From contig NZ_CP044232.1 of assembly GCF_008727775.1 (NCBI RefSeq), positions 3,586,162 through 3,650,161 on the forward strand: a stretch of DNA of 64,000 bases. Direction: 5' to 3'. Source of the stretch: Microbacterium lushaniae (GTDB taxonomy: Bacteria > Actinomycetota > Actinomycetes > Actinomycetales > Microbacteriaceae). Every line of letters starts with the position of its first letter. The first letter of the stretch is position 1. The position numbers were made by a program, and so were the translations under genes. Below the pieces are notes generated by a model. The model was not told where the DNA came from and ran no database searches. It was given only the letters and a program-made list of their open reading frames with translations. Shown piece by piece: positions 1 through 64,000 of the stretch.

Positions 1-551
1 AGATCGAGGATGCCGTCGTCACCGCCCTCACCGGCCCACACCTTGGCGTCGAAGAACCAGAACGAGCGGTAGTGGTCGCGGATGTAACGCATCTCATCTC
101 CGCGGGGCGGCACCGGGGCCAGCTGATACGGGTCGCCGAACATCACGATCTGCACCCCGCCGAACGGCTCGGCGCGGCGTCCGCGCGCCTGTCGCAGCGA
201 CCGGTCGATGCCGTCCATGAGGTCGGCGTTGACCATCGAGACCTCGTCGAGGACGAGCGTGTCGATCGCGTTGAGCAGCTTGCGCGTGGCATCCGATTGC
301 TCGATCTCGCCGTTGGCGATCAGCCCGATCGGCAGGCGGAAGAGCGAATGGATCGTCTGGCCCTCGACGTTCAGTGCGGCCACCCCGGTGGGGGCGCACA
401 CCGCGATCTGCTTGCTGGTGTTCCATGCGAGGTGCTGCAGCAGCGTCGACTTGCCCGTTCCGGCCCGCCCGGTGACGAACACGTGCTCGCGCGTGTCTTC
501 GATGAGCCGGAACAGCGCCTCCTGTTCGGCGGAGAGGGACGGCGTGCTCAC
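1..551 (-). CDS. PIF1-like AAA+ ATPase/helicase, 3' end outside the window
   Basis: This is the N-terminal 183 residues of a PIF1/RecD2-like superfamily 1 helicase; the rest lies beyond base 1. From a GTG at 551 the protein has a Walker A motif GRAGTGKST (residues 28-36), the motif APTGVAA, a Walker B-like segment LVLDEVSM and a motif III-like stretch MFGDPYQLAPV. These are the family hallmarks for ATP-driven 5'-3' DNA unwinding. The start was chosen because the helicase homology begins within ten codons of it and a stop codon lies just upstream in the same frame. It stands alone and is divergent from the flavoprotein at 740. The identity of the domain is clear; its cellular role is unknown because the C-terminus is missing. 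Confidence 0.85.
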   Translation of the reverse strand, partial: MSTPSLSAEQEALFRLIEDTREHVFVTGRAGTGKSTLLQHLAWNTSKQIAVCAPTGVAALNVEGQTIHSLFRLPIGLIANGEIEQSDATRKLLNAIDTLVLDEVSMVNADLMDGIDRSLRQARGRRAEPFGGVQIVMFGDPYQLAPVPPRGDEMRYIRDHYRSFWFFDAKVWAGEGGDDGILD

Positions 552-739
552 CGCATCATGCTAGTTCGCGTTCGCCGCCCCGTTCCGCGGCCGGACAGGG
601 ATGTGGCGGGCACGGCGCCGTGCACAGGAGCAGCAGTGCCCGGTGTCGACCACGCCGCGGTACCGGAGAGCACGCCGTCCACGGCGGGGAATAGCCGATC
701 TCCCGACCTCGTTCCAAGCCGCAAGAGCAGAGGAGAGAC

Positions 740-1597
740 ATGTACGACACGGTCATCATCGGCGGCGGCCCCGCGGGACTTCAGGCCGCGCTCACCCTCG
801 GGCGCGTGCACCGCACCGCCGTGCTGTTCGACTCCGGCGAGTACCGCAACGACGCCACGGCGTACGCGCACAACGTCCTCACCCTGGACGGGGTGGCACC
901 GGGCGAGCTGCGCCGACGCGGCCGGGAGGAGCTCGCCGCGTACGACTCCATCGAGGTGCGGGGCGACGCCGTCACGTCCGTGCGGCGGGAGGGGGACGGG
1001 TTCGCCGTGACCCTCGCATCCGGCAGTACGGTCACGGCGCGCACGGTGATCCTGGCGACGGGTCTCGCCGACACCCTCCCCGACATCCCCGGACTCGCCG
1101 CGCAGTGGGGGGATCGCGTCGCCCACTGCGCGTTCTGCCACGGGCACGAATTCGCCGGCCGCCCGGTCGCGGTCATGGACGCGCCCTCGCCCGCCACGAT
1201 GACGGCCGCCAAGCTCCGTCCGATCGCCTCCGAGGTCCGCATCCTCGCGCCCGGCGAGCTCGCCCGCGTCGAGGAGACTCCCGACGGTCTGCGCCTGCAC
1301 CTCGCCGATGGGACCGACCTGGAGGTCGCCGGGCTGTTCGCGGCACCGCGCACCGCGCAGCGCGCACCGTTCGCCGCCGAACTGGGACTCGCCCTGAGCG
1401 AGTTCGGGGTCGTCGCCACCGAGGGGCTCGGCCGCACCAGCATGGACGGGGTGTGGGCCGTGGGCGACATGGCCCAGAGCTCCGCGTGGCCGGCTCCGCT
1501 GACCTCGATCGTCCTGTCGATGTCGACCGGGCAGCTCGCGGCGTTCGACATCGTGCAGGGCCTCGCGGTCGCCGAGCTCAGTCGTGACGCCGGGTGA
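740..1597 (+). CDS. Thioredoxin-reductase-like FAD oxidoreductase
   Basis: The 285-residue protein has an N-terminal FAD dinucleotide-binding motif (GGGPAG, residues 8-13), a redox pair C130-A-F-C133, and a C-terminal FAD motif (GVWAVGD). In classical thioredoxin reductase a second GxGxxG motif for NADPH follows the CxxC. Here that segment reads VAVMDAPSP and no GGGDSA-type motif is present. The fold family is therefore clear, but NADPH use is doubtful. Such proteins may act as dithiol oxidases or accept electrons from another donor; that is inference. A strong ribosome-binding site (GGAGAG) precedes the ATG by about 6 bases. The canonical trxB of this genome is at 55701. Confidence 0.8.
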   Translation: MYDTVIIGGGPAGLQAALTLGRVHRTAVLFDSGEYRNDATAYAHNVLTLDGVAPGELRRRGREELAAYDSIEVRGDAVTSVRREGDGFAVTLASGSTVTARTVILATGLADTLPDIPGLAAQWGDRVAHCAFCHGHEFAGRPVAVMDAPSPATMTAAKLRPIASEVRILAPGELARVEETPDGLRLHLADGTDLEVAGLFAAPRTAQRAPFAAELGLALSEFGVVATEGLGRTSMDGVWAVGDMAQSSAWPAPLTSIVLSMSTGQLAAFDIVQGLAVAELSRDAG

Positions 1598-1634
1598 GCC
1601 GACCAGCGGTTTCGGAGGCGCTCTTTCCTAGACT

Positions 1635-2750
1635 GTGACGGTGGAGAGCCCCGTGACGACGCCTGCTCCGCGGCCCGAAGCGGTCGCGGACGACGCCCGT
1701 CACGCACGCCGCCGTCGGCGTCGCCGCCTCGCCTCCGACCTCACCGCGCTCGCGCTGGTGGGTGCGCTGCTGATGGCCGCCTTCGCGGCCGGGGGCGTGG
1801 CCCTGTACCGCGAGCTGTACAGCCCCACCGCCTTCGTCCTGCGCTACCTCGATCTGCTCGCCGACGGACGCGCCACCGACGCCCGGTCCGTTCCCGGCGT
1901 CGCGCTGGATGCGGAGCAGCTGGCGGCCGCGGGGCTCCCGGCCACCGCATCCGACGCGCTGCTGCGCCGTGACACCCTCGCGACGCTGACCGACGTGGAA
2001 GCCCTCGGCGAGCGCGTCGACGGCGACCTGACCCGCGTGACCGTCAGCTACCGGGCCGCCGGCGTGGAGGGGAAGACCACCTTCGCCGTCGTGCAGGACG
2101 GCTGGACGGGCGTCGTGCCCTCCTGGCGCTTCGCGACGAGCCCGCTGGCCGTCCTGGACCTCACAGTGCGCGGTTCGATGCGCTTCGACGTCAACGGCTT
2201 CGAGATCGACAAGCGGCAGGTGTCGGCCGACGGCGTGGACGCCGATCCGCTGGCGGCACTGCCGCTTCTGGTGTTCTCGCCGGGGATGTACTCCGTCGCC
2301 GTCGACACCGCGATCTCGGCGACTCCGGGCGTCGCGGTGCTCGCCGACGCGCCGCACGCGACGGTGCCGGTGGACATCCAGGCTCAGGCGACGGAGGAGT
2401 TCGTCGGGGTCGTGCAGCAGCGGATGAACGAGTTCCTCGGCGCGTGCGCCGCGCAGCAGGTGCTGCAGCCCACCGGCTGCCCCTTCGGGTTCCAGGTGCG
2501 CAACCGCATCGTGGACGCGCCCGCGTGGTCGATCGTGCAGCAGCCGGAGGTGCGCGTGGAGCCCGACGGCGCCGCGTGGCGGATCATCCCGGCCGAGGCG
2601 GTGGCGCACATCGACGTCGACGTCCGCTCACTGTTCGACGGCTCGGTGCGCACCGTGCAGGAGGACGTGCGCTTCGTGGTCTCCGGTGGCATCACGGTGC
2701 TGCCCGACGGCACCGCGTCCATCCAGGTGCAGGGCCAGAACGCCGAGTAG
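1635..2750 (+). CDS. Hypothetical membrane-anchored protein
   Basis: I do not recognise a named family. The 371-residue protein has an arginine-rich cytoplasmic N-terminus (around residues 24-32), one membrane segment (about 36-58) and a long extracytoplasmic part rich in beta-strand-like sequence with two cysteines near residues 267 and 278. This is the architecture of a single-pass anchored envelope protein. The GTG at 1635 is the first start after the stop at 1597; a second GTG seven codons on is also possible. It faces the copper/cytochrome gene at 2789-4825 convergently with 38 bases between stops. Function is unknown. Confidence 0.65.
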   Translation: MTVESPVTTPAPRPEAVADDARHARRRRRRRLASDLTALALVGALLMAAFAAGGVALYRELYSPTAFVLRYLDLLADGRATDARSVPGVALDAEQLAAAGLPATASDALLRRDTLATLTDVEALGERVDGDLTRVTVSYRAAGVEGKTTFAVVQDGWTGVVPSWRFATSPLAVLDLTVRGSMRFDVNGFEIDKRQVSADGVDADPLAALPLLVFSPGMYSVAVDTAISATPGVAVLADAPHATVPVDIQAQATEEFVGVVQQRMNEFLGACAAQQVLQPTGCPFGFQVRNRIVDAPAWSIVQQPEVRVEPDGAAWRIIPAEAVAHIDVDVRSLFDGSVRTVQEDVRFVVSGGITVLPDGTASIQVQGQNAE

Positions 2751-2788
2751 CCCCGCCGGCCCGGGGGTGGATGCGGCGGGCGCGCGGG

Positions 2789-4825
2789 TCAGCGGGAGGC
2801 GCGCGCGTCGCGCTCGGCGAGGGCGGCCAGTTGCGCGTTGTACTCCTCGAGCTCGGCATCGCCCGTGCGGTCGGCGTGCCGGTCGCGGCGGCGCTGCATC
2901 CGGTCGTCCGAGCGGCTCCACTGGATCGCCACCGTGATGGCGAGGATGAGCGTCGGGAGCTCGCCGATCGACCACGCCACACCGCCGCCGATGTACTGGT
3001 CGTCGAGCGGGTCGGGTCCCCACGTGCGTCCCATCGCACCGAACCATTCCGCGACCATGAGCCCGGTCTGCATCATGAGGGCGACGCCGAAGAAGGCGTG
3101 CATCGCCATGACGGCGATGAGCACCACCAGCCGCAGCGGGTAGGGCAGGCGGTACGGCACCGGGTCGATGCCGATGAGGGAGAGCACGAAGAGGTACCCG
3201 GTGATGAGGAAGTGCGCGACCATCCACTCGTGCCCGAGGTGGTCGTACAGCGACCAGCGGAAGAGGTCGGTGTAGTAGAACAGCCACAGCGAGCCGATGA
3301 ACAGACCGGCGGCGATGTAGGGGTTCGTGAGGATGCGGGCGGCTGGGCTGTGCACGGCCCACAGGATCCACTCGCGCCCGCCGCGGCTGCCGTCATCGCG
3401 TTTGCGGATGGCGCGGGCGGCGAGCGTGACCGGTGCCCCCGGCACCAGCAGCAGCGGGATCGCCATGGTCAGCAGCATGTGCCCGACCATGTGGAGGCTG
3501 AACAGATAGTCCTGGTACGCGTTGATGGGGCCGCACGTGACCCACAGCAGCAGCAGCATGCCCGCCACCCACAGGATCGTGCGGTACACCGGCCAGGAAT
3601 CGCCGCGGCGCCGCAGACGCCACACGCCGGCGAGGTAGAAGAACAGCCCGAAAGCCACCGCGAACAGCCACAGCAGATCGATGTCCCACGTCGTGAACCA
3701 CCGCGCCACCGTCAGCTCGGGGGGAAGCGGCGCGCCGGTGAGGATCTCGGCGGGCGTGCCGAGCGTCGGCGCCGCCGCCGATCCGGGCGGAGGCGTGCGG
3801 GCCAGGGCGGCCGCGGCGCCGCTGGCGATGCCCATGAAGGCCAGTTCCAGGAGCACGAGGCCCCAGAAGCGGCGGGATGATCCGTCCTCGTGGGTGCGCC
3901 CGATGAGCCGTTTGCGGTACCACGCCCCCAGCACCCCCATCGCCAGCAGTGCCGTGACCTTGACCAGGACCAGCACGCCGTAGGGCGAGAACAGCGCGTC
4001 CCATCCGCCCAGTCCGATCGAGGCGCGCACGGTGCCCGAGACGGCGACGACCACGAACGCCACCAGCGCCAGGCTCGAGTAGCGCAGCAGCACCTTCGCC
4101 AGCATCTCGCGCTCCAGGAGCGGGCGGATGAGCACGAGCAGAACCAGACCGCCCAGCCACACGGCGGCGCCGATGATGTGCAGCACGAGCGCCAGCACGG
4201 CCGAATCGTGGTTCGCCTCCTCCCCGGAGTGCCCCTGCGTCCCCATCGGGACGAGGGCGACGACGGCGAGGATCGCGACGAAGAAGGTCGGCGTCCACGA
4301 GCGCACGGCGAAGGTGAGCACCGTGAGCACGGCGCCGGCGACGGTCGTGAGCAGCCACGTGCGGCCGACTTCGACCTCCACGAGGAACCGGCCGAGCTGC
4401 TGCCCGAAGAGCGCGTCGGCACTGGGAGACGCGTTCATCGTGTTGACGAACGTGAGGAACCCCGTCGCGGCCGACGAGATGGTGAAGACGGCCGCGCCGG
4501 CGGATGCGGTGTCCAGCGCGACGTCGAAGGCCCGCTCCCGCGCGGGCAGGGCGTACAGGGCCAGCACGAGCGAGCCGACCATGCCCGCGGCGGAGAGGTT
4601 GACCCCGAGGGTCGCCACCGGCAGCCCCCACCGTACGAGCGGCCCGGGGTCGCCCAGCAGGAGCGGCGCGGCGCCGCCGCCGTAGGCCAGGCCCCACACG
4701 AGGGCGGCGAGGGCGGCCACGACCAGGATGACCGGACCCACCAGGCGCAGCGACCGGTTCGCGGTCGCGGGGCGCGAGTCTGCGCGCGGCGGCGCAGCGC
4801 CGTGCGGAGTGGGTGCGAGAGTCAC
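2789..4825 (-). CDS. CopD/CtaG fusion membrane protein (copper handling, cytochrome oxidase assembly)
   Basis: This 678-residue polytopic protein joins two families. Roughly residues 60-340 resemble the CopD copper-resistance domain (motifs such as TQGHSGEEANH and VWLGGLVLLV). Residues about 390-640 match the CtaG/caa3 assembly family (HMVGHMLLT, GHEWMVAHF, HAFFGVALM). About fourteen hydrophobic segments are visible. Histidine- and methionine-rich helices fit copper transfer across the membrane, toward cytochrome c oxidase. The fused arrangement is common in actinobacteria. It is transcribed away from the HU-like gene, with a hairpin between them at 4860-4891. Confidence 0.88.
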   Translation of the reverse strand: MTLAPTPHGAAPPRADSRPATANRSLRLVGPVILVVAALAALVWGLAYGGGAAPLLLGDPGPLVRWGLPVATLGVNLSAAGMVGSLVLALYALPARERAFDVALDTASAGAAVFTISSAATGFLTFVNTMNASPSADALFGQQLGRFLVEVEVGRTWLLTTVAGAVLTVLTFAVRSWTPTFFVAILAVVALVPMGTQGHSGEEANHDSAVLALVLHIIGAAVWLGGLVLLVLIRPLLEREMLAKVLLRYSSLALVAFVVVAVSGTVRASIGLGGWDALFSPYGVLVLVKVTALLAMGVLGAWYRKRLIGRTHEDGSSRRFWGLVLLELAFMGIASGAAAALARTPPPGSAAAPTLGTPAEILTGAPLPPELTVARWFTTWDIDLLWLFAVAFGLFFYLAGVWRLRRRGDSWPVYRTILWVAGMLLLLWVTCGPINAYQDYLFSLHMVGHMLLTMAIPLLLVPGAPVTLAARAIRKRDDGSRGGREWILWAVHSPAARILTNPYIAAGLFIGSLWLFYYTDLFRWSLYDHLGHEWMVAHFLITGYLFVLSLIGIDPVPYRLPYPLRLVVLIAVMAMHAFFGVALMMQTGLMVAEWFGAMGRTWGPDPLDDQYIGGGVAWSIGELPTLILAITVAIQWSRSDDRMQRRRDRHADRTGDAELEEYNAQLAALAERDARASR

Positions 4826-4859
4826 CTCTCCAGCCTACGTGGGCCTCCCTGAGGGAAGA

Positions 4860-4891
4860 CGAAGGGGGGATGCCTCAGCATCCCCCCTTCG
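4860..4891 (-). terminator. Hairpin terminator downstream of the HU-like gene
   Basis: There is a 13-bp perfect inverted repeat (4860-4872 with 4879-4891) around a 6-base loop CCTCAG. It lies 14 bases beyond the stop of the HU-like gene and before the start of the next minus-strand gene, which fits an intrinsic terminator. The U-tract is weak, as often in high-GC genomes. Confidence 0.7.
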
Positions 4892-4904
4892 ACGTGGCAC
4901 CGTC

Positions 4905-5192
4905 TTACTTGACGGCAGCCTTGAGCTTGGAGCCCGCGGTGACCTTCACGCGCTTGCCGGCGGGGATGGCGATCTCCTCACCCGTCTGCGGGTTGCGGCC
5001 GGTGCGCGCCGAGGTCTCGACCTGCTCGAACGCGATCCAGCCGGGGATCGAGACCTTGCTGCCCTTGGCCACTGCCTCGGACACGGTGGAGAAGAGGGAG
5101 TCGAGCACGCCCGACACGGCGGACTGGCTCTGACCCGTCGCGCTGGCGATGCTCGCGACGAGTTCGGTCTTGGTGATGGACTTGTCAGCCAT
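4905..5192 (-). CDS. hup: HU-family nucleoid DNA-binding protein
   Basis: This 95-residue protein begins MADKSITKTELV and contains the HU signature region (GRNPQTGEEIAIPA) followed by a lysine-rich C-terminal end (TAGSKLKAAVK). HU dimers bend and compact DNA. The family is normally 90-100 residues in its short form, which matches. The start at 5192 was chosen because a strong GGAGGA ribosome-binding site precedes it by 6 bases and the family alignment begins there. It is a single-gene unit ending in the 4860-4891 hairpin. A 16-bp perfect palindrome lies about 100 bases upstream (5294-5309). Confidence 0.95.
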   Translation of the reverse strand: MADKSITKTELVASIASATGQSQSAVSGVLDSLFSTVSEAVAKGSKVSIPGWIAFEQVETSARTGRNPQTGEEIAIPAGKRVKVTAGSKLKAAVK

Positions 5193-5293
5193 TCGGTGGT
5201 CCTCCCGGGCGGCCGAGCGGCCGCCTTCGTTACATCGGACGGGGACGGATGCCCCCGGTGGTCGGATCGACCGCCTCGAATGTACCAACAGAC

Positions 5294-5309
5294 CCGCGGA
5301 ATTCCGCGG
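5294..5309. promoter_or_regulatory. 16-bp perfect palindrome upstream of the HU-like gene
   Basis: CCGCGGAATTCCGCGG is a perfect dyad about 100 bases upstream of the HU-like start. It could be an operator or a remnant of a palindromic repeat. No bound protein can be named from sequence. Confidence 0.3.
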
Positions 5310-5405
5310 ATCTCGGGCCCTTTCGCCCGGAACTGCAGGCGTGTCGCGTGTCGAGTGGGGCGGATGTGGCCCCTGCGGCGTCCCCGCGCGGCGCCTGCGC
5401 CGCCG

Positions 5406-6554
5406 TCACAGCGAGCGCAAAGCGGTCACGACGTCGTCCTCCCACCGCCTCGCCGACGCCAGCGCACCGACGAAAACGGGGGTGTCGTGGGTGACGCCGA
5501 GGTACCGCACCGCGCTGGCGGAGACCCCGGCGCGGCGAAGCGCCGCAGCGTAGGCGGCGCCCTGGCGACGGAGGGGATCGTACTCCGCGGTGAAGATCAC
5601 AGCCGGCGGAAGGTGGGCGAGCGAGGGGGCGCGCAGCGGGGAGACGTAGGACTGCCGCGCGCGAGCGGGGTTGTGCAGGTAGGTGCGGGCGACCGAGCGC
5701 AGTTCGCGCAGCGCCAGGAGCGCAGGGATGCCGAGGGCCCAGGTCGCACGCAGGTCGATCCACCGCCACGTGAGGTCGGTGACGGGCACCTCCAGGATCT
5801 GCAGCCGGATCGGCAGCTGCGCCCGATCGCGGTTCATGAGGGTCAGCACCGCGGCGATGTTCCCCCCGGCGGAGGTTCCCGACACCCCGATGCGGTGCGG
5901 GTCGACGCCCAGGTCGACGGCGTGCGCGTGCACCCACTCCCACGCGGCGTACGCCTGCTCGATCTGCGTCGGATGCCGGTGCTCGGGCGCCAGCGCGTAG
6001 TCGACGGCGATCATCGTGACGCCGGATGCGGCGGCGCGGCGGCGGCACGCCGCGTCGACGGTCGGATAGTCGATCCCGCCGATGCGGAACGCCCCGCCGC
6101 CGAAGACCAGGCACGCCGGCGAAGGCCCCGACCGCTCGTCCGGCAGGTACACGCGGATGCGGACGGAGGGGAAGCCGTCGACGGGCACCTCGTGCTCGAC
6201 CGTCCGCAGCGCGGGGCCGGGGAGGCCGACGGCACGCTGCTCCTGACGATCCCACGCGAGCGCCGCGCGACGGTGGTGCTGGCGCGGCGTCAGCGGGGCG
6301 GCCGGGGCATCCCGCTTCGGAGCGGGCGGCGCGTCCGTGGCGGCGGCGGCGGCATCGGTCGTCCGGAATTCAGGAGACACGCCGACGCGGGGGGCTGCCG
6401 CGGCCTCGGCGGGCGCGGATCTCCTGAGTTCTGAACGACTCGAGCCGACGGATGCGGCGCCGGGGAGGCGGGCGCGCAGCTTCGTCCACGCCTGGCCCAC
6501 GAGGTACCGGCGATGCACGCGGAGACGTTCGGCGAAGAACGGGTCGAGCGGCAT
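5406..6554 (-). CDS. Alpha/beta hydrolase, hormone-sensitive-lipase type
   Basis: This 382-residue esterase-like protein has the HSL-type nucleophile elbow GTSAGG, an aspartate in AEYDPLR and a catalytic histidine in LGVTHD near the C-terminus. The usual HGGG oxyanion motif reads FGGG, so the first histidine is replaced. The catalytic domain starts around residue 95. The first 90 residues are unusual: a basic start (FFAERLRVHRRYLVG) followed by an alanine/proline/arginine-rich linker. Part of that linker (residues about 38-65) is encoded by a palindromic repeat at 6360-6443. The product may hydrolyse short esters; its substrate is unknown. It is a single-gene unit. Confidence 0.85.
   Translation of the reverse strand: MPLDPFFAERLRVHRRYLVGQAWTKLRARLPGAASVGSSRSELRRSAPAEAAAAPRVGVSPEFRTTDAAAAATDAPPAPKRDAPAAPLTPRQHHRRAALAWDRQEQRAVGLPGPALRTVEHEVPVDGFPSVRIRVYLPDERSGPSPACLVFGGGAFRIGGIDYPTVDAACRRRAAASGVTMIAVDYALAPEHRHPTQIEQAYAAWEWVHAHAVDLGVDPHRIGVSGTSAGGNIAAVLTLMNRDRAQLPIRLQILEVPVTDLTWRWIDLRATWALGIPALLALRELRSVARTYLHNPARARQSYVSPLRAPSLAHLPPAVIFTAEYDPLRRQGAAYAAALRRAGVSASAVRYLGVTHDTPVFVGALASARRWEDDVVTALRSL
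6360..6443. repeat. Palindromic repeat-like segment inside the esterase reading frame
   Basis: The ends are inverted copies of each other: GGAATTCAGGAGA at the left and TCTCCTGAGTTCTGAAC at the right. The terminal motif resembles that of the palindromic units at 59719-60305 (GAATTCAGG... and ...CCTGAGTTCTG). It contributes about 28 codons without disturbing the frame. The interior differs from the 59.7-60.3 kb units, so common ancestry of the whole unit is inference. Confidence 0.5.
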
Positions 6555-6589
6555 GGGACCTCCGTGCGGGAGCGGTGGAGGAAAAGCAT

Positions 6590-6621
6590 AAGGGCGGGGA
6601 TTCCGAAGAACCCCCGCCCTT
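6590..6621 (-). terminator. Hairpin terminator of the rpmB-rpmG-rpsN operon
   Basis: A 10-bp stem (AAGGGCGGGG, 6590-6599, pairing with 6612-6621) encloses a 12-base loop, about 30 bases after the rpsN stop. Confidence 0.65.
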
Positions 6622-6653
6622 GACGCGTCAGCTGTGCTGAGACCGTCGAAGCG

Positions 6654-6959
6654 TCACCAGGACGACTTGGTCACACCGGGCAGCTCGCCGCGGTGGGCCA
6701 TGTCGCGGAAACGCACACGCGAGATGCCGAACTTCGACAGGTTGCCGCGGGGGCGACCGTCGATGGCGTCGCGGCTGCGCACGCGCACCGGCGACGCGTT
6801 GCGCGGCAGCTTCTGCAGGCCGAGGCGGGCGGCCTCGCGCTGCTCGTCGGTGGAGGTGGGGTCGACGAGCTGCTTCTTCAGCTCGGCGCGCTTCGCGGCA
6901 TAACGCGCGACGACTACCTTGCGCTGCTCGTTGCGCGCGATCTTGCTCTTCTTGGCCAT
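6654..6959 (-). CDS. rpsN: 30S ribosomal protein S14, zinc-independent long form
   Basis: At 101 residues this is the long S14 form, which lacks the CxxC...CxxC zinc knuckle of the 61-residue type. The conserved C-terminal signature [33 protein letters not shown] region is complete. It is the last gene of an rpmB-rpmG-rpsN unit, 4 bases after rpmG. In many actinobacteria this trio is the cysteine-free paralogous set used when zinc is scarce and is repressed by Zur. Here no Zur box is visible upstream of the operon, so control by zinc is not shown. The nearby zur and znuABC genes are suggestive only. Confidence 0.96.
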
Positions 6960-6963
6960 GAGA

Positions 6964-7134
6964 TCAGCGCTCCTCTCGGAATTCGACGTGCTTGCGGATC
7001 ACCGGGTCGTACTTCTTCAGCACGATGCGGTCGGGGTTGTTGCGGCGGTTCTTGCGCGTCACGTAGGTGTACCCCGTGCCGGCGGTCGAACGCAGCTTGA
7101 TGATCGGACGGACGTCCTGAGCCTTCTTGGCCAT
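6964..7134 (-). CDS. rpmG: 50S ribosomal protein L33, cysteine-free form
   Basis: The 56-residue protein begins [21 protein letters not shown] and ends KHVEFREER. It has no cysteine, so it is the zinc-independent form. Its ATG overlaps the stop of rpmB by one base (TGATG), and rpsN starts 4 bases after its stop, which indicates one transcript and coupled translation. Confidence 0.96.
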
Positions 7135-7370
7135 CAGAGCTTCACACCCTTCGCGATCATGTCCTTGACGACGGATTCGATGCCACGGGCGTCGATCACC
7201 TTCATGCCCTTAGCGGACACGTTGATGGTGATCTTCCGACCCAGCGAGGGCACGAAATAGGTCTTCTTCTGCACGTTCGGGTCGAAGCGGCGCTTCGTCC
7301 GGCGGTGCGAGTGCGAGATGTTGTGACCGAAGCCGGGAACCGCTCCAGTCACCTGGCACACTGCTGCCAT
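7134..7370 (-). CDS. rpmB: 50S ribosomal protein L28
   Basis: This 78-residue L28 starts [15 protein letters not shown] and retains only one cysteine (C5), so it cannot form the four-cysteine zinc site of zinc-type L28. It is the first gene of the rpmB-rpmG-rpsN operon. The start at 7370 matches the family start; a longer in-frame extension upstream has no family support. The 147-base leader between it and the glycosylase gene shows no Zur-like dyad. Confidence 0.95.
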
Positions 7371-7517
7371 GGTGATGTCTCCTTCTGTACCGTGAAGCCG
7401 GACGGCCTCACCCAAGATCCCTTGTCTGCACCCTTCGACACGCTCAGGCACCGGGGATCCGGGCTGCGGCACGAGGAGGGGTACGAACTGCGTGCTGGAG
7501 TGCGCGCAGACAAACAG

Positions 7518-8222
7518 TCAGTCTAGCACGGGCGGGATCCCGCCCTCGCCGGCGGCCGCCTGGGCGCCGCGCCCCCAGCGGAAGGGCGACACGGTCGGGT
7601 CTCCCGGGATCCAGAAGCGCCACGGGAACACCGCCGTGCCGGCGACGCCCGCGACCCCGACACGGGGTCCGGTGGCGATCTCCGGCACCGGTTCCACGCG
7701 CAGCTCGAGGCGCGCGGTCGCGCCGGCCTGCGGAGCACCGGTGACGGCGTCGATGCCGTCGTGCTGCGGATGGCGCAGGCCCACGGCGTCGCCGAGGCGC
7801 CCGGGCCCGCGCGCCAGGTCGCGCGGCGAGCGCACCACGCCCCGGCGCTCGAGGCGCCGCCGGGTCGCGGCATCCTCGCCGGCCACGATCTCGCCCCCGC
7901 GCAGCAGGATTCCGCCGGCGACCCCTGCCGGGCCGCTGACCACGTTGACGCACGAGTGGATGCCGTGGCTGAGGTAGACGTAGAGATGGCCCGGCTCGCC
8001 CCACATCGTGGCGTTGCGCGCGGTGGGCCCCATGCGCGCGTGCGACCCGGGGTCGGCCACGTCGCCGGTGCCGCGGCCGTGGTAGGCCTCGACCTCGCTC
8101 ACGCGCACCACGACCTCCTCGCCGTCCACCTCGGTGCGCAGCAGCGCGCCCAGCAGCCGCGGCGCCACCTCGACCGGCAGCCCGCGGAGGTCGGCGCGCG
8201 TGGCGGGACGGTGCCCGGTCAT
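7518..8222 (-). CDS. DNA-3-methyladenine glycosylase (AAG/MPG family)
   Basis: The 234-residue protein matches the AAG fold family: EVEAYHG, DPGSHA, NATMWGEPGHLYVYLSHGIHSCVNVV and the later LARGPGRLGDAVGL are family motifs. The glutamate and tyrosine in EVEAYHG are the expected active-site positions. It removes alkylated purines in base-excision repair. The ATG at 8222 overlaps the stop of the upstream gene (ATGA), so it is probably translationally coupled to 8219-9631. Confidence 0.92.
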   Translation of the reverse strand: MTGHRPATRADLRGLPVEVAPRLLGALLRTEVDGEEVVVRVSEVEAYHGRGTGDVADPGSHARMGPTARNATMWGEPGHLYVYLSHGIHSCVNVVSGPAGVAGGILLRGGEIVAGEDAATRRRLERRGVVRSPRDLARGPGRLGDAVGLRHPQHDGIDAVTGAPQAGATARLELRVEPVPEIATGPRVGVAGVAGTAVFPWRFWIPGDPTVSPFRWGRGAQAAAGEGGIPPVLD

Positions 8223-9631
8223 GACGGCGGCACCTGGCACCACGACAGAGCGAACCCGCCGAAGGCGGCGACCTCCGCCCCGGAGGCGATCTCGATCACG
8301 CGCGTCTCGAGCCGCTGCGGCAGCGGGAGCCGGTACCGGTCGTAGGGGTTGGCTGCGGCGTCGGGTGAGATCAGCAGGGCGGCATACCGGCCGTTGGGCG
8401 ACACGCACGTCTGCACGAGCGCATCGGCGGGGTCGAGGGCGAGAAGGGTCTGCACCGCCCCGTCGGCGGCGACGTGCACGACCGAACTGGACAGCAGCGT
8501 CCCCGCGCCGCCGATCCGGGCGTAGCTGCGGATCGTGCCGGCATCGGCGCCGGGCACGGGGACCACCGAGCCGGGCGCACCGAGGTCGTCCGCCGGCTCG
8601 GGCAGCGCCTCCTCCGTGCCGTCGGTGAGATCGAGCACGACCATGCCCTCGTTGCGTTCGACGACGGCCTGGCCCGACCCGCGGGCGATGCCCTCCACGC
8701 CGAGCGCTGTGCCCAGAGGCGCCGCGTCCGCCCCGTCTGCGCTCGCCAGCACCAGAGCCCCGTCGAAGGTGAGGGCGAGGATGCTGTCGGTGTCGGGCAC
8801 GAAGCGCCACTCCGCCACGCTCGGGTCGCCGCCGGGGAGCGCGACGCGGGTCGGCGGCGTGTCGGACGCGCCGTCGGCCAGCGACGCGGTGAACAGCACG
8901 CTCTCCAGCCCCCCGTCCTCACCGAGGGCGGCGTCGGAGAAGGTGTAGCCGATCCGTTCGCCGCGGTCGGCCGACTGCAGGTTGGTCACGAAGCCTTCGC
9001 CGGGAAGGGGCAGCCTCCGCACGTCGCCGGTGGCGGCATCCACCACCAGGAGGGCCGAATGCTCGTCCTCCAGGACGGAGACGAGGAGGTGCGACGCGGT
9101 GGCACGGTAATCCTCGATGTGCGGGTGCGAGAACACCTCCGCGCTGTCCTCCCCCGCCAGTCCGGTGCGGTAGATCGCGTCGCCGCCGGAGCCGCGCTGG
9201 AGGAGGAAGACCTCGGATGCCGGGGTGCGGAAGGTCTCCTCGATCGTCGCGGCAGGCCCCGCCCCGAGCCCTCGCACGTCGCGGATGCGCACGGTATACA
9301 CGGTGTCGTCGCGCAACGGGAGGCCGAACCGCACGCCGATGCTGCGGCCGGACGTATCCACCGTGAAGGGCGTGGCGGGTGAGACCTCCACCTGCGCCGG
9401 GTCGATCTCGTGCAGCGACTGCGTCGTGGTGACGATCAGGCGCGACCCCGACGCCGCCACCGCTGCCGCCGGATCCACGCGCACCTCGGTCACCCGCGGC
9501 CCCTGCGCCACCGTCACGGCCGCGCCCACTCCCCCCACCAGCACGAGGGCACCGAGCACGGCGGCGAAGACCGCGGCGAACCCGCGGCCGTGCCGCCGCC
9601 GCGCGCGCGTGCGCCGGGAGTCAGTACTCAT
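8219..9631 (-). CDS. Hypothetical exported protein with beta-propeller-like repeats
   Basis: This 470-residue protein has an arginine-rich N-terminus, one hydrophobic segment (about residues 18-43) and an extracytoplasmic region. A Big/Ig-like stretch (VRVDPAAAVAASGSRLIV...PATPFTVDTSGRSIGVRFG) comes first. Repeated strand motifs of TolB/WD-type follow (for example LLVVDAATGDVRRLPL and MVVLDLTDGTEEALP). This suggests a signal-anchored propeller protein exposed outside the membrane. The start at 9631 overlaps the end of the upstream gene by 11 bases, and its stop overlaps the glycosylase start. No enzymatic motif is visible and no function can be named. Confidence 0.65.
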   Translation of the reverse strand: MSTDSRRTRARRRHGRGFAAVFAAVLGALVLVGGVGAAVTVAQGPRVTEVRVDPAAAVAASGSRLIVTTTQSLHEIDPAQVEVSPATPFTVDTSGRSIGVRFGLPLRDDTVYTVRIRDVRGLGAGPAATIEETFRTPASEVFLLQRGSGGDAIYRTGLAGEDSAEVFSHPHIEDYRATASHLLVSVLEDEHSALLVVDAATGDVRRLPLPGEGFVTNLQSADRGERIGYTFSDAALGEDGGLESVLFTASLADGASDTPPTRVALPGGDPSVAEWRFVPDTDSILALTFDGALVLASADGADAAPLGTALGVEGIARGSGQAVVERNEGMVVLDLTDGTEEALPEPADDLGAPGSVVPVPGADAGTIRSYARIGGAGTLLSSSVVHVAADGAVQTLLALDPADALVQTCVSPNGRYAALLISPDAAANPYDRYRLPLPQRLETRVIEIASGAEVAAFGGFALSWCQVPPS

Positions 9632-10406
9632 ACGGGTCCTGCGGTTCGTCGATGGGGGTGACCTGTTCGGCGTGGATGCGCAGCGAGCCGTCGGCATCGG
9701 CGCGCACCGTGCCGGAGATGCTCACCCACTCGCCCGTGCCCGGAGGTGGCGTGCTCGCGGTGACGGGGAGGCTGGCCGACTGCGCGTCGATGACGCAGTG
9801 CGTGATCACGAGGCGGCTGAGGGCGAAGTCTCCGTCGCCGCCGGGGGTGACGAATCCGGTGAGGGTGACCGGATCGCCGTCGAAGCGGTCGGGGTCGGTG
9901 GCCGAGGCGAAGACACCGGCCCACTCGCCCACCCCGAACCGCGCGGTGTCGCCGGATGCGGCGAGGGTCACCACATCCGTTCCCGCGAACAGGGGTGCCG
10001 CGCCCACGTCGCGCGACATCGCCAGTTCGGCCGACAGGGATGCCGGCGGGGCGACCAGCATCGTCACGACCACGCCCGATGCCAAGACGCCGCCGGTCGC
10101 CGTCATCACCGTCGCCACCCGGCGCGGGGTGTGGGCCGGTTCTGCCGGATGCTCCGCCGCATCCGCGGGGCGCGTGCCGTGGTCGTGCCCGTGATCCTCT
10201 TCGCCGCCCAGCGGCAGCGCGAAGCTCGCGACCGTGCCGATCAGGACGATGACGGCCATCCCGACCGCGAACCAGGCCGACTCGGGGTTGATGTAGAGCG
10301 CGAGGCGATCGGTGGCAGCCAGTGCGATCGTCACGACGGCGAGGGATGCGGCCAGGCCCACCCCCAGCCAGCGGGTCGTGAGCGAGTGCAGCACGGTGTC
10401 AGACAA
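9621..10406 (-). CDS. TIGR03943/YcgQ-like membrane protein, partner of a permease
   Basis: The 261-residue protein has an N-terminal pair of membrane segments, then a histidine-rich loop (EEDHGHDHG), a third membrane segment and a C-terminal soluble domain with the family motif LVITHCVIDAQS. Proteins of this type (COG3689) are encoded beside COG0701 permeases, as here: its start overlaps the end of the permease gene by 8 bases. The histidine-rich loop and overlap with a Zur-type regulator two genes upstream point to metal handling, probably zinc; that is inference from context. Confidence 0.78.
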   Translation of the reverse strand: MSDTVLHSLTTRWLGVGLAASLAVVTIALAATDRLALYINPESAWFAVGMAVIVLIGTVASFALPLGGEEDHGHDHGTRPADAAEHPAEPAHTPRRVATVMTATGGVLASGVVVTMLVAPPASLSAELAMSRDVGAAPLFAGTDVVTLAASGDTARFGVGEWAGVFASATDPDRFDGDPVTLTGFVTPGGDGDFALSRLVITHCVIDAQSASLPVTASTPPPGTGEWVSISGTVRADADGSLRIHAEQVTPIDEPQDPYEY

Positions 10407-11427
10407 GGAGGTTCACCACCGTTCCGAGGGCGAATGCGGCGGCCACGACGATCGCGGTGACACCCACCAGAACGCGGGTGGAGAACGTGGTGCGCAGCAG
10501 CGCCAGCATCTTCACGTCGGCGATGGGGCCGACCAGGAGGAAGGCGACGAGCGATCCCGGCGTGAACGCCGACGCGAACGACAGGGCGAAGAACGCGTCG
10601 ACGTTCGAGCAGATCGACACCACCATCGCCAGGACGATCATCGTCGCGATCGACAGGGCCGGATCGGATCCGATGGCCAGGAGCGTCTGCCGGGGGACGA
10701 GCACCTGCACGGCCCCGGCGATGCCGGAGCCGATCACCAGGGCGGGCATGACCGCGCGCAGCTCGACGACGAACTGGGCGAGGCTCCGCCGCGTCCGGGT
10801 CGCGCTCGCGCTCGTGCCGTCGAGGCTGAGGGCGCACGTCTGACGGAAGCGGTCGGTCACGAGCGCGTCGGGATCGGGATGGCGGCTGTACAGCCAGCCC
10901 AGCAGATTGGCCACGAGGAAGCCGCCGGCCAGGCGCGCGACGAGGACGCCGTCGCTCCACCCGAACGCCGCGTGCGTGGTGAGGATCACGATCGGGTTCA
11001 CGATGGGCGCGGCGACGAGGAACGTCAGCGTGTCGGACACCGAGAACCCGCGCATCATGAGGCCGCGCGCGAACGGCACGTTGCCGCATTCGCACACCGG
11101 CATCAGCATCCCCAGCAGAGACAGCACGGCCCGCCGCGCCCACGCCCGCCGCGGCATCCACCGTTCGATCATTCCCGGCGGCACCCACACCTGCACGACG
11201 ACCGACAGCAGCACGCCCAGCACGACGAAGGGGAGCGATTCGATCAGGACGCTGATGGCGAGGGTCAGGCCGTCCTGCGCCCGCGTCGGGAGCGCATCGG
11301 CGAACAGGGCCGGCGCGAACGCGTCGATCGCGAACAGCGCCACCACGCCGGCGACGCCGACCACGAGCCACGGCGCCGCGCGACCGCGCGTGCGCTGTCG
11401 CGGTGGAGCCGGTCGGGTCTGGGTCAC
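10399..11427 (-). CDS. COG0701-type permease (UPF0718/YcgR family)
   Basis: The 342-residue protein has about eight hydrophobic segments and the family motifs PVCECGNVPFARGL and AAPIVNPIVI, with a second motif SICSNVDAFFALSF. The paired conserved cysteines lie in or near membrane helices. The GTG at 11427 was preferred over a longer frame because it forms a GTGA overlap with the stop of the zur-like gene and begins at the conserved region. It probably forms a membrane unit with the TIGR03943-like protein. The substrate is unproven; zinc or another divalent metal is the contextual guess. Confidence 0.82.
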   Translation of the reverse strand: MTQTRPAPPRQRTRGRAAPWLVVGVAGVVALFAIDAFAPALFADALPTRAQDGLTLAISVLIESLPFVVLGVLLSVVVQVWVPPGMIERWMPRRAWARRAVLSLLGMLMPVCECGNVPFARGLMMRGFSVSDTLTFLVAAPIVNPIVILTTHAAFGWSDGVLVARLAGGFLVANLLGWLYSRHPDPDALVTDRFRQTCALSLDGTSASATRTRRSLAQFVVELRAVMPALVIGSGIAGAVQVLVPRQTLLAIGSDPALSIATMIVLAMVVSICSNVDAFFALSFASAFTPGSLVAFLLVGPIADVKMLALLRTTFSTRVLVGVTAIVVAAAFALGTVVNLLV

Positions 11428-11828
11428 GCCTTCTCTCGCGATGCGGCGGCGCACGACGCGCACCGGCCGAAGATGTCGACGACGTGCTCGGCCTCGATGA
11501 ACCCGTGCTGGGCGGCGGTGGCACGCGCCCACTGCTCCACGTCGGTGGCGGCGATCTCGACCGTCAGCCCGCACGAACGGCAGATGAGGTGGTGGTGGTG
11601 CCCTGTCGACGTGCACGCGCGGAAGAGGTTCTCGCCCTCGGGGCTCTGCAGCGAATCGGCCTCACCCTGCGCGGCCATGCCCGCCAGCGTGCGGTACACG
11701 GTGGCCAGTCCGATGCCGGTGTTCTCCTCGCGCAGAGTGGCGTGCAGCGATTGGGCGCTCACGAAGCCGCGGGCGTCGGTGAGCGCCTCACGCACGCGTT
11801 CGCGCTGCCACGTGTTGCGCTGGGCCAT
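11424..11828 (-). CDS. zur: Zur-type Fur-family metal-responsive repressor
   Basis: The 134-residue protein has the Fur winged helix (FVSAQSLHATLREENTGIGLATVYRTL), a histidine cluster THHHH-like stretch (GHHHHLICRSCG) and two CxxC pairs (CRSC and CASC) that form the structural zinc site. The C-terminal HVVDIFGRCASC matches actinobacterial Zur better than Fur. It heads a zur-permease-YcgQ-like operon joined by GTGA overlaps. A matching binding site (TGAGAATCGTTATCA) lies before znuA at 16621, so znuABC is its likely target. No similar site is visible upstream of zur itself. Confidence 0.88.
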   Translation of the reverse strand: MAQRNTWQRERVREALTDARGFVSAQSLHATLREENTGIGLATVYRTLAGMAAQGEADSLQSPEGENLFRACTSTGHHHHLICRSCGLTVEIAATDVEQWARATAAQHGFIEAEHVVDIFGRCASCAAASREKA

Positions 11829-11900
11829 GCCCCGAATCCTACCCGCGCCCCCTGAGCGCAGGCCTGGCGCGACCAGCCCGGCGCCAGCGCGCGTGCCGCC

Positions 11901-11986
11901 CGCACAACGGCGGGGATGCTCCGCGACACGCCGCGCCCGCAGCATCCGCGCGCGCGCGTCGCGCACGATTCCCGCTGTTGTGCGCG
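11901..11986. repeat. Palindromic repeat, family B copy 1
   Basis: An imperfect palindrome of about 86 bp has arms opening with CGCACAACGGCGGGGAT and closing with the inverse ATTCCCGCTGTTGTGCG. A second copy lies at 26532-26617. Both are intergenic, and both could form long hairpins in RNA or single-stranded DNA. Confidence 0.65.
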
Positions 11987-12054
11987 GGGAGGAGGGAGGG
12001 CGCGGCGGGAGGGCGCGGGGGGGAGGGAGGGCGGGGAGGAGGGAGGGCGCGGGG
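11986..12054 (+). repeat. Purine-rich G tract with G-quadruplex potential
   Basis: About 69 bases of the plus strand are nearly pure G and A with occasional CGCG. At least eight separate GGG runs have short loops. The block GGAGGAGGGAGGGCGCGG occurs at both ends. It lies between the zur start (11828) and the cupin stop (12065), directly next to repeat B1. Quadruplex formation is a prediction from the spacing of G runs. Confidence 0.5.
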
Positions 12055-12064
12055 TCGCGTCGAC

Positions 12065-12505
12065 TCACCAGGGGGCGGGGCGGTCGTTGTCGCGCGTGCT
12101 GTCGTCGGGCAGGTCGGGCAGCTCGTACCCGCCGGCCCGGATGCAGATCCACCGCAGCTCCGAGTCGGCGTCGGGGAGGGCTCGCCACGTGCGCCACACG
12201 CCCTGACCCACGCGCACGAGCGTTCCGGCGCCGACGTCGACGACCTCGTCGTCCAGCCCCATCTGTCCGCGTCCGCCGAGGAAGAGGTACACCTCCTCGA
12301 TGCGGGAATGCGTGTGCCAGTACCCGGCCTCCTCGCCCGGCTCGAGCGCGTTGGCGGTGAGCCCGACGTACTGCAGGGGCAGATCGAAGTCGACGACGCG
12401 GCGCCCCTCGCGGGAGGTCTCCGGCCGGAAGCCGCCGAAGTGCGCACGCCACTGGTCCAGGGCCCCGAGCTCGGTCACCTCGTAAGGGCGGGTGGGTGTG
12501 GTCAT
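12065..12505 (-). CDS. Cupin-domain protein
   Basis: The 146-residue protein carries a cupin barrel: motif 1 approximates GEEAGYWHTHSRIEEVYLFLGG, with two histidines and a glutamate that would bind a metal, and motif 2 lies in the LVRVGQGVWRTWRAL region. It is one domain with no other module. Small cupins of this type bind or isomerise sugars and other small molecules; the substrate here is unknown. The ATG at 12505 has GGAGG nearby. It is a single gene between the DUF6157-like gene and zur. Confidence 0.78.
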   Translation of the reverse strand: MTTPTRPYEVTELGALDQWRAHFGGFRPETSREGRRVVDFDLPLQYVGLTANALEPGEEAGYWHTHSRIEEVYLFLGGRGQMGLDDEVVDVGAGTLVRVGQGVWRTWRALPDADSELRWICIRAGGYELPDLPDDSTRDNDRPAPW

Positions 12506-12611
12506 GGCGCCTCCTGTCCGTACACGCGATCCTGCCGCGGCATCGGCGCGGCACCCAGCGGATGCCGCGGACACGGCACGAATCGAATGGTCGCTGTCAG
12601 GGCACGCGCTG

Positions 12612-13019
12612 TCAACCCTTCCGGGAGGCGCGCAGGGCGGCCTTCTGCGTGAGGTCGGACCGGCGCTGGAACTCGTCGTATTCGGGAGCGCCGAGGCCCA
12701 CGAGCGCGACGCGCCCCTCGCCGTCGTGGTGGAAGCCCCATCCGTACCGCTTGGCCAGGGGCGAGGCGCGCAGACAGGCCTGATCCTTCCCGAAGAACCG
12801 TTCCCACTCCTCCGCCCGCCGAGCGTCGTCGATGCCCGAGCGGATGGCGTGCACCGCGAAGAGCACCTCGTCGGAGGTCAGTTCGTACGGGCGATCGCGG
12901 AGCAGGTCGTATTGCAGCGACGCCACCGTCGGCGTGACGGCGGCCGGTGGCGCCTCCGCCGCGGGGGCGGGACAGTCCGGCGCGACGGCGATGAATGTGT
13001 TGCGGTAGTTGGTGGTCAC
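12612..13019 (-). CDS. DUF6157-family protein
   Basis: The 135-residue protein opens VTTNYRNTFIAVAPDCP and contains the block SLQYDLLRDRPYELTSDEVLFAVHAIR and the C-terminal KRYGWGFHHDGEGRVALVG, which I associate with DUF6157. It is a soluble protein with no signal peptide. The GTG at 13019 is the family start. It is divergent from the AraC-type gene at 13069, with 49 bases between, so the two may share a control region. Function is unknown. Confidence 0.75.
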   Translation of the reverse strand: MTTNYRNTFIAVAPDCPAPAAEAPPAAVTPTVASLQYDLLRDRPYELTSDEVLFAVHAIRSGIDDARRAEEWERFFGKDQACLRASPLAKRYGWGFHHDGEGRVALVGLGAPEYDEFQRRSDLTQKAALRASRKG

Positions 13020-13068
13020 GCGCTCATCCTGCCGCCCACCGGGCGCCGCGTATTGCAGAATTGCGCCA

Positions 13069-13926
13069 ATGAACGCGCCACGGACACGAGCGATCAGCGC
13101 GACCGAGCGCACCGGCGTCCTCGCGCCGGCGAACCTCGAGCGCTTCCACGCGCAGTGGATCGCCCCGGCCGACGACGTCCGCGATGTCGTCGACACCTAC
13201 TGGGCGGTGCGCTGGCACCTCGATGCCGGCGAGCGCATCGAGCAGCGCATCATCGACCACCCTTCCCTCACCCTCAGCATCGAGCACGGCGACGTGGATG
13301 CTCCGTTCGTCGTGACCTCCGCCCGCTCCCACGCGTGGACCCGCACCATCGCCGGCCACGGCGACGTCTTCGCGATCCGGCTGCGGCCCGCCGGCCTCGC
13401 GGTGCTGTCGGATCTCGACCCCTCGTCGCCGGGTCCTGAGCAGGAGCTGACGCCCGCGCTCGACACGCGTGCGCACGCGCTGCTCGCGCGGATCGCCGCC
13501 GCACCCGACCCGGCCCGCCGCGCGGAGCGGGCCGACGCGCTCGTGCGCGCGCAGCTCGCCGAGCGGCCGCTGCGGGCGTCTCAGCGGATCGCGAACGCGG
13601 CTCTGGACGCCCTCACCGCCCAGCCGCACGTGCAGAGGGTCCCCGACGTGGCAGCCGCGGTAGGGACCAGCGAGCGCACCCTGCAGCGGGCGCTGCGGAC
13701 CCACGTGGGACGGGGTCCGGGCGAGATCGCCCGGCGCATCCGGCTGCAGGAGGTCGTCCGCCGCCTCTCGGCGGGGGAAGAGGACATCCCCCGGATCGCC
13801 GTCGACCTCGGCTACGTCGACCAGGCGCATCTGACCAACGACTTCCGCAGGGTCGCCGGTGTCACCCCCGGCGCCTACGTCGACGGCCTGGTCCAGATGC
13901 AGGCCGCTCTGCGCGGACGCCCCTGA
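13069..13926 (+). CDS. AraC-family transcriptional regulator
   Basis: The 285-residue protein has a variable N-terminal sensing domain (about residues 1-170) of the DUF6597 style and a C-terminal AraC double helix-turn-helix. In that region VPDVAAAVGTSERTLQRALRTHVGRGPGEIARRIRLQEVV is the first HTH, and IPRIAVDLGYVDQAHLTNDFRRVAGVTPGAY is the second. The start at 13069 is preferred because upstream codons overlap the divergent gene. Its target is unknown; the divergent DUF6157 gene and itself are the simplest candidates. Confidence 0.87.
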   Translation: MNAPRTRAISATERTGVLAPANLERFHAQWIAPADDVRDVVDTYWAVRWHLDAGERIEQRIIDHPSLTLSIEHGDVDAPFVVTSARSHAWTRTIAGHGDVFAIRLRPAGLAVLSDLDPSSPGPEQELTPALDTRAHALLARIAAAPDPARRAERADALVRAQLAERPLRASQRIANAALDALTAQPHVQRVPDVAAAVGTSERTLQRALRTHVGRGPGEIARRIRLQEVVRRLSAGEEDIPRIAVDLGYVDQAHLTNDFRRVAGVTPGAYVDGLVQMQAALRGRP

Positions 13927-13938
13927 CAGCGGCGGCGG

Positions 13939-14799
13939 TCAGTCGCGGACGCGGACCACGCGACCCCGCCGGGCGCCCACGCCCCGGCAGACCAGATAGA
14001 TGAGGAAGGAGATCGTGGTGATGTAGGGGCTCACCGGGAGGGTCCCGGCGACGGCGAGGAGGATGCCGCCGACGGCGGAGACGAACCCGAACACGGCCGC
14101 CAGCACCGGCACCGACACGGGCCCCGTGGCCACGCGCATCGCGGCAGCGGCGGGAGTGACCAGCAGCGCCATGACCAGCAGCGCCCCGATGATGTGCACC
14201 GCCACGGCCACGACGAGGCCGAGCAGCAGCATGAACCCGAGCGACACCGCGGTGGTGGGGACGCCCCGGGCGGCGGCCGACTGCGGGTCGAGGGAGTCGA
14301 ACCGCAGCGGGCGCCAGATGAGCAGCAGGGCGACCAGCACCCCCCCGCCGATCGCGATGAGCCAGCCGAGCTGACCGCTCTGGACCGACACGATCTGGCC
14401 GGTCAGCAGGCTGAACCGGTTGGCGCTGCGGCCGTCGTAGAGGGAGAGGAAGAGGATGCCCAGGCCCAGCCCGAACGGCATCAGCACGCCGATGATGGAG
14501 TTGCGGTCGCGCGCGCGGGCACCGAGCCATCCGATGATCGCGGCGGCCAGCACGGATCCGATGATCGAACCGGTGATCACGTCGAAGCCCAGCAGCAGCG
14601 CCGCCGCCGCGCCCGCGAACGACAGCTCGCTGATGCCGTGCACGGCGAAGGCCATGTCGCGCTGCATCACGAAGACGCCGATGAGCCCGCCGACCAGGCC
14701 CAGCACCGCCCCGGCGATCAGGGAGTTCGACACCAGGGCGAGGATCGCCCCGTAGTCGGGGAGCCCGCCGAACAGCGCGTCCCACGCATCCGCGCCCAT
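13939..14799 (-). CDS. znuB: Zinc/manganese ABC transporter permease
   Basis: The 286-residue protein belongs to the ABC-3 permease family, with about eight membrane segments and the motif HGISELSFAGAAAALLLG. It ends the znuA-znuC-znuB operon. Its ATG overlaps the stop of the ATPase gene (TGATG). It would form the membrane channel for uptake of zinc delivered by the lipoprotein ZnuA. Confidence 0.92.
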   Translation of the reverse strand: MGADAWDALFGGLPDYGAILALVSNSLIAGAVLGLVGGLIGVFVMQRDMAFAVHGISELSFAGAAAALLLGFDVITGSIIGSVLAAAIIGWLGARARDRNSIIGVLMPFGLGLGILFLSLYDGRSANRFSLLTGQIVSVQSGQLGWLIAIGGGVLVALLLIWRPLRFDSLDPQSAAARGVPTTAVSLGFMLLLGLVVAVAVHIIGALLVMALLVTPAAAAMRVATGPVSVPVLAAVFGFVSAVGGILLAVAGTLPVSPYITTISFLIYLVCRGVGARRGRVVRVRD

Positions 14800-15617
14800 C
14801 AGTGCCCGCCCTCGTGGTCGTGGTGGTGATGGTGCGTGTCCTCGGCATCGGGGGCGCCCACCACGACGAGACGGTCGGCCGCACGGAGCACGTACACGGG
14901 CGCCCCGTACAGGTCGCTGAGCACGCGCGAGTTGAGCACGTCGTCGGGGCGGCCCAGCATGAAGCGGCCGCCGGCGAGGTAGAGGATGCGGTCGACCTTG
15001 CCGAGCACCGGGTTGATGTCGTGGGTGACCAGCATGACGGCGGCGCCGGTGTCACGACGGTGGCGGTCGATCAGGCGCACGACGGCCTGCTGATTGGCGA
15101 GGTCCAGGCTCGTCAGCGGTTCGTCGCACAGCAGCAGCTTCGGCGCATCCGCGAGGGCCTGGCCCACGCGCAGCCGCTGCTGCTCGCCGCCGGACAGGAG
15201 GCCCACAGGTCGGTCGGCGAAGGCTTCGGCACCCACCTCCCGCACGAGGCGATCGATCCGCGCCCGGTCGCCGCGGCGCGGGATCGGCAGGCCGAACCGG
15301 TGCCCGTCGACGCCGAGGCCGACGAGGTCGCGCCCGCGCAGCGGGGTCTCGGCGGGCAGCGGCCGCTGCTGCGGGATGTAGCCGATGCGGCGATTGCCGG
15401 GCCGGCGGACCTCGGCGCCGAGGGCGCGGATGCTGCCGGCACTGAGCGGCTCCAGGCCCAGGATCGCGCGCAGCAGCGTCGTCTTGCCCGAGCCGCTGGG
15501 CCCGAGGACGGCGATCAGCTCGCCGGGCTGCACCTCCAGGTCGAGCCCGCTCCACACCGTGTGGTCACCGCGGCGGAGGGCGGCCCCGCGGATCTGAAGG
15601 GGAGGCGCGGGCGTCAC
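14799..15617 (-). CDS. znuC: Zinc/manganese ABC transporter ATP-binding protein
   Basis: The 272-residue ATPase has Walker A GPSGSGKTT, Q-loop YIPQQRPLP, signature LSGGEQQRLRVG, Walker B KLLLCDEPLTSLD and the H-loop VTHD. The C-terminus ends in a histidine-rich tail (DTHHHHHDHEGGH), which could bind metal and sense cytoplasmic zinc. Its GTG start overlaps the stop of znuA (GTGA) and it overlaps znuB at the other end. Confidence 0.94.
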   Translation of the reverse strand: MTPAPPLQIRGAALRRGDHTVWSGLDLEVQPGELIAVLGPSGSGKTTLLRAILGLEPLSAGSIRALGAEVRRPGNRRIGYIPQQRPLPAETPLRGRDLVGLGVDGHRFGLPIPRRGDRARIDRLVREVGAEAFADRPVGLLSGGEQQRLRVGQALADAPKLLLCDEPLTSLDLANQQAVVRLIDRHRRDTGAAVMLVTHDINPVLGKVDRILYLAGGRFMLGRPDDVLNSRVLSDLYGAPVYVLRAADRLVVVGAPDAEDTHHHHHDHEGGH

Positions 15618-16600
15618 CGGCTCAGCGCGTCGGTCAGCGCCGCGACGTTCTCGTCCATCCACGAAAGGTAAGTCTGACCCTCCGGGAGCGTCTCCGCGAA
15701 CTCCACCACCGGGATGCCGGCGCTTTCGGCGGCGCGGATGGTCCCCTCGGTCTCCGGCCCGCCGGTCTGGGCGTTGGCGATCACGACGCGCACATCGCCG
15801 TCCTCGAGGAGGCGCAGGGCTTCGAGCAGCGTCGACGGCGGCACGTCCTGGCCCTCCTCGACCGCCTCGGTGAACGCATCGGGGGTGACGTTCTCCAGCC
15901 CTGCGGCGGCCACGAGGTACAGCGCCACCGGTTCGGTCACGAACACCTCCGCGCCGGCGTCGGTCTCCGCGACGGCGGCGAGCGCTTCGTCCAGCTGGGC
16001 GGTCCCCGCCTCGAACTCCTCGAGGTTCGCGGCGAACTCCTCGGCGCCGTCGGGGTCCAGGGCGGTGAGCTCGTCGGCGATCGCCTCGGCGAAGTGCGCC
16101 ATGGCGTCCGGGTCGTACCAGACGTGCTCGTTGAACCCCTCGACGTGGGCGTGGTCGCCGTGGTCGTGCGCGGTGTGCTCGTCGTCGGCCTCGTCGGTGT
16201 GCGCGGCCTCCGCCTCGTGTCCGGCGTTGCCCGGCCAGTCGTGGGAGAACTCCGCCGCGGTCAGGACCGGCGCATCCACGCCGGAAGACTCGACGAGCGC
16301 GTCGATGAAGCCGTCGTAGCCCCCGCCGTTCTCCAGGATGAGGTCGGCGCGGCTCACGGCGAGCTGGTCCTGGGCGCTGGGCTCGAAGGAGTGCGGGTCC
16401 TGCGCCCCCGAGGTGACGATCGAGGTGACCTGCACCGCATCCCCGCCGATCTCCTCCGCGATCTGCCCGTAGACGTCGGTGGAGGCGACGACCCGGACCA
16501 CCCCGTCGTCGGCGCCGTCGCCCGATGCGCTCGCGCATCCGGCCAGCGCCAGCGCGGACACGGCGACGAGCGACAGCGGAGCCAGGCGCGAGCGGGACAT
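15614..16600 (-). CDS. znuA: Zinc ABC transporter substrate-binding lipoprotein
   Basis: The 328-residue protein has a lipoprotein signal (LVAVSALALAGCASAS; lipid-anchored cysteine at about residue 22), the metal-binding cluster A-I features (HSFEPSAQD; VWYDP) and a long acidic histidine-rich loop (HEAEAAHTDEADDEHTAHDHGDHAH) typical of zinc-specific members. It captures zinc outside the membrane for ZnuBC. A Zur operator lies 20 bases upstream of its start. Confidence 0.94.
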   Translation of the reverse strand: MSRSRLAPLSLVAVSALALAGCASASGDGADDGVVRVVASTDVYGQIAEEIGGDAVQVTSIVTSGAQDPHSFEPSAQDQLAVSRADLILENGGGYDGFIDALVESSGVDAPVLTAAEFSHDWPGNAGHEAEAAHTDEADDEHTAHDHGDHAHVEGFNEHVWYDPDAMAHFAEAIADELTALDPDGAEEFAANLEEFEAGTAQLDEALAAVAETDAGAEVFVTEPVALYLVAAAGLENVTPDAFTEAVEEGQDVPPSTLLEALRLLEDGDVRVVIANAQTGGPETEGTIRAAESAGIPVVEFAETLPEGQTYLSWMDENVAALTDALSR

Positions 16601-16620
16601 GCCCCCACCCTACCCGCTAA

Positions 16621-16635
16621 TGAGAATCGTTATCA
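16621..16635. promoter_or_regulatory. Zur box upstream of znuA
   Basis: TGAGAATCGTTATCA is a 15-base dyad of the form TGAnAAnnnTTnTCA, the known actinobacterial Zur operator pattern. It sits 21-35 bases upstream of the znuA start codon, where a bound repressor would block the promoter. Confidence 0.85.
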
Positions 16636-16659
16636 CCCAGCCTTCCCGGCGCGGGCGGG

Positions 16660-17994
16660 TCAGTCCAGCAGGAGGGCGGGCTCCTCCAGGATCGAGGCGA
16701 CGTCGGCGATGAAGCGGCTCATGCCGTCGCCGTCGATCACGCGGTGGTCGAACGAACCGGCGACCGTGGTGACCCAGCGGGGACGCACCTCGCCGTCCAC
16801 GACCCACGGCTTCTGGCGGATCGTTCCCAGCGCGACGATGCCGGCCTCGCCGCCGTTGATGATGGGCGTGCCCGCATCCATCCCGAACACGCCGATGTTG
16901 GTGATCGTGATCGTGCCGCCCTGCTGGTCGGCCGGGGTTGTCTTGCCCTCGCGGGCGGTGAGCGTCAGCTTCTCCAGCGCGCGGGCGAGCTCGCGCATGC
17001 TCAGGTCCTGCGCGTCCTTGATGTTGGGCACCAGGAGCCCCCGCGGGGTCGCCGCCGCGATCCCGAGGTTGACGTAGTGGTGGAGGCGGATCTGGGCGCC
17101 CCCCTCCCCATCGACCCACGCCGCGTTCACCATGGGCGTGCGTCGCACCGCCCAGATGACCGCGCGCGCCATGATCAGCAGCGGCGAGACCTTCACGTCG
17201 GCGAAGTCGGGCGAGGACTTCAGTCGCTTGACCAGCTCCATCGTGCGCGAGGCGTCGACGTCGGTCCACACCGACACGTGCGGCGCGGAGTACGCGGTGC
17301 GCACCATGCTGCTGGCCACCGCCTTGCGCACGCCGCGGACGGGGATCGACTCCTCGCGATCGCTGCCCGCCGGCGCGGGGGTGGCCGGCGCGGGAGCGGG
17401 CTCGGCGGGCACGGGGATCGTCTCCTCGCGCACGGCGCCCCACTCCGGCGTCTCGATGTTGCGGAAGACGCTGGCCTGCGACGCGTGCCGGACGACGTCC
17501 TCCCGCGTCACCTCGCCGGCCGGACCGCTCGGGGCGACCGCGGAGAGGTCGACGCCGAGGTCGCGCGCGAGCTTGCGGATCGGGGGCTTGGCGATGACCC
17601 CGACGGATGCGGCGACCGGGCGCTCCGCGGTGCGCCGGCGCCGCGACTGCACGTGCCCGCCGGTGCCGTACCCGACGAGCACGGCGCCACCGGCATCGGC
17701 CCCGCCCGGATCGGAGGGCTGGGGAACGGTCGTGTCCGCAGCCGTGGAGGCGGCCGCATCCGCGATCGTGATGATCGGCGCGCCGACGTTGACGGTGTCG
17801 CCCTCGGCGGCGAGCAGGTCGCCCACCGTCCCGGCGAACGGCGAGGGCAGCTCCACGAGCGACTTGGCCGTCTCGATCTCCACGATCACGTCGTTGACGG
17901 CCACGGTGTCGCCGGGCGCGACCCGCCACGACACGATCTCCGCCTCGGTGAGGCCCTCACCCACGTCCGGGAGGAGAAAGGTCTGAGTGCTCAT
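16660..17994 (-). CDS. Dihydrolipoamide acyltransferase E2 of a branched-chain-type 2-oxoacid dehydrogenase
   Basis: The 444-residue E2 has an N-terminal lipoyl domain with the lipoylated lysine K44 ([10 protein letters not shown]), an alanine/proline-rich linker, a peripheral-subunit-binding domain ([18 protein letters not shown]) and a C-terminal catalytic domain ending with [15 protein letters not shown], which carries the catalytic histidine. It transfers the acyl group from E1 to CoA. It ends the operon aminotransferase-E1alpha-E1beta-E2. The ATG at 17994 is preceded by a GAAAGGA ribosome-binding site. Because of a frameshift upstream, the E1beta frame runs into this gene without a stop. 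Confidence 0.92.
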
Positions 17995-18028
17995 CGCATG
18001 TCCTTTCGACGACCGATCCGACGACCGA

Positions 18029-19005
18029 TCAATAGGCGAGGGCGCGGTCGACGGCCTCGAGGATGCGGTCGGCATCCGGTAGATAGGTGGCTTCGAGCTT
18101 GGCCGGGGGAACGGGGTGTCGAACCCCGATACGCGCAGCACGGGCGCCTCCAGGGAGTAGAACGCGCGCTCGGCGACCGTCGCGGCCACTTCGCTGCCCA
18201 GGCTCGTGAATCCGGGCGCCTCCTGGGCGTAGACCATCCGCCCGGTGCGACGCACGGAGTCCAGGATCGGCCCGTAGTCCACGGGCGACAGCGAGCGCAG
18301 GTCGATGACCTCGCAGCTCGTGCCCTCGCCCTCGGCGAGCGCGGCGGCCTGCAGCAGCGTCGTGACCATCGCGCCGTGCCCCACGAGCGTCACGTCGGTG
18401 CCGCGGCGGACGACGCGGCTGGCGTGCAGCGGCAGGCCCGGCGCCGTGGTGTCGACCTCGCCCTTCTGCCAGTACTTGCTCTTGGGCTCGAGGAAGATCA
18501 CCGGATCCGAGGAGGCGATCGCCTCCTGGATCATCCAGTACGCGTCATGGGAGGTCGAGGGGCTCACCACCCGCAGCCCGGGGGTGTGCGTGAAGTACGC
18601 CTCGGGGCTCTCCTGGTGATGCTCGATCGCGCCGATGTGCCCGCCGTAGGGGATGCGGATCACGACGGGCATCTGCACGGCCCCCTCGTGCCGGTAGGTG
18701 AGCTTGGCCAGCTGCGTCGTGATCTGGTCGAAGGCGGGGAACACGAACCCGTCGAACTGGATCTCGCACACCGGACGGAACCCGCCCATGGCGAGCCCGA
18801 TCGCGGTGCCGACGATGCCGGATTCGGCCAGCGGCGTGTCGATGACGCGCTGGGGCCCGAAGTCGGCCTGCAGGCCCTCGGTGATGCGGAACACCCCGCC
18901 GAGCGGTCCGATGTCCTCACCCATCAGCAGCACGCGGTCGTTCTCGGCGAGCGCGCGGCGCAGGCCTGCGTTCAGGGCCTTGCCCAGGGGCATGTTCTCG
19001 CTCAT
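18029..19005 (-). CDS. 2-oxoacid dehydrogenase E1 beta subunit, frameshifted near the C-terminus
   Basis: The frame from 19005 ([15 protein letters not shown]) is a well-conserved E1 beta: [26 protein letters not shown], and [12 protein letters not shown]. At 18105-18109 a run of five G (five C on the coding strand) is one base short. Restoring one base gives [12 protein letters not shown] followed by [15 protein letters not shown] and a TGA at 18029. That is the usual family ending and gives 325 residues, the usual length. Without it the frame reads [11 protein letters not shown] and fuses into E2. The start overlaps the E1alpha stop (ATGA). E1 beta and E1 alpha together bind thiamine diphosphate and decarboxylate branched-chain 2-oxoacids. 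Confidence 0.9.
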
Positions 19006-20153
19006 GACGCCCCCTCCTCGAACGATGCCTCGTATGCGGCGAGCCACTGGCGCTGCTCGTCGACGCGCGGGTGCGGTTCCGAGTACACGTTGTCGAAGAT
19101 CAGCGCGGGCTCCAGGGTCGTGGCGGAGTCGGTGGTGCGCACGCGGATGTCGTCGGCCAGCGCCTGACCTTCCGCATCCGCGTCGTCGAAGAACGCCTGC
19201 GACGCCCCGCGCGACTCCAGGAACGCCCGCATCCGCAGGATCGGATCGCGCGCGACCCACGACTGCTCCTCGTCGGAGGTGCGGTACTTCGTCGGGTCGT
19301 CGCTCGTGGTGTGCGCGCCCATGCGGTAGGTCATCGCCTCGACGGCGCGCGGTCCGCCGCCGGCACGGGCCTCATCCAGTGCCACCTTGGACACCGCATA
19401 GCTGGCGAGCACGTCGTTGCCGTCGACGCGGATGCTGGGGATCCCGTAGCCGGCGCTGCGCCGGTACAGCGGCGAGCGCGATTGGGTGGAGACCGGGACG
19501 GAGATCGCCCACTGGTTGTTCTGCAGGAAGAACACCTCGGGTGCGTTGAAGCTCGCGGCGTAGACCATCGCCTCGTGCACGTCGCCCTGGCTGGAGGCGC
19601 CGTCGCCGTAGTAGACGATCACGGCCTCGTCGCGCTCGGGGTCGCCCGTGCCGCACTTGCCGTCGAACACCAGCCCCATCGCCAGCCCCGTGGCGTGCAG
19701 GGTGTGGGCCCCCAGGACGAGCGTGTACAGGTGCGTGTTGCCGTTCGCGGGGTCGAACGGGTCCCACCCGCCGTGCGTGAGCCCGCGCATGAGCCGGAGG
19801 ATGTGCAGCGGGTCCACGCCCCGGACGCGCGCGACGACGTGCTCACGGTAGGAGGGGAAGAGGTGGTCCTGCGCGCGGGCGGCGCGCACCGACCCGACCT
19901 GAGCGGCCTCCTGACCCCAGCTCGGTGGCCACAGGGCCAGCTGACCCTGCCGCTGCAGGTTGGTCGCCTGCCGGTCGAACGCGCGGATCGACACCATGTC
20001 GCGGTAGAACTGCTCTAGCTCGGCGTCGGAGAGCGCATCGACGATCGCGCGGTACGGCTCGGCGGCAGGCGTCGGCGCGAACGATCCGTCCGCGTCGAGC
20101 AGGCGCACCACTTCCTGGTCGTCGTGCGTTCCGGTCTCTTCGAGCCCTGTCAC
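19002..20153 (-). CDS. 2-oxoacid dehydrogenase E1 alpha subunit
   Basis: The protein of about 383 residues contains the thiamine diphosphate motif [14 protein letters not shown] ending in NNQW (the GDG...NN pattern) and the substrate-region [16 protein letters not shown] with the phosphorylation-loop-like serines. It matches BkdA-type E1 alpha subunits. The GTG at 20153 forms a GTGA overlap with the upstream aminotransferase stop; another GTG at 20162 would add three residues. The operon partner genes E1 beta and E2 follow directly. An E3 lipoamide dehydrogenase is not in the window and is presumably encoded elsewhere. Confidence 0.92.
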
Positions 20154-21274
20154 AGTTCCCACGCTAACGTGCGCCCCGGATGCCCTTCTGGGAGGGTACG
20201 GACAACGGATGCGGCGACCCGTAGGACCTTCTCGACAGACTCCTCCTCGCCGACCGACACCCGCAGGCCGTCGCCGGCGAACGCGCGCACGATGATCCCC
20301 TCCTCGGCGAAGGCCTCCGCGAACGCCTCGGTGTGGGTTCCGGCGGGCAGCCACACGAAGTTGCCCTGCGCGTCGGGGATGCGCCATCCCGCCTCCCGGA
20401 GCCCGGCCGCAAGGCGATCCCTGCGCTCAGCGATCGCCGCGACGCGCTCGAGCAGCGCACCCTCGGCGTCCAGGCTCGCCAGGGCTGCGGCCTGGGCCTG
20501 CGCCGTGACCGACAGGGGGATCATCGTCGCGCGCGCCGCATCCAGCACTCGCGGATGACCGATGGCGTAGCCGATGCGCAGCGCGGCCAGCCCGAAGGCC
20601 TTCGAGAAGGTGCGCAGCGCCACGACGTTGGGCCGGCCCAGCAGCCCGAGGACCCGCATGCCGTCGACGGCATCCGGCGCCGTGACGAACTCCGCGTACG
20701 CCTCGTCGAGGATCACCATGACATCGCGCGGCACGGCGTCCAGGAACGCCGCGAACTCGTCGTGGGTCACCACCGGGCCCGTGGGGTTGTTGGGGCTGCA
20801 CACGAGGATGACGCGCGTGCGCTCGGTCACCGCGGCGACCATCGCGGGCAGGTCGTGGCGGGCGTCGTCGGTGAGCGGCACCTCGATCGCGGTCGCGCCG
20901 CTGACGGCCACGAGAGTCGGGTACGCCTCGAACGACCGCCACGCGTACACCACCTCGTCCCCGGGGCCCGCGGCGGCGAGGATGAGCTGCGCGATGAGGG
21001 AGACGGAGCCCGCCCCCACGTGCACGGCCTCGACGGCGACGCCGTAGCGGGCCGCCAGACGTTCGCGCAGCCGCGTCGCCATCGCGTCGGGGTAGCGGTT
21101 GAGCTCGGCGGCCTCGTGCACGGCGGTCAGCACGCCCGGCAGCGGCTCGAAGGGGTTCTCGTTGCTCGACAGCTTGAACGCGTCGGCGGCGGCCTGGCGC
21201 CCCTGACGGTACACCGGCAGGGAGGCGATCTCGGGCCGGATGCGGGGGAGGACGGGGGCGTCGTCGTCGATCAC
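20150..21274 (-). CDS. Histidinol-phosphate/aromatic aminotransferase-like protein
   Basis: The 374-residue class I/II aminotransferase has the PLP lysine K225 in [19 protein letters not shown], the aspartate in [10 protein letters not shown], and the phosphate/carboxylate-binding N-terminal motif [11 protein letters not shown]. These match HisC and the related aromatic aminotransferase Pat. As it is not in a histidine operon and is coupled to the branched-chain dehydrogenase genes, an aromatic or other amino-acid substrate is plausible; that is inference. It is the first gene of the operon. Confidence 0.88.
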
Positions 21275-21332
21275 CCGTAGAGCCTAACCGGGCGGCCTGT
21301 CCCTGCCGAGGCCGCTCTGACATAGTGGGCGC

Positions 21333-21725
21333 GTGAGTTTCCTCCTCCGAGTCATCCTGAACGCCTTCGCGATCTGGCTGGTATCGCTCATCCCGGTCCT
21401 GCAGGTGTACCTGATCCCGTTCGCACCGGGCGACTGGTTCCAGGTGGCCCTGACGGCGCTGCTGGTGGGCCTCATCTTCGCCATCGTCAACGCCATCATC
21501 GGCACGGTGCTGAAGGTGCTGGCGATTCCGCTGTACATCCTCACGCTCGGACTCATCTCCCTCGTGATCAACGGGTTCCTGCTGTGGCTGACCGCGTGGA
21601 TCACGACGCTGTGGAGCTTCGGGCTGCGCGTCGAGAGCTTCTGGTGGGGCGTGCTGGCGGCTCTGCTCATCACGATCATCAACGGCGTCCTGGGGCTCAT
21701 CTTCCGCCCGAGCCGTCGGGACTGA
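21333..21725 (+). CDS. Phage-holin-family four-helix membrane protein
   Basis: The 130-residue protein has four hydrophobic segments (about residues 3-22, 34-55, 58-82 and 86-123) and matches the small Mycobacterial 4-TMS holin superfamily IV protein (PF04020). Despite the family name these are ordinary chromosomal membrane proteins. It starts at a GTG and its 3' end overlaps the convergent hydrolase gene by 29 bases. There is no phage context, so it is not evidence of a prophage. Confidence 0.85.
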   Translation: MSFLLRVILNAFAIWLVSLIPVLQVYLIPFAPGDWFQVALTALLVGLIFAIVNAIIGTVLKVLAIPLYILTLGLISLVINGFLLWLTAWITTLWSFGLRVESFWWGVLAALLITIINGVLGLIFRPSRRD

Positions 21726-23001
21726 CCCGCTCGGCGGAGTACTCCCGGGCCACCGCCGTCTCCGCACGGGCGAGGCCGTCGAAGACCGAGGCCAGACCCT
21801 GCGCCCTCGGGTCGTCGGACCCGTCGATGAGCGCGGCGGTCTCGGCGTACGCCGACATGTGATGGGCGGGCAGGGTGGCGTCGTGCAGGCCCGCCATCGG
21901 GTCTGCCGTGCGCTCGACGACGAAGCTGCCGGGGGCGCCGACCGAGCCGGGATGCCCGCCGCCCTGGAGCGCGGCGATCGGGTCATCGGTGTGACGCACC
22001 GTCACCGCGAGGGTGTCGCGACCCACGTCGGCCTGCACGGGTGCGCCGAACGACACCAGCGTGCGGGTGTCGTAGGGGCCTTCCAGCGCCAGGCGCTCGG
22101 TGACCATGGCGCCCTGCGAGTGCCCGAAGGCGTGCACGACGTCGCCCGGCCGGGCGCCGGCGTCGCGGAGGGCGCGAAGGGTCGCCTCGTACGACGCCGA
22201 CTTCTCGCCGGCGTACAGCTGCAGGTTGGAACGCACGTCGAACGGATCGGATCCGCCCGCCGAGCGGGTGCCGGTGACGTACACGGCGAACTGCTGCGTG
22301 CCATTGGGCATCGTGTACCGCTCCACCCGCACGTGCCCCTCCCCGGCGCCAGGGATGCGCGCCGCCGCGGCGGCCAGGGAGGCCGGCGGTGCGACGGAGA
22401 TGGTGGCCAGCGGCCGGACCGACACGGGGTCGCCGCTCCCGGTCAGCCGGTCGCGCGCGGCCACGGGCCCGAGGCCGAGCGCGTCGACACCGAACCCGAG
22501 TGCGGCCAGGGTGAAGGGCGCGAGCATGCCGGCGACGGGGTCGAAGCCGCGTGAACCCCACCACACCTGGCGGGCCAGATCGCTGCCGTCGCCGCCCGCC
22601 TCGATCAGCTCCTGGGCCCGCCGCGCCAGGTCGGGGCGGTCCGCGAATGCGCGCTCGAGTCGCGCGTCCAGCCGGTCCACCGCGGCGGCGTCCCCGGCCG
22701 CCGCGGCCACCGCGCGCTGGGCGAGCAGCTCCACCGCCTCGTACAGGTGCGCCGCTTCTTCCAGCGCCGCGGCGAGTTCGTCGGCCTGGGCGGCGGCGTC
22801 GCGCAGGAGCGTGTGCACGGCCAGCAGTTCGCCGGCCGACGGCGCCCCCGGCACGCCGAGGAGCTGCTCGGGCGCGCCGCTCACGAGCGAGGCCGCTGCA
22901 TCCGCGTCGCCGGCGAGCGAACGGAATCGGGAGGCGGCCGCTCGCAGCGACGCCGTGTCGACCTCGATGGCGCCGCCGGAGCGGATGACGAGGCCGCTCA
23001 C
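21697..23001 (-). CDS. Alpha/beta hydrolase domain protein paired with a WXG100-like protein
   Basis: The 434-residue protein has a helical N-terminal third (about residues 1-150, alanine-rich, with a WWGSRGFDP at its end) and a C-terminal alpha/beta hydrolase part with the nucleophile elbow HAFGHSQGAMV, an aspartate in RHTDDPIA and a histidine in PAHHM. The N-terminal helical part resembles the LXG/WXG-type targeting modules of ESX-associated proteins. Its start overlaps the stop of the small helical protein upstream (GTGA). It may be exported through an ESX-like system; no signal peptide is visible and no secretion genes lie in the window. Confidence 0.7.
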   Translation of the reverse strand: MSGLVIRSGGAIEVDTASLRAAASRFRSLAGDADAAASLVSGAPEQLLGVPGAPSAGELLAVHTLLRDAAAQADELAAALEEAAHLYEAVELLAQRAVAAAAGDAAAVDRLDARLERAFADRPDLARRAQELIEAGGDGSDLARQVWWGSRGFDPVAGMLAPFTLAALGFGVDALGLGPVAARDRLTGSGDPVSVRPLATISVAPPASLAAAAARIPGAGEGHVRVERYTMPNGTQQFAVYVTGTRSAGGSDPFDVRSNLQLYAGEKSASYEATLRALRDAGARPGDVVHAFGHSQGAMVTERLALEGPYDTRTLVSFGAPVQADVGRDTLAVTVRHTDDPIAALQGGGHPGSVGAPGSFVVERTADPMAGLHDATLPAHHMSAYAETAALIDGSDDPRAQGLASVFDGLARAETAVAREYSAERVSPDGSGGR

Positions 23002-23276
23002 GGAACCGCCGCCGCGGCGAGCCGGTACCGGGCGCGCCGGAGGTCGTCGGCGGTGAGCTCGAGGGTGGACTGGACGGTGCGCAGCATCCGTTCGAGCCCC
23101 TCGGCCTGCGTGGCGAACGCCCGGGCCGAGGGCGCCTGCCACTGCACCGCGTCGCGTGCACGGGCGGCGCTGACGGCGAGGTCGTCGACGTCGCCGCGGG
23201 CGGCCACCACCGCCTGCAGGACGACGTCGATGGTGTGCAGGTGCGCGAATGCCGGGGCGAGGACGGGGAAGGTCAT
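22998..23276 (-). CDS. Small helical WXG100-like protein
   Basis: The 92-residue protein is almost wholly alpha-helical by composition, with a central DAVQWQAPSARAFATQAEGL segment resembling the WXG turn of WXG100 proteins (W-Q-A in place of W-x-G). It precedes and overlaps the hydrolase gene, the arrangement seen for WXG100 partners of ESX substrates. The assignment rests on size, helix pattern and context, not on a strong motif. Confidence 0.6.
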   Translation of the reverse strand: MTFPVLAPAFAHLHTIDVVLQAVVAARGDVDDLAVSAARARDAVQWQAPSARAFATQAEGLERMLRTVQSTLELTADDLRRARYRLAAAAVP

Positions 23277-23389
23277 CGCCCCACCGTGCCCTCTGTCGCG
23301 GCGCGGAATGCCCGTGCCGGGAGGATCGGTGGACCGCGCCCCTGGGTTCGGGCCTGTGCAGGAGTGGTCGGCGGCGTCACAATAAGGGG

Positions 23390-23896
23390 ATGACCGCGAG
23401 CGCCACGCAGCCGTTTCGCGTCGTCTTCGTCTGCAGCGGCAACATCTGTCGCTCGCCGATGGCCGACGTCGTGTTCCGCTGGTTCGCGGATGCGTCGGGC
23501 CTGGGCCGGCGCGTGGCATCGTCATCGGCGGCCACGGGGGATTGGCATGTGGGAGAACGGGCGGACTCCCGGACGCTCGAAGCCCTCGCGCGGCGCGGCT
23601 ACGACGGCTCCCGCCACCGCGCCCGGCAGTTCACCTCGAGCGACTTCGACCGCAACGACCTCGTCGTGGCGCTGGACCACAGTCACGAGCGGGTGCTGCG
23701 AGGATGGGCGCGCAGCGAGGGCGACGCCGACAAGATCGCCCTGCTGATGTCGTTCGATTCGTCGGCGAAGTCGCTCGACGTGCCCGACCCCTACTACGGG
23801 TCGCCGGCGATGTTCGATGAGGTGCTCGGTATGATCGAGGGCGCGAGCCGGGCCCTGTTCCGCCAGCTCGAACCCGCGATCCGCTCCGCGGTCTGA
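23390..23896 (+). CDS. Low-molecular-weight protein tyrosine phosphatase
   Basis: The 168-residue protein has the P-loop CSGNICRSP (nucleophile C15, R21, S22) and the general-acid loop DPYYG near the C-terminus, which define the family. It removes phosphate from tyrosine on proteins or arginine. An ATG at 23390 follows GGGG by two bases, and purB starts 28 bases after its stop on the same strand, so the two may be cotranscribed. Confidence 0.93.
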   Translation: MTASATQPFRVVFVCSGNICRSPMADVVFRWFADASGLGRRVASSSAATGDWHVGERADSRTLEALARRGYDGSRHRARQFTSSDFDRNDLVVALDHSHERVLRGWARSEGDADKIALLMSFDSSAKSLDVPDPYYGSPAMFDEVLGMIEGASRALFRQLEPAIRSAV

Positions 23897-23924
23897 CGCT
23901 TCGACCGCCCCCGACGGGAGACCC

Positions 23925-25304
23925 GTGACCTCTCTGCCCCCGCAGCCGCTCAGCCCCCTGGACGGCCGCTACCGCGCCGCGGTGTCGCCCCTGGCGGATT
24001 ACCTCTCCGAGGCGGGGCTCAACCGCGCGCGCGTCGAGGTCGAAGTGGAGTGGCTGATCGCCCTCACCGACCGCTCCCTGTTCGGCACGGCGCCCCTCGG
24101 CGACGACGACAAGGACCGGCTGCGCGCCCTGTACCTCGAGTTCGGCCAGAGTGAGATCGACTGGCTCGCCGAGAAGGAGGCCGTCACGCGTCACGACGTG
24201 AAGGCCGTCGAATACCTCGTGCGCGATCGCCTCGCCACCCTCGGGCTCGACGGCGTCGCCGAGCTCACGCACTTCGCCCTCACCAGCGAAGACGTCAACT
24301 CCGCCGCGTACGCCCTCACCGTCCAGCGCGCGGTGACGCGCGTGTGGCTCCCCCGGCTGGAGGCCGTGATCGAGGCGCTGGCCGGGATGGCCCGCGACTC
24401 CCGCGACGTCGCGATGCTCTCGCGCACGCATGGGCAGCCGGCCACTACGACGACGATGGGCAAGGAGATCGGCGTGTTCGCGTGGCGTCTGCGCCGCGTG
24501 GCCGGCCAGGTCGCCGCATCCGAGTACCTCGCGAAGTTCTCCGGAGCCACCGGCACGTGGTCGGCGCACCTCGCCGCCGATCCGGCCGCCGACTGGCCCG
24601 CCATCTCCCGGGCGTTCGTCGAGTCCCTCGGGCTGGGCTTCAACCCCGTGACCACCCAGATCGAGTCGCACGACTGGCAGGTCGAGCTCTACGACCGCGT
24701 GCGCCACGCCGGCGGCATCCTGCACAACCTCGCCACCGATGTGTGGACGTACATCTCGATGGGCTACTTCACCCAGATCCCCGTCGCCGGGGCGACCGGG
24801 TCGTCGACGATGCCGCACAAGATCAACCCCATCCGCTTCGAGAACGCCGAGGCGAACCTGGAGATCTCCGGCGGACTGTTCGGCACGCTCGCCCAGACGC
24901 TCGTGACCTCACGCCTGCAGCGCGACCTCACCGACTCCACGACGCAGCGCAACATCGGCGTCGCGTTCGGGCATTCCCTGCTCGCCCTGGACAACCTCGA
25001 GCGCGGGTTGCGCGAGATCTCCCTCGCGCCCGACGTGCTGCGCGCCGACCTCGACGCCAACTGGGAGGTGCTGGCGGAGGCCATCCAGACCGTCGTGCGC
25101 GCCGAGATCGCCGCCGGTCGCTCCTCGATCACCGACCCCTACGCGCTGCTGAAGGACCTCACGCGCGGCCGCCGGGTGGGGGCCACGGAGCTGGCGGAGT
25201 TCGTGCACGGGCTCGACATCGGCGATGCCGCGAAGGAGCGCCTGCTCGCCCTCAGCCCCGCGACCTACACGGGCCTGGCGTCCTCAGTGGTCTCGCACCT
25301 CTGA
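23925..25304 (+). CDS. purB: Adenylosuccinate lyase
   Basis: The 459-residue protein carries the fumarase/aspartase superfamily signature GSSTMPHKINPIRFEN and the histidine segments SRTHGQPATTTTMGKE and TSEDVNSAAYAL. It cleaves adenylosuccinate to AMP and SAICAR to AICAR in purine synthesis. The GTG at 23925 lies after the stop of the phosphatase gene with GGGAGA upstream. The length agrees with the longer purB type. Confidence 0.95.
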   Translation: MTSLPPQPLSPLDGRYRAAVSPLADYLSEAGLNRARVEVEVEWLIALTDRSLFGTAPLGDDDKDRLRALYLEFGQSEIDWLAEKEAVTRHDVKAVEYLVRDRLATLGLDGVAELTHFALTSEDVNSAAYALTVQRAVTRVWLPRLEAVIEALAGMARDSRDVAMLSRTHGQPATTTTMGKEIGVFAWRLRRVAGQVAASEYLAKFSGATGTWSAHLAADPAADWPAISRAFVESLGLGFNPVTTQIESHDWQVELYDRVRHAGGILHNLATDVWTYISMGYFTQIPVAGATGSSTMPHKINPIRFENAEANLEISGGLFGTLAQTLVTSRLQRDLTDSTTQRNIGVAFGHSLLALDNLERGLREISLAPDVLRADLDANWEVLAEAIQTVVRAEIAAGRSSITDPYALLKDLTRGRRVGATELAEFVHGLDIGDAAKERLLALSPATYTGLASSVVSHL

Positions 25305-25345
25305 CCCGCCCCGGGTCATCCCGCCCGCGCGTCGCCGAGGCCCGT

Positions 25346-25423
25346 GTCGCCGAAAGTGCATCGAACCCGCGAGAGTGCATCGAATCCGGTGCACTCTCGG
25401 CGAGGTGATGCACTCTCGCCGAC
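25346..25423. repeat. Palindromic repeat, family C copy 1
   Basis: An imperfect palindrome of about 78 bp between purB and the next gene: GAGAGTGCAT recurs on the left and its inverse ATGCACTCTC on the right (GGTGATGCACTCTCGCCGAC). A second copy with a nearly identical right half is at 45238-45305. Confidence 0.6.
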
Positions 25424-25448
25424 AGGATGAGCGCGTGCGGCGTGCGGG

Positions 25449-25784
25449 TCAGACTGCGGGCGGGTTCCGGCCGGCGGGGGCGTCGGGGTCGCCGGATGCG
25501 GCGTCCTCGTCGGGGAGCAGCACCGGGCGGTCGACGGTCTTGCCCACCTCGGCGGGATCGATGGCAAGGAGCAGCAGCGCCACGATCACCAGCACGGCGA
25601 TGAACGCGATACCCGCGGCGATCGCGCCGAACACGAGCGCGCGCTGGGCCTGACCGGCGGGGCCGTCCTGGAAGAACCCCATCGTGACCAGCGTCACGAC
25701 ACCGGCGAACACGGCCGTCAGGAACGCCAGCCCCAACAGGTGCAGCGGGCGCATCAGATCACGGCGAGTGGGTTTGTCGGTCAT
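25449..25784 (-). CDS. Hypothetical two-helix membrane protein
   Basis: The 111-residue protein has a basic N-terminus, two membrane segments (about residues 13-36 and 47-74) and a charged cytoplasmic tail (LLPDEDAASGDPDAPAG). No family is recognised. The ATG overlaps the stop of the upstream membrane gene (ATGA), so the two are probably one operon. Confidence 0.6.
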   Translation of the reverse strand: MTDKPTRRDLMRPLHLLGLAFLTAVFAGVVTLVTMGFFQDGPAGQAQRALVFGAIAAGIAFIAVLVIVALLLLAIDPAEVGKTVDRPVLLPDEDAASGDPDAPAGRNPPAV

Positions 25785-26419
25785 GCGTCGACCTCCTCAG
25801 CAGACGTGGGGGCCGCCGCCGCGTCGCGGCGCGGCGAGAATCCGGCGATGCCGAGGTACACCGCGAGAATCGCGGCGTACACCCCGAAGATCCCCACGGC
25901 GATGATCGTGCCGGTCAGAGTGAACGACTGGCCGGCCTCCTCGATGTAGTACTCCAGCGCGTATCCGGTGGGCACCACGGCGACGCCGACGGCGAAGGCG
26001 GCGCTGAGGATGCCGACGGTCAGCGTGTCGCGGGGCGCGAGCCGCTTCGCCTGTCCGCGGCGCTCACGCACGCCCGCGATGATCTCCACGAGGCCGGTGA
26101 GCGCACCCCATGCGATGAAGACGACGAACAGCATCGTGGTCGTGCGCCACGGCGCGATGCCGACCACCATGCCGGCAGCGAGGTTGAGGGCAGCCAGCAC
26201 GAGCGCGGGAGCGCGGTCACCGGCGGGATACACGAGCCACGCGGCCAGGGCGAACACTAGCCCGGTCGCCATCGCGAATCCGCTGAACACCGCGAGCCCC
26301 ACGGCGGCGGAGTGGTCCGGCGAGAAGGTCACCATCACTGCCGCCAGCGCGGCGAAGAGCGCGCGGGCGAGCTGCAGGTGCCGCACCTCGAAGGGGCGGA
26401 CGGATGGTGAAGCGGTCAC
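25781..26419 (-). CDS. Hypothetical membrane protein, six to seven helices
   Basis: The 212-residue protein has six or seven predicted membrane segments in a repeated two-by-three arrangement similar to HdeD-type proteins, without soluble domains. The GTG at 26419 gives the first residue before the conserved helix; an upstream frame exists but is within the repeat region. It forms a two-gene unit with 25449-25784. Function is unknown. Confidence 0.6.
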   Translation of the reverse strand: MTASPSVRPFEVRHLQLARALFAALAAVMVTFSPDHSAAVGLAVFSGFAMATGLVFALAAWLVYPAGDRAPALVLAALNLAAGMVVGIAPWRTTTMLFVVFIAWGALTGLVEIIAGVRERRGQAKRLAPRDTLTVGILSAAFAVGVAVVPTGYALEYYIEEAGQSFTLTGTIIAVGIFGVYAAILAVYLGIAGFSPRRDAAAAPTSAEEVDA

Positions 26420-26531
26420 GACACGTCCTGAAGAAGGGAAAGGAGGATGCCTCCAGTCTAGGTCGTGCCCGCCTGAGTGCCCGCGGGGCGTCTCGCCGCC
26501 GAGCGATCCGCCCCCCGCCCCCGGCGCCCCC

Positions 26532-26617
26532 GGCACAACCGCGGACATCGTCCACGACGCGCCGGGGGTGGGGCGCGTTTCGCGGCGTGTCGCCGACGAT
26601 CCCCGCCGTTGTGCGCG
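26532..26617. repeat. Palindromic repeat, family B copy 2
   Basis: About 86 bp between the membrane protein gene (start 26419) and the hydrolase (stop 26637). Its right arm, read inversely, GCACAACGGCGGGGATCGTC, matches the left arm of copy 1 at 11901-11986 in 17 of the first 18 bases or so. The left arm is more diverged. Confidence 0.6.
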
Positions 26618-26636
26618 GCGGCGGCTGCGGGGGCGG

Positions 26637-27452
26637 TCACACGCCGGCCTGGGCGAGCCAGTCGGCCAGCAATGCCGCCACGAGCGCGGGACGCTCGTGC
26701 GGGAGGGCGTGGCCCGCGTCGGCGACGGTGACCACCGTGGCGCGCGGGTAGACCGTGCCCAGGTCCTGCTGCCGCTCCCATCCCACCCAGCCGTCCTGGC
26801 GCCCGCACGCGACCAGCACGGGCGCCTCGATCACCCCGGCGTCGGCGTCGAGGGCGTCCAGCGCACGCTCGAACACCGCGTCATCCACCTCGCCGGATGC
26901 CGGGGCGACCGCCTCGCGGAAGCGCGCGAGCGTCTCGGCAGTGCGCACGACGAAGTACCCCTCGTAAGCGTCGCGCTGGGCGCGCTCCAGGTCGGCGGAC
27001 ACGCCGTCGTCGCGGACGACGGACGGCTGCGCCGGGCGCTGTGGTCCGTCCAGATAGGGGCACAGCAGGGCCAGGCCCGCGACGCGGTCGGGGTTCCGCG
27101 CCGCCACCGCGCGGGCCACGAGCCCGCCGAACGAGTGGCCCAGGAGGAGAAACCGGCCGTCGATGCCCTCCTCCTGCAGCAGCCGGTCGACGAGGTCGAG
27201 CACACCCTGCGCGCCGTCGACGCCATCCGACGGGCGGGATTCGCCGTGCCCGGGCAGGTCGACGTAGACGCGCCGCACGGGGAGCCCGTCGAGCATCGGC
27301 TCGAGGAATCCGCGCACCTCTCCACGCGCCGAGTACGCGCCGTGCAGCGCGAGCAGCGGCATACCGTCGCCCCGGACCTCGTACGCCAGGCGTGCGTTCT
27401 CCCGCGTCTGCACCCGCCAGGTCGCGACGGCTGGTTCGGAAGCTTCCGTCAC
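26637..27452 (-). CDS. Alpha/beta hydrolase
   Basis: The 271-residue protein has a nucleophile elbow LLGHSFGG, an aspartate in ACGRQDGW and a histidine in VADAGHALPHE, consistent with a catalytic triad. The N-terminal LALHGAYSARGEVRGF carries the HG oxyanion motif. It is the last gene of a sugar ABC operon and its GTG overlaps the stop of the upstream permease (GTGA). Substrate unknown; it may process the imported ligand. Confidence 0.8.
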   Translation of the reverse strand: MTEASEPAVATWRVQTRENARLAYEVRGDGMPLLALHGAYSARGEVRGFLEPMLDGLPVRRVYVDLPGHGESRPSDGVDGAQGVLDLVDRLLQEEGIDGRFLLLGHSFGGLVARAVAARNPDRVAGLALLCPYLDGPQRPAQPSVVRDDGVSADLERAQRDAYEGYFVVRTAETLARFREAVAPASGEVDDAVFERALDALDADAGVIEAPVLVACGRQDGWVGWERQQDLGTVYPRATVVTVADAGHALPHERPALVAALLADWLAQAGV

Positions 27453-28372
27453 CCCTTGACCGCACCCTGCGTGACGCCCTCCATGACCCACCGCTGCGTG
27501 AACAGGTAGGCGATGAGCGCCGGTGCCATCGCCATCAGGTACGACGCGAAGGCGACGTTGTAGTTGTTGCTGAACTGGTTCTGGAAGAGGTTCTGGCGCA
27601 CCGGGAGGGTCTGCATCTCGGGATCGGAGATGATCAGCGAGGGCATCATGAAGTCGTTCCAGGCATACAGGAACGCGAAGATGCCGACGGTGGCGCTCAT
27701 GGGGGCCAGGAGCGGGAAGATCAGCTGCCAGAACGTCTGCCACGTCGAGGCGCCGTCGATGCGCGCGCTCTCCTCGAGTTCCATCGGGATGGAGCGCAGG
27801 AACGCCGTGAACAGCAGCACGCTGAAGCTGAGCTGGAACATCGTTGCGAGGATCACGACACCCACCGGGTTGTCGAGCCCGACCCGGCCGGTCAGCTGGA
27901 TCTGCGGGAGCGCGACGACGGGGAAGGGGATGAACATCGCCGCCAGGAGGTAATAGAAGGAGTACCGGAAGAGCTTGCGATCCCAGTTGCGCACGATCGC
28001 GTACGACGCGAACGCCGCGAGGACGATCGTGAGCACGACCGTGCCGGCCGTGACGAACAGCGAAATGGCGGCGCCCACGGGGAACTTCGTGAGGTTCCAG
28101 GCCTCGACGAACCCGTCGAAGCTGAACGGCGCCGGAAAAGAGAAGGCGTTGCCGTCCACCGCCTGCGCCGAGGTCTTCAGCGACATCGTGATCGTCACGT
28201 ACAGGGGCAGCAGCACGGTGACGGCGCACAGGATGAGGATGATCGTCCACGACCAGCTCCTGCGCTCCTGCCCGGTGCGCCCGCGTGCACGTGAGCGGGC
28301 GGGGGTGGATTCGCGCTCTGCGATGAGCTCGCCTTCGGCCGCCTCGGAGGCGAGGGCGGGTTGCGTGGTCAT
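27449..28372 (-). CDS. Carbohydrate ABC transporter permease, MalG type
   Basis: The 307-residue protein has six membrane segments and the EAA loop ELEESARIDGASTWQTFWQLIFPLLAP, which contacts the ATPase. The N-terminal cytoplasmic extension is 40 residues and basic. Overlaps on both sides (TGATG with the MalF-type gene, GTGA with the hydrolase) put it in one operon with the substrate-binding protein. No ATPase gene is present; a shared MsmK-type ATPase encoded elsewhere is the usual solution. Confidence 0.92.
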   Translation of the reverse strand: MTTQPALASEAAEGELIAERESTPARSRARGRTGQERRSWSWTIILILCAVTVLLPLYVTITMSLKTSAQAVDGNAFSFPAPFSFDGFVEAWNLTKFPVGAAISLFVTAGTVVLTIVLAAFASYAIVRNWDRKLFRYSFYYLLAAMFIPFPVVALPQIQLTGRVGLDNPVGVVILATMFQLSFSVLLFTAFLRSIPMELEESARIDGASTWQTFWQLIFPLLAPMSATVGIFAFLYAWNDFMMPSLIISDPEMQTLPVRQNLFQNQFSNNYNVAFASYLMAMAPALIAYLFTQRWVMEGVTQGAVKG

Positions 28373-29280
28373 CAGAAGACCTTCCTTCCCCGCGTGAGCG
28401 AGAGTTGGAGGAGCGAGATGATCACGGCCACGATGAAGAAGATCGTGGCGTTGGCCATCTGGTAGGAGTAGTCGCCGGTGTTGAAGCCGAAGATGATGCT
28501 CATCGCGATGCTGCGGGTCGCCGTTCCCGGCCCGCCGCCGGTCAGACCGACGATGACGTCGTAGGCGTTGAGGAAGTTCTTGAAGCTCAGGATGACGTTG
28601 ATCACGACGTAGCCCGCGACGAGGGGGATCGTGATCCGCAGCATCTGCTGCCTCTTGCCGGCCCCGTCGATGTCGGCGGCCTCGTACACCTCGCCGGGAA
28701 CCGACAGCAGCCCCGCGATGTAGATGAGGAGCGTGCCGGGGATGGCCTGCCACGCCGTCACGATCACGATCGCGACCCACGCCAGGTCGGGATTGGCCAG
28801 CAGGCTGGACTGCAGCCACGTGAGGCCGGTCGCCTCCCCGACCGCGGGCACCGAATTGGAGAAGAGGAAGTTGAAGACGTAGGCGATGATGATGCCCGAG
28901 ATCACCATGGGGATCACGAAGATGGTGCGCAGGCCCGTCTTGAATCGGATGCGGGAGGTCAGGCCCACCGCGAGGAGGAACGCGATCACGTTCACCACGA
29001 TCACGGTCGCGATCGAGAACCCGAAGGTGAACAGATAGCTCTGCAGGATGGCCGGGTCGCTGAACAGGGCGATGTAGTTCGTGAACCCGATGAAGTTCCA
29101 CTCGCCCAGCCCGATCGAGTCGGTGAAGCTGAAGAAGATGCCCACCATGCCCGGCACCGTGATCGCGAGGGTGAACAGGATGAGGGTCGGCAGCAGGAAG
29201 AAGTAGTAGATCGGCTCGACGCGGCCCTTGGGGCGTTTGGCCGCCCGCGTGCCGCTCACGATCGTCTCGGTGGCGGTCAT
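28372..29280 (-). CDS. Carbohydrate ABC transporter permease, MalF type
   Basis: The 302-residue protein has six membrane segments and the EAA loop EVYEAADIDGAGKRQQMLRITIPLVAG. Its first helix starts after PKGRVEPIYYFFLLP. Its ATG overlaps the stop of the lipoprotein gene (ATGA). With 27449-28372 it makes the membrane channel of a CUT1-family sugar importer. Confidence 0.92.
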   Translation of the reverse strand: MTATETIVSGTRAAKRPKGRVEPIYYFFLLPTLILFTLAITVPGMVGIFFSFTDSIGLGEWNFIGFTNYIALFSDPAILQSYLFTFGFSIATVIVVNVIAFLLAVGLTSRIRFKTGLRTIFVIPMVISGIIIAYVFNFLFSNSVPAVGEATGLTWLQSSLLANPDLAWVAIVIVTAWQAIPGTLLIYIAGLLSVPGEVYEAADIDGAGKRQQMLRITIPLVAGYVVINVILSFKNFLNAYDVIVGLTGGGPGTATRSIAMSIIFGFNTGDYSYQMANATIFFIVAVIISLLQLSLTRGRKVF

Positions 29281-30589
29281 CGCGCGGCCTCCTCAGCCTG
29301 GGCGTCGGTCTCGCTCGAGGGGATGGGCGAGCGGAAGGCGAGGCGCGCCCAGTCCGCGTCCATCGTGCGGAGCGTGCCGGCCGGGTCGGCGCCCAGCGCG
29401 AGCGACTGCGCGTAGGCGAAGACGGGGATGGTCTTGGGCACGAGGACGGAGGGGCCCTGGTAGAAGCGCCCCTCGTCGTAATAGGTCGTCATGCCCTCGA
29501 TGCGCGGATCGCTCGGGGTGGTGCGTTCTCGGTGGGCGCGAAGCCGAGCTGCGACTCGTTGTACGACTCGATGTTCTCCGGCTGGTAGAGGAACTCCATG
29601 AAGTCGCGCGCGGCCTCCTTGTGACGGGACTCCTCGGGGATCATGGCGGCGAGGTCGGTGTTCACGCGCACTTTGAGGTCGGCGGGGTCGTCGGTCATCG
29701 GCAGCGGGAAGGTGCCGAGCTCGAGGTCGGGGGCGGTCCTGGCGATCTCGGCGAGGGCCCACGGTCCCTGCAGGTACATGGCGGCCTCGCCCTTGCCGAA
29801 CGCGGTGTTCCCGTCGTTGTAGGCGCGGCTGGGGGCGTCATCATTCGTGTAGGTGGCGAGCTCGGCCATCTGCTGGAGCGGTTCTGCGAAGCCCTCCTCG
29901 AACGACACGTCCGACCCGGAACCCACGTCTGCGCCCTGCTCGGCGAGCGCGTCGAAGAACTCCACGAGGTCCAGCGATCCGCCGATCGTGTAGTCGTACC
30001 ATCCCTGTGCGACCGTCCAGTCGTCTTTGAACGTGGCGTAGAACGGCGTGACGCCGGCGGCGGCGAACGCCTCGCACGCGGCGATCAGCTCGTCCCACGT
30101 CTGCGGCACCTCGATGCCGTTGTCCTCGAAGATCTGCGTGTTGTAGATGACCGACGACGCCATCACGGAGTAGGGCAGCGCGCTCGTGCGGCCCTCGCAC
30201 GTGCCGTACTGAGCCATGAGCACGTCGAGATCGTCACGGATCGTGGCCGCCGCATCCGTCTCCGACAGATCCGACAGCGCGCAGCGGTCCACGAACCGGG
30301 CGACTTCGTAGTTGTAGTTCGCGAGCATGAAGTCGGGCGGATTGCCGCGGACGAAGCTGGCCGAGACCACGTCGATTCCGGAGGTGTCCATCTCCACGCG
30401 CACGCGGTCCTGCGACGCGTTGTACTCGGAGACCAGCTCGCCCATGACGTCGAGCGCCTCACGTTTGCTGAAGGTGAAGCGGATCGTCTCGCGGCCGTCG
30501 GCGGAGCACCCCGCCAGCAGCGCCGCGGTGAGGGTGACCGCTGCGCCGAGAGCCAGCGCGCGCGTTCCCCTGCAGGATCTCGAAACCAC
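29277..30589 (-). CDS. Extracellular sugar-binding lipoprotein, frameshifted
   Basis: From a GTG at 30589 the protein has a lipoprotein signal with the lipobox LLAGC, then the extracellular solute-binding family 1 pattern (SVMASSVIYNTQIFEDNGIEVPQTWDELIAACEAF; FGKGEAAMYLQGPWA). At 29515-29518 a run of four G is one base short: the frame ends early as NAPPRAIRASRA. Adding one base joins it to the frame DPRIEGMTTYYDEGRFYQGPS that ends at 29277, overlapping the permease start (ATGA). The restored protein is about 437 residues, normal for the family. The start is preferred over a longer frame because AAAGGGG precedes it by 5 bases. Confidence 0.85.
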
Positions 30590-30870
30590 AGTCGCCCCTT
30601 TCACCCGCGGCGCCCGTGCCGCGGAATCATCCAGCAGGGATCTCGTCTGCGACATCACCTGCCTCTCGCGCACCTTGGCAGGCAGGAGCTGAGTCGGTCA
30701 AGGGGCTCGACACACGCTCACCGGCGGGTGGCGGCCGACCGGCGGTCCGCTGGCAGGCGAAACCTCGTCCCCGCCCTCGGCGCCGGGCCCGGCCCCTTCC
30801 GTACAGCCGCGGCAGCGACACGCCCGCGCACGCTTGCTGCATGAGTAACGCCGTCGGCGGGTGTGGATCG

Positions 30871-31587
30871 TTATTGGGTGAGCTCGCGGTTCAGCCGATC
30901 CAGCAGTGCCTCCAGTGACACTTCGAATTCTTCGTCGCTGCGGTCCTCGCTGAGGAGTGTTCGGAGGCGTTTCACTTCGGGTGCAGCCGCCAAACTGACG
31001 TTCCCGTCGCCTTCCGGGATGGTGGCGTCGCCCTCGTCGAGGGGTTCTTCGACCGGGCCGGTTTCCGCGCCGCGGACGGCCGATTCCAGGAGCAGGTGGC
31101 CGAGCAGGAAGCTGCTGAAGGACCGGTAGGCATCCACGGCCTGCTGATCGGTGAAACCGTGCCCGATGAGAGTGCCGAGGAACGTGTCGACCACTTCGAC
31201 GCTGCGTAGCGGGGGACGCAGCCAGGGGGCTGCCGGGTGCCGGGTGGCAACCAGCGGGAACGCGAGCGGATGATCAATCGCGATCTGGCGGACGTGGTGG
31301 GCGACGGTTTGCAGGAACCCCTGCCAGTGTTCAGCGAGCTCCTCGTCAAGATCCGAGGTCAGGTTCTCCATCAGGAGAGCCACCACCCCCTCCAGCAGAT
31401 CCTCTCGCCCGTGTACGTGCCGGTAGAGCGACATCGCCTCTACACCGAGCTCCTGCCCCAAGGAGCGCATCGACAACCCTTGCGCGCCACGCCGGTCGAT
31501 CTGCGCGAGCGCCGTCTCGATGATCAGGCCGCGGCTCAGGCGACGGGACTGCGCACCGGTCGGCTTCTTCGTCACCCGGACGGTCAT
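30871..31587 (-). CDS. TetR-family transcriptional regulator
   Basis: The 238-residue protein has a TetR helix-turn-helix (IIETALAQIDRRGAQGLSMRSLGQELGVEAMSLYRHVHGREDLL) and a C-terminal all-alpha domain like the TetR/AcrR C-terminal family (PF02909). It is divergent from the membrane protein at 31743, with a 15-bp dyad GCTTACGGTGTAAGC between them at 31660-31674 that is a likely operator. The ligand is unknown. Confidence 0.88.
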   Translation of the reverse strand: MTVRVTKKPTGAQSRRLSRGLIIETALAQIDRRGAQGLSMRSLGQELGVEAMSLYRHVHGREDLLEGVVALLMENLTSDLDEELAEHWQGFLQTVAHHVRQIAIDHPLAFPLVATRHPAAPWLRPPLRSVEVVDTFLGTLIGHGFTDQQAVDAYRSFSSFLLGHLLLESAVRGAETGPVEEPLDEGDATIPEGDGNVSLAAAPEVKRLRTLLSEDRSDEEFEVSLEALLDRLNRELTQ

Positions 31588-31659
31588 AGCACATTCCCTC
31601 CCATCACGCGCAACCCCCCTCGCCAAGTCATTTCGGGCGCTGTACTGTCACGCTAGTCT

Positions 31660-31674
31660 GCTTACGGTGTAAGC
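31660..31674. promoter_or_regulatory. Dyad, probable TetR-type operator
   Basis: GCTTACGGTGTAAGC has two 6-bp arms around a 3-base centre. It sits between the TetR-type start (31587) and the membrane protein start (31743), the expected place for autorepression and control of the divergent genes. Confidence 0.55.
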
Positions 31675-31742
31675 CGGCTGGTAGCCGGTCCGCACGTTTC
31701 GACTTCTGCGGCTCCGACGCCCCAACCCAAGGGATCGAGACA

Positions 31743-32435
31743 ATGGCAAACAATCGCACCGACCACCCCGACAGCGCCGCAGCCCGCCCTGTCATCGCAG
31801 ACCGCAACGACGACGCCGCGAAGGAGTCGCTGATCGGCACCGAAAGGGGTGGCCGCACCGCGAACGTGTCATGGGGGTCCATCATCGCCGGGGTGGTGAC
31901 CTTCCTGGCCGTCACCATCCTTCTCTCTCTCGTCACCGCCGGCATCGGCCTGGGTGGTTCAGGCATCGGGGCGACCATCTGGAGTGTCATCGCCCTGGTG
32001 ATCGCTCTTGCCGCGGCCGGCTTCGTCGCTGGCGCGCTGGCCTTGCGCAGCGGGCTGCTGCACGGATTCTTGACCTGGGCGACCTCGCTGGTTGTTGCTC
32101 TCGCCCTGACTGTGTGGCTCAGCGCCAGCCTGCTCGGGGGCGTTGTCAGCTCCGCCACCCAGGCACTGTCCGGGACTGACGTCACCCAGGTCGTCGAGGA
32201 CGTGCAGAGCAACGTCGACGAAGAAGAAGCTCAGGAGCAGACCGATGAGGCGCTGCAGGACGCGCAGCAGACGGCGGAGGATGCCGCCGAGACTGCTCAG
32301 GCCGCCTCGTGGTGGGGCTTCGCCGGGCTGCTGCTCGGCGCGGTGATCGCAGCCCTCGGCGGGATGCTCGGCGTGCGGAGCGTCGTCAAGCGTGACCCCG
32401 ACACCACTGCCGCGCCGGTCACCACAACCCGGTGA
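31743..32435 (+). CDS. Hypothetical membrane protein of a stress cassette
   Basis: The 230-residue protein has four membrane segments (about 45-70, 79-99, 105-130, 188-207) and, between the third and fourth, an acidic helical stretch rich in glutamate and glutamine (VDEEEAQEQTDEALQDAQQTAEDAAETAQ) likely to be a coiled coil. It precedes the PRC-barrel/DUF2382 gene by 67 bases on the same strand and faces the TetR gene divergently. I do not recognise a family name. Membrane stress or osmotic response is a contextual guess. Confidence 0.65.
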   Translation: MANNRTDHPDSAAARPVIADRNDDAAKESLIGTERGGRTANVSWGSIIAGVVTFLAVTILLSLVTAGIGLGGSGIGATIWSVIALVIALAAAGFVAGALALRSGLLHGFLTWATSLVVALALTVWLSASLLGGVVSSATQALSGTDVTQVVEDVQSNVDEEEAQEQTDEALQDAQQTAEDAAETAQAASWWGFAGLLLGAVIAALGGMLGVRSVVKRDPDTTAAPVTTTR

Positions 32436-32502
32436 CACGGCTCCCGGTCGCGGGCCCGCGCCGGTCTCAACACGTACGAACAAACGAACGATAGGAACAG
32501 TC

Positions 32503-33294
32503 ATGATCAGCACAGAAAACATCGGCGGTCTCGTGGGAGCAGCGGTGATCGACTCCGACGGGGAGAAGATCGGCACGCTCGAGCAGATCTACCTCGACAC
32601 CGACACCGGGGCGCCCACCTGGGCGGCGGTGCGCACCGGTTTCTTCGGCACCTCGGAGTCCTTCGTGCCCATCGACGACGCCAACCAGGACGGCGAGAAC
32701 CTCCGGGTGGGCTACGCGAAGGAGTTCGTCAAGAACGCACCGCGCATCGACGCGGACGGGGCGTTGGAGCACGCGCAGGAAGATGAACTGTACGTCTACT
32801 ACGGCAACGGTTCCCGCAGCACCAGCGCCGCCGAAGGCACCGGTACCGCCCGGGACGCCAGTGACGGGGCGGTGGACACGAGCACCGGGTATGACACGTC
32901 CGGTCCGACCACCGACGATGCGATGACCCGCTCCGAGGAGCGCCTCCGCGTCGGTACCGAGAAGGTTCAGACCGGTCGCGCACGGCTGCGGAAGTACGTC
33001 GTCACGGAGGAGAAGACCGTCACTGTCCCGGTGAGGCATGAGGAGGTGCGACTGGAGCGCGAACCCATCACCGACGCGAACGTCGCGGATGCCATGGACG
33101 GGCCGGCCATCAGCGAGGAGGAGCACGAGGTCGTCCTCACTGAGGAGCGGCCCGTCGTCGCCAAGGAGACCGTTCCGGTCGAGCGTGTCCGCCTGGGGAC
33201 GGAAACCGTGACGGAGGACGAGACGGTCACCGAGCAGGTCCGCAAGGAACAGATCGACTACGACGACGGCACGGACCGCGCCGACCGCGCCTGA
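32503..33294 (+). CDS. PRC-barrel and DUF2382 domain protein
   Basis: The 263-residue protein has an N-terminal PRC barrel (residues about 1-90: NIGGLVGAAVIDSDGEKIGTLEQIYLD), a low-complexity serine/threonine linker and a C-terminal DUF2382 domain of repeated charged strands (VVTEEKTVTVPVRHEEVRLEREPI; VVLTEERPVVAKETVPVERVRLG). Such proteins are stress-related in actinobacteria and in Deinococcus-type bacteria. No signal peptide is present. A hairpin terminator follows at 33319-33361. Confidence 0.88.
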   Translation: MISTENIGGLVGAAVIDSDGEKIGTLEQIYLDTDTGAPTWAAVRTGFFGTSESFVPIDDANQDGENLRVGYAKEFVKNAPRIDADGALEHAQEDELYVYYGNGSRSTSAAEGTGTARDASDGAVDTSTGYDTSGPTTDDAMTRSEERLRVGTEKVQTGRARLRKYVVTEEKTVTVPVRHEEVRLEREPITDANVADAMDGPAISEEEHEVVLTEERPVVAKETVPVERVRLGTETVTEDETVTEQVRKEQIDYDDGTDRADRA

Positions 33295-33318
33295 CCTGTC
33301 GATCGCGGTCGCGCGCGC

Positions 33319-33361
33319 AGAGACCGGACCGTCCGGGTACGCCTCGGGCGGTCCGGTCTCT
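33319..33361 (+). terminator. Hairpin terminator after the PRC-barrel gene
   Basis: A 13-bp perfect stem (AGAGACCGGACCG, 33319-33331, with 33349-33361) encloses a 17-base loop. It lies 25 bases beyond the PRC-barrel gene stop. A short C/T-rich tract follows. Confidence 0.65.
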
Positions 33362-33541
33362 GCCGCTTCCCTTTCCATCCCGGGTGACTTGCGCGGTGCC
33401 GGCCGACAAACGCGCGGATGGCCCCCCAATGGTGCGCCCGCCGTGGTGGCTCGATTCCCACTCAATGGAAAAGCGCGACGGCGAGGAGTGTGTCTGTTCG
33501 TAGCCTGGATCCGCTTCCCCGACACAGACGGAGGGTCGACG

Positions 33542-34945
33542 ATGACCACGGATCCCACACCGGCCGCAACCGATACGACAACCGAGTCGCTCGCGCAGGC
33601 GATCGCCCGGGCAGGCAGTCCCACGCAACTGCTGCGGAACCAGAACTGGCCGGCGTTCACCTTTCCGGTGGCGCCAGAGTTCACCAACTGGCGCGACGAG
33701 CAGCGCGCCTGGAACACCACCGTGGCGCTGATGGACCAGTCCCACCACATGACGCAGTTGTTCCTCGACGGGGCGGACCTGATCCCCCTGCTCAGCTCCA
33801 TCTCTCCCAACACGTTCGCGACGTTCCGTGCCGGGGTTGCCAAGCAGCTCATCTCGGTCAACGAGGACGGGTACCTCATCGGCGACGGCATCCTGTTCTA
33901 CAACTCCGAAGGCCCAGAGGGCCGGGTGTTGATCGGGCACCACATCCTCATCGACTGGGTGCGCTTCAACGTCGAGAAGGCGCAAGCCCGAGGCGAGGAT
34001 GTGCGCTACCGGTTGGAAGCGAACTCTCAGATGAGGCAGGGACCGCCCACGTTCTACCGCTACGAGCTGCAGGGCCCGCACGCCGACTCCGTCATGGAGA
34101 AGGTCTTCGGCGGACCGGTGCCCCACATCAAGTTCTTCCACATCGGCGACGTGACGATAGCCGGACGGCCGGTGAGAGCCCTCCGTCACGGCATGGCCGG
34201 TCAGCCGGGCTTCGAGTTCTACGGACCGTGGGAGGACGCCGACGCGGTGCGCGACGCACTCATGGAGGCGGGCGAGGAGTATGGCATCCGGCGTGTCGGG
34301 GCGAAGGCGTACTCGTCGTCGCCGCTGGAGTCTGGCTGGGTGCCGACGCCGTTCCCCGCCGTTTTCGACGACGACCTCGCCGAGTACCGTGAGTGGCTCC
34401 CCGCTGCCCGCATCGGCTCGGTCGGAGGCTCACTGCACTCGGCGGACATCCATGACTACTACATGACGCCTTTCGACATCGGGCTCGGCCGCTCGGTGCG
34501 CTTCGACCACGAATTCCACGGTCGCGAGGCCCTCGAGAACCACGCCGAGAACACCCGCCGACGCAAGGTCACGCTGATCTGGAACGCGGACGACGTCGCC
34601 GGGGTCGTCCGTTCGCAGCTCGAGCCGGGTACCCCTGCCAAGTTCCTCGACTTCCCGAAAGCGCGCTACGGGTTCTACCAGATGGACGAGATCCAGAGGA
34701 ATGGCGAGCGGGTCGGCATCTCCACCGACGCCGGGTATGTGTCGTACGACCAGCTCTACATGTCGCTGGCGACCCTCGACGCCGACATACCGGACGGCGA
34801 TGAAGTCGAGGTGCTGTGGGGCGAGAGCCCCATCTCGCGCAAGGAATCGGTCGACGCCGATCACCGACAGGTGCGCATCCGTGCCACGGTGGCCCCGGCG
34901 CCCTACCACGACTACGCCCGGACGGTGTATCGCCAGAACGCCTGA
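33542..34945 (+). CDS. LigM-like aminomethyltransferase-family O-demethylase
   Basis: The 467-residue protein matches the GcvT-fold demethylases such as the tetrahydrofolate-dependent vanillate/3-O-methylgallate demethylase LigM (motifs NWPAFTFPVAPEFTNWRDEQRAWNTTVALMDQSHHM; GMAGQPGFEFYG; GYVSYDQLYMSLA). The folate-binding core spans about residues 50-380. It would transfer a methyl group from a methoxy-aromatic to tetrahydrofolate; that substrate class is inferred. GGAGG precedes the ATG by 8 bases. The IclR-type regulator follows 64 bases later on the same strand. Confidence 0.85.
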   Translation: MTTDPTPAATDTTTESLAQAIARAGSPTQLLRNQNWPAFTFPVAPEFTNWRDEQRAWNTTVALMDQSHHMTQLFLDGADLIPLLSSISPNTFATFRAGVAKQLISVNEDGYLIGDGILFYNSEGPEGRVLIGHHILIDWVRFNVEKAQARGEDVRYRLEANSQMRQGPPTFYRYELQGPHADSVMEKVFGGPVPHIKFFHIGDVTIAGRPVRALRHGMAGQPGFEFYGPWEDADAVRDALMEAGEEYGIRRVGAKAYSSSPLESGWVPTPFPAVFDDDLAEYREWLPAARIGSVGGSLHSADIHDYYMTPFDIGLGRSVRFDHEFHGREALENHAENTRRRKVTLIWNADDVAGVVRSQLEPGTPAKFLDFPKARYGFYQMDEIQRNGERVGISTDAGYVSYDQLYMSLATLDADIPDGDEVEVLWGESPISRKESVDADHRQVRIRATVAPAPYHDYARTVYRQNA

Positions 34946-35009
34946 CCTCCTCGTCCGCGGCACCACCCTCAGCGGGGGTTAGCATGGCGGCGTCGTTGAG
35001 GAGGAAGCG

Positions 35010-35897
35010 GTGGCCCGAGAATCGGCCGGTGAATCGGTGCTGCGCCGCCACATGCGCGTGCTCGAGAGCTTCGATGCGTGGCATCCCTTCTTGACCCTCA
35101 GCGAGATCGCGGAGGCCAGCGGTCTCGCCGTCTCGACGGCCCACCGCCTGATCGCCGCACTCGAGGGCGAGGGCCTGCTCGAGCGGCTGCCCGACCGCAC
35201 CTACCGCCTCGGCGTGCGGCTGTGGGAGTTCGCCAGCCGCACCCCCGGCGCCGTCGGGCTCCGGGAGATCGCACGGCCCTGGCTCAGCGCCGTGCACGAG
35301 CGCGTGCGCGAGCACGCGCAGCTCGGTGTGCTGAGCGGACGGGACGTGCTCTACATCGACCGGGTCTCCACGCGCGACGCGGTCGTCAACGCGACCCTCG
35401 TCGGCGGGCGGATCCCCCTGCACGCGTCTTCCAGCGGGCTGGTTCTCCTGGCGCACGCGGACGCGACACTGGTCGACGATGTCATCGCTCACGGTCTCCG
35501 CACCTACACCGAACGCACGATCCGCTCGGGACCCGAGCTGCGGGCCCACCTGCGTAAGGTGCGCGACGACGGGTACGCCGTGACGGACGGGCACATCCAC
35601 CCGGAGTCGCGCGGCATAGCGGTCGCCGTCACCGGCCCCGGCGGGGGCGTGTATGCCGCGATCGGCGTCGTCGTGCCGAACGACGGTGTCTCACCCCATC
35701 CGTATGTCGAGCTCCTGCGGCGTGCCGCCGCCGGCATCACGCACGACCTCGCCGTGGCGTACCGCCCCGACGTGGACGAGCGCACCCACGGCATCCGCTC
35801 ACTCGTGCGCGGCTCGCGCCGGTCGATCGAGTACCTCGAGAGCCTCGACGCCGACCCGCACGAATCCGTCGGCTTCCGTCTCGCAGCGCCGCCGTGA
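35010..35897 (+). CDS. IclR-family transcriptional regulator with a recombined 3' end
   Basis: The 295-residue protein has an IclR winged helix (LTLSEIAEASGLAVSTAHRLIAALEGEGLLER) and the effector domain (SGRDVLYIDRVSTRDAV; SRGIAVAVTGPGG). IclR proteins often control aromatic or acid catabolism, so it may regulate the LigM-like gene directly before it. The last codons (AAPP and the TGA) lie in a block repeated at 39478, so the C-terminus may have been replaced or trimmed by recombination. The start is a GTG with GAGGAGG upstream. Confidence 0.87.
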   Translation: MARESAGESVLRRHMRVLESFDAWHPFLTLSEIAEASGLAVSTAHRLIAALEGEGLLERLPDRTYRLGVRLWEFASRTPGAVGLREIARPWLSAVHERVREHAQLGVLSGRDVLYIDRVSTRDAVVNATLVGGRIPLHASSSGLVLLAHADATLVDDVIAHGLRTYTERTIRSGPELRAHLRKVRDDGYAVTDGHIHPESRGIAVAVTGPGGGVYAAIGVVVPNDGVSPHPYVELLRRAAAGITHDLAVAYRPDVDERTHGIRSLVRGSRRSIEYLESLDADPHESVGFRLAAPP

Positions 35898-36107
35898 CGG
35901 TGACTGCAGCGCCCAGAGGAATCCACGTCCCCCAGTGGTGGGGTCGTCATGCCGCCGATCAGAGACCGTGGCGACTGAGGAGCCCGCGCATTGCGGCAGT
36001 GAAGGCCGCGGGGTCCTCGAGGTTCGGGTAGTGCGCACCGGGGTGATCACGAACTCTCCCTGCTGCCCGCTTGGATGGCCGGTGGCCGATCCCACGTACC
36101 TGTGACC
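35886..36107 (-). pseudogene. Hydrolase 3'-end remnant in a duplicated block
   Basis: From 35886 to about 36066 the sequence is nearly identical to 39478-39660, which contains the 3' end of the intact alpha/beta hydrolase at 39550-40404 and its downstream bases. The remnant stop is at 35959-35961. After a deletion of about 70 bases, similarity resumes for about 30 bases (CCGATCCCACGTA) to 36107. Only the C-terminal part of a hydrolase remains, on the minus strand. The rest of the 35898-36219 gap shows only the leader of the SOUL gene. Confidence 0.75.
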
Positions 36108-36219
36108 CGGTGTCGATGCGCGCGGATCTTCCTCCCGCGTCCCGGCGGGGTTAGCGTGAACCCACGCTCCCGCCCGGCGAGGAGCGCGGCACGAGCCGCC
36201 TGACCGGAGAGGGTCAGAG

Positions 36220-36825
36220 ATGACCGAACAACAGCCATACGAGGTCGTACGCACGTTCGCCGAGTTCGAGCTGCGGCACTACCCGGAGCATGCCGTGGCT
36301 GAGGTCATGGTCGACGGCCGGTTCGAGGATGCGGGCAATCGCGCGTTCCGGTACCTGTTCTCCTACATCAGCGGCGAGAACGAGCCGGCCGAGAAGATGG
36401 CGATGACCGCTCCGGTCGTCCAGGAGAGGCAAGGCACGAAGATCGCCATGACAGCTCCCGTCGTCCGGGAACCGATCGACGGCGGGGCCGACACCCCAGA
36501 CAGCGGCGACTACCTGGTCGCCTTCGTGCTTCCCGCCGCCCTCACCGCGGCGACCGCTCCGCGCCCCACCAATGCCAGGGTCCGCGTGCACGCCGTCCCC
36601 GAGCGCCTCGTCGCCGCGCTGCGCTATCGCGGCCGGTGGACGGAGGACGCGTATGAAGAACATCTCGACCGGCTGCGCGCGGCCCTCGCGGCGGAAGGAC
36701 TGGCTGCGACGGGCGACGCCCGGTTCGCGCGGTTCGATCCGCCCCTGTGGCCCGCCTTCCTCCGCCACAACGAAGTGATGCTGGATGTGTCCGGGCAGGC
36801 CATCAAGGAGGAGGAAAGGGGATGA
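36220..36825 (+). CDS. SOUL-family heme-binding protein
   Basis: The 201-residue protein matches the SOUL heme-binding family: YEVVRTFAEFELRHYPEHAVAEV, FRYLFSYISGEN and the hallmark pair MAMTAPVV / IAMTAPVV. It probably binds heme or porphyrin in the cytoplasm. An ATG with GGAGAGGG upstream starts it. It overlaps the next gene (ATGA), so it is cotranscribed with the F420-type oxidoreductase. Confidence 0.88.
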   Translation: MTEQQPYEVVRTFAEFELRHYPEHAVAEVMVDGRFEDAGNRAFRYLFSYISGENEPAEKMAMTAPVVQERQGTKIAMTAPVVREPIDGGADTPDSGDYLVAFVLPAALTAATAPRPTNARVRVHAVPERLVAALRYRGRWTEDAYEEHLDRLRAALAAEGLAATGDARFARFDPPLWPAFLRHNEVMLDVSGQAIKEEERG

Positions 36826-37232
36826 CCCCGTCATACGACGACCCCATCATCGAGGAGTTCCGCGCGAACCGCGGCACCGTCGGCCGTTTCGGCCGGAGTC
36901 TCGTGCTGCTGCACCACGTCGGCGCGAAGACCGGCACCGAACGCGTCTCGCCCGTCATGGGCATCCGGGACGGTGAAGCATGGCTGATCACCGCCTCCAA
37001 GGCGGGGGCTGACGAGCATCCCGCCTGGTACCGCAACCTCCTCGCGCATCCCGATGTCGAGATCGAGACCCCCGACGACGGGAAAGTCGCGGTGCACGCG
37101 ACCGACCTGGTCGGCGCAGAGCGGGATGCGGCGTGGGCGCAGTTCCTCGCGGCAAGCCCCGGGTTCCGTTCCTATGAGCAGCGCACCACGCGCATCATCC
37201 CGGTCCTGCGGCTGTCGCCGCGCGACGGCTGA
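36822..37232 (+). CDS. Deazaflavin-dependent nitroreductase-family protein (DDN type)
   Basis: The 136-residue protein matches the F420-dependent nitroreductase/quinone reductase family (PF04075): FRANRGTVGRFGRSLVLLHHVGAKTGTERVSPVMGI and HPAWYRNLLAHPDVEIE. Members use the deazaflavin F420. Its ATG overlaps the SOUL stop, giving a heme/redox pair. Confidence 0.88.
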   Translation: MTPSYDDPIIEEFRANRGTVGRFGRSLVLLHHVGAKTGTERVSPVMGIRDGEAWLITASKAGADEHPAWYRNLLAHPDVEIETPDDGKVAVHATDLVGAERDAAWAQFLAASPGFRSYEQRTTRIIPVLRLSPRDG

Positions 37233-37276
37233 CTTGCGACCAGCGAACGCCTGGCGACATCGCCGACCTTCTCGCG

Positions 37277-38632
37277 CTACGGGGCGGCAGCGAGTCGCTG
37301 GAAGAATCCGTCGATCTGCGCCTCGACGGTGCCGACGGCATCCGCCTGATCACGCCCCTCGACGGTGAACGAACTCTCGATGACCAGCAGCACGTCTCCG
37401 CCCGAGACCGCCCCGCGGATGTCGAACCGCGGGTCACCGACGCGCCCGTCGAGATGGATGAAGCGGCCCTCGTACAGCTTCAACTGACCGCTCCACCCCT
37501 CACCCGCGACGTCGATGACCTCGCCGCGTCCCCTCACGCCGTAGTCGTAGCCGTATTCGGTCGCCTTCGGGGCGGTATCGAGATCCCCGACGAGCCCACC
37601 GTAGTCACTCGTGTGCTCGGCCACCGCGGCCTGCGCCGCCGCCTCGTCGGGCTGGATGTACGCCCGCAGCCAGAGGTGCTCGCTCCACTCCCCGCCGGGC
37701 ACGAGGAACCGATCGCGGCCGTCACCCTGCGGGACCACACCCTCGGGCAGCGCGAGATCGACGCTCAGCGAGGCATCCTGACCTTGGCGAGCATCCTCGC
37801 ACGGCGGGTCTCCGGGGCACCGAACCGACACCTGGTGGCCTGGCGGGAGGTCACTCTCGGTCGGCAGGGCCGCGGCGAGCCGACTCACCGTAGTCACCCT
37901 GGGCGCATCGGTGGGATCGATGGTGGCAAGGCGCTCGAGATAGTCGGCGACGGCCTCCGCGCAGTCGGCCTCCGCAAGGCCGTCGGCGTCCACGGCGTAG
38001 CGCTGCGAGCTGCAGGCGATGAGCGCGGAGTCGTGGACGATGGCGAGGAGCGCCGACTGGCGCTCAGCGCTCGGGTCGTCTTCCGGTGCGGTGAGCACCG
38101 AGGTCCACTGACCCTGCACCCCCTCCCAGCCTGTGATCTCGATGTCGTCAGACTCCCCGGTTCCTGTCTCACCGGCGGTGAAGCCGTCCTCGATCGACTC
38201 CGGAGCGATGTCGAAGTCTCCCGTCCTCGCAGCGGCCCGGTCGCGCTTTTCTGCCAGCGCCTCCTGTGCCGCATCGGCATCGGGGTAGAGCGCGACGTTG
38301 AACTCGAAGTACAGTCCGCCCCAGACCTCCGGCTCTGCCGCGTCAGACGGAGCCGGGATCGAGGCGAGCAGCATGACCTCGTCATGGTCGGATGCCGGGC
38401 CGCAGTACTCGCCGCCGGGACAGCGACGCTCCATCACGAAGCCCGCAGGCAGCGCATCGGGGCCGGGAAGCGCCGCGACAGCGTGGTCGAACGAAGCGAC
38501 GGCGACCGCCACTTCGGAGGGAGCGGGGGCCCCACCACTGCGACCATCCTGTGTCGCGCTGCATCCTGCGAGTGTCAGCAGCGCGAGCAGCGCCGCGCCC
38601 GCCCGCAGCTTCGTCGTCGTGATCACGTGCAT
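37277..38632 (-). CDS. Hypothetical lipoprotein
   Basis: The 451-residue protein has a lipoprotein signal with lipobox LTLAGC (cysteine at about residue 24). It comprises two similar halves: FVMERRCPGGEYCGPASDHDE... and HQVSVRCPGDPPCEDARQGQD..., each followed by an acidic domain, which suggests an internal duplication. It is convergent with 36822-37232. No named family was recognised; it is probably anchored on the outer face of the membrane. Confidence 0.65.
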   Translation of the reverse strand: MHVITTTKLRAGAALLALLTLAGCSATQDGRSGGAPAPSEVAVAVASFDHAVAALPGPDALPAGFVMERRCPGGEYCGPASDHDEVMLLASIPAPSDAAEPEVWGGLYFEFNVALYPDADAAQEALAEKRDRAAARTGDFDIAPESIEDGFTAGETGTGESDDIEITGWEGVQGQWTSVLTAPEDDPSAERQSALLAIVHDSALIACSSQRYAVDADGLAEADCAEAVADYLERLATIDPTDAPRVTTVSRLAAALPTESDLPPGHQVSVRCPGDPPCEDARQGQDASLSVDLALPEGVVPQGDGRDRFLVPGGEWSEHLWLRAYIQPDEAAAQAAVAEHTSDYGGLVGDLDTAPKATEYGYDYGVRGRGEVIDVAGEGWSGQLKLYEGRFIHLDGRVGDPRFDIRGAVSGGDVLLVIESSFTVEGRDQADAVGTVEAQIDGFFQRLAAAP

Positions 38633-38808
38633 GCCCCCGTTGGATGCCGCTGAACCGGCCTGCCTCACGTTAGAGGTGCGACTGCACGGAACACAATTCG
38701 CACAACTCCACGCCGGTCCTCGCGGACCGACCGCAAGCCGCCACCGCCGTCCCCACGGTCTTCAGAGGGGAGGTGCGTCCCGCCGTCCCCGCCACGTGAC
38801 GAGCCGGC

Positions 38809-39081
38809 TCACTCCACGTCGCCGGTCGACGGCCTGATCTGGCTCAATCGTCTCTTGAACGCCAGGAACCCGGTGCTCCAGGCGACAGCCACCGCGACGG
38901 AGCCCGAGCTGGCGGCAACCATCCCTGCCGCCGATCCGTTCGCCGCCGACAGAATCCCCCAGGCGACCAACGCCGTCAGTGCGATCACCGACCCTGCGAC
39001 GAGCCAGCCCATGCCGGCGTGCAGGCGACGTTCCTCACTCCTGGTGGCGTTCGACCGCTCATACTGCACTCCGTCGCTCAT
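38809..39081 (-). CDS. Small two-helix membrane protein
   Basis: The 90-residue protein has a soluble N-terminus (MSDGVQYERSNATRSEERR) and two membrane segments (about residues 24-43 and 48-66), with a basic C-terminal tail. It stands alone between the lipoprotein gene and the small reading frame at 39177. No family is recognised. Confidence 0.55.
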   Translation of the reverse strand: MSDGVQYERSNATRSEERRLHAGMGWLVAGSVIALTALVAWGILSAANGSAAGMVAASSGSVAVAVAWSTGFLAFKRRLSQIRPSTGDVE

Positions 39082-39176
39082 AGCGGCGACGGTACCCGTG
39101 CCGGGGCCCTCGCAACTCCGCCGCGCGACGGAGATTCTGCCCGTCCTGCCGCGGGCACCCCGCGCCCCGGCGCGCG

Positions 39177-39296
39177 TCAGCGGCTGAGGGCGGCCTCGGC
39201 CTGCAGCCGGCCCAGCTTCTCGGGGTTCGCAGACGTCCATCGGCCCCGCCCATCCCTGGCATAGCGGGCGATCGGTCGAAATGTCCCGATGGACAT
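39177..39296 (-). CDS. Possible 39-residue reading frame
   Basis: An ATG at 39296 opens a 39-codon frame that begins MSIGTFRPIARYARDGRGR and ends KLGRLQAEAALSR. It lies about 60 bases beyond the distal copy of the dnaB 3' end. It could be a real small gene, or the tail of a larger gene that once followed dnaB. I did not recognise a family. Confidence 0.3.
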   Translation of the reverse strand: MSIGTFRPIARYARDGRGRWTSANPEKLGRLQAEAALSR

Positions 39297-39357
39297 CGCG
39301 TGGACACGTCCACTGCGAGAGGGACAACTCCGAAGAAGACCTGCAAACCGACAGCCC

Positions 39358-39478
39358 GCTACATCTCCGGGGCCATGTCGGTGAAGCGGGAGTAGTGGCC
39401 CTGGAAGGCGACGGTGATCGTGTCGGTGGGGCCGTTACGGTGCTTGGCGACGATGAGGTCGGCCTCGCCGGCGCGCGG
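39358..39478 (-). repeat. Distal copy of the dnaB 3' end (121-bp direct repeat)
   Basis: This copy is identical over 121 bases to 43366-43486, the last 40 codons of dnaB including its stop. It is not part of any intact gene here. Its right end is exactly where the hydrolase-downstream block begins. The two copies are in the same orientation and flank about 4 kb. Confidence 0.97.
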
Positions 39479-39549
39479 CGCCGCCGTGACGGTGACTGCT
39501 GCGCCCAGAGGATCCACGTCCGCGAGTGGTGGGGTCGTCATGCCGCCGA

Positions 39550-40404
39550 TCAGAGACCGTGGCGACTGAGGAACCCGCGCATCGCGGCAGTGAAGGCCGC
39601 GGGGTCCTCGAGGTTCGGGTAGTGCGCACCGGGGGTGATCACGAACTCTCCCTGCTGCACGCTGCTCGCCAACCGTCGTCCCATCCGCAGGTGGTCCTTC
39701 CCGTCCTGGGCGCCGCAGAGCGCGAGGACCGGCACGTGGATGGCCCGTAGCCGATCCCACGTATCTGCGACGGGAGTCGGCGGCACGGGCGGAAGCGGCA
39801 CACCGTTGCCGTCCAAGCGAAGGTGGTGAGCGAGGGTCTCCCGTGCCATCGTCTCGACCAGATCCCAGACCTCGCGGTTGAGCTCCTCCCGTGTGCGTTC
39901 GGGGCCGGAGGTGAACGCCATGAAGCCGTCGATCCATCCCTCGAGATCGCCCTGCTGTTCGGCCGACCGCCAGCGTTGCAGGGCGCTCAGGCACCAGGGG
40001 TCGTCGTACGCCGGCTCGCTGGTGCCCGTACCGCTGACGACGAGAGCGGCCACGCGGTCGGGGTACTCCAGCGCGACGTCGACCGCCGTGCCCCCGCCCA
40101 TGGACAGCCCCGCGAGCACGGCTTGTTCGATGCCGAGGGCGTCGAGCAGATCCACCACGTCGTCCGCGAGGCGATAAGGGACGTCGGCGTCAGATGATCC
40201 GCCATGCCCCCGAGCATCGGGCGCGATGACGCGCCGCTCGGGGAAGGCGTCCAGCTGCGGGTTCCACATCCGACGGTCTACCGCACCGCCATGGAGGAAG
40301 ACGAGTGGGGTTGCGTGTGCCACCCCACCAGATGCTTCGGCGTACGTGATCTCCTGGTCGTCGAGGTCGAGGTGGTTCGGGTTCGGGTTCGGGTTCGGTG
40401 ACAT
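39550..40404 (-). CDS. Alpha/beta hydrolase, MarR-linked
   Basis: The 284-residue protein has an alpha/beta hydrolase core: LVFLHGGAVDRRMW (oxyanion), ARGHGGSS, nucleophile elbow AGLSMGGG, aspartate in LCGAQDGKDHLR and histidine in TPGAHYPNLEDPAAF. The N-terminus carries an NPNPNPN run encoded by a six-base tandem repeat at 40374-40398. It is divergent from a MarR-type regulator, with two MarR-like operators over its start. An alternative TTG start three codons upstream exists. Its 3' end is duplicated in decayed form at 35886-36107. Confidence 0.88.
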   Translation of the reverse strand: MSPNPNPNPNHLDLDDQEITYAEASGGVAHATPLVFLHGGAVDRRMWNPQLDAFPERRVIAPDARGHGGSSDADVPYRLADDVVDLLDALGIEQAVLAGLSMGGGTAVDVALEYPDRVAALVVSGTGTSEPAYDDPWCLSALQRWRSAEQQGDLEGWIDGFMAFTSGPERTREELNREVWDLVETMARETLAHHLRLDGNGVPLPPVPPTPVADTWDRLRAIHVPVLALCGAQDGKDHLRMGRRLASSVQQGEFVITPGAHYPNLEDPAAFTAAMRGFLSRHGL

Positions 40405-40452
40405 GACAACCAAGGTGTCATTATTGAGGACCGTTTGGCAACCCAGGTGTCA
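40404..40452. promoter_or_regulatory. Twin MarR-type operators between hydrolase and marR
   Basis: Two 17-base dyads of the form TGnCA-N7-TGTCA occur: TGACAACCAAGGTGTCA (40404-40420, over the hydrolase start codon) and TGGCAACCCAGGTGTCA (40436-40452, just before the marR start). Their shared direct-repeat core is AACCnAGGTGTCAT. They fit binding by the MarR protein encoded next door. Confidence 0.7.
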
Positions 40453-40462
40453 TGATGGTGGT

Positions 40463-40924
40463 ATGCCTGCAGCCCTCCGTCCCGACGACCTGGCCAAAGG
40501 TCTCGCCCAGATCTTCGTCGCCATCGGACCGGTGTACCGCAAGGCGGCGCGGGTGGTGGAAAGCAGCGAAGCCGCCAGCGGGATGTCGGTCGGCGTGCGC
40601 GCCGTGCTCGACCACCTGTACCGCGAGGGCGAGCGGACCGTTCCCCAGATCGCCGAGAGCCTCGAACTCAGTCGGCAGTACATCCAGCGCATGGTCAACG
40701 ATGCGTCTGGGGACGACTTCGTCGAGCTCGTCGCCAATCCGGCACACCGTCGCTCGTCCCTCGTGCGACTCACAGGAGACGGCCGAACAGCGATCGAGCG
40801 GGTGGTCGCCCGCGAGCACGAGGTCATGGCACGCATCGGCGGAACGCTCACCGCCACCGACATCGAGGCGACCCTGCGAGTGCTCCGGCACATGCACACC
40901 GCGCTCGACGAGCTGACCGGCTAG
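40463..40924 (+). CDS. MarR-family transcriptional regulator
   Basis: The 153-residue protein has a MarR winged helix (EGERTVPQIAESLELSRQYIQRMVNDASGDDFVELVANPAHRRSSLVRLTGDGRTAIE). It is divergent from the hydrolase. The spacing of two similar dyads between them suggests autorepression and repression of the hydrolase, probably relieved by a small aromatic or toxic compound that the hydrolase acts upon; the ligand is inference. Confidence 0.88.
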   Translation: MPAALRPDDLAKGLAQIFVAIGPVYRKAARVVESSEAASGMSVGVRAVLDHLYREGERTVPQIAESLELSRQYIQRMVNDASGDDFVELVANPAHRRSSLVRLTGDGRTAIERVVAREHEVMARIGGTLTATDIEATLRVLRHMHTALDELTG

Positions 40925-40958
40925 GAGATCAGGCCGGCGCGCACTCCCGCGCTTCCCG

Positions 40959-42299
40959 TCATACCGGCCTCTCCGTGGGGTATTCGCCTCCCGCCGGTCC
41001 GCGGGCAACCGCGACGACCGAGGTGAGGCTACCCCCAAGGGCGCACACGGCCACCGTGGCAGCGAGGGGTGCGAGGGGCAGGGCGCCGACGCCGCCGGTT
41101 CCCGCCCCGACCATAGCGGGCAGCGCGGAAAGAAGCGACACCAAGACGGCCACCGCCGCTCCCGTCAGGACCGCGGCCGAGGTCTGCGCCGCGACCGTGC
41201 TCATGGTCTGTGCGCGAGTCTCGCCGACGAGCCGAAGCGCGACCAGCTCGCTGCCCCGGATCGATGTCGAGGCCACGACCGCACCGCACACCGCGATCGT
41301 GGCGTAGACGGTCACCATCATCACCAACAGAGCAAGGAACGCAGGGTTCATGTTGCTGCTGTCGGTCGGGTCAGAAGTGGAAGCAGCCCCTGCCTGTGCC
41401 GCATTCAGCACCACGCCAACCGAGAATACGATCGCCACCGCCAGCGTCACTGGCGTGGCAACGGCTGCGCTCCGATGCGCCTCACGGTACAGATCCCGGC
41501 CGGCATAGAAGAGAGCTCCTGTGGACCGGGCAAGGGTGAGCCGCGCGAGTGGGGGCACGATCACCGGGGCGAGGATGACGAGGATGCTGACGAGCAGAAC
41601 CTCCGTGGTGAAGGTGCTCACGAGGCTGCCTGACGACGTGCGGGACCACAGCCACACCACCGGCACCGAAAGCAGCAGCGCCCCCATCACGCGCGACACC
41701 TTCACTCCCCTGCCCTCCGCTGTTCCTCGGCGGACAGCATCCGCTGGACGGATCCGGGCAGAACGCCATGCAGACGGCACCGTTCCCACACACCCCACCG
41801 ATACCGCGAAGCCACACCCCGCGAGCACGGCAGCTGGGTTGAACGGGAGTGAGTAGTTGCTCGGCATCATCCCGCGAGTAGCGAGCCACGCTGCCAGAAC
41901 GGCGGTCAGAGGCGGAGTGATCAGACTTCCGCCGACGCCGGCTACCAGCGACGTCAACAGACCCTCCGCAAGCAGCATGCGCCGTATCTGCCCGGGCGTG
42001 GCACCTACGGTGCGGAGCAGCGCGATCTCGCGGCGGCGCACAGTCACGGTGAATGCGGCAGACCCGGCCACGATGACGACAGCCATGAACCACACGCACA
42101 CGGCCATCACGCTGAGCAGGTAGCCGCCGGCGACCGCGGCAGCCCGGTCCGAAGCCGACGCCCCGGTCGACGATGCCTGAGCAGCGATCGTCACAGTGAT
42201 CGCTGTCATCGTGAATGCGACGCCGAACCCTTGGGCGAGGATGGAGCCGGCCACCCCCGCGACCCGGCGGCCAGAGATCCAAATCGCAACCCTAAGCAT
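40959..42299 (-). CDS. FtsX-like ABC transporter permease
   Basis: The 446-residue protein has two FtsX-type domains, each with MacB-family helices (RREIALLRTVGATPGQIRRMLLAEGLL in the first; GSELVALRLVGETRAQTM in the second) and about eight membrane segments. It forms an exporter with the ATPase gene immediately upstream, whose stop its ATG overlaps by 8 bases. Substrates of such pairs include peptides and lipoproteins; here it is unknown. Confidence 0.85.
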   Translation of the reverse strand: MLRVAIWISGRRVAGVAGSILAQGFGVAFTMTAITVTIAAQASSTGASASDRAAAVAGGYLLSVMAVCVWFMAVVIVAGSAAFTVTVRRREIALLRTVGATPGQIRRMLLAEGLLTSLVAGVGGSLITPPLTAVLAAWLATRGMMPSNYSLPFNPAAVLAGCGFAVSVGCVGTVPSAWRSARIRPADAVRRGTAEGRGVKVSRVMGALLLSVPVVWLWSRTSSGSLVSTFTTEVLLVSILVILAPVIVPPLARLTLARSTGALFYAGRDLYREAHRSAAVATPVTLAVAIVFSVGVVLNAAQAGAASTSDPTDSSNMNPAFLALLVMMVTVYATIAVCGAVVASTSIRGSELVALRLVGETRAQTMSTVAAQTSAAVLTGAAVAVLVSLLSALPAMVGAGTGGVGALPLAPLAATVAVCALGGSLTSVVAVARGPAGGEYPTERPV

Positions 42300-43071
42300 G
42301 CGTGATTCCCGCCTCGAGTGCGGCGACGCGAGCCGAGATCCGCGAAGGATCCGGCTGGGGGATCCAGCCCGCGATTCGACCGGCGTTCAACAACATGACC
42401 GTGGACGCGTACGCGGCGGTGTCTGCATCGTGCGTGACGAGGAGGACCGTCTGACCCCGCGTACGGCTGAGATCTCGCAGGTACTGCATGACCGAGCGCG
42501 TGCTGGGAGCGTCGAGCGCCCCAGTGGGCTCATCGGCGTACAAGACCGCGGGACGGGTGATCAGCGACCGGGCGATGGCGACGCGCTGCTGCTGACCGCC
42601 GGACAACGCAGCGGGACGGTGCCGCGCGCGGTCGGCGAGCCCCACCGCGTCAAGGGCCTCGAGGACCTCAGCCCTACGCGTTCGGCGACCGGCCAACCGC
42701 AGGGGCAGCTCGACATTCTGCGCCGCCGTCAGCGACGGCAACAGATTGAAGCTTTGGAAGACGAAACCCATACGGGCGCGCCGCAAGCGGGTCCGGCTGG
42801 CCTCGGACAGCGCTCCAAGCCACCTTCCGTCGACGGCGACCCGCCCGCTGCTGACGCGGTCAAGGCCGCTCGCGCACTGCAGGAGGGTCGACTTCCCGGA
42901 TCCCGATGGCCCCATCACCGCTGTGAAGCTTCCGGGCGGAAAAGTGACGCTGACGCCGTCCAGGGCCACGACCCTGCGTCGTCCGCGCCCGAACTCCCGC
43001 GTCACCTTCGAGAGGAGGACGGCTCCAGGAGCCAGATGAGGGTCCGGTGTCTGATACTGGCGCGGGTCCAT
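42292..43071 (-). CDS. MacB/LolD-type ABC transporter ATP-binding protein
   Basis: The 259-residue ATPase has Walker A GPSGSGKST, the motif FVFQSFNLLPSLTAAQNVELPL, signature LSGGQQQRVAIARSL, Walker B VLYADEPTGALD and H-loop VTHD. It is the first gene of a two-gene export operon and is placed directly after the duplicated dnaB end. The 43072-43365 interval before it shows no gene and no clear operator; it must carry the promoter. Confidence 0.92.
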   Translation of the reverse strand: MDPRQYQTPDPHLAPGAVLLSKVTREFGRGRRRVVALDGVSVTFPPGSFTAVMGPSGSGKSTLLQCASGLDRVSSGRVAVDGRWLGALSEASRTRLRRARMGFVFQSFNLLPSLTAAQNVELPLRLAGRRTRRAEVLEALDAVGLADRARHRPAALSGGQQQRVAIARSLITRPAVLYADEPTGALDAPSTRSVMQYLRDLSRTRGQTVLLVTHDADTAAYASTVMLLNAGRIAGWIPQPDPSRISARVAALEAGITHA

Positions 43072-43365
43072 GGCCAGGATTCTCGCCGCCCGCGCCCCTG
43101 GGCGTCATCCTTCCCGAAGCGTAAACAACACGGGTTTCTTACCTCTGCCGGCGGATGCACACTACGCGGGACGGATGAGCAGGAATCGGCGCCCGCGCGG
43201 GCCCACGCGAGCACCACGGCACCGCGGACGGCCACCGGTTCGGTTATGAGGATCGCGATCGGTGGCTTTGCAATTTCGATCAGTTGCGGCGCATTCCGTG
43301 CGACGGCGCCAGTTGCGGCCGCTCATCGCGGGCACGCATCTCGACGGAACTGTTCGAATCGACCG

Positions 43366-43486
43366 GCTACATCTCCGGGGCCATGTCGGTGAAGCGGGAG
43401 TAGTGGCCCTGGAAGGCGACGGTGATCGTGTCGGTGGGGCCGTTACGGTGCTTGGCGACGATGAGGTCGGCCTCGCCGGCGCGCGG
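43366..43486 (-). repeat. Proximal copy of the 121-bp direct repeat (3' end of dnaB)
   Basis: Identical over all 121 bases to 39358-39478. This copy is the authentic end of dnaB, since the reading frame continues upstream without interruption. Confidence 0.97.
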
Positions 43487-44734
43487 GCTGTCTTTCTCGT
43501 AGGCGGCCTCGCGGTGCAGCAGCACCACCATGTCGGCGTCCTGCTCGATCGAGCCAGACTCACGGAGGTCGGACAGCGCGGGCTTCTTGTCGGCGCGCTG
43601 CTCGGGTCCACGGTTCAGCTGCGACAGCGCAATGACCGGGCACTGCAGCTCCTTGGCGAGGAGCTTGAGCGCACGCGAGAACTCGCTGACCTCCTGCTGC
43701 CGCGACTCCACGCGCTTGCCGCTGGTCATGAGCTGGAGGTAGTCGATGACCACCATCTTCAGCCCCTCGCGCTGCTTGAGCCGCCGGCACTTCGCGCGGA
43801 TCTCCACGAGGGTCATGTTGGGGCTGTCGTCGATGTAGAGGGGAGCGTCGTTGATGCGACCGCGCGTGGCCGCGATCGTGGTCCAGTCGCGGGAGTCCAG
43901 CGTTCCCTTGCGCATGCTCTGCAGGGGGATGGCGCCCTCCGCGCTGAGCAGGCGCATGGCGATCTCGCTCCGGCCCATTTCGAGGGAGAAGAAGATCGTC
44001 GGCTGGTTGTGCTTGATCGCCGCCGCGCGGGCGAAGTCCAGCGCAAGAGTGGACTTACCCATAGCCGGGCGGGCGGCGATGATGATCATCTGGCCGCCAT
44101 GCAGGCCGTTGGTCAGCTGGTCGAGGCCGGCGAACCCGGTGGGGATGCCGGTCATCTGGCCGTCTCGCCCGCGGGCGGCCTCGATCTCGTTGACCGCGGC
44201 ATCCACGGCCGTCGTCAGCGGAACGTAGTCTTCGGCGGTCTCCGCGCCGGAGACGTTGTAGATCTCCGCCTGCGCGTTGTTGACCAGGTCCAGCGCGTCG
44301 CCCTGCCCCGAATACCCCATCTGCACGATGCGCGTGCCGGCCTCCACCAGACGGCGAAGCAGAGCCCTTTCCGCGACGATCGAGGCGTAGTAGCCGGCGT
44401 TGGCTGCGGTGGGGACGATGGATGTCAGCGTGTGCAGGTAGTCCGCACCGCCGGCGCGCTGCAGCTCGCCGGTCTTGATGAGCTCGTCGGTGACCGCCAC
44501 GACATCGGTGGGCTCACCGTGCGAGTAGAGGGAGAGGACCGCCTCGAAGATCAGCTCGTGCTTGGGGATGTAGAAATCCGCGCCTCGGAGCGTCTCGATG
44601 ACATCGGCGACCGCATCCTTCGACAGCAGCATCCCGCCGAGGGCGCTCTGCTCGGCGAGCAGGTCGTGAGGGGGCGTGCGTTCGGCCTGGCGGGGTCCGC
44701 CGAGGCGCTCTTCCGAGATGTCGGCGATCGACAC
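43367..44734 (-). CDS. dnaB: Replicative DNA helicase
   Basis: The 455-residue protein has the N-terminal DnaG-binding domain (HDLLAEQSALGGMLLSKDAVADVIE), the RecA-like ATPase with Walker A ARPAMGKST, the arginine-rich ESGSIEQDADMVVLLHRE region and the C-terminal GEADLIVAKHRNGPTDTITVAFQ. It is full length with no intein. The GTG at 44734 is the family start. The rplI terminator and a 700-base gap separate it from the rpsF operon. DnaA-box-like sites lie upstream. Its 3' end is duplicated at 39358. Confidence 0.97.
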   Translation of the reverse strand: MSIADISEERLGGPRQAERTPPHDLLAEQSALGGMLLSKDAVADVIETLRGADFYIPKHELIFEAVLSLYSHGEPTDVVAVTDELIKTGELQRAGGADYLHTLTSIVPTAANAGYYASIVAERALLRRLVEAGTRIVQMGYSGQGDALDLVNNAQAEIYNVSGAETAEDYVPLTTAVDAAVNEIEAARGRDGQMTGIPTGFAGLDQLTNGLHGGQMIIIAARPAMGKSTLALDFARAAAIKHNQPTIFFSLEMGRSEIAMRLLSAEGAIPLQSMRKGTLDSRDWTTIAATRGRINDAPLYIDDSPNMTLVEIRAKCRRLKQREGLKMVVIDYLQLMTSGKRVESRQQEVSEFSRALKLLAKELQCPVIALSQLNRGPEQRADKKPALSDLRESGSIEQDADMVVLLHREAAYEKDSPRAGEADLIVAKHRNGPTDTITVAFQGHYSRFTDMAPEM

Positions 44735-44936
44735 GCGCTCTCCATTCTCCGTCGGGCACGGGTGGGTCCATCAAGGCAGCATGAGACACCGCTGGGAGCA
44801 CTCGTCTCCGGGCACGCGTCATCCCGCGTTCCTATCGGAACACAGACCCCCGACACGGCCTCGTCGACCTGCAGCGGCTCGTCCTTGATGGACTGCACCC
44901 ACGCTATGTACGGGTCAGACCCCGCGCAAACCGGGC

Positions 44937-45066
44937 TGTGGATAAGTCTGTGGAGGAACTGCGCGAAACGCCGTCGCACCTGTGCACAACGCCTGTGGAC
45001 AACCGCGGACAACTTTTGGATCGAGTGCACAGAATCGCCGCTTGACCAGGCACTTCTCTGTCCACA
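44937..45066. promoter_or_regulatory. Cluster of DnaA-box-like sequences upstream of dnaB
   Basis: Four 9-mers resembling the DnaA box TTGTCCACA or TTATCCACA appear in 130 bases: TGTGGATAA (44937-44945), TGTGCACAA (44981-44989), TGTGGACAA (44994-45002) and CTGTCCACA (45058-45066). The first and third are exact in reverse orientation. This is the largest part of the 44735-45434 gene-free gap that shows a recognisable signal. Confidence 0.55.
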
Positions 45067-45237
45067 AGGGCTCACCGTCGATGTGGTTTAAGTGTGGGTT
45101 GAAGGTTCGCCGATGCGGGTGGAGGGTTGTGTACAAATCGGGGGATAACGGCGTGCTCGTAGTGACGATCGAGGTCGCTGTCAAGTCGTCTTGGGCCCGC
45201 GGTGCTGCTGGTCGCGAGACTCCTCCCCTTCCGCCCA

Positions 45238-45305
45238 AGGTGCACGAAAACGCCGAGTGTGCACCAGAAACGGTGCACGCTCGGCGAGGTGATGCACTCT
45301 CGGCG
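45238..45305. repeat. Palindromic repeat, family C copy 2
   Basis: About 68 bases with the arm GGTGCACGCTCGGCGAGG and the inverse arms GGTGCAC / GTGTGCACC on its left. Its right half matches copy 1 at 25346-25423 over about 33 of 35 bases (CTCGGCGAGGTGATGCACTC). It lies between dnaB and rplI. Confidence 0.6.
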
Positions 45306-45359
45306 CCACGCGCCACGCGACACGCGACACGCGACACACGCCGCGCGCCACACGCCGCC
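45304..45359. repeat. Seven-base tandem repeat
   Basis: About eight units of the pattern CGMCACR follow one another, directly after repeat C2. The array is imperfect and non-coding. Confidence 0.6.
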
Positions 45360-45369
45360 GCGGAACGAC

Positions 45370-45402
45370 GGATGCCGCGGACCACTGGGGTCCGCGGCAT
45401 CC
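45370..45402 (-). terminator. Hairpin terminator of the rpsF-ssb-rpsR-rplI operon
   Basis: A 14-bp perfect stem (GGATGCCGCGGACC with its inverse at 45389-45402) surrounds the 5-base loop ACTGG. It lies 32 bases after the rplI stop. Confidence 0.75.
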
Positions 45403-45434
45403 GGGGGCGTCCGACGGGGCGGACGCTGCGCGCG

Positions 45435-45887
45435 TTACTTCGCGGCGACCACCTGGAGGGTGATCACTGCGGTGACGTCGTCACGGAGGCGGATCGTCGC
45501 CTCGTGCTCACCGATCGCCTTGATGGGCGAGGTGATGTGGATCTTGCGCTTGTCCAGGTCTCCGAAGCCGGCGGCCTTGACCGCGTCGGCGACGTCGCCG
45601 GTCTTGACGGAGCCGAACAGGCGCCCTTCGGCACCCGCCTTCACCGACAGCTTGACCTTGTTGGACTCGAGCGTGTTCTTCAGGGACACGGCCTCTTCGT
45701 GGTCGTGGATCGCGCGGGATTCGCGGGCCGCCCGGATGGACGTCACCTGCTTCTCGCCGCCACGGGTCCACGCCACCGCGAAGCCCTGGGGGATGAGGTA
45801 GTTGCGGGCGTACCCGTTCTTGACCTCGATCACGTCGCCGGCGCTTCCGAGCCCGGCGACCTCATTCGTGAGAATCAGCTTTGCCAT
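45435..45887 (-). CDS. rplI: 50S ribosomal protein L9
   Basis: The 150-residue protein has the N-terminal L9 signature [37 protein letters not shown] and a long helix followed by the C-terminal RNA-binding domain. It ends the rpsF-ssb-rpsR-rplI operon and is 11 bases from rpsR. The terminator at 45370-45402 follows. Confidence 0.97.
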
Positions 45888-45898
45888 GCGGGTGCCCC

Positions 45899-46153
45899 TT
45901 AACGGCCGGCGCCGGCGTAGGGCAGGAGCGCCATTTCGCGCGCGTTCTTGATCGCGCGGGCGATCAGACGCTGCTCCTGCACCGAGACACCGGTGATACG
46001 ACGGGCGCGGATCTTCCCACGCTCCGAGATGAACTTGCGGAGGGTCGGGACGTCCTTGTAATCAATGACGCCGACGCGGGTCGGCTTCGCGGGAGCGGTG
46101 GGCTTGCCACCCTTCCGCGGCTTGCGGCGGTCGCCGCTTGACTTTCCAGCCAT
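45899..46153 (-). CDS. rpsR: 30S ribosomal protein S18, cysteine-free form
   Basis: The 84-residue protein has the core [50 protein letters not shown]. It contains no cysteine, so it is the zinc-independent type, although it sits in the standard operon. Its long basic N-terminus ([14 protein letters not shown]) is normal in actinobacteria. Confidence 0.97.
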
Positions 46154-46217
46154 CTTTCCTTCTTTCGTATGGAACGCGGATGCTGCGGCTCACTGCGCAC
46201 GCGGCATCCGGCGTGAA

Positions 46218-46748
46218 TCAGAACGGGGTGTCGTCCCCGTAGTTGCCGGGCGCAGACCATGCATCCGCACCGCCGCTGGCACCGCCGCTGGCACCGCCGC
46301 CGGCGGAACCGGGCGTGGACCACGGCTCATCCGCGGCGACCTGCTGCTGACGCGGCTGGCCGCCTCCGCCGCCTCCACCGGAGCTGGCCGCGCGCGTCAC
46401 CTGTGCGGTGGCGTAACGCAGCGAGGGGCCGATCTCGTCGACCTCCAGCTCGATCGAGGTGCGGTTCTGGCCCTCGCGGTCCTGGTAGGAACGCTGCTTC
46501 AGGCGACCGGTCGCGATGACCCGCGCGCCCTTGGTGAGCGAACCCGCCACGTGCTCGGCGAAGTCGCGCCACACGGATGCGCGCAGGAACAGCGCCTCGC
46601 CGTCCTTCCACTCGTTGGCCTGACGGTCGAACGTGCGGGGGGTGGATGCGATGGTGAAGTTCGCCACCGGCAGCCCGTTCTGCGTGTAGCGCAGCTCGGG
46701 GTCGGCCGTGAGGTTGCCCACGACGGTGATGACGGTTTCGCCGGCCAT
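46218..46748 (-). CDS. ssb: Single-stranded DNA-binding protein
   Basis: The 176-residue SSB has the OB fold ([68 protein letters not shown]), a glycine-rich linker with [10 protein letters not shown] repeats and the acidic tail ending GDDTPF that binds partner proteins. It lies between rpsF and rpsR. Its ATG overlaps the rpsF stop (TGATG). Confidence 0.97.
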
Positions 46749-47134
46749 CAGGCGTCCTTCTGGGCCGTCCGGGTCTCGGCGGCCGCCGCCTTGCGGGCGG
46801 CCTTGGCCTCCTTGCGCAGCGCCTCGGAGGCGACGAGCGCGATGGCCTCTTCGGCACGGAGGACCTTGGTGCGCATGATCTGCTCGTTCAGCTTGAGCTG
46901 ACGGTCCAGTTCCTGCGTGGCCTCGCTGCTCGCGGTGAAGTTCACGACGGCGTAGATGCCTTCGGTCTTCTTCTTGATCTCGTACGCGAGACGGCGGCGG
47001 CCCCAGATGTCGATGTTGTCGACGGTGCCTCCGTCGGTCGTGATGACCTTGAGGAAACCATCGAGCTTCGGAGCGACCTGGCGCTCGTCGACCTCGGGGT
47101 CGAAGATGACCATGAGTTCGTACTGGTGCGTCAC
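46748..47134 (-). CDS. rpsF: 30S ribosomal protein S6
   Basis: The 128-residue protein has the S6 signature [16 protein letters not shown] and [22 protein letters not shown]. The C-terminal extension is alanine/lysine-rich ([19 protein letters not shown]), as in other actinobacteria. It is the first gene of the operon; GGAGG precedes its start. Confidence 0.97.
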
Positions 47135-47295
47135 TAACCCACCTCCTTCGGACTAGAACGGCTGACGGGCATTTCCCGTCAGCAGGAGGGTGTGTGCATG
47201 TCGTCCGGGTGAGAGCGCGCAGAGGCGTCGCCGGACAACCTTCACAGTGTATCGGATGGCACTGCCGTGTGCACGTCGGCGACCTCGCGCCATCC

Positions 47296-47364
47296 GTGAG
47301 ACACCACTTTCCGTCCGAGACACCGCGCGACGCGGTATGTCTCGGGCGGAATGTGGTGTCTCAC
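47296..47364. repeat. Palindromic repeat, family D
   Basis: A 69-base palindrome with arms of about 31 bases opens GTGAGACACCACTTTCCG and closes with the inverse CGGAATGTGGTGTCTCAC. It lies in the 328-base gap between rpsF and the membrane gene at 47463. No second copy was found in the window. Confidence 0.6.
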
Positions 47365-47462
47365 CGGGCCTTGCTCGATAACGTAAGGCGCATGCTGTGG
47401 ACCGCCGACCATGCCGCCCCTGAGGACACCCGCCTGCCGAGCGGCCGTCGGGGGGCCCGCCC

Positions 47463-48591
47463 GTGACCGCGCCGGCGCCGGTCGCCTTCGACGCGCGGCC
47501 ACTGACCGAACCCGTCGACCGGGCGGCGGTGAAGGAGTTCGCCCGCGAGCTCCGCTCCCAGGGGAAGGCGCCCGCCGGGATGGGGGTCGTAGCGATCGTC
47601 GCGTTCGTGGTGATCGGCGTATTCATGCTGGGCGTGTTCGGTTCGATCTTCACTGCCCTGGGGGGCTTGATCCTCAGCGGTGGCGGGTTCGCCTCACTGT
47701 TCGTCGTGGCCCCGTTCCTCTTCATCGGCGGCATCATCACGGTGGTGCTCGTGGCCATCATCCGCGGCAGCGGCGGGGGAGGGAGCGCTGGTACCGGCTG
47801 GACCGTTTCGCGCGCACGAACGGCATGAGCTTCCTCCCCGCCGTCGCGGCGCCGTCTCTGCCGGGGCTGATCTTCGGGCGCGGCAGCTCCCGGGCGTCCA
47901 GCGACATCGTCCGGGGATGCAGCCGCGCTTCGTCGAGTTCGCGAACTACCGCTACACGACGGGATCCGGCAAGAATCGCACCACTCACAAGTGGGGATAC
48001 GTCGCGGTCAAGCTGGACACGCCCCTGCCGCACATCGTGCTCGACGCCATCGGCAACAACGGCCTGTTCGGCGTCTCCAACCTTCCCGCGGCGTTCGATC
48101 GCGACCAGCGCCTGAGCCTCGAGGGCGATTTCGACCGCTACTTCTCGCTGTATTGCCCGGCCGATTACGAGCGCGACGCGCTGTACCTGTTCACGCCCGA
48201 CATCATGGCGCGCTTCATCGACAACGCCGCCGCCCTGGATGTGGAGATCGTCGACGACTGGCTCTTCCTGTACGCCAAGCGCGACCTGTCCACCCTCGAT
48301 CCGGCGACGTGGGCGTGGCTGTTCTCGGTGGTCGCCGCCCTCCTCGACAAGTTCGACCAGTGGGCCCGGTGGCGCGACGACCGGCTGGCCCATGCGCCGA
48401 TGGCCGCCGCGGATGGCGATGCCGCGCCCGCCGGCGCGGCCGCCGCACCGATGCTGACCCCGCCTCCCGCCGGTGTCGCTCCCGGAGGACGGCGGCTCAA
48501 GCGGGGCTTCTCGTGGGGGACGGTGGTGGTGATCGTCCTGGTGATCGCCTGGTACGTGGTCAGAGGCGTGATGGGGTCACTGGGGGGCTGA
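47463..48591 (+). CDS. Hypothetical membrane protein, two frameshifts
   Basis: The true product is spread over three frames. The first frame has two membrane helices (VVAIVAFVVIGVFMLGVFG and FVVAPFLFIGGIITVVLVAII) and reaches a run of five G at 47775-47779. Adding one G leads to ERWYRLDRFARTNGMSFLP. That frame reaches four G at 47913-47916. Adding one G leads to MQPRFVEFANYRYTTGSGKNR and onward to a C-terminal membrane anchor ending at 48591. The rebuilt protein is about 376 residues. It is a cytoplasmic domain held between helices, and no named family was recognised. Both breaks are single G deletions. Confidence 0.7.
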
Positions 48592-48599
48592 CGAACGCC

Positions 48600-48666
48600 G
48601 TCGGAGATTCGCACCGAGGTCGGAGGATTCCGGCCGCATCATCCGACGCCGGGACGAATCTCCGAC
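48600..48666. repeat. Palindromic repeat, family E
   Basis: A 67-base imperfect palindrome has arms GTCGGAGATTCG and CGAATCTCCGAC with internal homology (TCGGAGGAT / ATCATCCGA). It lies right after the stop of the membrane gene. Farther on, a 17-base direct repeat CGGCCGCAGCGCGGCGG occurs at 48683-48699 and 48711-48727. Confidence 0.55.
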
Positions 48667-48728
48667 TTTGCGTGCGACGCCACGGCCGCAGCGCGGCGGA
48701 TGCGGCGGATCGGCCGCAGCGCGGCGGG

Positions 48729-50156
48729 TCAGCCGCGCGCGGCCCACCACTCCCGCAGGCGCCGTTCGGCCTCCTCCTCGCCGAGCGGGCCCTCGTCCAG
48801 GCGCAGTTCGAGCAGGAACCGGTATGCCTCGCCCACCTCCCGGCCGGGGGGGATGCCGAGGATCTCCTGGATGCGGTTGCCGTCGAGGTCGGGACGCACC
48901 GAGTCCATCTCCTCCTGCTCGCGCAGCGCGGCGATGCGGGACTCGATGTCGTCGTACGCGCCCGCGAGACGTGCGGCCTTGCGCTTGTTGCGCGTGGTGA
49001 CGTCGGCGCGCGTGAGGATGTGCAGCCGTTCGAGCTGATCCCCGGCATCGCGGACGTACCGGCGCACCGCCGCATCCGTCCACGCCCCTTCGGCGTACCC
49101 GAAGAAGCGCAGGTGCAGCTCGATGAGGGTCGCGACCGAGCCGATCGTGTCGGAGTCGAATCGCAGCGCCTGCAGGCGCTTGCGCGCCATGCGGGAGCCC
49201 TTGACGTCGTGATGGTGGAAGGTGACGCCGCCGCCGGGCTCGAGGCGTCGCGTGGCGGGCTTGCCGATGTCGTGCAGGAGCGCGGCCAGCCGCAGCGGCA
49301 CGTCGGGGGCGGCGCCGGGATGGCGCGCGTGCTCGAGCTCGATCGCCTGACGCAGGACGGTCAGCGAGTGCTCGTAGACGTCCTTGTGGTGGTGATGCTC
49401 GTCCACCTCGAGCCGCAGGGCCGGCACCTCCGGCAGGAAGCGCTCCATGAGCCCGGTGTCCACGAGGATCCGGATGCCCCGCACGGGGTCGTCGGTGGTG
49501 AGGGTGCGCACGAGCTCGGCCTGAATGCGCTCGGCGCTGACGATCGAGAGGGTCTCACCCAGCTCCGCCATCGCGGCGAGGGTAGCCGGATCGACCTGGA
49601 ACCCGAGCTGCGACGCGAACCGCGCCGCCCGCAGCATCCGCAGGGGATCGTCGCCGAAGCTCACGGCCGGCTCGATGGGAGTGCGCAGGCGACCGGCGAT
49701 GAGATCCTCGACGCCGCCGGTGGGGTCCACGAGCGTCTTGCCCGGCACGCGCAGCGCCATGGCGTTGACGGTGAAGTCGCGGCGCGAGAGGTCTTCCTCG
49801 AGCGTGTCGCCGAACTCGACGGTGGGTTTGCGCGTGATCCCGTCGTAGCTGTCGGCCCGGTACGTCGTGATCTCCACCTGCTCGCCCGAGACGCGCGCGC
49901 CGATCGTGCCGAAATCGCGCCCGACGTCCCAGCGCGCGGAGGAGATGGGCGTGACGATGCGCAGGATCTCGTCGGGGCGCGCGTCGGTGGTGAAGTCCAG
50001 ATCGTGGGTCTCGCGTCCCAGCAGCGCATCGCGCACGGGCCCGCCGACGACGGCCAGTTCGTGGCCGGCGTCGGCGAAGGCGCGACCCAGGCGGGCCACG
50101 ACGGCGGAGTCGGCGAGCGCGTCCAGGCGCGCGACACCCTCGGCCATGTTCAGCAT
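48729..50156 (-). CDS. cca: CCA tRNA nucleotidyltransferase
   Basis: The 475-residue protein has the class II nucleotidyltransferase motifs AVVGGPVRDALLGRETHDLDFTTDA and RRDFTVNAMA, the ERIQAEL domain, and an HD domain (LAALLHDIGKPATR; HHHDVKG). It adds or repairs the CCA end of tRNA. Its place beside murJ is typical for actinobacteria. Confidence 0.93.
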   Translation of the reverse strand: MLNMAEGVARLDALADSAVVARLGRAFADAGHELAVVGGPVRDALLGRETHDLDFTTDARPDEILRIVTPISSARWDVGRDFGTIGARVSGEQVEITTYRADSYDGITRKPTVEFGDTLEEDLSRRDFTVNAMALRVPGKTLVDPTGGVEDLIAGRLRTPIEPAVSFGDDPLRMLRAARFASQLGFQVDPATLAAMAELGETLSIVSAERIQAELVRTLTTDDPVRGIRILVDTGLMERFLPEVPALRLEVDEHHHHKDVYEHSLTVLRQAIELEHARHPGAAPDVPLRLAALLHDIGKPATRRLEPGGGVTFHHHDVKGSRMARKRLQALRFDSDTIGSVATLIELHLRFFGYAEGAWTDAAVRRYVRDAGDQLERLHILTRADVTTRNKRKAARLAGAYDDIESRIAALREQEEMDSVRPDLDGNRIQEILGIPPGREVGEAYRFLLELRLDEGPLGEEEAERRLREWWAARG

Positions 50157-50187
50157 GCGTCGAGCCTAACCGCGGCCCGGGGCCGGG

Positions 50188-51711
50188 TCAGTCGGCGAAG
50201 CGGAGGAAGCCGGTGAAGGCCAGTTCGCGCACACGCGGGAGGAGGTCGGAGCGCAGCGCCGCGGCATCCACCTCCAGCAGCTGGGCGATCGCATCGACGA
50301 GGACGCCCACGGCGAGGTCGCCGTCGCTCGCGCCTACCAGCGCGGCGAGGCCGGGATCCACCGCCAGCGCCCGGCCGAACCCGCCGCCCTGGCGCAGCTC
50401 GATGACCGTCGGCGCCTCCTCGCCGGGGCGGTGGTGTCGCGCCTCGGTCACATCCGGCGCGACGAGGAAGCGGGATGCCGCCAGCGCGTCGTCGTCCAGC
50501 CCGGCGAGCCGGTCGTGCGCGGCGAGGGCACCGGCCAGGTGCGCCCCCGGGGCTGACTCCACCGTGCCGGCCACCCGCTCGTACCGCGCGAGGGTCGGGG
50601 CGCCGTCGGCGGGCCGGCGCAGCAGCACGTATCCGAAACCGATACCGGTGACCCCGCGTGCGGCGAAGTCGTCCAGCCACGCGTCGACGAGGTCGGCGAA
50701 CTCGGCGCTCCCCGGCACCGTCCCGCCGTCGCGCACCCACAGCTCGGCGTACGCGAGGGGGTCGAGTCGTTCCCGCTCGATCACCCACGCATCCAGCGGC
50801 ACGGCCGAAGCCTCCACCCACCCCCGGACGCGATCCAGCCCGTCGTCGCCGTCGCGGCTCTCCCAGTTCCCGAGCAGCTGGGCGACGCCCCCGGGGGTCA
50901 GGTGGGCTCCGGCGCCACCGATCACCTCGGCCACGAGCGCGTCGCCCACCCGCCCGCCGTCGCGGTATTCGTAGGCGGGCACGCCGGCACGCCGCGGCGT
51001 GATGACGAACGGCGGATTCGTCGCGATCCGGTCGAACCGCTCTCCGGCCACCGGGTCGAACAGGCTCCCCGCGCGCACGTCGATGCCGTCCACGCCGTTG
51101 AGGAGCGCGTTCAGCCGCGTGAACGCCAGGGCGCGCTCCGACACGTCGGTGGCCACGACGCGCGACACGCTCCGCCGCATCCGCAGGGCCTGGATGCCGC
51201 ATCCGGTGCCCACATCCAGCCCCGTCTCCGCCGCATCCGGCAGCTGCAGCCCGGCGAGGGTGAGGGATGCCCCGCCCACGCCGAGCACGTGGTCCTCCGG
51301 CAGAGCGCCGCCGCCGCGTGCCGCCTCGTCGAGGTCGCTCGCGATCCACCACTCGCCGTCGCCGGCGTGGTCGGCGAAGGACTGCGGGCGCACCATGGCC
51401 GCAGGGCGCACCGTGTCGCCGGCGATCTCGGCCAGACCGAGCCGGGCCAGGCCCTCCGCGCCGGTGGCGGGGAGGGCCGCATCCACCGCCGCACGCGGCT
51501 GGGCGACCCCGAGGCCCAGCAGGCGCGCGAGCACCGCCAGCGCGTCGGTGCGCTCCCCGAGCGCGCGCAGGGCGGGCCGGCGCAGGCCGCGCGCGATCGC
51601 GTCGTCCGCCTGCGCGGTCCACGCCGAGCGCAGGCCGTCGGAGGTGAAGCCGGCGGCGCGCAGATCGGCGGCGAGGGCCGCGGCGAGAGCGGGTTCGGGG
51701 TGCGGGAGCAT
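50188..51711 (-). CDS. Class I SAM-dependent methyltransferase (HemK-like)
   Basis: The 507-residue protein has a methyltransferase core with GLDVGTGCGIQALRM (motif I), ATDVSERALAFTRLNALLNG and the catalytic NPPFVITP (NPPY/F type, used for N-methylation of glutamine or bases). A 150-residue N-terminal domain and a long C-terminal domain flank it. The target is unknown. It is divergent from the DUF6049-like gene at 51811. The ATG at 51711 was chosen because the family start MLPHPEP lies there. Confidence 0.8.
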   Translation of the reverse strand: MLPHPEPALAAALAADLRAAGFTSDGLRSAWTAQADDAIARGLRRPALRALGERTDALAVLARLLGLGVAQPRAAVDAALPATGAEGLARLGLAEIAGDTVRPAAMVRPQSFADHAGDGEWWIASDLDEAARGGGALPEDHVLGVGGASLTLAGLQLPDAAETGLDVGTGCGIQALRMRRSVSRVVATDVSERALAFTRLNALLNGVDGIDVRAGSLFDPVAGERFDRIATNPPFVITPRRAGVPAYEYRDGGRVGDALVAEVIGGAGAHLTPGGVAQLLGNWESRDGDDGLDRVRGWVEASAVPLDAWVIERERLDPLAYAELWVRDGGTVPGSAEFADLVDAWLDDFAARGVTGIGFGYVLLRRPADGAPTLARYERVAGTVESAPGAHLAGALAAHDRLAGLDDDALAASRFLVAPDVTEARHHRPGEEAPTVIELRQGGGFGRALAVDPGLAALVGASDGDLAVGVLVDAIAQLLEVDAAALRSDLLPRVRELAFTGFLRFAD

Positions 51712-51810
51712 CCGTCCATTCAATCGCCCCGCGAGGCGCACGGGCCTCTCGGAGGCGGCGCCCTTAGAATCGCTGCGGTGCGGTCGCCCTCCTGCCCGCG
51801 CCGGAGCCAC

Positions 51811-54020
51811 ATGACCGACACCACATCCGCCCCGGCCCGTACGCCGCGTTCCCGCCCGCTGCGACGCCTCCGCGCCGCCGGCCGCGCCGCGCTGGTCGTC
51901 GCCGCCCTCGTGGCGCCGATGCTGACCGTGCCCGCCCACGCGACGCCGACGCCGACGCCGTCGGGCCCTGAGCTGTCGGGCGAGACCGAACTGACCCTGT
52001 CACCGGTGGGCAACGGCATCGTGCGCCCCGGCGAGCAGCTGGCCGTGTCGGCGACCATCGTCAACGGCACCGCGTCCACCGTGCCGGGCACGACCGTGAC
52101 CCTGGAACTGGGCCCCGAGCCGATCGCCGACCGCAGCGCACTGGCCTCGTGGCTGGCCGACTCGGCACCGGCACCGCTCACTCCGGTGGCGGAGGCGCCC
52201 GTGGATGCGGTGGCCTCGGGCGCCGACGCGACCTCGGCGATCGTGGTGCCCCCGGAAACGCCGACCCTGGCCGAGCGGGGGGCGGGGGTGTACCCGCTGC
52301 GTGCGTCGGCCGTCGTGGCGGGAGAGACGCTCGCCTCCACGAGCGTCGTGATCGTTCCCGACGACGCGGTGGCGGCGTCGGTGGCCGTGGTCGTGCCCAT
52401 CACCGCGCCACCCGGAACCGCGGGTCTGCTCGGCATCGACGACCTCGCCGAGCTCACCGCGCCCGACGGCGAGCTCACCGCGCAGCTGGATGCCGTGGAG
52501 GGGACGAACGCCATCCTGGCCGTGGATCCGGCCCTGCCCGCCGCGATCCGCGCGCGCGGATCGGCAGCGCCGGACAGCGCCATCGAGTGGCTCGCGCGCC
52601 TGGAGGCGTCGCCGCTGACCCGTTTCGCGCTGCAGTTCGGTGACGCCGACCTCGCCACGCAGGTGCACGGGGGCCTGCCCACGCCCCTTCAGCCGACGTC
52701 CTTGGCGTCCTACCTCTCGCCCGAAGTCCTGGCCGACCCCCCGACGCCCACGCCCACGCCCACGGCGACGCCCACCGGCTCGCCCGCGCCCACGGATGCC
52801 GCGGACGAGCCGGCTGACACCGATGCTCTGCCCGACCTCGCCCAGCTGACCGCGATCGGAGATCCGAGCCAGGCGGGGATCTTCTGGCCGGCGACCGGTT
52901 CGGCCGGCGGCGATGTGATCGCCGCGCTCGGCGCGACCACGGTGGACGGGGCTCCCCCCTCACGCTGGTCCCCTCGGACACGACCTCGGCGGGCAGCGAC
53001 AACCGCACCGTGCGCGCCCGCGCGACGGCCGCAGGTGCACAGCTGCTCGTGTACGACTCCGAGATCTCCGCGGCGCTGCACCGCGCGGCCGGCCAGACCG
53101 ACACGCCCCGCCGGGCCGCGTCGTTGACCGAGGCCACCGCGTACCTGGCCTTCGCGGCGCGCGAGAGCGGCGGGCAGCCGATCCTCGTCACCGTCGACCG
53201 CGGCACCGACCGCGAGCGCGTGGGGTTGCGCACCGCGCTGAACGCCGCGGCGCTGGCCCCCGGCGTGACCGCGGTGGAGCTGCCGGCCCTCACCGCCGCC
53301 GAACCGGTCGACGTGACCGTCGGGGAGATCGCCGCCGACGCCGCCCGCGTGGCCGAGCTCACGCAGCTGCTCGGCGACGAGGCCCAGATCGCGAGCTTCG
53401 CGACGATCCTGACGGATCCGGCCCTGCTCACTGGGCGCCAGCGCGCGGAGATCCTGCAGCTCCTGGCCGTGGCATGGCGGGCTGACCCCGACGCCGCCAC
53501 CGCCGCGCTGACGGCACACCGCGAGCAGACGCGCGAGACCCTCGATGCCGTCGGCATCCTGCCCTCCAGCACGCTCAACCTCATCAGCTACGACGCGAAC
53601 TTCGGTCCGTGGGTGCGCAACGACCTCCCCTACGAGGCGAACCTGGTCCTCATGGCCCAGCCCAACGACCCGCGCCTGGTGGTGACCGACCGCACCGAGG
53701 TCGTTGCCGCCGCCGCCCAGAACACACGCGTCACCATCCCGGTGCAGGCGCGGATCGGCAACGGCAGGGTGACCCTGACGATGCAGCTGTACAGCCCGAC
53801 CGGCGTGCCGATCGGCGCGGTGCAGAGCGCCGAGGTCGAAGTGCGCGCCGAATGGGAGACCATCGGCCTCGTGATCCTCGTCAGCCTCATGGTGCTGTTC
53901 GTAGGACTGGGGATCTTCCGCACGGTGCGGCGACGTCGCGCCCGGGCACTCGAGCAGGCCGAAGCCTCGCTCGAACCGGAGGTCCGCACCGACGACCCCG
54001 GACCGGAGGTGACCTCGTGA
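51811..54020 (+). CDS. DUF6049-family envelope protein, frameshifted
   Basis: The intended protein has a signal peptide (RAALVVAALVAPMLTVPAHA), a long extracytoplasmic part with Thr-Pro repeats (TPTPTPTATPTG) and a C-terminal membrane helix (ETIGLVILVSLMVLFVGLGIF) with a basic tail. It is about 737 residues when rebuilt. At 52954-52959 a run of six C is one short: the first frame reads APPSRWSPRTRP, while the second frame gives LTLVPSDTTSAGSDNRTVRARATAAG and continues to 54020. In this position, directly before murJ, DUF6049 proteins are usual in actinobacteria. The last codon overlaps the murJ start (GTGA). Confidence 0.8.
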
Positions 54021-55627
54021 CCAGCCTCGGCCGCGCGAGCCTCCTCATCGGCGCCGGCACCGTCGTCTCCCGGCTCACCGGATTCCTGCGGGCGATCGTG
54101 CTGGTCTCCGCGGTCGGCGCGACCACCGAGGCCGGCAACGCCTTCGCGATCGCGAACCAGCTGCCGAACAACATCTACGCGATCATCTCCACGGGCCTGC
54201 TGAGCGCCGTGGTGGTGCCTCAGATCGTCAAGGCTGCCGCGCACGACGACGGCGGGCGCGCGTTCGTGTCGAAGCTGTTCACCCTGGGCACCGTCGCACT
54301 GCTGGCCGTCACGGTGCTCGCCACCGCCGCCGCACCGCTTCTCGTGCAGCTGTACGCACCCGGGTTCCCCCCGGAGCAGCAGGCGCTGGCGACGGCGTTC
54401 GCGTACTGGTGCCTGCCGCAGATCCTGTTCTACGGTCTGTACGCCCTCGTCGGCGAATCACTGAACGCCCGCGGCGTCTACGGCCCGTTCACGTGGGCAC
54501 CGATCGTCAATAACGTCGTCTCGATCGCCGGCTTCGGCGCGTTCATCGTGCTGTTCGGCTCCATCTCGGCCGTGGACTCCTGGACGCCCGAGATGATCGC
54601 CGTCCTCGCCGGCACGGCCACGCTCGGAATCGTCGTCCAGGCGGGAATCCTGTTCGCCTTCTGGCGCCGCACCGGGCTGCAAGTCCGCCCCGACTTCCGC
54701 TGGCGCGGCGTCGGGCTCGATCAGATCGGGCGCCTGGCGGGTTGGACCTTCCTCATGGTCGTCGTCGGTCAGCTCGCCGGACTGGTGCAGTCGCGCGTGC
54801 TCTCGGACGCCGCCCAGCTGTACCCGGGCGTCATGGTGTCGCAGAACGCGTGGCTGCTGTTCATGCTGCCGTACTCGATCATCGTGCTCTCGATCGGCAC
54901 CCCCTTCTTCACCCGCCTCAGCCAGCACGCCGCAGCCGGCCGCGACGACGACGTGCGCGCTGACATCATCCGCAGCATCCGCATCCTGGGACTCTTCGTC
55001 GTGGCCGCCACCGCCGCCCTCGCCGTGGCAGCGGTGCCCGCCTCCCGGATCTTCACCGGCAGCACGGATGAAGCCGTCGCTGCCGCCGGCGTGCTGCTGT
55101 GCTTCCTGGTGTGCCTGATCCCCCTCGCCGTGCTGTTCGTCGTTCAGCGCACGTTCTACGCCTATGACGACACCCGCACGCCCTTCTTCTTCACCCTCCT
55201 GCAGGCGGCCCTCGTCGCCGCGACGGCCCTGGGCGCGCAGGCGGCGCTGAACGCCGGGGTGCTGGGCATCGAACACCTCGCCGCCGCGATCGCGCTCGGC
55301 CAGGCGCTCGCGAGCACCGTGCAGGTGATCATCGCGACGATCCTCCTGCATCGGCGGCTGGGCGGGATCGGCGTGCGCGCGTGGCTCACCGCGTTGGGTC
55401 GCTTCGTCATCGCCGCGGTGCCGGCTGCCGCCGCCGGATGGGGCGTCTTCCTCCTGCTGGGCGGCACCGGGGGGTGGACCACGGCCGACAAGCTTCTGGG
55501 GGCGCTCGGCGCCGGGATCATCGGCTCCGTCGTGCTCGTGGTGTACGTCGGGGTCCTCGCGCTCATGCGGGCTCCCGAACTGGCCCCCGCGGCCGGGATG
55601 CTGCGCCGTTTTCTGCCACGCGGATGA
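54017..55627 (+). CDS. murJ: Lipid II flippase
   Basis: The 536-residue protein has about 14 membrane helices and the MurJ/MviN signatures RLTGFLRAIVLVSAVGATTEAGNAFAIANQLPN and ALVGESLNARGVYGPFTWAPIVNNV. It moves the cell-wall precursor lipid II across the membrane. The GTG at 54017 overlaps the DUF6049 stop. It lacks the C-terminal kinase-like domain found in mycobacterial MviN. Confidence 0.93.
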   Translation: MTSLGRASLLIGAGTVVSRLTGFLRAIVLVSAVGATTEAGNAFAIANQLPNNIYAIISTGLLSAVVVPQIVKAAAHDDGGRAFVSKLFTLGTVALLAVTVLATAAAPLLVQLYAPGFPPEQQALATAFAYWCLPQILFYGLYALVGESLNARGVYGPFTWAPIVNNVVSIAGFGAFIVLFGSISAVDSWTPEMIAVLAGTATLGIVVQAGILFAFWRRTGLQVRPDFRWRGVGLDQIGRLAGWTFLMVVVGQLAGLVQSRVLSDAAQLYPGVMVSQNAWLLFMLPYSIIVLSIGTPFFTRLSQHAAAGRDDDVRADIIRSIRILGLFVVAATAALAVAAVPASRIFTGSTDEAVAAAGVLLCFLVCLIPLAVLFVVQRTFYAYDDTRTPFFFTLLQAALVAATALGAQAALNAGVLGIEHLAAAIALGQALASTVQVIIATILLHRRLGGIGVRAWLTALGRFVIAAVPAAAAGWGVFLLLGGTGGWTTADKLLGALGAGIIGSVVLVVYVGVLALMRAPELAPAAGMLRRFLPRG

Positions 55628-55700
55628 CCCCCGGGGCCGCGGAATAACCCGGGGATACGATGGGTTGACACTCGAGGAACACACGAAGGGGGCGACGCAC

Positions 55701-56687
55701 GTGCGTCACGTCATCATCATCGGATCCGGCCCCGCAGGCTACACCGCGGCCATCTACGCCGCTCGCGCGAACCTCGAGCCGCTCGTGGTCGCCAGCTCCG
55801 TCGAGGCGGGCGGTGAGCTCATGAACACCACCGACGTGGAGAACTTCCCCGGCTTCCCCGAGGGCATCCAGGGCCCCGACCTCATGACCCGCATGCAGGA
55901 GCAGGCCGAACGCTTCGGCGCCGAGGTCATCTACGACGACGTCGTGTCGCTCGACCTCGACGGCGACGTCAAGACGGTCACGCTGGGAAGCGGTGCGGTG
56001 CACACCGCCGCATCCGTCATCTACGCCACCGGCTCGGCGTACCGCAAGCTCGGCCTCGCGGGCGAGGAGCGGCTCTCCGGCCGGGGAGTGTCGTGGTGTG
56101 CGACGTGCGACGGCTTCTTCTTCCGCGACCGCACGATCGCCGTCGTCGGTGGCGGCGACTCCGCGATGGAGGAGGCGACCTTCCTCACCAAGTTCGCCTC
56201 GAAGGTCTACATCATCCACCGCAAGGACACCCTCCGCGCCTCCAAGATCATGCAGGAGCGTGCGCTGGCGAACGACAAGATCGAGTTCATCTGGAACGCC
56301 GAAGTCGCCGACATCCTCGGCGAGGATGCGGTGAACGGCGTCGTCCTGCGCTCCACGGTCGACGGATCGACGCGCGAGCTGGCCCTGGACGGCCTGTTCG
56401 TCGCCATCGGCAACGACCCGCGCACGCACCTGGTGCACGGCATCCTCGACCTCACCCCCGAGGGGACGATCTGGGTCGACGGACGCTCCTCCCGCACCTC
56501 GGTGCCGGGTGTCTTCGCCGCCGGCGATGTCATCGACCCCACGTACCGGCAGGCGATCACCGCCGCCGGCACCGGGACCGTGGCCGCCCTCGATGTCGAG
56601 CACTACCTCGCGGCGCGCGGTCAGGCCGGCCAGCCAGAAGTGAGCGAAGACCAGATCGAAGGCCTCCCCGGCGCCGAAGCGGCCTGA
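55701..56687 (+). CDS. trxB: Thioredoxin-disulfide reductase
   Basis: The 328-residue flavoprotein has the FAD motif GSGPAG (residues 8-13), the redox CATC (C133, C136), the NADPH motif GGGDSA and the C-terminal GVFAAGDVIDPTYRQA. It reduces thioredoxin using NADPH. The GTG at 55701 follows GGGGG by about 8 bases; a TTG at 55665 would add 12 residues but is less favoured. trxA follows 61 bases later. Confidence 0.96.
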   Translation: MRHVIIIGSGPAGYTAAIYAARANLEPLVVASSVEAGGELMNTTDVENFPGFPEGIQGPDLMTRMQEQAERFGAEVIYDDVVSLDLDGDVKTVTLGSGAVHTAASVIYATGSAYRKLGLAGEERLSGRGVSWCATCDGFFFRDRTIAVVGGGDSAMEEATFLTKFASKVYIIHRKDTLRASKIMQERALANDKIEFIWNAEVADILGEDAVNGVVLRSTVDGSTRELALDGLFVAIGNDPRTHLVHGILDLTPEGTIWVDGRSSRTSVPGVFAAGDVIDPTYRQAITAAGTGTVAALDVEHYLAARGQAGQPEVSEDQIEGLPGAEAA

Positions 56688-56748
56688 GGAACAATCGCGC
56701 GCGCCGGCGCGTTACCGCTAAGACAAGCTTCCCGAAAAGGAGAACAAG

Positions 56749-57072
56749 ATGAGCGCAAAGGCAACGACCTCTGCGACCTTCGAGCAGGACGTGCTGCACG
56801 CCGAAGGTCCCGTACTGGTGGATTTCTGGGCTGAATGGTGCGGCCCGTGCCGGATGGTCTCCCCCATCCTCGACGAGATCCAGGCCGAGAACCCGGAGAA
56901 GATCACCGTTCTCAAGCTCAACGTCGATGAGAACCCCGACCTGGCCATGAAGTACCAGATCACGTCGATCCCGGCGATGAAGGTCTTCCAGGGTGGCGAG
57001 GTCAAGACGACCATCATCGGCGCCAAGCCCAAGTTCGCCCTCGAGAAGGACCTGGCCCAGTACATCGGCTGA
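56749..57072 (+). CDS. trxA: Thioredoxin
   Basis: The 107-residue protein has the active site WCGPC (C31, C34) in DFWAEWCGPCRM. A ribosome-binding site AAAAGGAG precedes the ATG. It ends the murJ-trxB-trxA run and is followed by a strong terminator at 57089-57120. Confidence 0.97.
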   Translation: MSAKATTSATFEQDVLHAEGPVLVDFWAEWCGPCRMVSPILDEIQAENPEKITVLKLNVDENPDLAMKYQITSIPAMKVFQGGEVKTTIIGAKPKFALEKDLAQYIG

Positions 57073-57088
57073 GAAACCCTCGGACACA

Positions 57089-57120
57089 CCCCCGGCCCTC
57101 TGCGGAGTGCCGGGGGTTTT
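57089..57120 (+). terminator. Intrinsic terminator after trxA
   Basis: An 8-bp stem CCCCCGGC/GCCGGGGG around a 12-base loop is followed by TTTT. It stops transcription from trxA before the convergent gene at 57139. Confidence 0.85.
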
Positions 57121-57138
57121 CGTTGCGTCAGGCGCGGC

Positions 57139-57486
57139 TCAGGTGGCGTCTGAGCGGACCGTGGCGTCCCACCGGCGGTACGACTCGTCCTCGCCCAGCA
57201 GACGCCACACAGCGCGGGTGAGCGCGGGATACTCGATCGCGATCTGGCGGAGCACCCGATAGTGACGTGCCCGATTGGGGCGCACGCCGCCGTTCTCGGC
57301 GATGTTCTCGGCCCGGAGGGTCAGCACCACGAGTTCATCGACGGTGGGGAGGTCTTCCATGAACTCCCACGGGTCCTCGCCGTCCATGAGTCGCTCGTGC
57401 ACCAGCACCGACAGCTCATCCGCGGCTTCCGCCCGCAACAGCTCCAGGCTCGCCCTGCGGCGCGGGGAGTCGTCGTGGGATGCCAT
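57139..57486 (-). CDS. Hypothetical protein between trxA and parB
   Basis: The 115-residue soluble protein (MASHDDSPRRRASLELLRAEAADE) is helical with conserved-looking charged residues (DPWEFMEDLPTVDELVVLTLRAENIAENGGVRPNRARHYRVLRQIA). No family is recognised. It is convergent with trxA and shares the strand of parB, 95 bases downstream of the parB stop. Confidence 0.6.
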   Translation of the reverse strand: MASHDDSPRRRASLELLRAEAADELSVLVHERLMDGEDPWEFMEDLPTVDELVVLTLRAENIAENGGVRPNRARHYRVLRQIAIEYPALTRAVWRLLGEDESYRRWDATVRSDAT

Positions 57487-57581
57487 ACCTCCAGCGTACG
57501 ACGGCCCGTCGCGCCATCGACCGCCACTGCCGATCAGGGGATAATCCGGCGTACATGCCGTCATCGGCATGTACGCCGCGC

Positions 57582-58562
57582 TCAGCCCCCGAATCCGTCC
57601 TCACCCAGTTCAGCCAGGATGCGATTCAGGTCCTGGATGGTGGCAAAATCAATCACGACCTGGCCTTTTTTGGCGGACAGGGACACACGCACACGCGTGT
57701 TGAGGCGATCGCCGAGTCGCTCGGCCACCTCCTCCAAGTGCCCGCGCCGCGAGCCGGCCTTGGGAGCAGTACGACGCGCCCCGGCGTCCGCGCTCTTCGC
57801 GGCTGCCTCCGCTGCACGCACCGAGAGATCCTCGTTCACGATCTTGTCGGCGAGCTTCCGCATCGATGACTCATCCTCGAGTGAGAGGATCGCGCGCGCG
57901 TGGCCGGCGCTGAGCACACCCGCTGCCACGCGCTGCTGAACTGGCATCGGGAGGCGCAGGAGTCGGATCGTGTTGCTGATCTGCGGGCGCGACCGGCCGA
58001 TACGGGAGGCCAGCTCCTCTTGTGTGATCCCGAAATCCTCCAGCAGCTGCTGGTAGGCGGACGCCTCTTCCAGCGGGTTCAGCTGCGACCGGTGGAGGTT
58101 CTCCAGCAGAGCGTCACGAAGCAGGTGCTCGTCGGCGGTCTCGCGGACGACGGCGGGGATCGACGTCAGGCCCGCATCGCGGGCGGCGCGGGTGCGGCGC
58201 TCACCCATGATGAGCTCATACCGGCCCTCCCCCACGTCACGGACGACGATCGGCTGGAGAACCCCGAACTCACGCACGCTGTGGACCAGCTCCGCGAGGT
58301 CATCCGCATCGAAGTGCGTGCGCGGCTGTCGCGGGTTGGGTACGACGGCGTGCGGGTCGATGGAGACCAGGCGCGCACCGGGAACCGCGACGAGGTCGCT
58401 CTGCTGCTGCGCCTTCTCCGCTGCCGCACGTTCGGTCGCCGCATCCGCCGACGCACTCTCCGGCGCGCCGGGGAAGAAGACGTCGACCGGCCGTGCCTCC
58501 GACAGCTCCGTCGTGGGGATCAGCGCGCCGATCCCCCGTCCCAGTCCAGTCCGCTTCGCCAT
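57582..58562 (-). CDS. parB: Chromosome-partitioning protein ParB
   Basis: The 326-residue protein has the GRGIGALI N-terminus, the CTP-binding region (MGERRTRAARDAGLTSIPAVV; ALLENLHRSQLNPLEEA), the helix-turn-helix (ITQEELASRIGRSRPQISNTIRLLRLP) for parS binding and a C-terminal dimerisation region. It loads at parS and slides on DNA. Its ATG overlaps the parA stop (TGATG). Confidence 0.96.
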   Translation of the reverse strand: MAKRTGLGRGIGALIPTTELSEARPVDVFFPGAPESASADAATERAAAEKAQQQSDLVAVPGARLVSIDPHAVVPNPRQPRTHFDADDLAELVHSVREFGVLQPIVVRDVGEGRYELIMGERRTRAARDAGLTSIPAVVRETADEHLLRDALLENLHRSQLNPLEEASAYQQLLEDFGITQEELASRIGRSRPQISNTIRLLRLPMPVQQRVAAGVLSAGHARAILSLEDESSMRKLADKIVNEDLSVRAAEAAAKSADAGARRTAPKAGSRRGHLEEVAERLGDRLNTRVRVSLSAKKGQVVIDFATIQDLNRILAELGEDGFGG

Positions 58563-59476
58563 CAGGATTCCTTCTCTTTCGTACCGCGTTGAATGATCTC
58601 GACCGCTGCCTCGCGGTAGGCCACCGCGCCCGCCGATTGCCCGTCGTAGGCGATCACGGTCTGACCGAAACTGGGAGCCTCCGACACGCGCACCGACCGC
58701 GGGATCACCGTGCGGAGCACCTCCTTGGGGAAATGCGCTCGGACCTCTTCGGCCACCTGCTGGGCCAGACGGGTGCGCCCGTCGTACATCGTCAGCATGA
58801 TCGTGGAGACGTGCAGGCCGGTGTTGAGGTGCCGCTGGATCATCCGGACGCTGCCCAGCAGCTGGCTGAGACCCTCGAGCGCGTAATACTCGCACTGAAT
58901 CGGGATCAGAACCTCGGATGCCGCCGTGAAGGCGTTGATCGTGAGAAGACCCAGCGACGGCGGGCAGTCGATGATCACGAAATCCATGCGGTGGTCGTCG
59001 GAAGCCAGGTAGTCATCGAGCGCCGTGCGCAGGCGATGCTCGCGGGCCACCTGCGACACCAGCTCGATCTCCGCACCGGCCAGGTGGATCGTGCTCGGTG
59101 CACAGAAGAGGTTCTCCGACTCCGGGCTCTGCTGCACGATGTCAGCGAGGGGGAACTCATCGATGAGGACGTCGTACACGCTCGGGGTGTCGGCCGTGTG
59201 CGGGACGCCGAGCGCCGTGGAGGCGTTGCCCTGCGGGTCGAGGTCGATCACCAGGACGCGGGCGCCGACGCCGGCCAGGGCCGCGGCCAGATTCACGGCG
59301 GTCGTGGTCTTTCCCACGCCGCCCTTCTGGTTCGACACGGTGAAGACGCGGGTCTGCGTCGGCATTTCCACCGCCACTTCCTCCAGTGCGCGCCGGCGGG
59401 CGGAGAGATCCGCCAACTCACGGGCGATCGGCGAGTCGAAGGTGACGCCAGACCCGGAGTCGTCGGATTGTTTCAC
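58562..59476 (-). CDS. parA: Chromosome-partitioning ATPase ParA
   Basis: The 304-residue protein has a deviant Walker A KGGVGKTT (residues 51-58), the DPQGNAS segment, Walker B-like FVIIDCPPSL and the long N-terminal extension usual for actinobacterial ParA. Its GTG start codon (59474-59476) lies inside a parS site (59470-59483), so ParB binding could affect parA expression. It overlaps parB. Confidence 0.96.
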   Translation of the reverse strand: MKQSDDSGSGVTFDSPIARELADLSARRRALEEVAVEMPTQTRVFTVSNQKGGVGKTTTAVNLAAALAGVGARVLVIDLDPQGNASTALGVPHTADTPSVYDVLIDEFPLADIVQQSPESENLFCAPSTIHLAGAEIELVSQVAREHRLRTALDDYLASDDHRMDFVIIDCPPSLGLLTINAFTAASEVLIPIQCEYYALEGLSQLLGSVRMIQRHLNTGLHVSTIMLTMYDGRTRLAQQVAEEVRAHFPKEVLRTVIPRSVRVSEAPSFGQTVIAYDGQSAGAVAYREAAVEIIQRGTKEKES

Positions 59477-59483
59477 GTGAAAC
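59470..59483. promoter_or_regulatory. parS site 1, overlapping the parA start
   Basis: GTTTCACGTGAAAC is an exact match to the ParB-binding consensus. The parA GTG start codon is part of this palindrome. Confidence 0.97.
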
Positions 59484-59581
59484 GCTCTCCCTCGGCGATC
59501 GGATCCAGACGGTTCAGTCTACCCGCGACCGCCGACGCCAGATGACGAGGGTGTGGCGTGGCGTCGCCCCTGCGCACGCGC

Positions 59582-59595
59582 GTTTCACGTGAAAC
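59582..59595. promoter_or_regulatory. parS site 2
   Basis: An exact copy of GTTTCACGTGAAAC in the parA-rsmG intergenic region, about 100 bases upstream of parA. Confidence 0.97.
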
Positions 59596-59718
59596 ATCGG
59601 CCCGTTTCACTGAGCCATCCGGCCGCGGGATCGAGGCAGGCGGGGACGCAGCCCGGACTTGACGTCTGGCCCGAGGGGGCACCGCGGCGGGCATCGTCGG
59701 GTTTGTCCGCGTCGTTTC

Positions 59719-60305
59719 GCGCGGAATTCAGGCGCGATCGGCCTTACGCCACTGCATCAGCCGCCGCAGCGCGGAATCGCATGCGTTCTGCGCGAACAGC
59801 GGATGCCACGCAGCGCCTGCGCCGGCCCCGCCGGGACTTCGGTGCCCGGGCGCTGAGGCCCCCACGGATAGGGCCGGTCGTGCCGGATGAGTCGGTCGCG
59901 GCCATCGCGCCGCACAGGCTTCAGGTGCGTTCGGCGTACGCCGCCACATCCCCGGAACAACGCGAAATCCCCTGAGTTCTGCGCAAACGGCGGGTGCCGC
60001 GCCGCGCGGAGTTCACGTGCGATCGGCCTCGGGCCGCTGCATCCGCCGCCCCGGGCGGAATCGCCTGAGTTCTGCGCGAATGACGGGTGCCGCGCCGCGT
60101 CTTGCGAGGCCTCCGCCCGCCCACCACGTGGACGCCCGCCGCCAGTTGCCGCTGCGGCCGCCTACGAATAAGGGCCGGGCATGCCGCGGCGGTCCGCCAC
60201 CGCGTCGTGTCAGATCGTGTCACGTCGCGCAGAACTCGGGGCGATGGGCCTTGCGCCGCTGCATCCGGCGCCCGACGGCGGATCGCCGGAGTTCTGCGTG
60301 AGCCC
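59719..60305. repeat. Array of palindromic units, family A
   Basis: Three units of about 80-90 bp (59719-59808, 60004-60090, 60227-60305) and a partial one (59956-59999) share ends GCGCAGAACTCnGG and its inverse CCTGAGTTCTGCGC, plus an internal core around CGCTGCATCCG. They alternate with parS sites 2 and 3 in the 1.1-kb parA-rsmG gap, where no gene could be supported. Confidence 0.65.
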
Positions 60306-60392
60306 CGCTCCCCTTACGCTGCTGCCGCAGCGGCCACGGCACCTGGGCCGGTGGACATCGCCGAAGCCACCTTTGACGCCCCAGGGCAGGAT

Positions 60393-60406
60393 GTTTCACG
60401 TGAAAC
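60393..60406. promoter_or_regulatory. parS site 3
   Basis: An exact copy of GTTTCACGTGAAAC in the intergenic region, downstream of rsmG. Confidence 0.97.
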
Positions 60407-60583
60407 GGCGCTATACGCAACCGGGGCCACATGACTTCGGGTCGCTTCTCCCCTGAGCGAGGATGGCACGGCGAAATTCAACCGGCCCCGCCATGCCGTC
60501 CGCTCCATGGACAACCAACTCCGGTGTGTGTCTGTCCGAGCGGGCAGGTCGGCTCACCAATCGTTCGCAGAGCGAAGATCGAG

Positions 60584-61210
60584 CTAGGCGCGGACCCGCG
60601 CGCGTACGACCCTGGTCGGTTCCTCGAGGACGTCGGCCCCGATGGTCTCCACGCGCACGTCGGTCAGACGATGCGCACGGATCTGCTTGGCCGCAGCCTC
60701 GATCTCCTTCTGCGCGTTCGCGCCCTTGAGGAGGATCAGTTCTCCGCCATCGCGCACGAGCGGAGCGGTGAACGGGATGAGCGTGCGCAGCGCACTGACT
60801 GCGCGGGCGGTGACCGCGTCGAGGGTGCCCGCTCCCGCCCACTCCTCGCCACGAGAACGCACCACCTCGACGTTGGCCAGGCCCAGCTCCGCAACCTGCT
60901 CGGTGAGCCAGGCTGTGCGGCGCTCCATCGGCTCGATCAGCACCCACGACACATCGGGTCGGGCGATGGCGAGCACCAGGCCGGGCAGCCCTGCCCCCGA
61001 GCCGACATCGCCGACCCGTCCCGAGAACAGAGGGGCGATGATCGCGCTGTTGAGCACATGACGGGACCAGATCCGCGCCGGCTCCAGGGGTCCGATCAGG
61101 CCGCGCTCCTCGCCGTGCCGCGCCAGTGCATCCGTGAATGCGCGGGCGACCTCGATCCGGTCGCCGAAGACCGCAGCAGCGGCGGGGGGTTCGGGTTCGA
61201 CGTCGATCAT
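60584..61210 (-). CDS. rsmG: 16S rRNA (guanine527-N7)-methyltransferase
   Basis: The 208-residue protein has the GidB core VGDVGSGAGLPGLVLAIARPDVSWVLIEP and the region WSRHVLNSAIIAPLF. It methylates G527 of 16S rRNA. The ATG at 61210 is just inside the parS 4 edge; a longer frame would translate the parS site as VSRET. It belongs to the rnpA-yidC-jag-rsmG run. Confidence 0.93.
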   Translation of the reverse strand: MIDVEPEPPAAAAVFGDRIEVARAFTDALARHGEERGLIGPLEPARIWSRHVLNSAIIAPLFSGRVGDVGSGAGLPGLVLAIARPDVSWVLIEPMERRTAWLTEQVAELGLANVEVVRSRGEEWAGAGTLDAVTARAVSALRTLIPFTAPLVRDGGELILLKGANAQKEIEAAAKQIRAHRLTDVRVETIGADVLEEPTRVVRARVRA

Positions 61211-61213
61211 CGA

Positions 61214-61227
61214 TGTTTCACGTGAAA
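61214..61227. promoter_or_regulatory. parS site 4, just upstream of rsmG
   Basis: An exact copy of GTTTCACGTGAAAC, 3 bases upstream of the rsmG start and 2 bases downstream of the jag stop. Confidence 0.97.
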
Positions 61228-61229
61228 CG

Positions 61230-61739
61230 TCAGGCGCGACGCAGCACGGTGTGGCGGTCGGCGCCCTCACCGTACGACTCCGACACCAGTCCACGGTCGG
61301 CCGCGATGTCGTGGATGAGCTTGCGCTCGTAGCTCGACATCGGCGGAAGAGACGCCTGTGAGGCGCCCTCGTCCAGGCGCTCGACGGCGCGCTCGACCAA
61401 CTGTTCGAGCTCCCGCTGCCGGATGTCGCGCGAGCCGGCGATGTCCAGAATGAGGCGCGAGAACCGGCCGGTGCGGTTCTGCACGGCGAGCCGCGTCAAC
61501 TCCTGCAGCGCCTGCACCGTGTCGGGGTCCGAGATACGCGAAAGCGAATCGGATGCCTCGGCCTCGACCGAGACGTAGGCGCGACCACCACGGACCTCGA
61601 GCGCCAGATCACCGTCGATGTCGGCGATGTCGAGGAGCTCCTCCAGGTAGTCCGCTGCGACGTCGGATTCCTGCTCGAGCTGCTCGTCTGTGGCGTCGAC
61701 CGCGGCGGCGGGGGCGACGTCAGTGGATTCGGAGGTCAT
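61230..61739 (-). CDS. Jag/KhpB-like RNA-binding protein (KH-R3H)
   Basis: The 169-residue protein has a KH-like segment (ALEVRGGRAYVSVEAEASD...VQALQELTRLAVQNRTG) and an R3H domain (SYERKLIHDIAADRGLVSESYGEGADRHTVLRR). It lacks the N-terminal Jag-N domain of Firmicutes, as is usual in actinobacteria. It binds RNA and is encoded between yidC and rsmG. Confidence 0.9.
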   Translation of the reverse strand: MTSESTDVAPAAAVDATDEQLEQESDVAADYLEELLDIADIDGDLALEVRGGRAYVSVEAEASDSLSRISDPDTVQALQELTRLAVQNRTGRFSRLILDIAGSRDIRQRELEQLVERAVERLDEGASQASLPPMSSYERKLIHDIAADRGLVSESYGEGADRHTVLRRA

Positions 61740-61755
61740 GATCGTCCTTCGTACG

Positions 61756-62880
61756 TCAGGAGGTGGTGGGGGAGTCGGGGGAGGGAGACCCGTCGGCGGG
61801 CTTCGGCGCGCCACCGGATGAGGGGCGCTTGGGTCCCTGCTGACCCGGTCCCGGCTGCTTGGTTCCGGGCTGCTTGGGGGCCTGCTTCTTCGCACGCTGC
61901 TTCCCGACCGGCTGCTGGCGCTTGGGCGCCGCGGCACGCGCACGCTCGGCCTCCTCGAGGAGACGCTGCTGCTCGGCCTGGTACTTCTCCATGGAGACCA
62001 CCTTGCCGCTGGAATCGATCGCCTTGCCCTTGCGCGCAAGCCGCTCTTCGCGGGCCTTGGCCGCATCCGAACCCGGTGTCGGCATTTCACGGATCACGAT
62101 GAACTGCTGGACCATCGTCCACAGGTTGCTCACGAACCAGTAGATGACGACGCCGAGGGGGAAGAAGACACCGGAGAAGATGAAGGCCAACGGCAGGATG
62201 TACAGCATGACCCGCTGCATCTGGTAGGCCTGGCCGGTCTTGGCCTCGGGGGACAGGTTCTTCGAGATGATCTGCAGCTGCGTGAAGAACTGCGAGGCGA
62301 TCATGAGGATCACGAGCACGACGAGGATCGTGATCGCCACGCCGTTGCTCGTCTCGACGGCGTTGATGAGCGTCTCGTGGAGGGAGGCGACGCCGAACAG
62401 CTTGGCGTCGTAGAACTCCTGAGTGAGCGCGTTGTCGAGCAGACCCACACCACTGAACGTCGGGTCTTTCGCGATCTTCTGCACGTCGTTGAGCACGCTG
62501 AACAGGGCGAAGAAGATGGGCATCTGCACGAGGAGGGGCAGGCAGCTCGACACCGGTGTCGTGCCGTGCTTCTTGTACAGCGCCATGGTCTCGCGGCTCA
62601 TCGCCTCACGCGAGAGCTGATCCTTCTTACCGCGATACTTCTCCTGAACTTTCCGCAGTTCAGGGGCAATTTCCATCATCTTGCGCTGGCTCTTGATCTG
62701 CCGCACGAAGAGGGGGATCAGCGCCGATCGCAGCACGATCACCAGGCCGATGATGGACAGCACCCACGTGATGCCGTCCGCCGGCGGAAGGCCGATCAGT
62801 GTGAAGAGTGCGTGCCACCCGACGAGCACGAGTTCCACGGCCCACTTGAGCGGCCAGAGGATGATTCCGATGAGATCCAT
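61756..62880 (-). CDS. yidC: Membrane protein insertase YidC
   Basis: The 374-residue protein is a YidC/Oxa1 insertase with the core FVRQIKSQRKMMEIAPELRKVQEKYRGKKDQLSREAM, followed by five to six membrane segments. A long lysine/glutamine/proline-rich C-terminal tail may touch the ribosome. It places proteins into the membrane. The ATG at 62880 is 6 bases after the yidD stop. Confidence 0.95.
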   Translation of the reverse strand: MDLIGIILWPLKWAVELVLVGWHALFTLIGLPPADGITWVLSIIGLVIVLRSALIPLFVRQIKSQRKMMEIAPELRKVQEKYRGKKDQLSREAMSRETMALYKKHGTTPVSSCLPLLVQMPIFFALFSVLNDVQKIAKDPTFSGVGLLDNALTQEFYDAKLFGVASLHETLINAVETSNGVAITILVVLVILMIASQFFTQLQIISKNLSPEAKTGQAYQMQRVMLYILPLAFIFSGVFFPLGVVIYWFVSNLWTMVQQFIVIREMPTPGSDAAKAREERLARKGKAIDSSGKVVSMEKYQAEQQRLLEEAERARAAAPKRQQPVGKQRAKKQAPKQPGTKQPGPGQQGPKRPSSGGAPKPADGSPSPDSPTTS

Positions 62881-62886
62881 TACGGA

Positions 62887-63243
62887 TCAGTCCTTTCCAG
62901 GGGGCACGACGAAACCGTGCGGGGTGAGGTCGTAGCGGAAAGCGCGGTGCGGTTTCACGTCGTCGATGCCGCCCTGAGCCCAGGGATGGCATCGTGCCAG
63001 GCGTGCCGCCGCCAGCGCCGCGCCCTTGAGCAGTCCGTGCTGCTGGACAGCGCCGACCGCATACGCCGAGCAGGAGGGATAGTACTTGCACACATCGCCA
63101 TATACATGGGAGATGGTTGCGCGATAGCCGTGAAGCAGGGCCAGGCCGGCGTTGCGCGGCACGAGCGGCAGTGCGCGCACGAGATTCGGGGCCGTGAGCG
63201 TGGCCGACCCGACGAAGGCAGTGGGGAGAGTCGCGACGCTCAC
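62887..63243 (-). CDS. yidD: Membrane protein insertion efficiency factor YidD
   Basis: The 118-residue protein has the YidD hallmark CKYYPSCSAYA and ARLARCHPWAQGGIDDV, with an amphipathic N-terminal helix. It helps YidC. The GTG at 63243 overlaps the rnpA stop (GTGA). Confidence 0.93.
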   Translation of the reverse strand: MSVATLPTAFVGSATLTAPNLVRALPLVPRNAGLALLHGYRATISHVYGDVCKYYPSCSAYAVGAVQQHGLLKGAALAAARLARCHPWAQGGIDDVKPHRAFRYDLTPHGFVVPPGKD

Positions 63244-63578
63244 GCCGCTGCCCTCCGCTGCAGGCACCGGGTGACCTCGGCGCGCAGGGATGCGAAATCG
63301 GCGGTCGCCGCGCTCGGCAGTGCGCGGATCACGACGTCCACGTCGGGCCGCATCGTGGGGAGCACCTCGGCACACACGGCCTTGAGGCGCCGGCGCACGG
63401 TGTTGCGCACGACGGCCGGTCCGACCTGCCGGCTCACGATGAAACCGAACCGAGCCACCGCGGGATCACCGGCACGCCCGACATAGGTGACGGTGTGCGC
63501 TCCTGCGCACCGGGTACCTCGCCGGACGGTGGCCTTGTAATCCGATCCGCGGGTGAGTCGGTTCGGTTTCGCGAGCAC
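63240..63578 (-). CDS. rnpA: Ribonuclease P protein component
   Basis: The 112-residue basic protein has the signature RFGFIVSRQVGPAVVRNTVRRRLKAVCAE (RNR motif). It binds the RNase P RNA to process tRNA 5' ends. The GTG at 63578 follows rpmH by 9 bases. Confidence 0.95.
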   Translation of the reverse strand: MLAKPNRLTRGSDYKATVRRGTRCAGAHTVTYVGRAGDPAVARFGFIVSRQVGPAVVRNTVRRRLKAVCAEVLPTMRPDVDVVIRALPSAATADFASLRAEVTRCLQRRAAA

Positions 63579-63587
63579 TGGGGCAGG

Positions 63588-63725
63588 TCAGGCGGACAGC
63601 TCGGTGCGCCCCTTGGCGCGACGAGCGGAGAGGATGCCGCGGCCTGCGCGCGTGCGCATACGTGCACGGAAGCCGTGCTTCTTGGCGCGGCGACGGTTGT
63701 TCGGCTGGAACGTACGCTTGCTCAT
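63588..63725 (-). CDS. rpmH: 50S ribosomal protein L34
   Basis: The 45-residue protein [23 protein letters not shown]... is a complete L34. It is the first gene of the rpmH-rnpA-yidD-yidC run, which is transcribed away from the origin. Confidence 0.97.
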
Positions 63726-63967
63726 GAGGTCACTCCGGAGGTGGTGTTCCCCGGGAGCTCATACCGGGGATGATGCGGATCGGGGACTGCCGTATAGGCA
63801 TAAGTCAACCGACTAAGGCTACGTCGGGACGGGGGATAACTCAAACCGGCCGATCCGCAGGCGCACATTATCCCCAACCTCGCAGCGCATCCCCAGGGGA
63901 CACGCGGGCCGGATTCACGCTGGGGGTTTGCTCTCCGAACGGTCCCTGACTAGCGTGTCTCCGTCAG

Positions 63968-63976
63968 TTATCCACA
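63968..63976. promoter_or_regulatory. DnaA box at the origin-side edge
   Basis: TTATCCACA is an exact DnaA box. It lies in the 275-base gap (63726-64000) between rpmH and the window end, where dnaA is expected next. No gene is visible in that gap. Confidence 0.7.
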
Positions 63977-64000
63977 GGCTCGATGCGCCGTTTCGGCGCG

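What the first reader, a model, noticed from the sequence alone, without database searches (positions are those of the whole stretch)
39358..43486. 121-bp perfect direct repeat of the dnaB 3' end flanks a 4-kb segment
Seen: 39358-39478 is identical to 43366-43486, the last codons of dnaB including the stop, in the same orientation. Between them lie a MarR/hydrolase pair and an ABC exporter, but no integrase. Known: integrative elements often use the 3' end of a conserved gene as attachment site and duplicate it on insertion. Inference: the segment may be an element that lost its integrase or uses one supplied elsewhere, or it arose by recombination between dnaB copies. The perfect identity implies a recent event.
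Basis: partly seen in the sequence, partly recalled or inferred. Interest (0 to 1): 0.75.

Follow-up and report, generated by a model that had tools for sequence, protein, structure and literature searches.

The report
dnaB-end recombination scar at transposon hotspot
A bacterium of the Microbacterium group carries a second, displaced copy of the tail of its essential replication-helicase gene dnaB; it looks like the scar of a recombination event at a spot that, in related species, is a docking site for Tn7-like transposons.

Summary
Confirmed: 39358-39478 equals 43366-43486 (121/121), the only two full copies in a one-contig 3.65-Mb genome. The left copy is the displaced old dnaB end; the right copy completes the working gene. 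The 4-kb segment encodes no integrase and shows no transposon ends at its borders. Its left junction lies in a fossil iclR tail; the presumed home of that sequence, with a decayed hydrolase end, is 3.6 kb away. Best reading: an alternative iclR-to-dnaB stretch from a close relative entered by homology in dnaB plus an illegitimate junction.

Relatives gave more. Beside the left copy (39277-39345) sits a Tn7-like transposon end. In the genus such ends lie 77-80 nt past a conserved dnaB codon block in 26 of 36 loci (76-83 in 32). TniQ lies downstream of dnaB on the same strand in all 24 genomes with both on one contig. One unit is a complete Wadjet system. In two loci the transposon tip supplies dnaB's stop codon. 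My searches found no report of dnaB as a Tn7-like site.

The parts
43367..44734 (-). dnaB, intact replicative helicase gene
   Evidence: ORF 455 aa; DnaB_C 3.6e-106
43366..43486 (-). right repeat copy: 3' end of the working dnaB; no TG-type transposon tip follows it
39358..39478 (-). left repeat copy: displaced old dnaB 3' end, still holding the KHRNG codon block used here as reference point for transposon spacing
39277..39345 (-). Tn7-like transposon end beside the displaced dnaB end; starts 85 nt after KHRNG by the HMM (a TGTCGG lies at 77)
   Evidence: end HMM E 8.6e-16 (this copy was in the training set of 20); independent BLAST matches to relatives, best E 2e-15,
39479..43365 (.). inserted segment, 3887 bp
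39475..39663 (+). left inner end of the segment: fossil iclR tail plus hydrolase 3' end; 180 of 190 aligned positions identical to 35884-36071
39550..40413 (-). alpha/beta hydrolase
   Evidence: PF00561 7e-25; only G000 of 366 genus genomes reaches E 1e-60
40463..40924 (+). MarR-family regulator
   Evidence: PF12802 3e-11
40959..42299 (-). FtsX-like permease of an ABC exporter
   Evidence: PF02687 4e-13; closest other protein 73% identical (7997 candidates scored)
42292..43071 (-). ABC exporter ATPase
   Evidence: PF00005 3e-32
35884..36106 (-). decayed hydrolase 3' end at its presumed home site after iclR (35010-35897, +; iclR name recalled)
36107..39270 (.). older dnaB-adjacent block: SOUL-like and nitroreductase-like ORFs (names recalled), 37277-38632 lipoprotein-like (by eye, no Pfam match), small ORF 38809-39081
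   Evidence: 37267-38698 is 82% identical in DNA near dnaB of G296

Best explanation
The 4-kb segment is an alternative version of the iclR-to-dnaB interval from a close relative. It was taken into the chromosome by homologous pairing inside dnaB on one side and an illegitimate join (about 1 bp of overlap) on the other. The old dnaB end, with its attached transposon tip, was pushed 4 kb away, and the incoming dnaB end completed the gene. The locus is a hotspot because the dnaB 3' end is the attachment site of Tn7-like TniA/TniB/TniQ transposons in this genus. Shown: the repeat, the old flank beside the left copy, the iclR-tail junction, the lack of an integrase in the segment, transposon ends and TniQ next to dnaB in relatives. 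Inferred: the donor, the mode of DNA entry, the order of events, and that TniQ reads dnaB.
For: Old flank: window 39271/39277-39478 aligns through the dnaB end into DNA just after dnaB in G198, G247, G073, G136. Junction: 39475-39663 matches 35884-36071, so the segment begins with an iclR tail plus hydrolase, the order found at the iclR locus. Related events: G006 keeps a 536-bp dnaB remnant 11 kb away, G386 a 27-bp one 2.4 kb away; the G386 block next to dnaB is 88% identical to one next to dnaB of G207. Remnant inner edges share no motif by eye. Second dnaB 3' matches: 24 of 354 genomes, G000 included; one search shows 9 are DnaB paralogues only and G316 has two full copies, leaving 14. A neighbouring control gene gives 2 of 355, not examined further (at most two places scored per genome). 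Hotspot: 597 of 752 pairs with at least 90% identical dnaB ends share under 10 nt after the stop; TniQ downstream of dnaB in 24 of 24 testable genomes; tip spacing 76-83 nt in 32 of 36.
Against: No donor with iclR-hydrolase-MarR-FtsX-ABC-dnaB in one piece was found in the 366 genomes. 121/121 identity also fits a recent duplication within the genome. The homologous crossover leaves no visible trace. Whether this strain takes up DNA is unknown. The segment's own dnaB-side flank matches nothing at E 1e-4 in 110 other loci. The window's own transposon end lies at 85 nt by the HMM, outside the usual spacing.
Confidence: 0.55

Rival explanations
1. Integrative element using the dnaB 3' end as attB, with its integrase lost or supplied in trans; the 121 bp are attL and attR.
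For: Direct repeat of a gene 3' end in the expected orientation; G061 has an exact dnaB-tail repeat at both ends of a 64-kb contig.
Against: No PF00589 match within 100 kb of dnaB in 15 genomes, and one PF00239 match (G293) that lies outside the interval; repeat lengths and inner edges vary with no core seen; left end is an iclR tail; no mobility gene in the segment.
Confidence: 0.12
2. Tandem duplication of the iclR-tail-to-dnaB interval inside one chromosome, after which the left copy was rewritten by later insertions and decay.
For: The hydrolase 3' end occurs twice, and the dnaB ends are identical.
Against: The two dnaB copies have different flanks, and the left one is shared with other species; the iclR-tail/hydrolase copies differ at about 5% while the dnaB copies are identical.
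Confidence: 0.22
3. The 4-kb segment is itself a Tn7-like transposon unit inserted at dnaB.
For: The site is used by such transposons; an ABC ATPase (44.7% identical to the window's) beside a permease-like ORF (by eye) lies in a TGTAGG-bounded unit at the same place in G152, L165.
Against: No TG tip follows the right dnaB copy and no far end was recognised in the window; a 121-bp duplication is far longer than the 5-bp target duplication of Tn7 (recalled).
Confidence: 0.06
4. Assembly artefact.
For: None beyond the perfect identity.
Against: One-contig genome; each copy has its own flank, and the left flank is real in other species.
Confidence: 0.05

Closest known systems
Homology-facilitated illegitimate recombination; sequential displacement of T6SS effector genes in Vibrio cholerae (Kirchberger 2017, PMC5361080, passages read)
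   Same: One homologous anchor, one illegitimate join (proposed there too); the old gene end is shifted behind the incoming block, and displaced pieces pile up
   Different: Here the anchor is an essential helicase gene at a transposon attachment site; donor and DNA entry are not shown
Merodiploid formation by transformation in Streptococcus pneumoniae (PMC3784515, passages read)
   Same: A stretch ends up in tandem in two versions
   Different: There duplications of about 100-900 kb between repeats; here 4 kb with a non-homologous junction
Tn7-like / Tn5053-like transposons (Benler 2021 PMC8649781 and Faure 2023 PMC10293859, passages read)
   Same: TniA (rve), TniB and TniQ genes, TG-type ends with box arrays, insertion at near-fixed distance from a conserved gene site, tandem units, defence cargo
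   Different: Site is the dnaB 3' coding end; the TGTAGG tip can supply dnaB's stop codon. 'dnaB' occurs 0 times in both papers in the listing
e14 in icd of E. coli (recalled, not looked up)
   Same: Element replaces a gene's 3' end and leaves the old end behind
   Different: Uses a tyrosine integrase with a defined att core; neither was found here

Membership tests
Tn7-like transposons (the dnaB-site elements of relatives) | DDE (rve) transposase TniA/TnsB | tested here: met
   L087: rve 4.1e-7, 30.6 bits, just under Pfam's cut-off of 32.6; cluster at 10 of 111 loci, partial in L085 and L086
Tn7-like transposons (the dnaB-site elements of relatives) | AAA+ regulator TniB/TnsC | tested here: met
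   L087: PF05621 7.6e-8; cluster at 9 of 111 loci
Tn7-like transposons (the dnaB-site elements of relatives) | TniQ/TnsD target selector | tested here: met
   L087: PF06527 2e-18, 810 aa; 32 of 366 genomes, 24 of 24 testable downstream of dnaB on its strand
Tn7-like transposons (the dnaB-site elements of relatives) | Insertion at fixed distance from a conserved gene site | tested here: met
   Nearly fixed: 77-80 nt after KHRNG in 26 of 36 ends, 76-83 in 32; exceptions L095 73, L063 and L146 102, L184 120. Where the stop is not at 78 nt, 10 of 12 still lie at 76-83. Seven named loci: all at 78-79, partly the same genomes
Tn7-like transposons (the dnaB-site elements of relatives) | Inverted ends and 5-bp target duplication | tested here: inconclusive
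   Inverse ends in L065, L096, L090 are weak HMM hits (E 0.058, 0.013, 0.0011) plus CCTACA by eye; exact 5-bp TGAGG on both sides only in L090, by eye
Tn7-like transposons (the window's 4-kb segment) | TG-type ends at both borders | tested here: not met
   None after the right dnaB copy; no far end recognised
Integrase-type integrative element (the 4-kb segment) | Tyrosine or serine integrase in or near the element | tested here: not met
Integrase-type integrative element (the 4-kb segment) | att core of constant position | tested here: not met
   Across the genus, remnants differ in length and inner edge
Homology-facilitated illegitimate recombination | One non-homologous junction with a few bp of overlap at most | tested here: met
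   About 1 bp between dnaB and iclR tail, read by eye
Homology-facilitated illegitimate recombination | One homologous crossover with donor DNA | tested here: inconclusive
   Implied by the intact dnaB; no donor sequence found

The most novel reading that the evidence does not exclude
The dnaB 3' coding end is a dedicated attachment site for a Tn7-like TniABQ family in Microbacterium: TniQ reads the KHRNG-coding region and inserts about 79 nt on, and the TGTAGG tip carries a stop codon so that even an insertion inside the last codons leaves a working helicase. Recombination events like the one in the window push an occupied site aside and put a vacant dnaB end in its place, so the hotspot can reload and islands stack outward from dnaB.
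Probability: 0.4. Interest if true: 0.75.

Novelty: new variant of a known kind. Interest (0 to 1): 0.6.

Why it matters
Sites named in the passages read for Tn7-like elements are glmS, a tRNA gene and comM. An essential replication gene as attachment site would explain a hotspot of cargo, defence systems among it, in an actinobacterial genus. It also offers candidate targeted-insertion systems; Benler 2021 says that none of the transposons in its Actinobacteria-dominated clade has been characterised by experiment (whether the present elements belong to that clade was not tested). The window's repeat shows how such a site can be displaced and renewed.

Tried and rejected
Integrase searches by Pfam family in 15 genomes each: nothing inside a dnaB-to-remnant interval. 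The ends of the 64-kb G061 contig were thought to be an element's att sites; its ORFs were listed but not annotated, so it may be ordinary chromosome between two dnaB-tail copies or a circle: unresolved. The TGTCCA-box flank was first taken for native flank and then guessed to be an IS21 relic; one search showed TniABQ genes behind such ends. FtsX in genome contigs: 41 stretches matched a pattern, none a relative (near genomes may be left out there). The segment on plasmids: 630 records match, none over 80% of the query; the 8 listed cover 12-16%, 7 of them annotated ABC ATPase. dnaB tail in phages: 74 records, one at 80-90% identity, the rest lower; of the 8 listed two have no annotation and the others are helicase or hypothetical.

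Results against my reading: no donor haplotype in the 366 genomes; short remnants (17-26 bp, and one of 61 bp) are a modest excess over codon-shuffled controls (12 against about 3 expected in 111 loci). The first spacing count (24 of 28 at 77-80 after dropping four hits on the TGA stop) scanned only 20 nt after the stop; the wider recount gives 26 of 36 and four clear exceptions, of which L146 may be a chance pattern match. G293 has a resolvase on the dnaB contig, 82 kb off. The 111 loci are not a random sample: 20 relatives, 10 chosen because a second copy was known, 78 taken down the ranking by nearness of the dnaB end and 2 more from the double-hit list, and the window. Pair counts are not corrected for kinship; pairs whose similarity after the stop scored under 6 were counted as under 10 nt. 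In one search, 9 of the 24 double matches are DnaB paralogues only and G316 holds two full copies in a fragmentary genome; of the 14 left, 9 (window included) have the remnant downstream of dnaB on the same contig, G117's 100-bp piece is 308 kb away, and G061, G237, G290 and G348 have it on other contigs. In one search, the matches in G018, G020, G232 and G275 are partial or split.

Papers: PMC10293859, PMC8649781, PMC5361080 and PMC3784515 were seen as passages; all others as search listings. Statements of not being in print rest on (26 papers, 15 listed; dnaB in one of these, a language-model paper; none with 5 of 6 terms; 3 papers); no supplements were searched.
Full report
Check. The 121-bp repeat is real, exact and confined to these two places in a one-contig genome of 3.65 Mb. 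The window is the last 64 kb of that contig. Named records among the relatives are mostly Microbacterium: L204, M. hominis NBRC 15708, has the contig length and TniQ of G121, which genome search puts in the window's genus. The right copy belongs to the intact dnaB (43367-44734, minus strand); the left copy is a stump of about 40 codons.

Which copy is old. In G198, G247, G073 and G136 the DNA after dnaB aligns with the window's left flank through the dnaB end (39271/39277-39478). The flank of the right copy matches none of 110 other loci at E 1e-4. So the left copy sits in the older context. The segment's left inner end is a fossil iclR tail followed by the hydrolase, and the same order, with a decayed hydrolase end, exists at the iclR locus: 35884-36071 against 39475-39663, 180 of 190 aligned positions identical. 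The window thus reads iclR, older block, dnaB stump, then iclR tail, newer block, dnaB: two versions of one interval in tandem. At the junction dnaB and the iclR tail overlap by about one base, read by eye.

No recombinase at work. In 15 genomes searched for each family, no PF00589 match lies within 100 kb of dnaB on its contig (nearest: G207, 126 kb). The only PF00239 match so close is G293's, 82 kb from dnaB and 18 kb beyond its remnant; G000 has no PF00239 match. The segment carries a hydrolase, a MarR regulator and an ABC exporter. Of 366 genus genomes only G000 reaches E 1e-60 for the hydrolase, though G386 has DNA traces.

The scar recurs. With the last 301 bp of dnaB, 24 of 354 matching genomes (G000 among them) give two matches, against 2 of 355 for the 3' end of the nearby CCA transferase gene; at most two places were scored per genome, and the two control cases were not examined. 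One search sorts the 24: 9 are DnaB paralogues only, G316 has two full copies, 14 remain. In nine of the 14 the remnant lies downstream of dnaB on the same contig and in the same orientation: G000, G006 (536 bp, 11 kb away), G374, G207, G293 (64 kb away), G180, G291, G252 and G081. G386, below that threshold, keeps 27 bp between its iclR and a 2.4-kb block; that block is 88% identical to one next to dnaB of G207. Inner edges of remnants share no motif by eye. Several of these genomes are close to each other, so the events are fewer than the genomes. This argues for a homologous anchor in dnaB with variable second junctions, and against a fixed att core.

A hotspot with a cause. Among 111 dnaB-downstream loci, 752 genome pairs have dnaB ends at least 90% identical; 597 of them share fewer than 10 nt after the stop. 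In 20 of 111 loci at least three TGTCC/GGACA boxes lie within 130 nt of the stop; in most of these an end beginning TGTAGG or a near variant starts within 12 nt. TGTAGG starts within -3 to +12 of the stop in 26 of 111 loci, against 12 of 10,900 random windows. Inverse ends (weak HMM hits, E 0.001-0.06, with CCTACA by eye) close units of 4.6, 6.9 and 14.8 kb in G293, G136 and G247; in G293 and G247 another TG-type tip follows after 4-5 nt. The 6.9-kb unit is a complete type I Wadjet system, JetA to JetD. A Tmn-like gene lies beside dnaB in L079.

The machinery. A TniA-like cluster occurs at 10 of 111 loci, TniB at 9, TniQ at 5 within the fetched stretch. Pfam supports the names on L087, with TniA's rve match just under its cut-off. 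After the dnaB stop, 9 of the 10 loci have TGTAGG and one TGTCGG, starting 0-7 nt on (printed before its script error). A TniQ search gave 32 of 366 genomes. With dnaB places, 24 of the 32 have both on one contig, and in all 24 TniQ is downstream of dnaB on the same strand: 3.4 to 11.5 kb in 20; 22, 28, 43 and 61 kb in G140, G310, G143 and G148 (recounted). Second copies on that contig lie 45 kb off in G141, 43 kb off in G192 and 177 kb off in G148. In the other 8 (G135, G222, G252, G278, G307, G309, G312, G316) the two are on different contigs.

Near-fixed spacing. All 111 dnaB ends hold the KHRNG block. From its end to the transposon tip the distance is 77-80 nt in 26 of 36 loci with a tip by pattern or HMM, and 76-83 in 32. 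The exceptions are L095 (73, a cut-down end), L063 and L146 (102; L146 may be chance) and L184 (120). In the 12 loci where the stop codon is not at 78 nt, 10 tips still lie at 76-83. So the spacing follows the coding block rather than the stop. In L214 and L218 the tip is at 79 and its TAG is the stop codon of dnaB. Tn7 works in this way at glmS: recognition inside the gene, insertion at a fixed distance (recalled).

The window in this light. The displaced dnaB end still holds the KHRNG block and carries a transposon end (39277-39345), starting at 85 nt by the HMM, with a TGTCGG at 77; the working dnaB end carries none. The event therefore moved an occupied attachment site aside and left dnaB with a vacant one. 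Whether this happens often enough to matter is open. G000 has no TniQ at E 1e-20.

What is not shown: the donor, the way DNA entered, that TniQ binds dnaB, and any movement today.

Noticed in passing
L096 8769-15338 (G136): Complete type I Wadjet (JetABCD) in a unit that begins with a transposon end (TGTAGT...) directly after dnaB and closes with CCTACA.
   Followed up: yes
L079 12089-15673 (G121, Microbacterium hominis): Gene of 1194 aa with a PADLOC Tmn match (5e-43) between dnaB and TniABQ.
   Followed up: partly
L062 16099-17306 (G081); G222, G278, G275, G367: dnaB is interrupted near codon 226-237 by about 1.0-1.2 kb; the frame stays open (872-939 aa) in G222, G278 and G367 but not in G275: intein-like insert, not tested.
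   Followed up: no
G061 contig C14, L069-L072: A 63.8-kb contig with an exact dnaB-tail repeat of at least 68 bp at both ends, while dnaB itself is on contig C26: a long interval between two copies, or a circle.
   Followed up: partly
L066-L067 (G293), between dnaB and its remnant: An uninterrupted ORF of 8,499 aa between dnaB and the displaced dnaB remnant.
   Followed up: no
Streptomyces and Kitasatospora plasmids, hits H27-H34: Plasmids of 55-165 kb carry annotated dnaB genes 83-88% identical to the last 300 bp of the window's chromosomal gene.
   Followed up: no
L049, L051, L079, L085, L087, L167, L172, L177, also L180: A small protein of about 105 aa (weak Rrf2-like match, tested in L079 only) encoded on the strand opposite to TniA and between dnaB and TniA at 8 of 10 TniA loci: possible transposon regulator.
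   Followed up: partly
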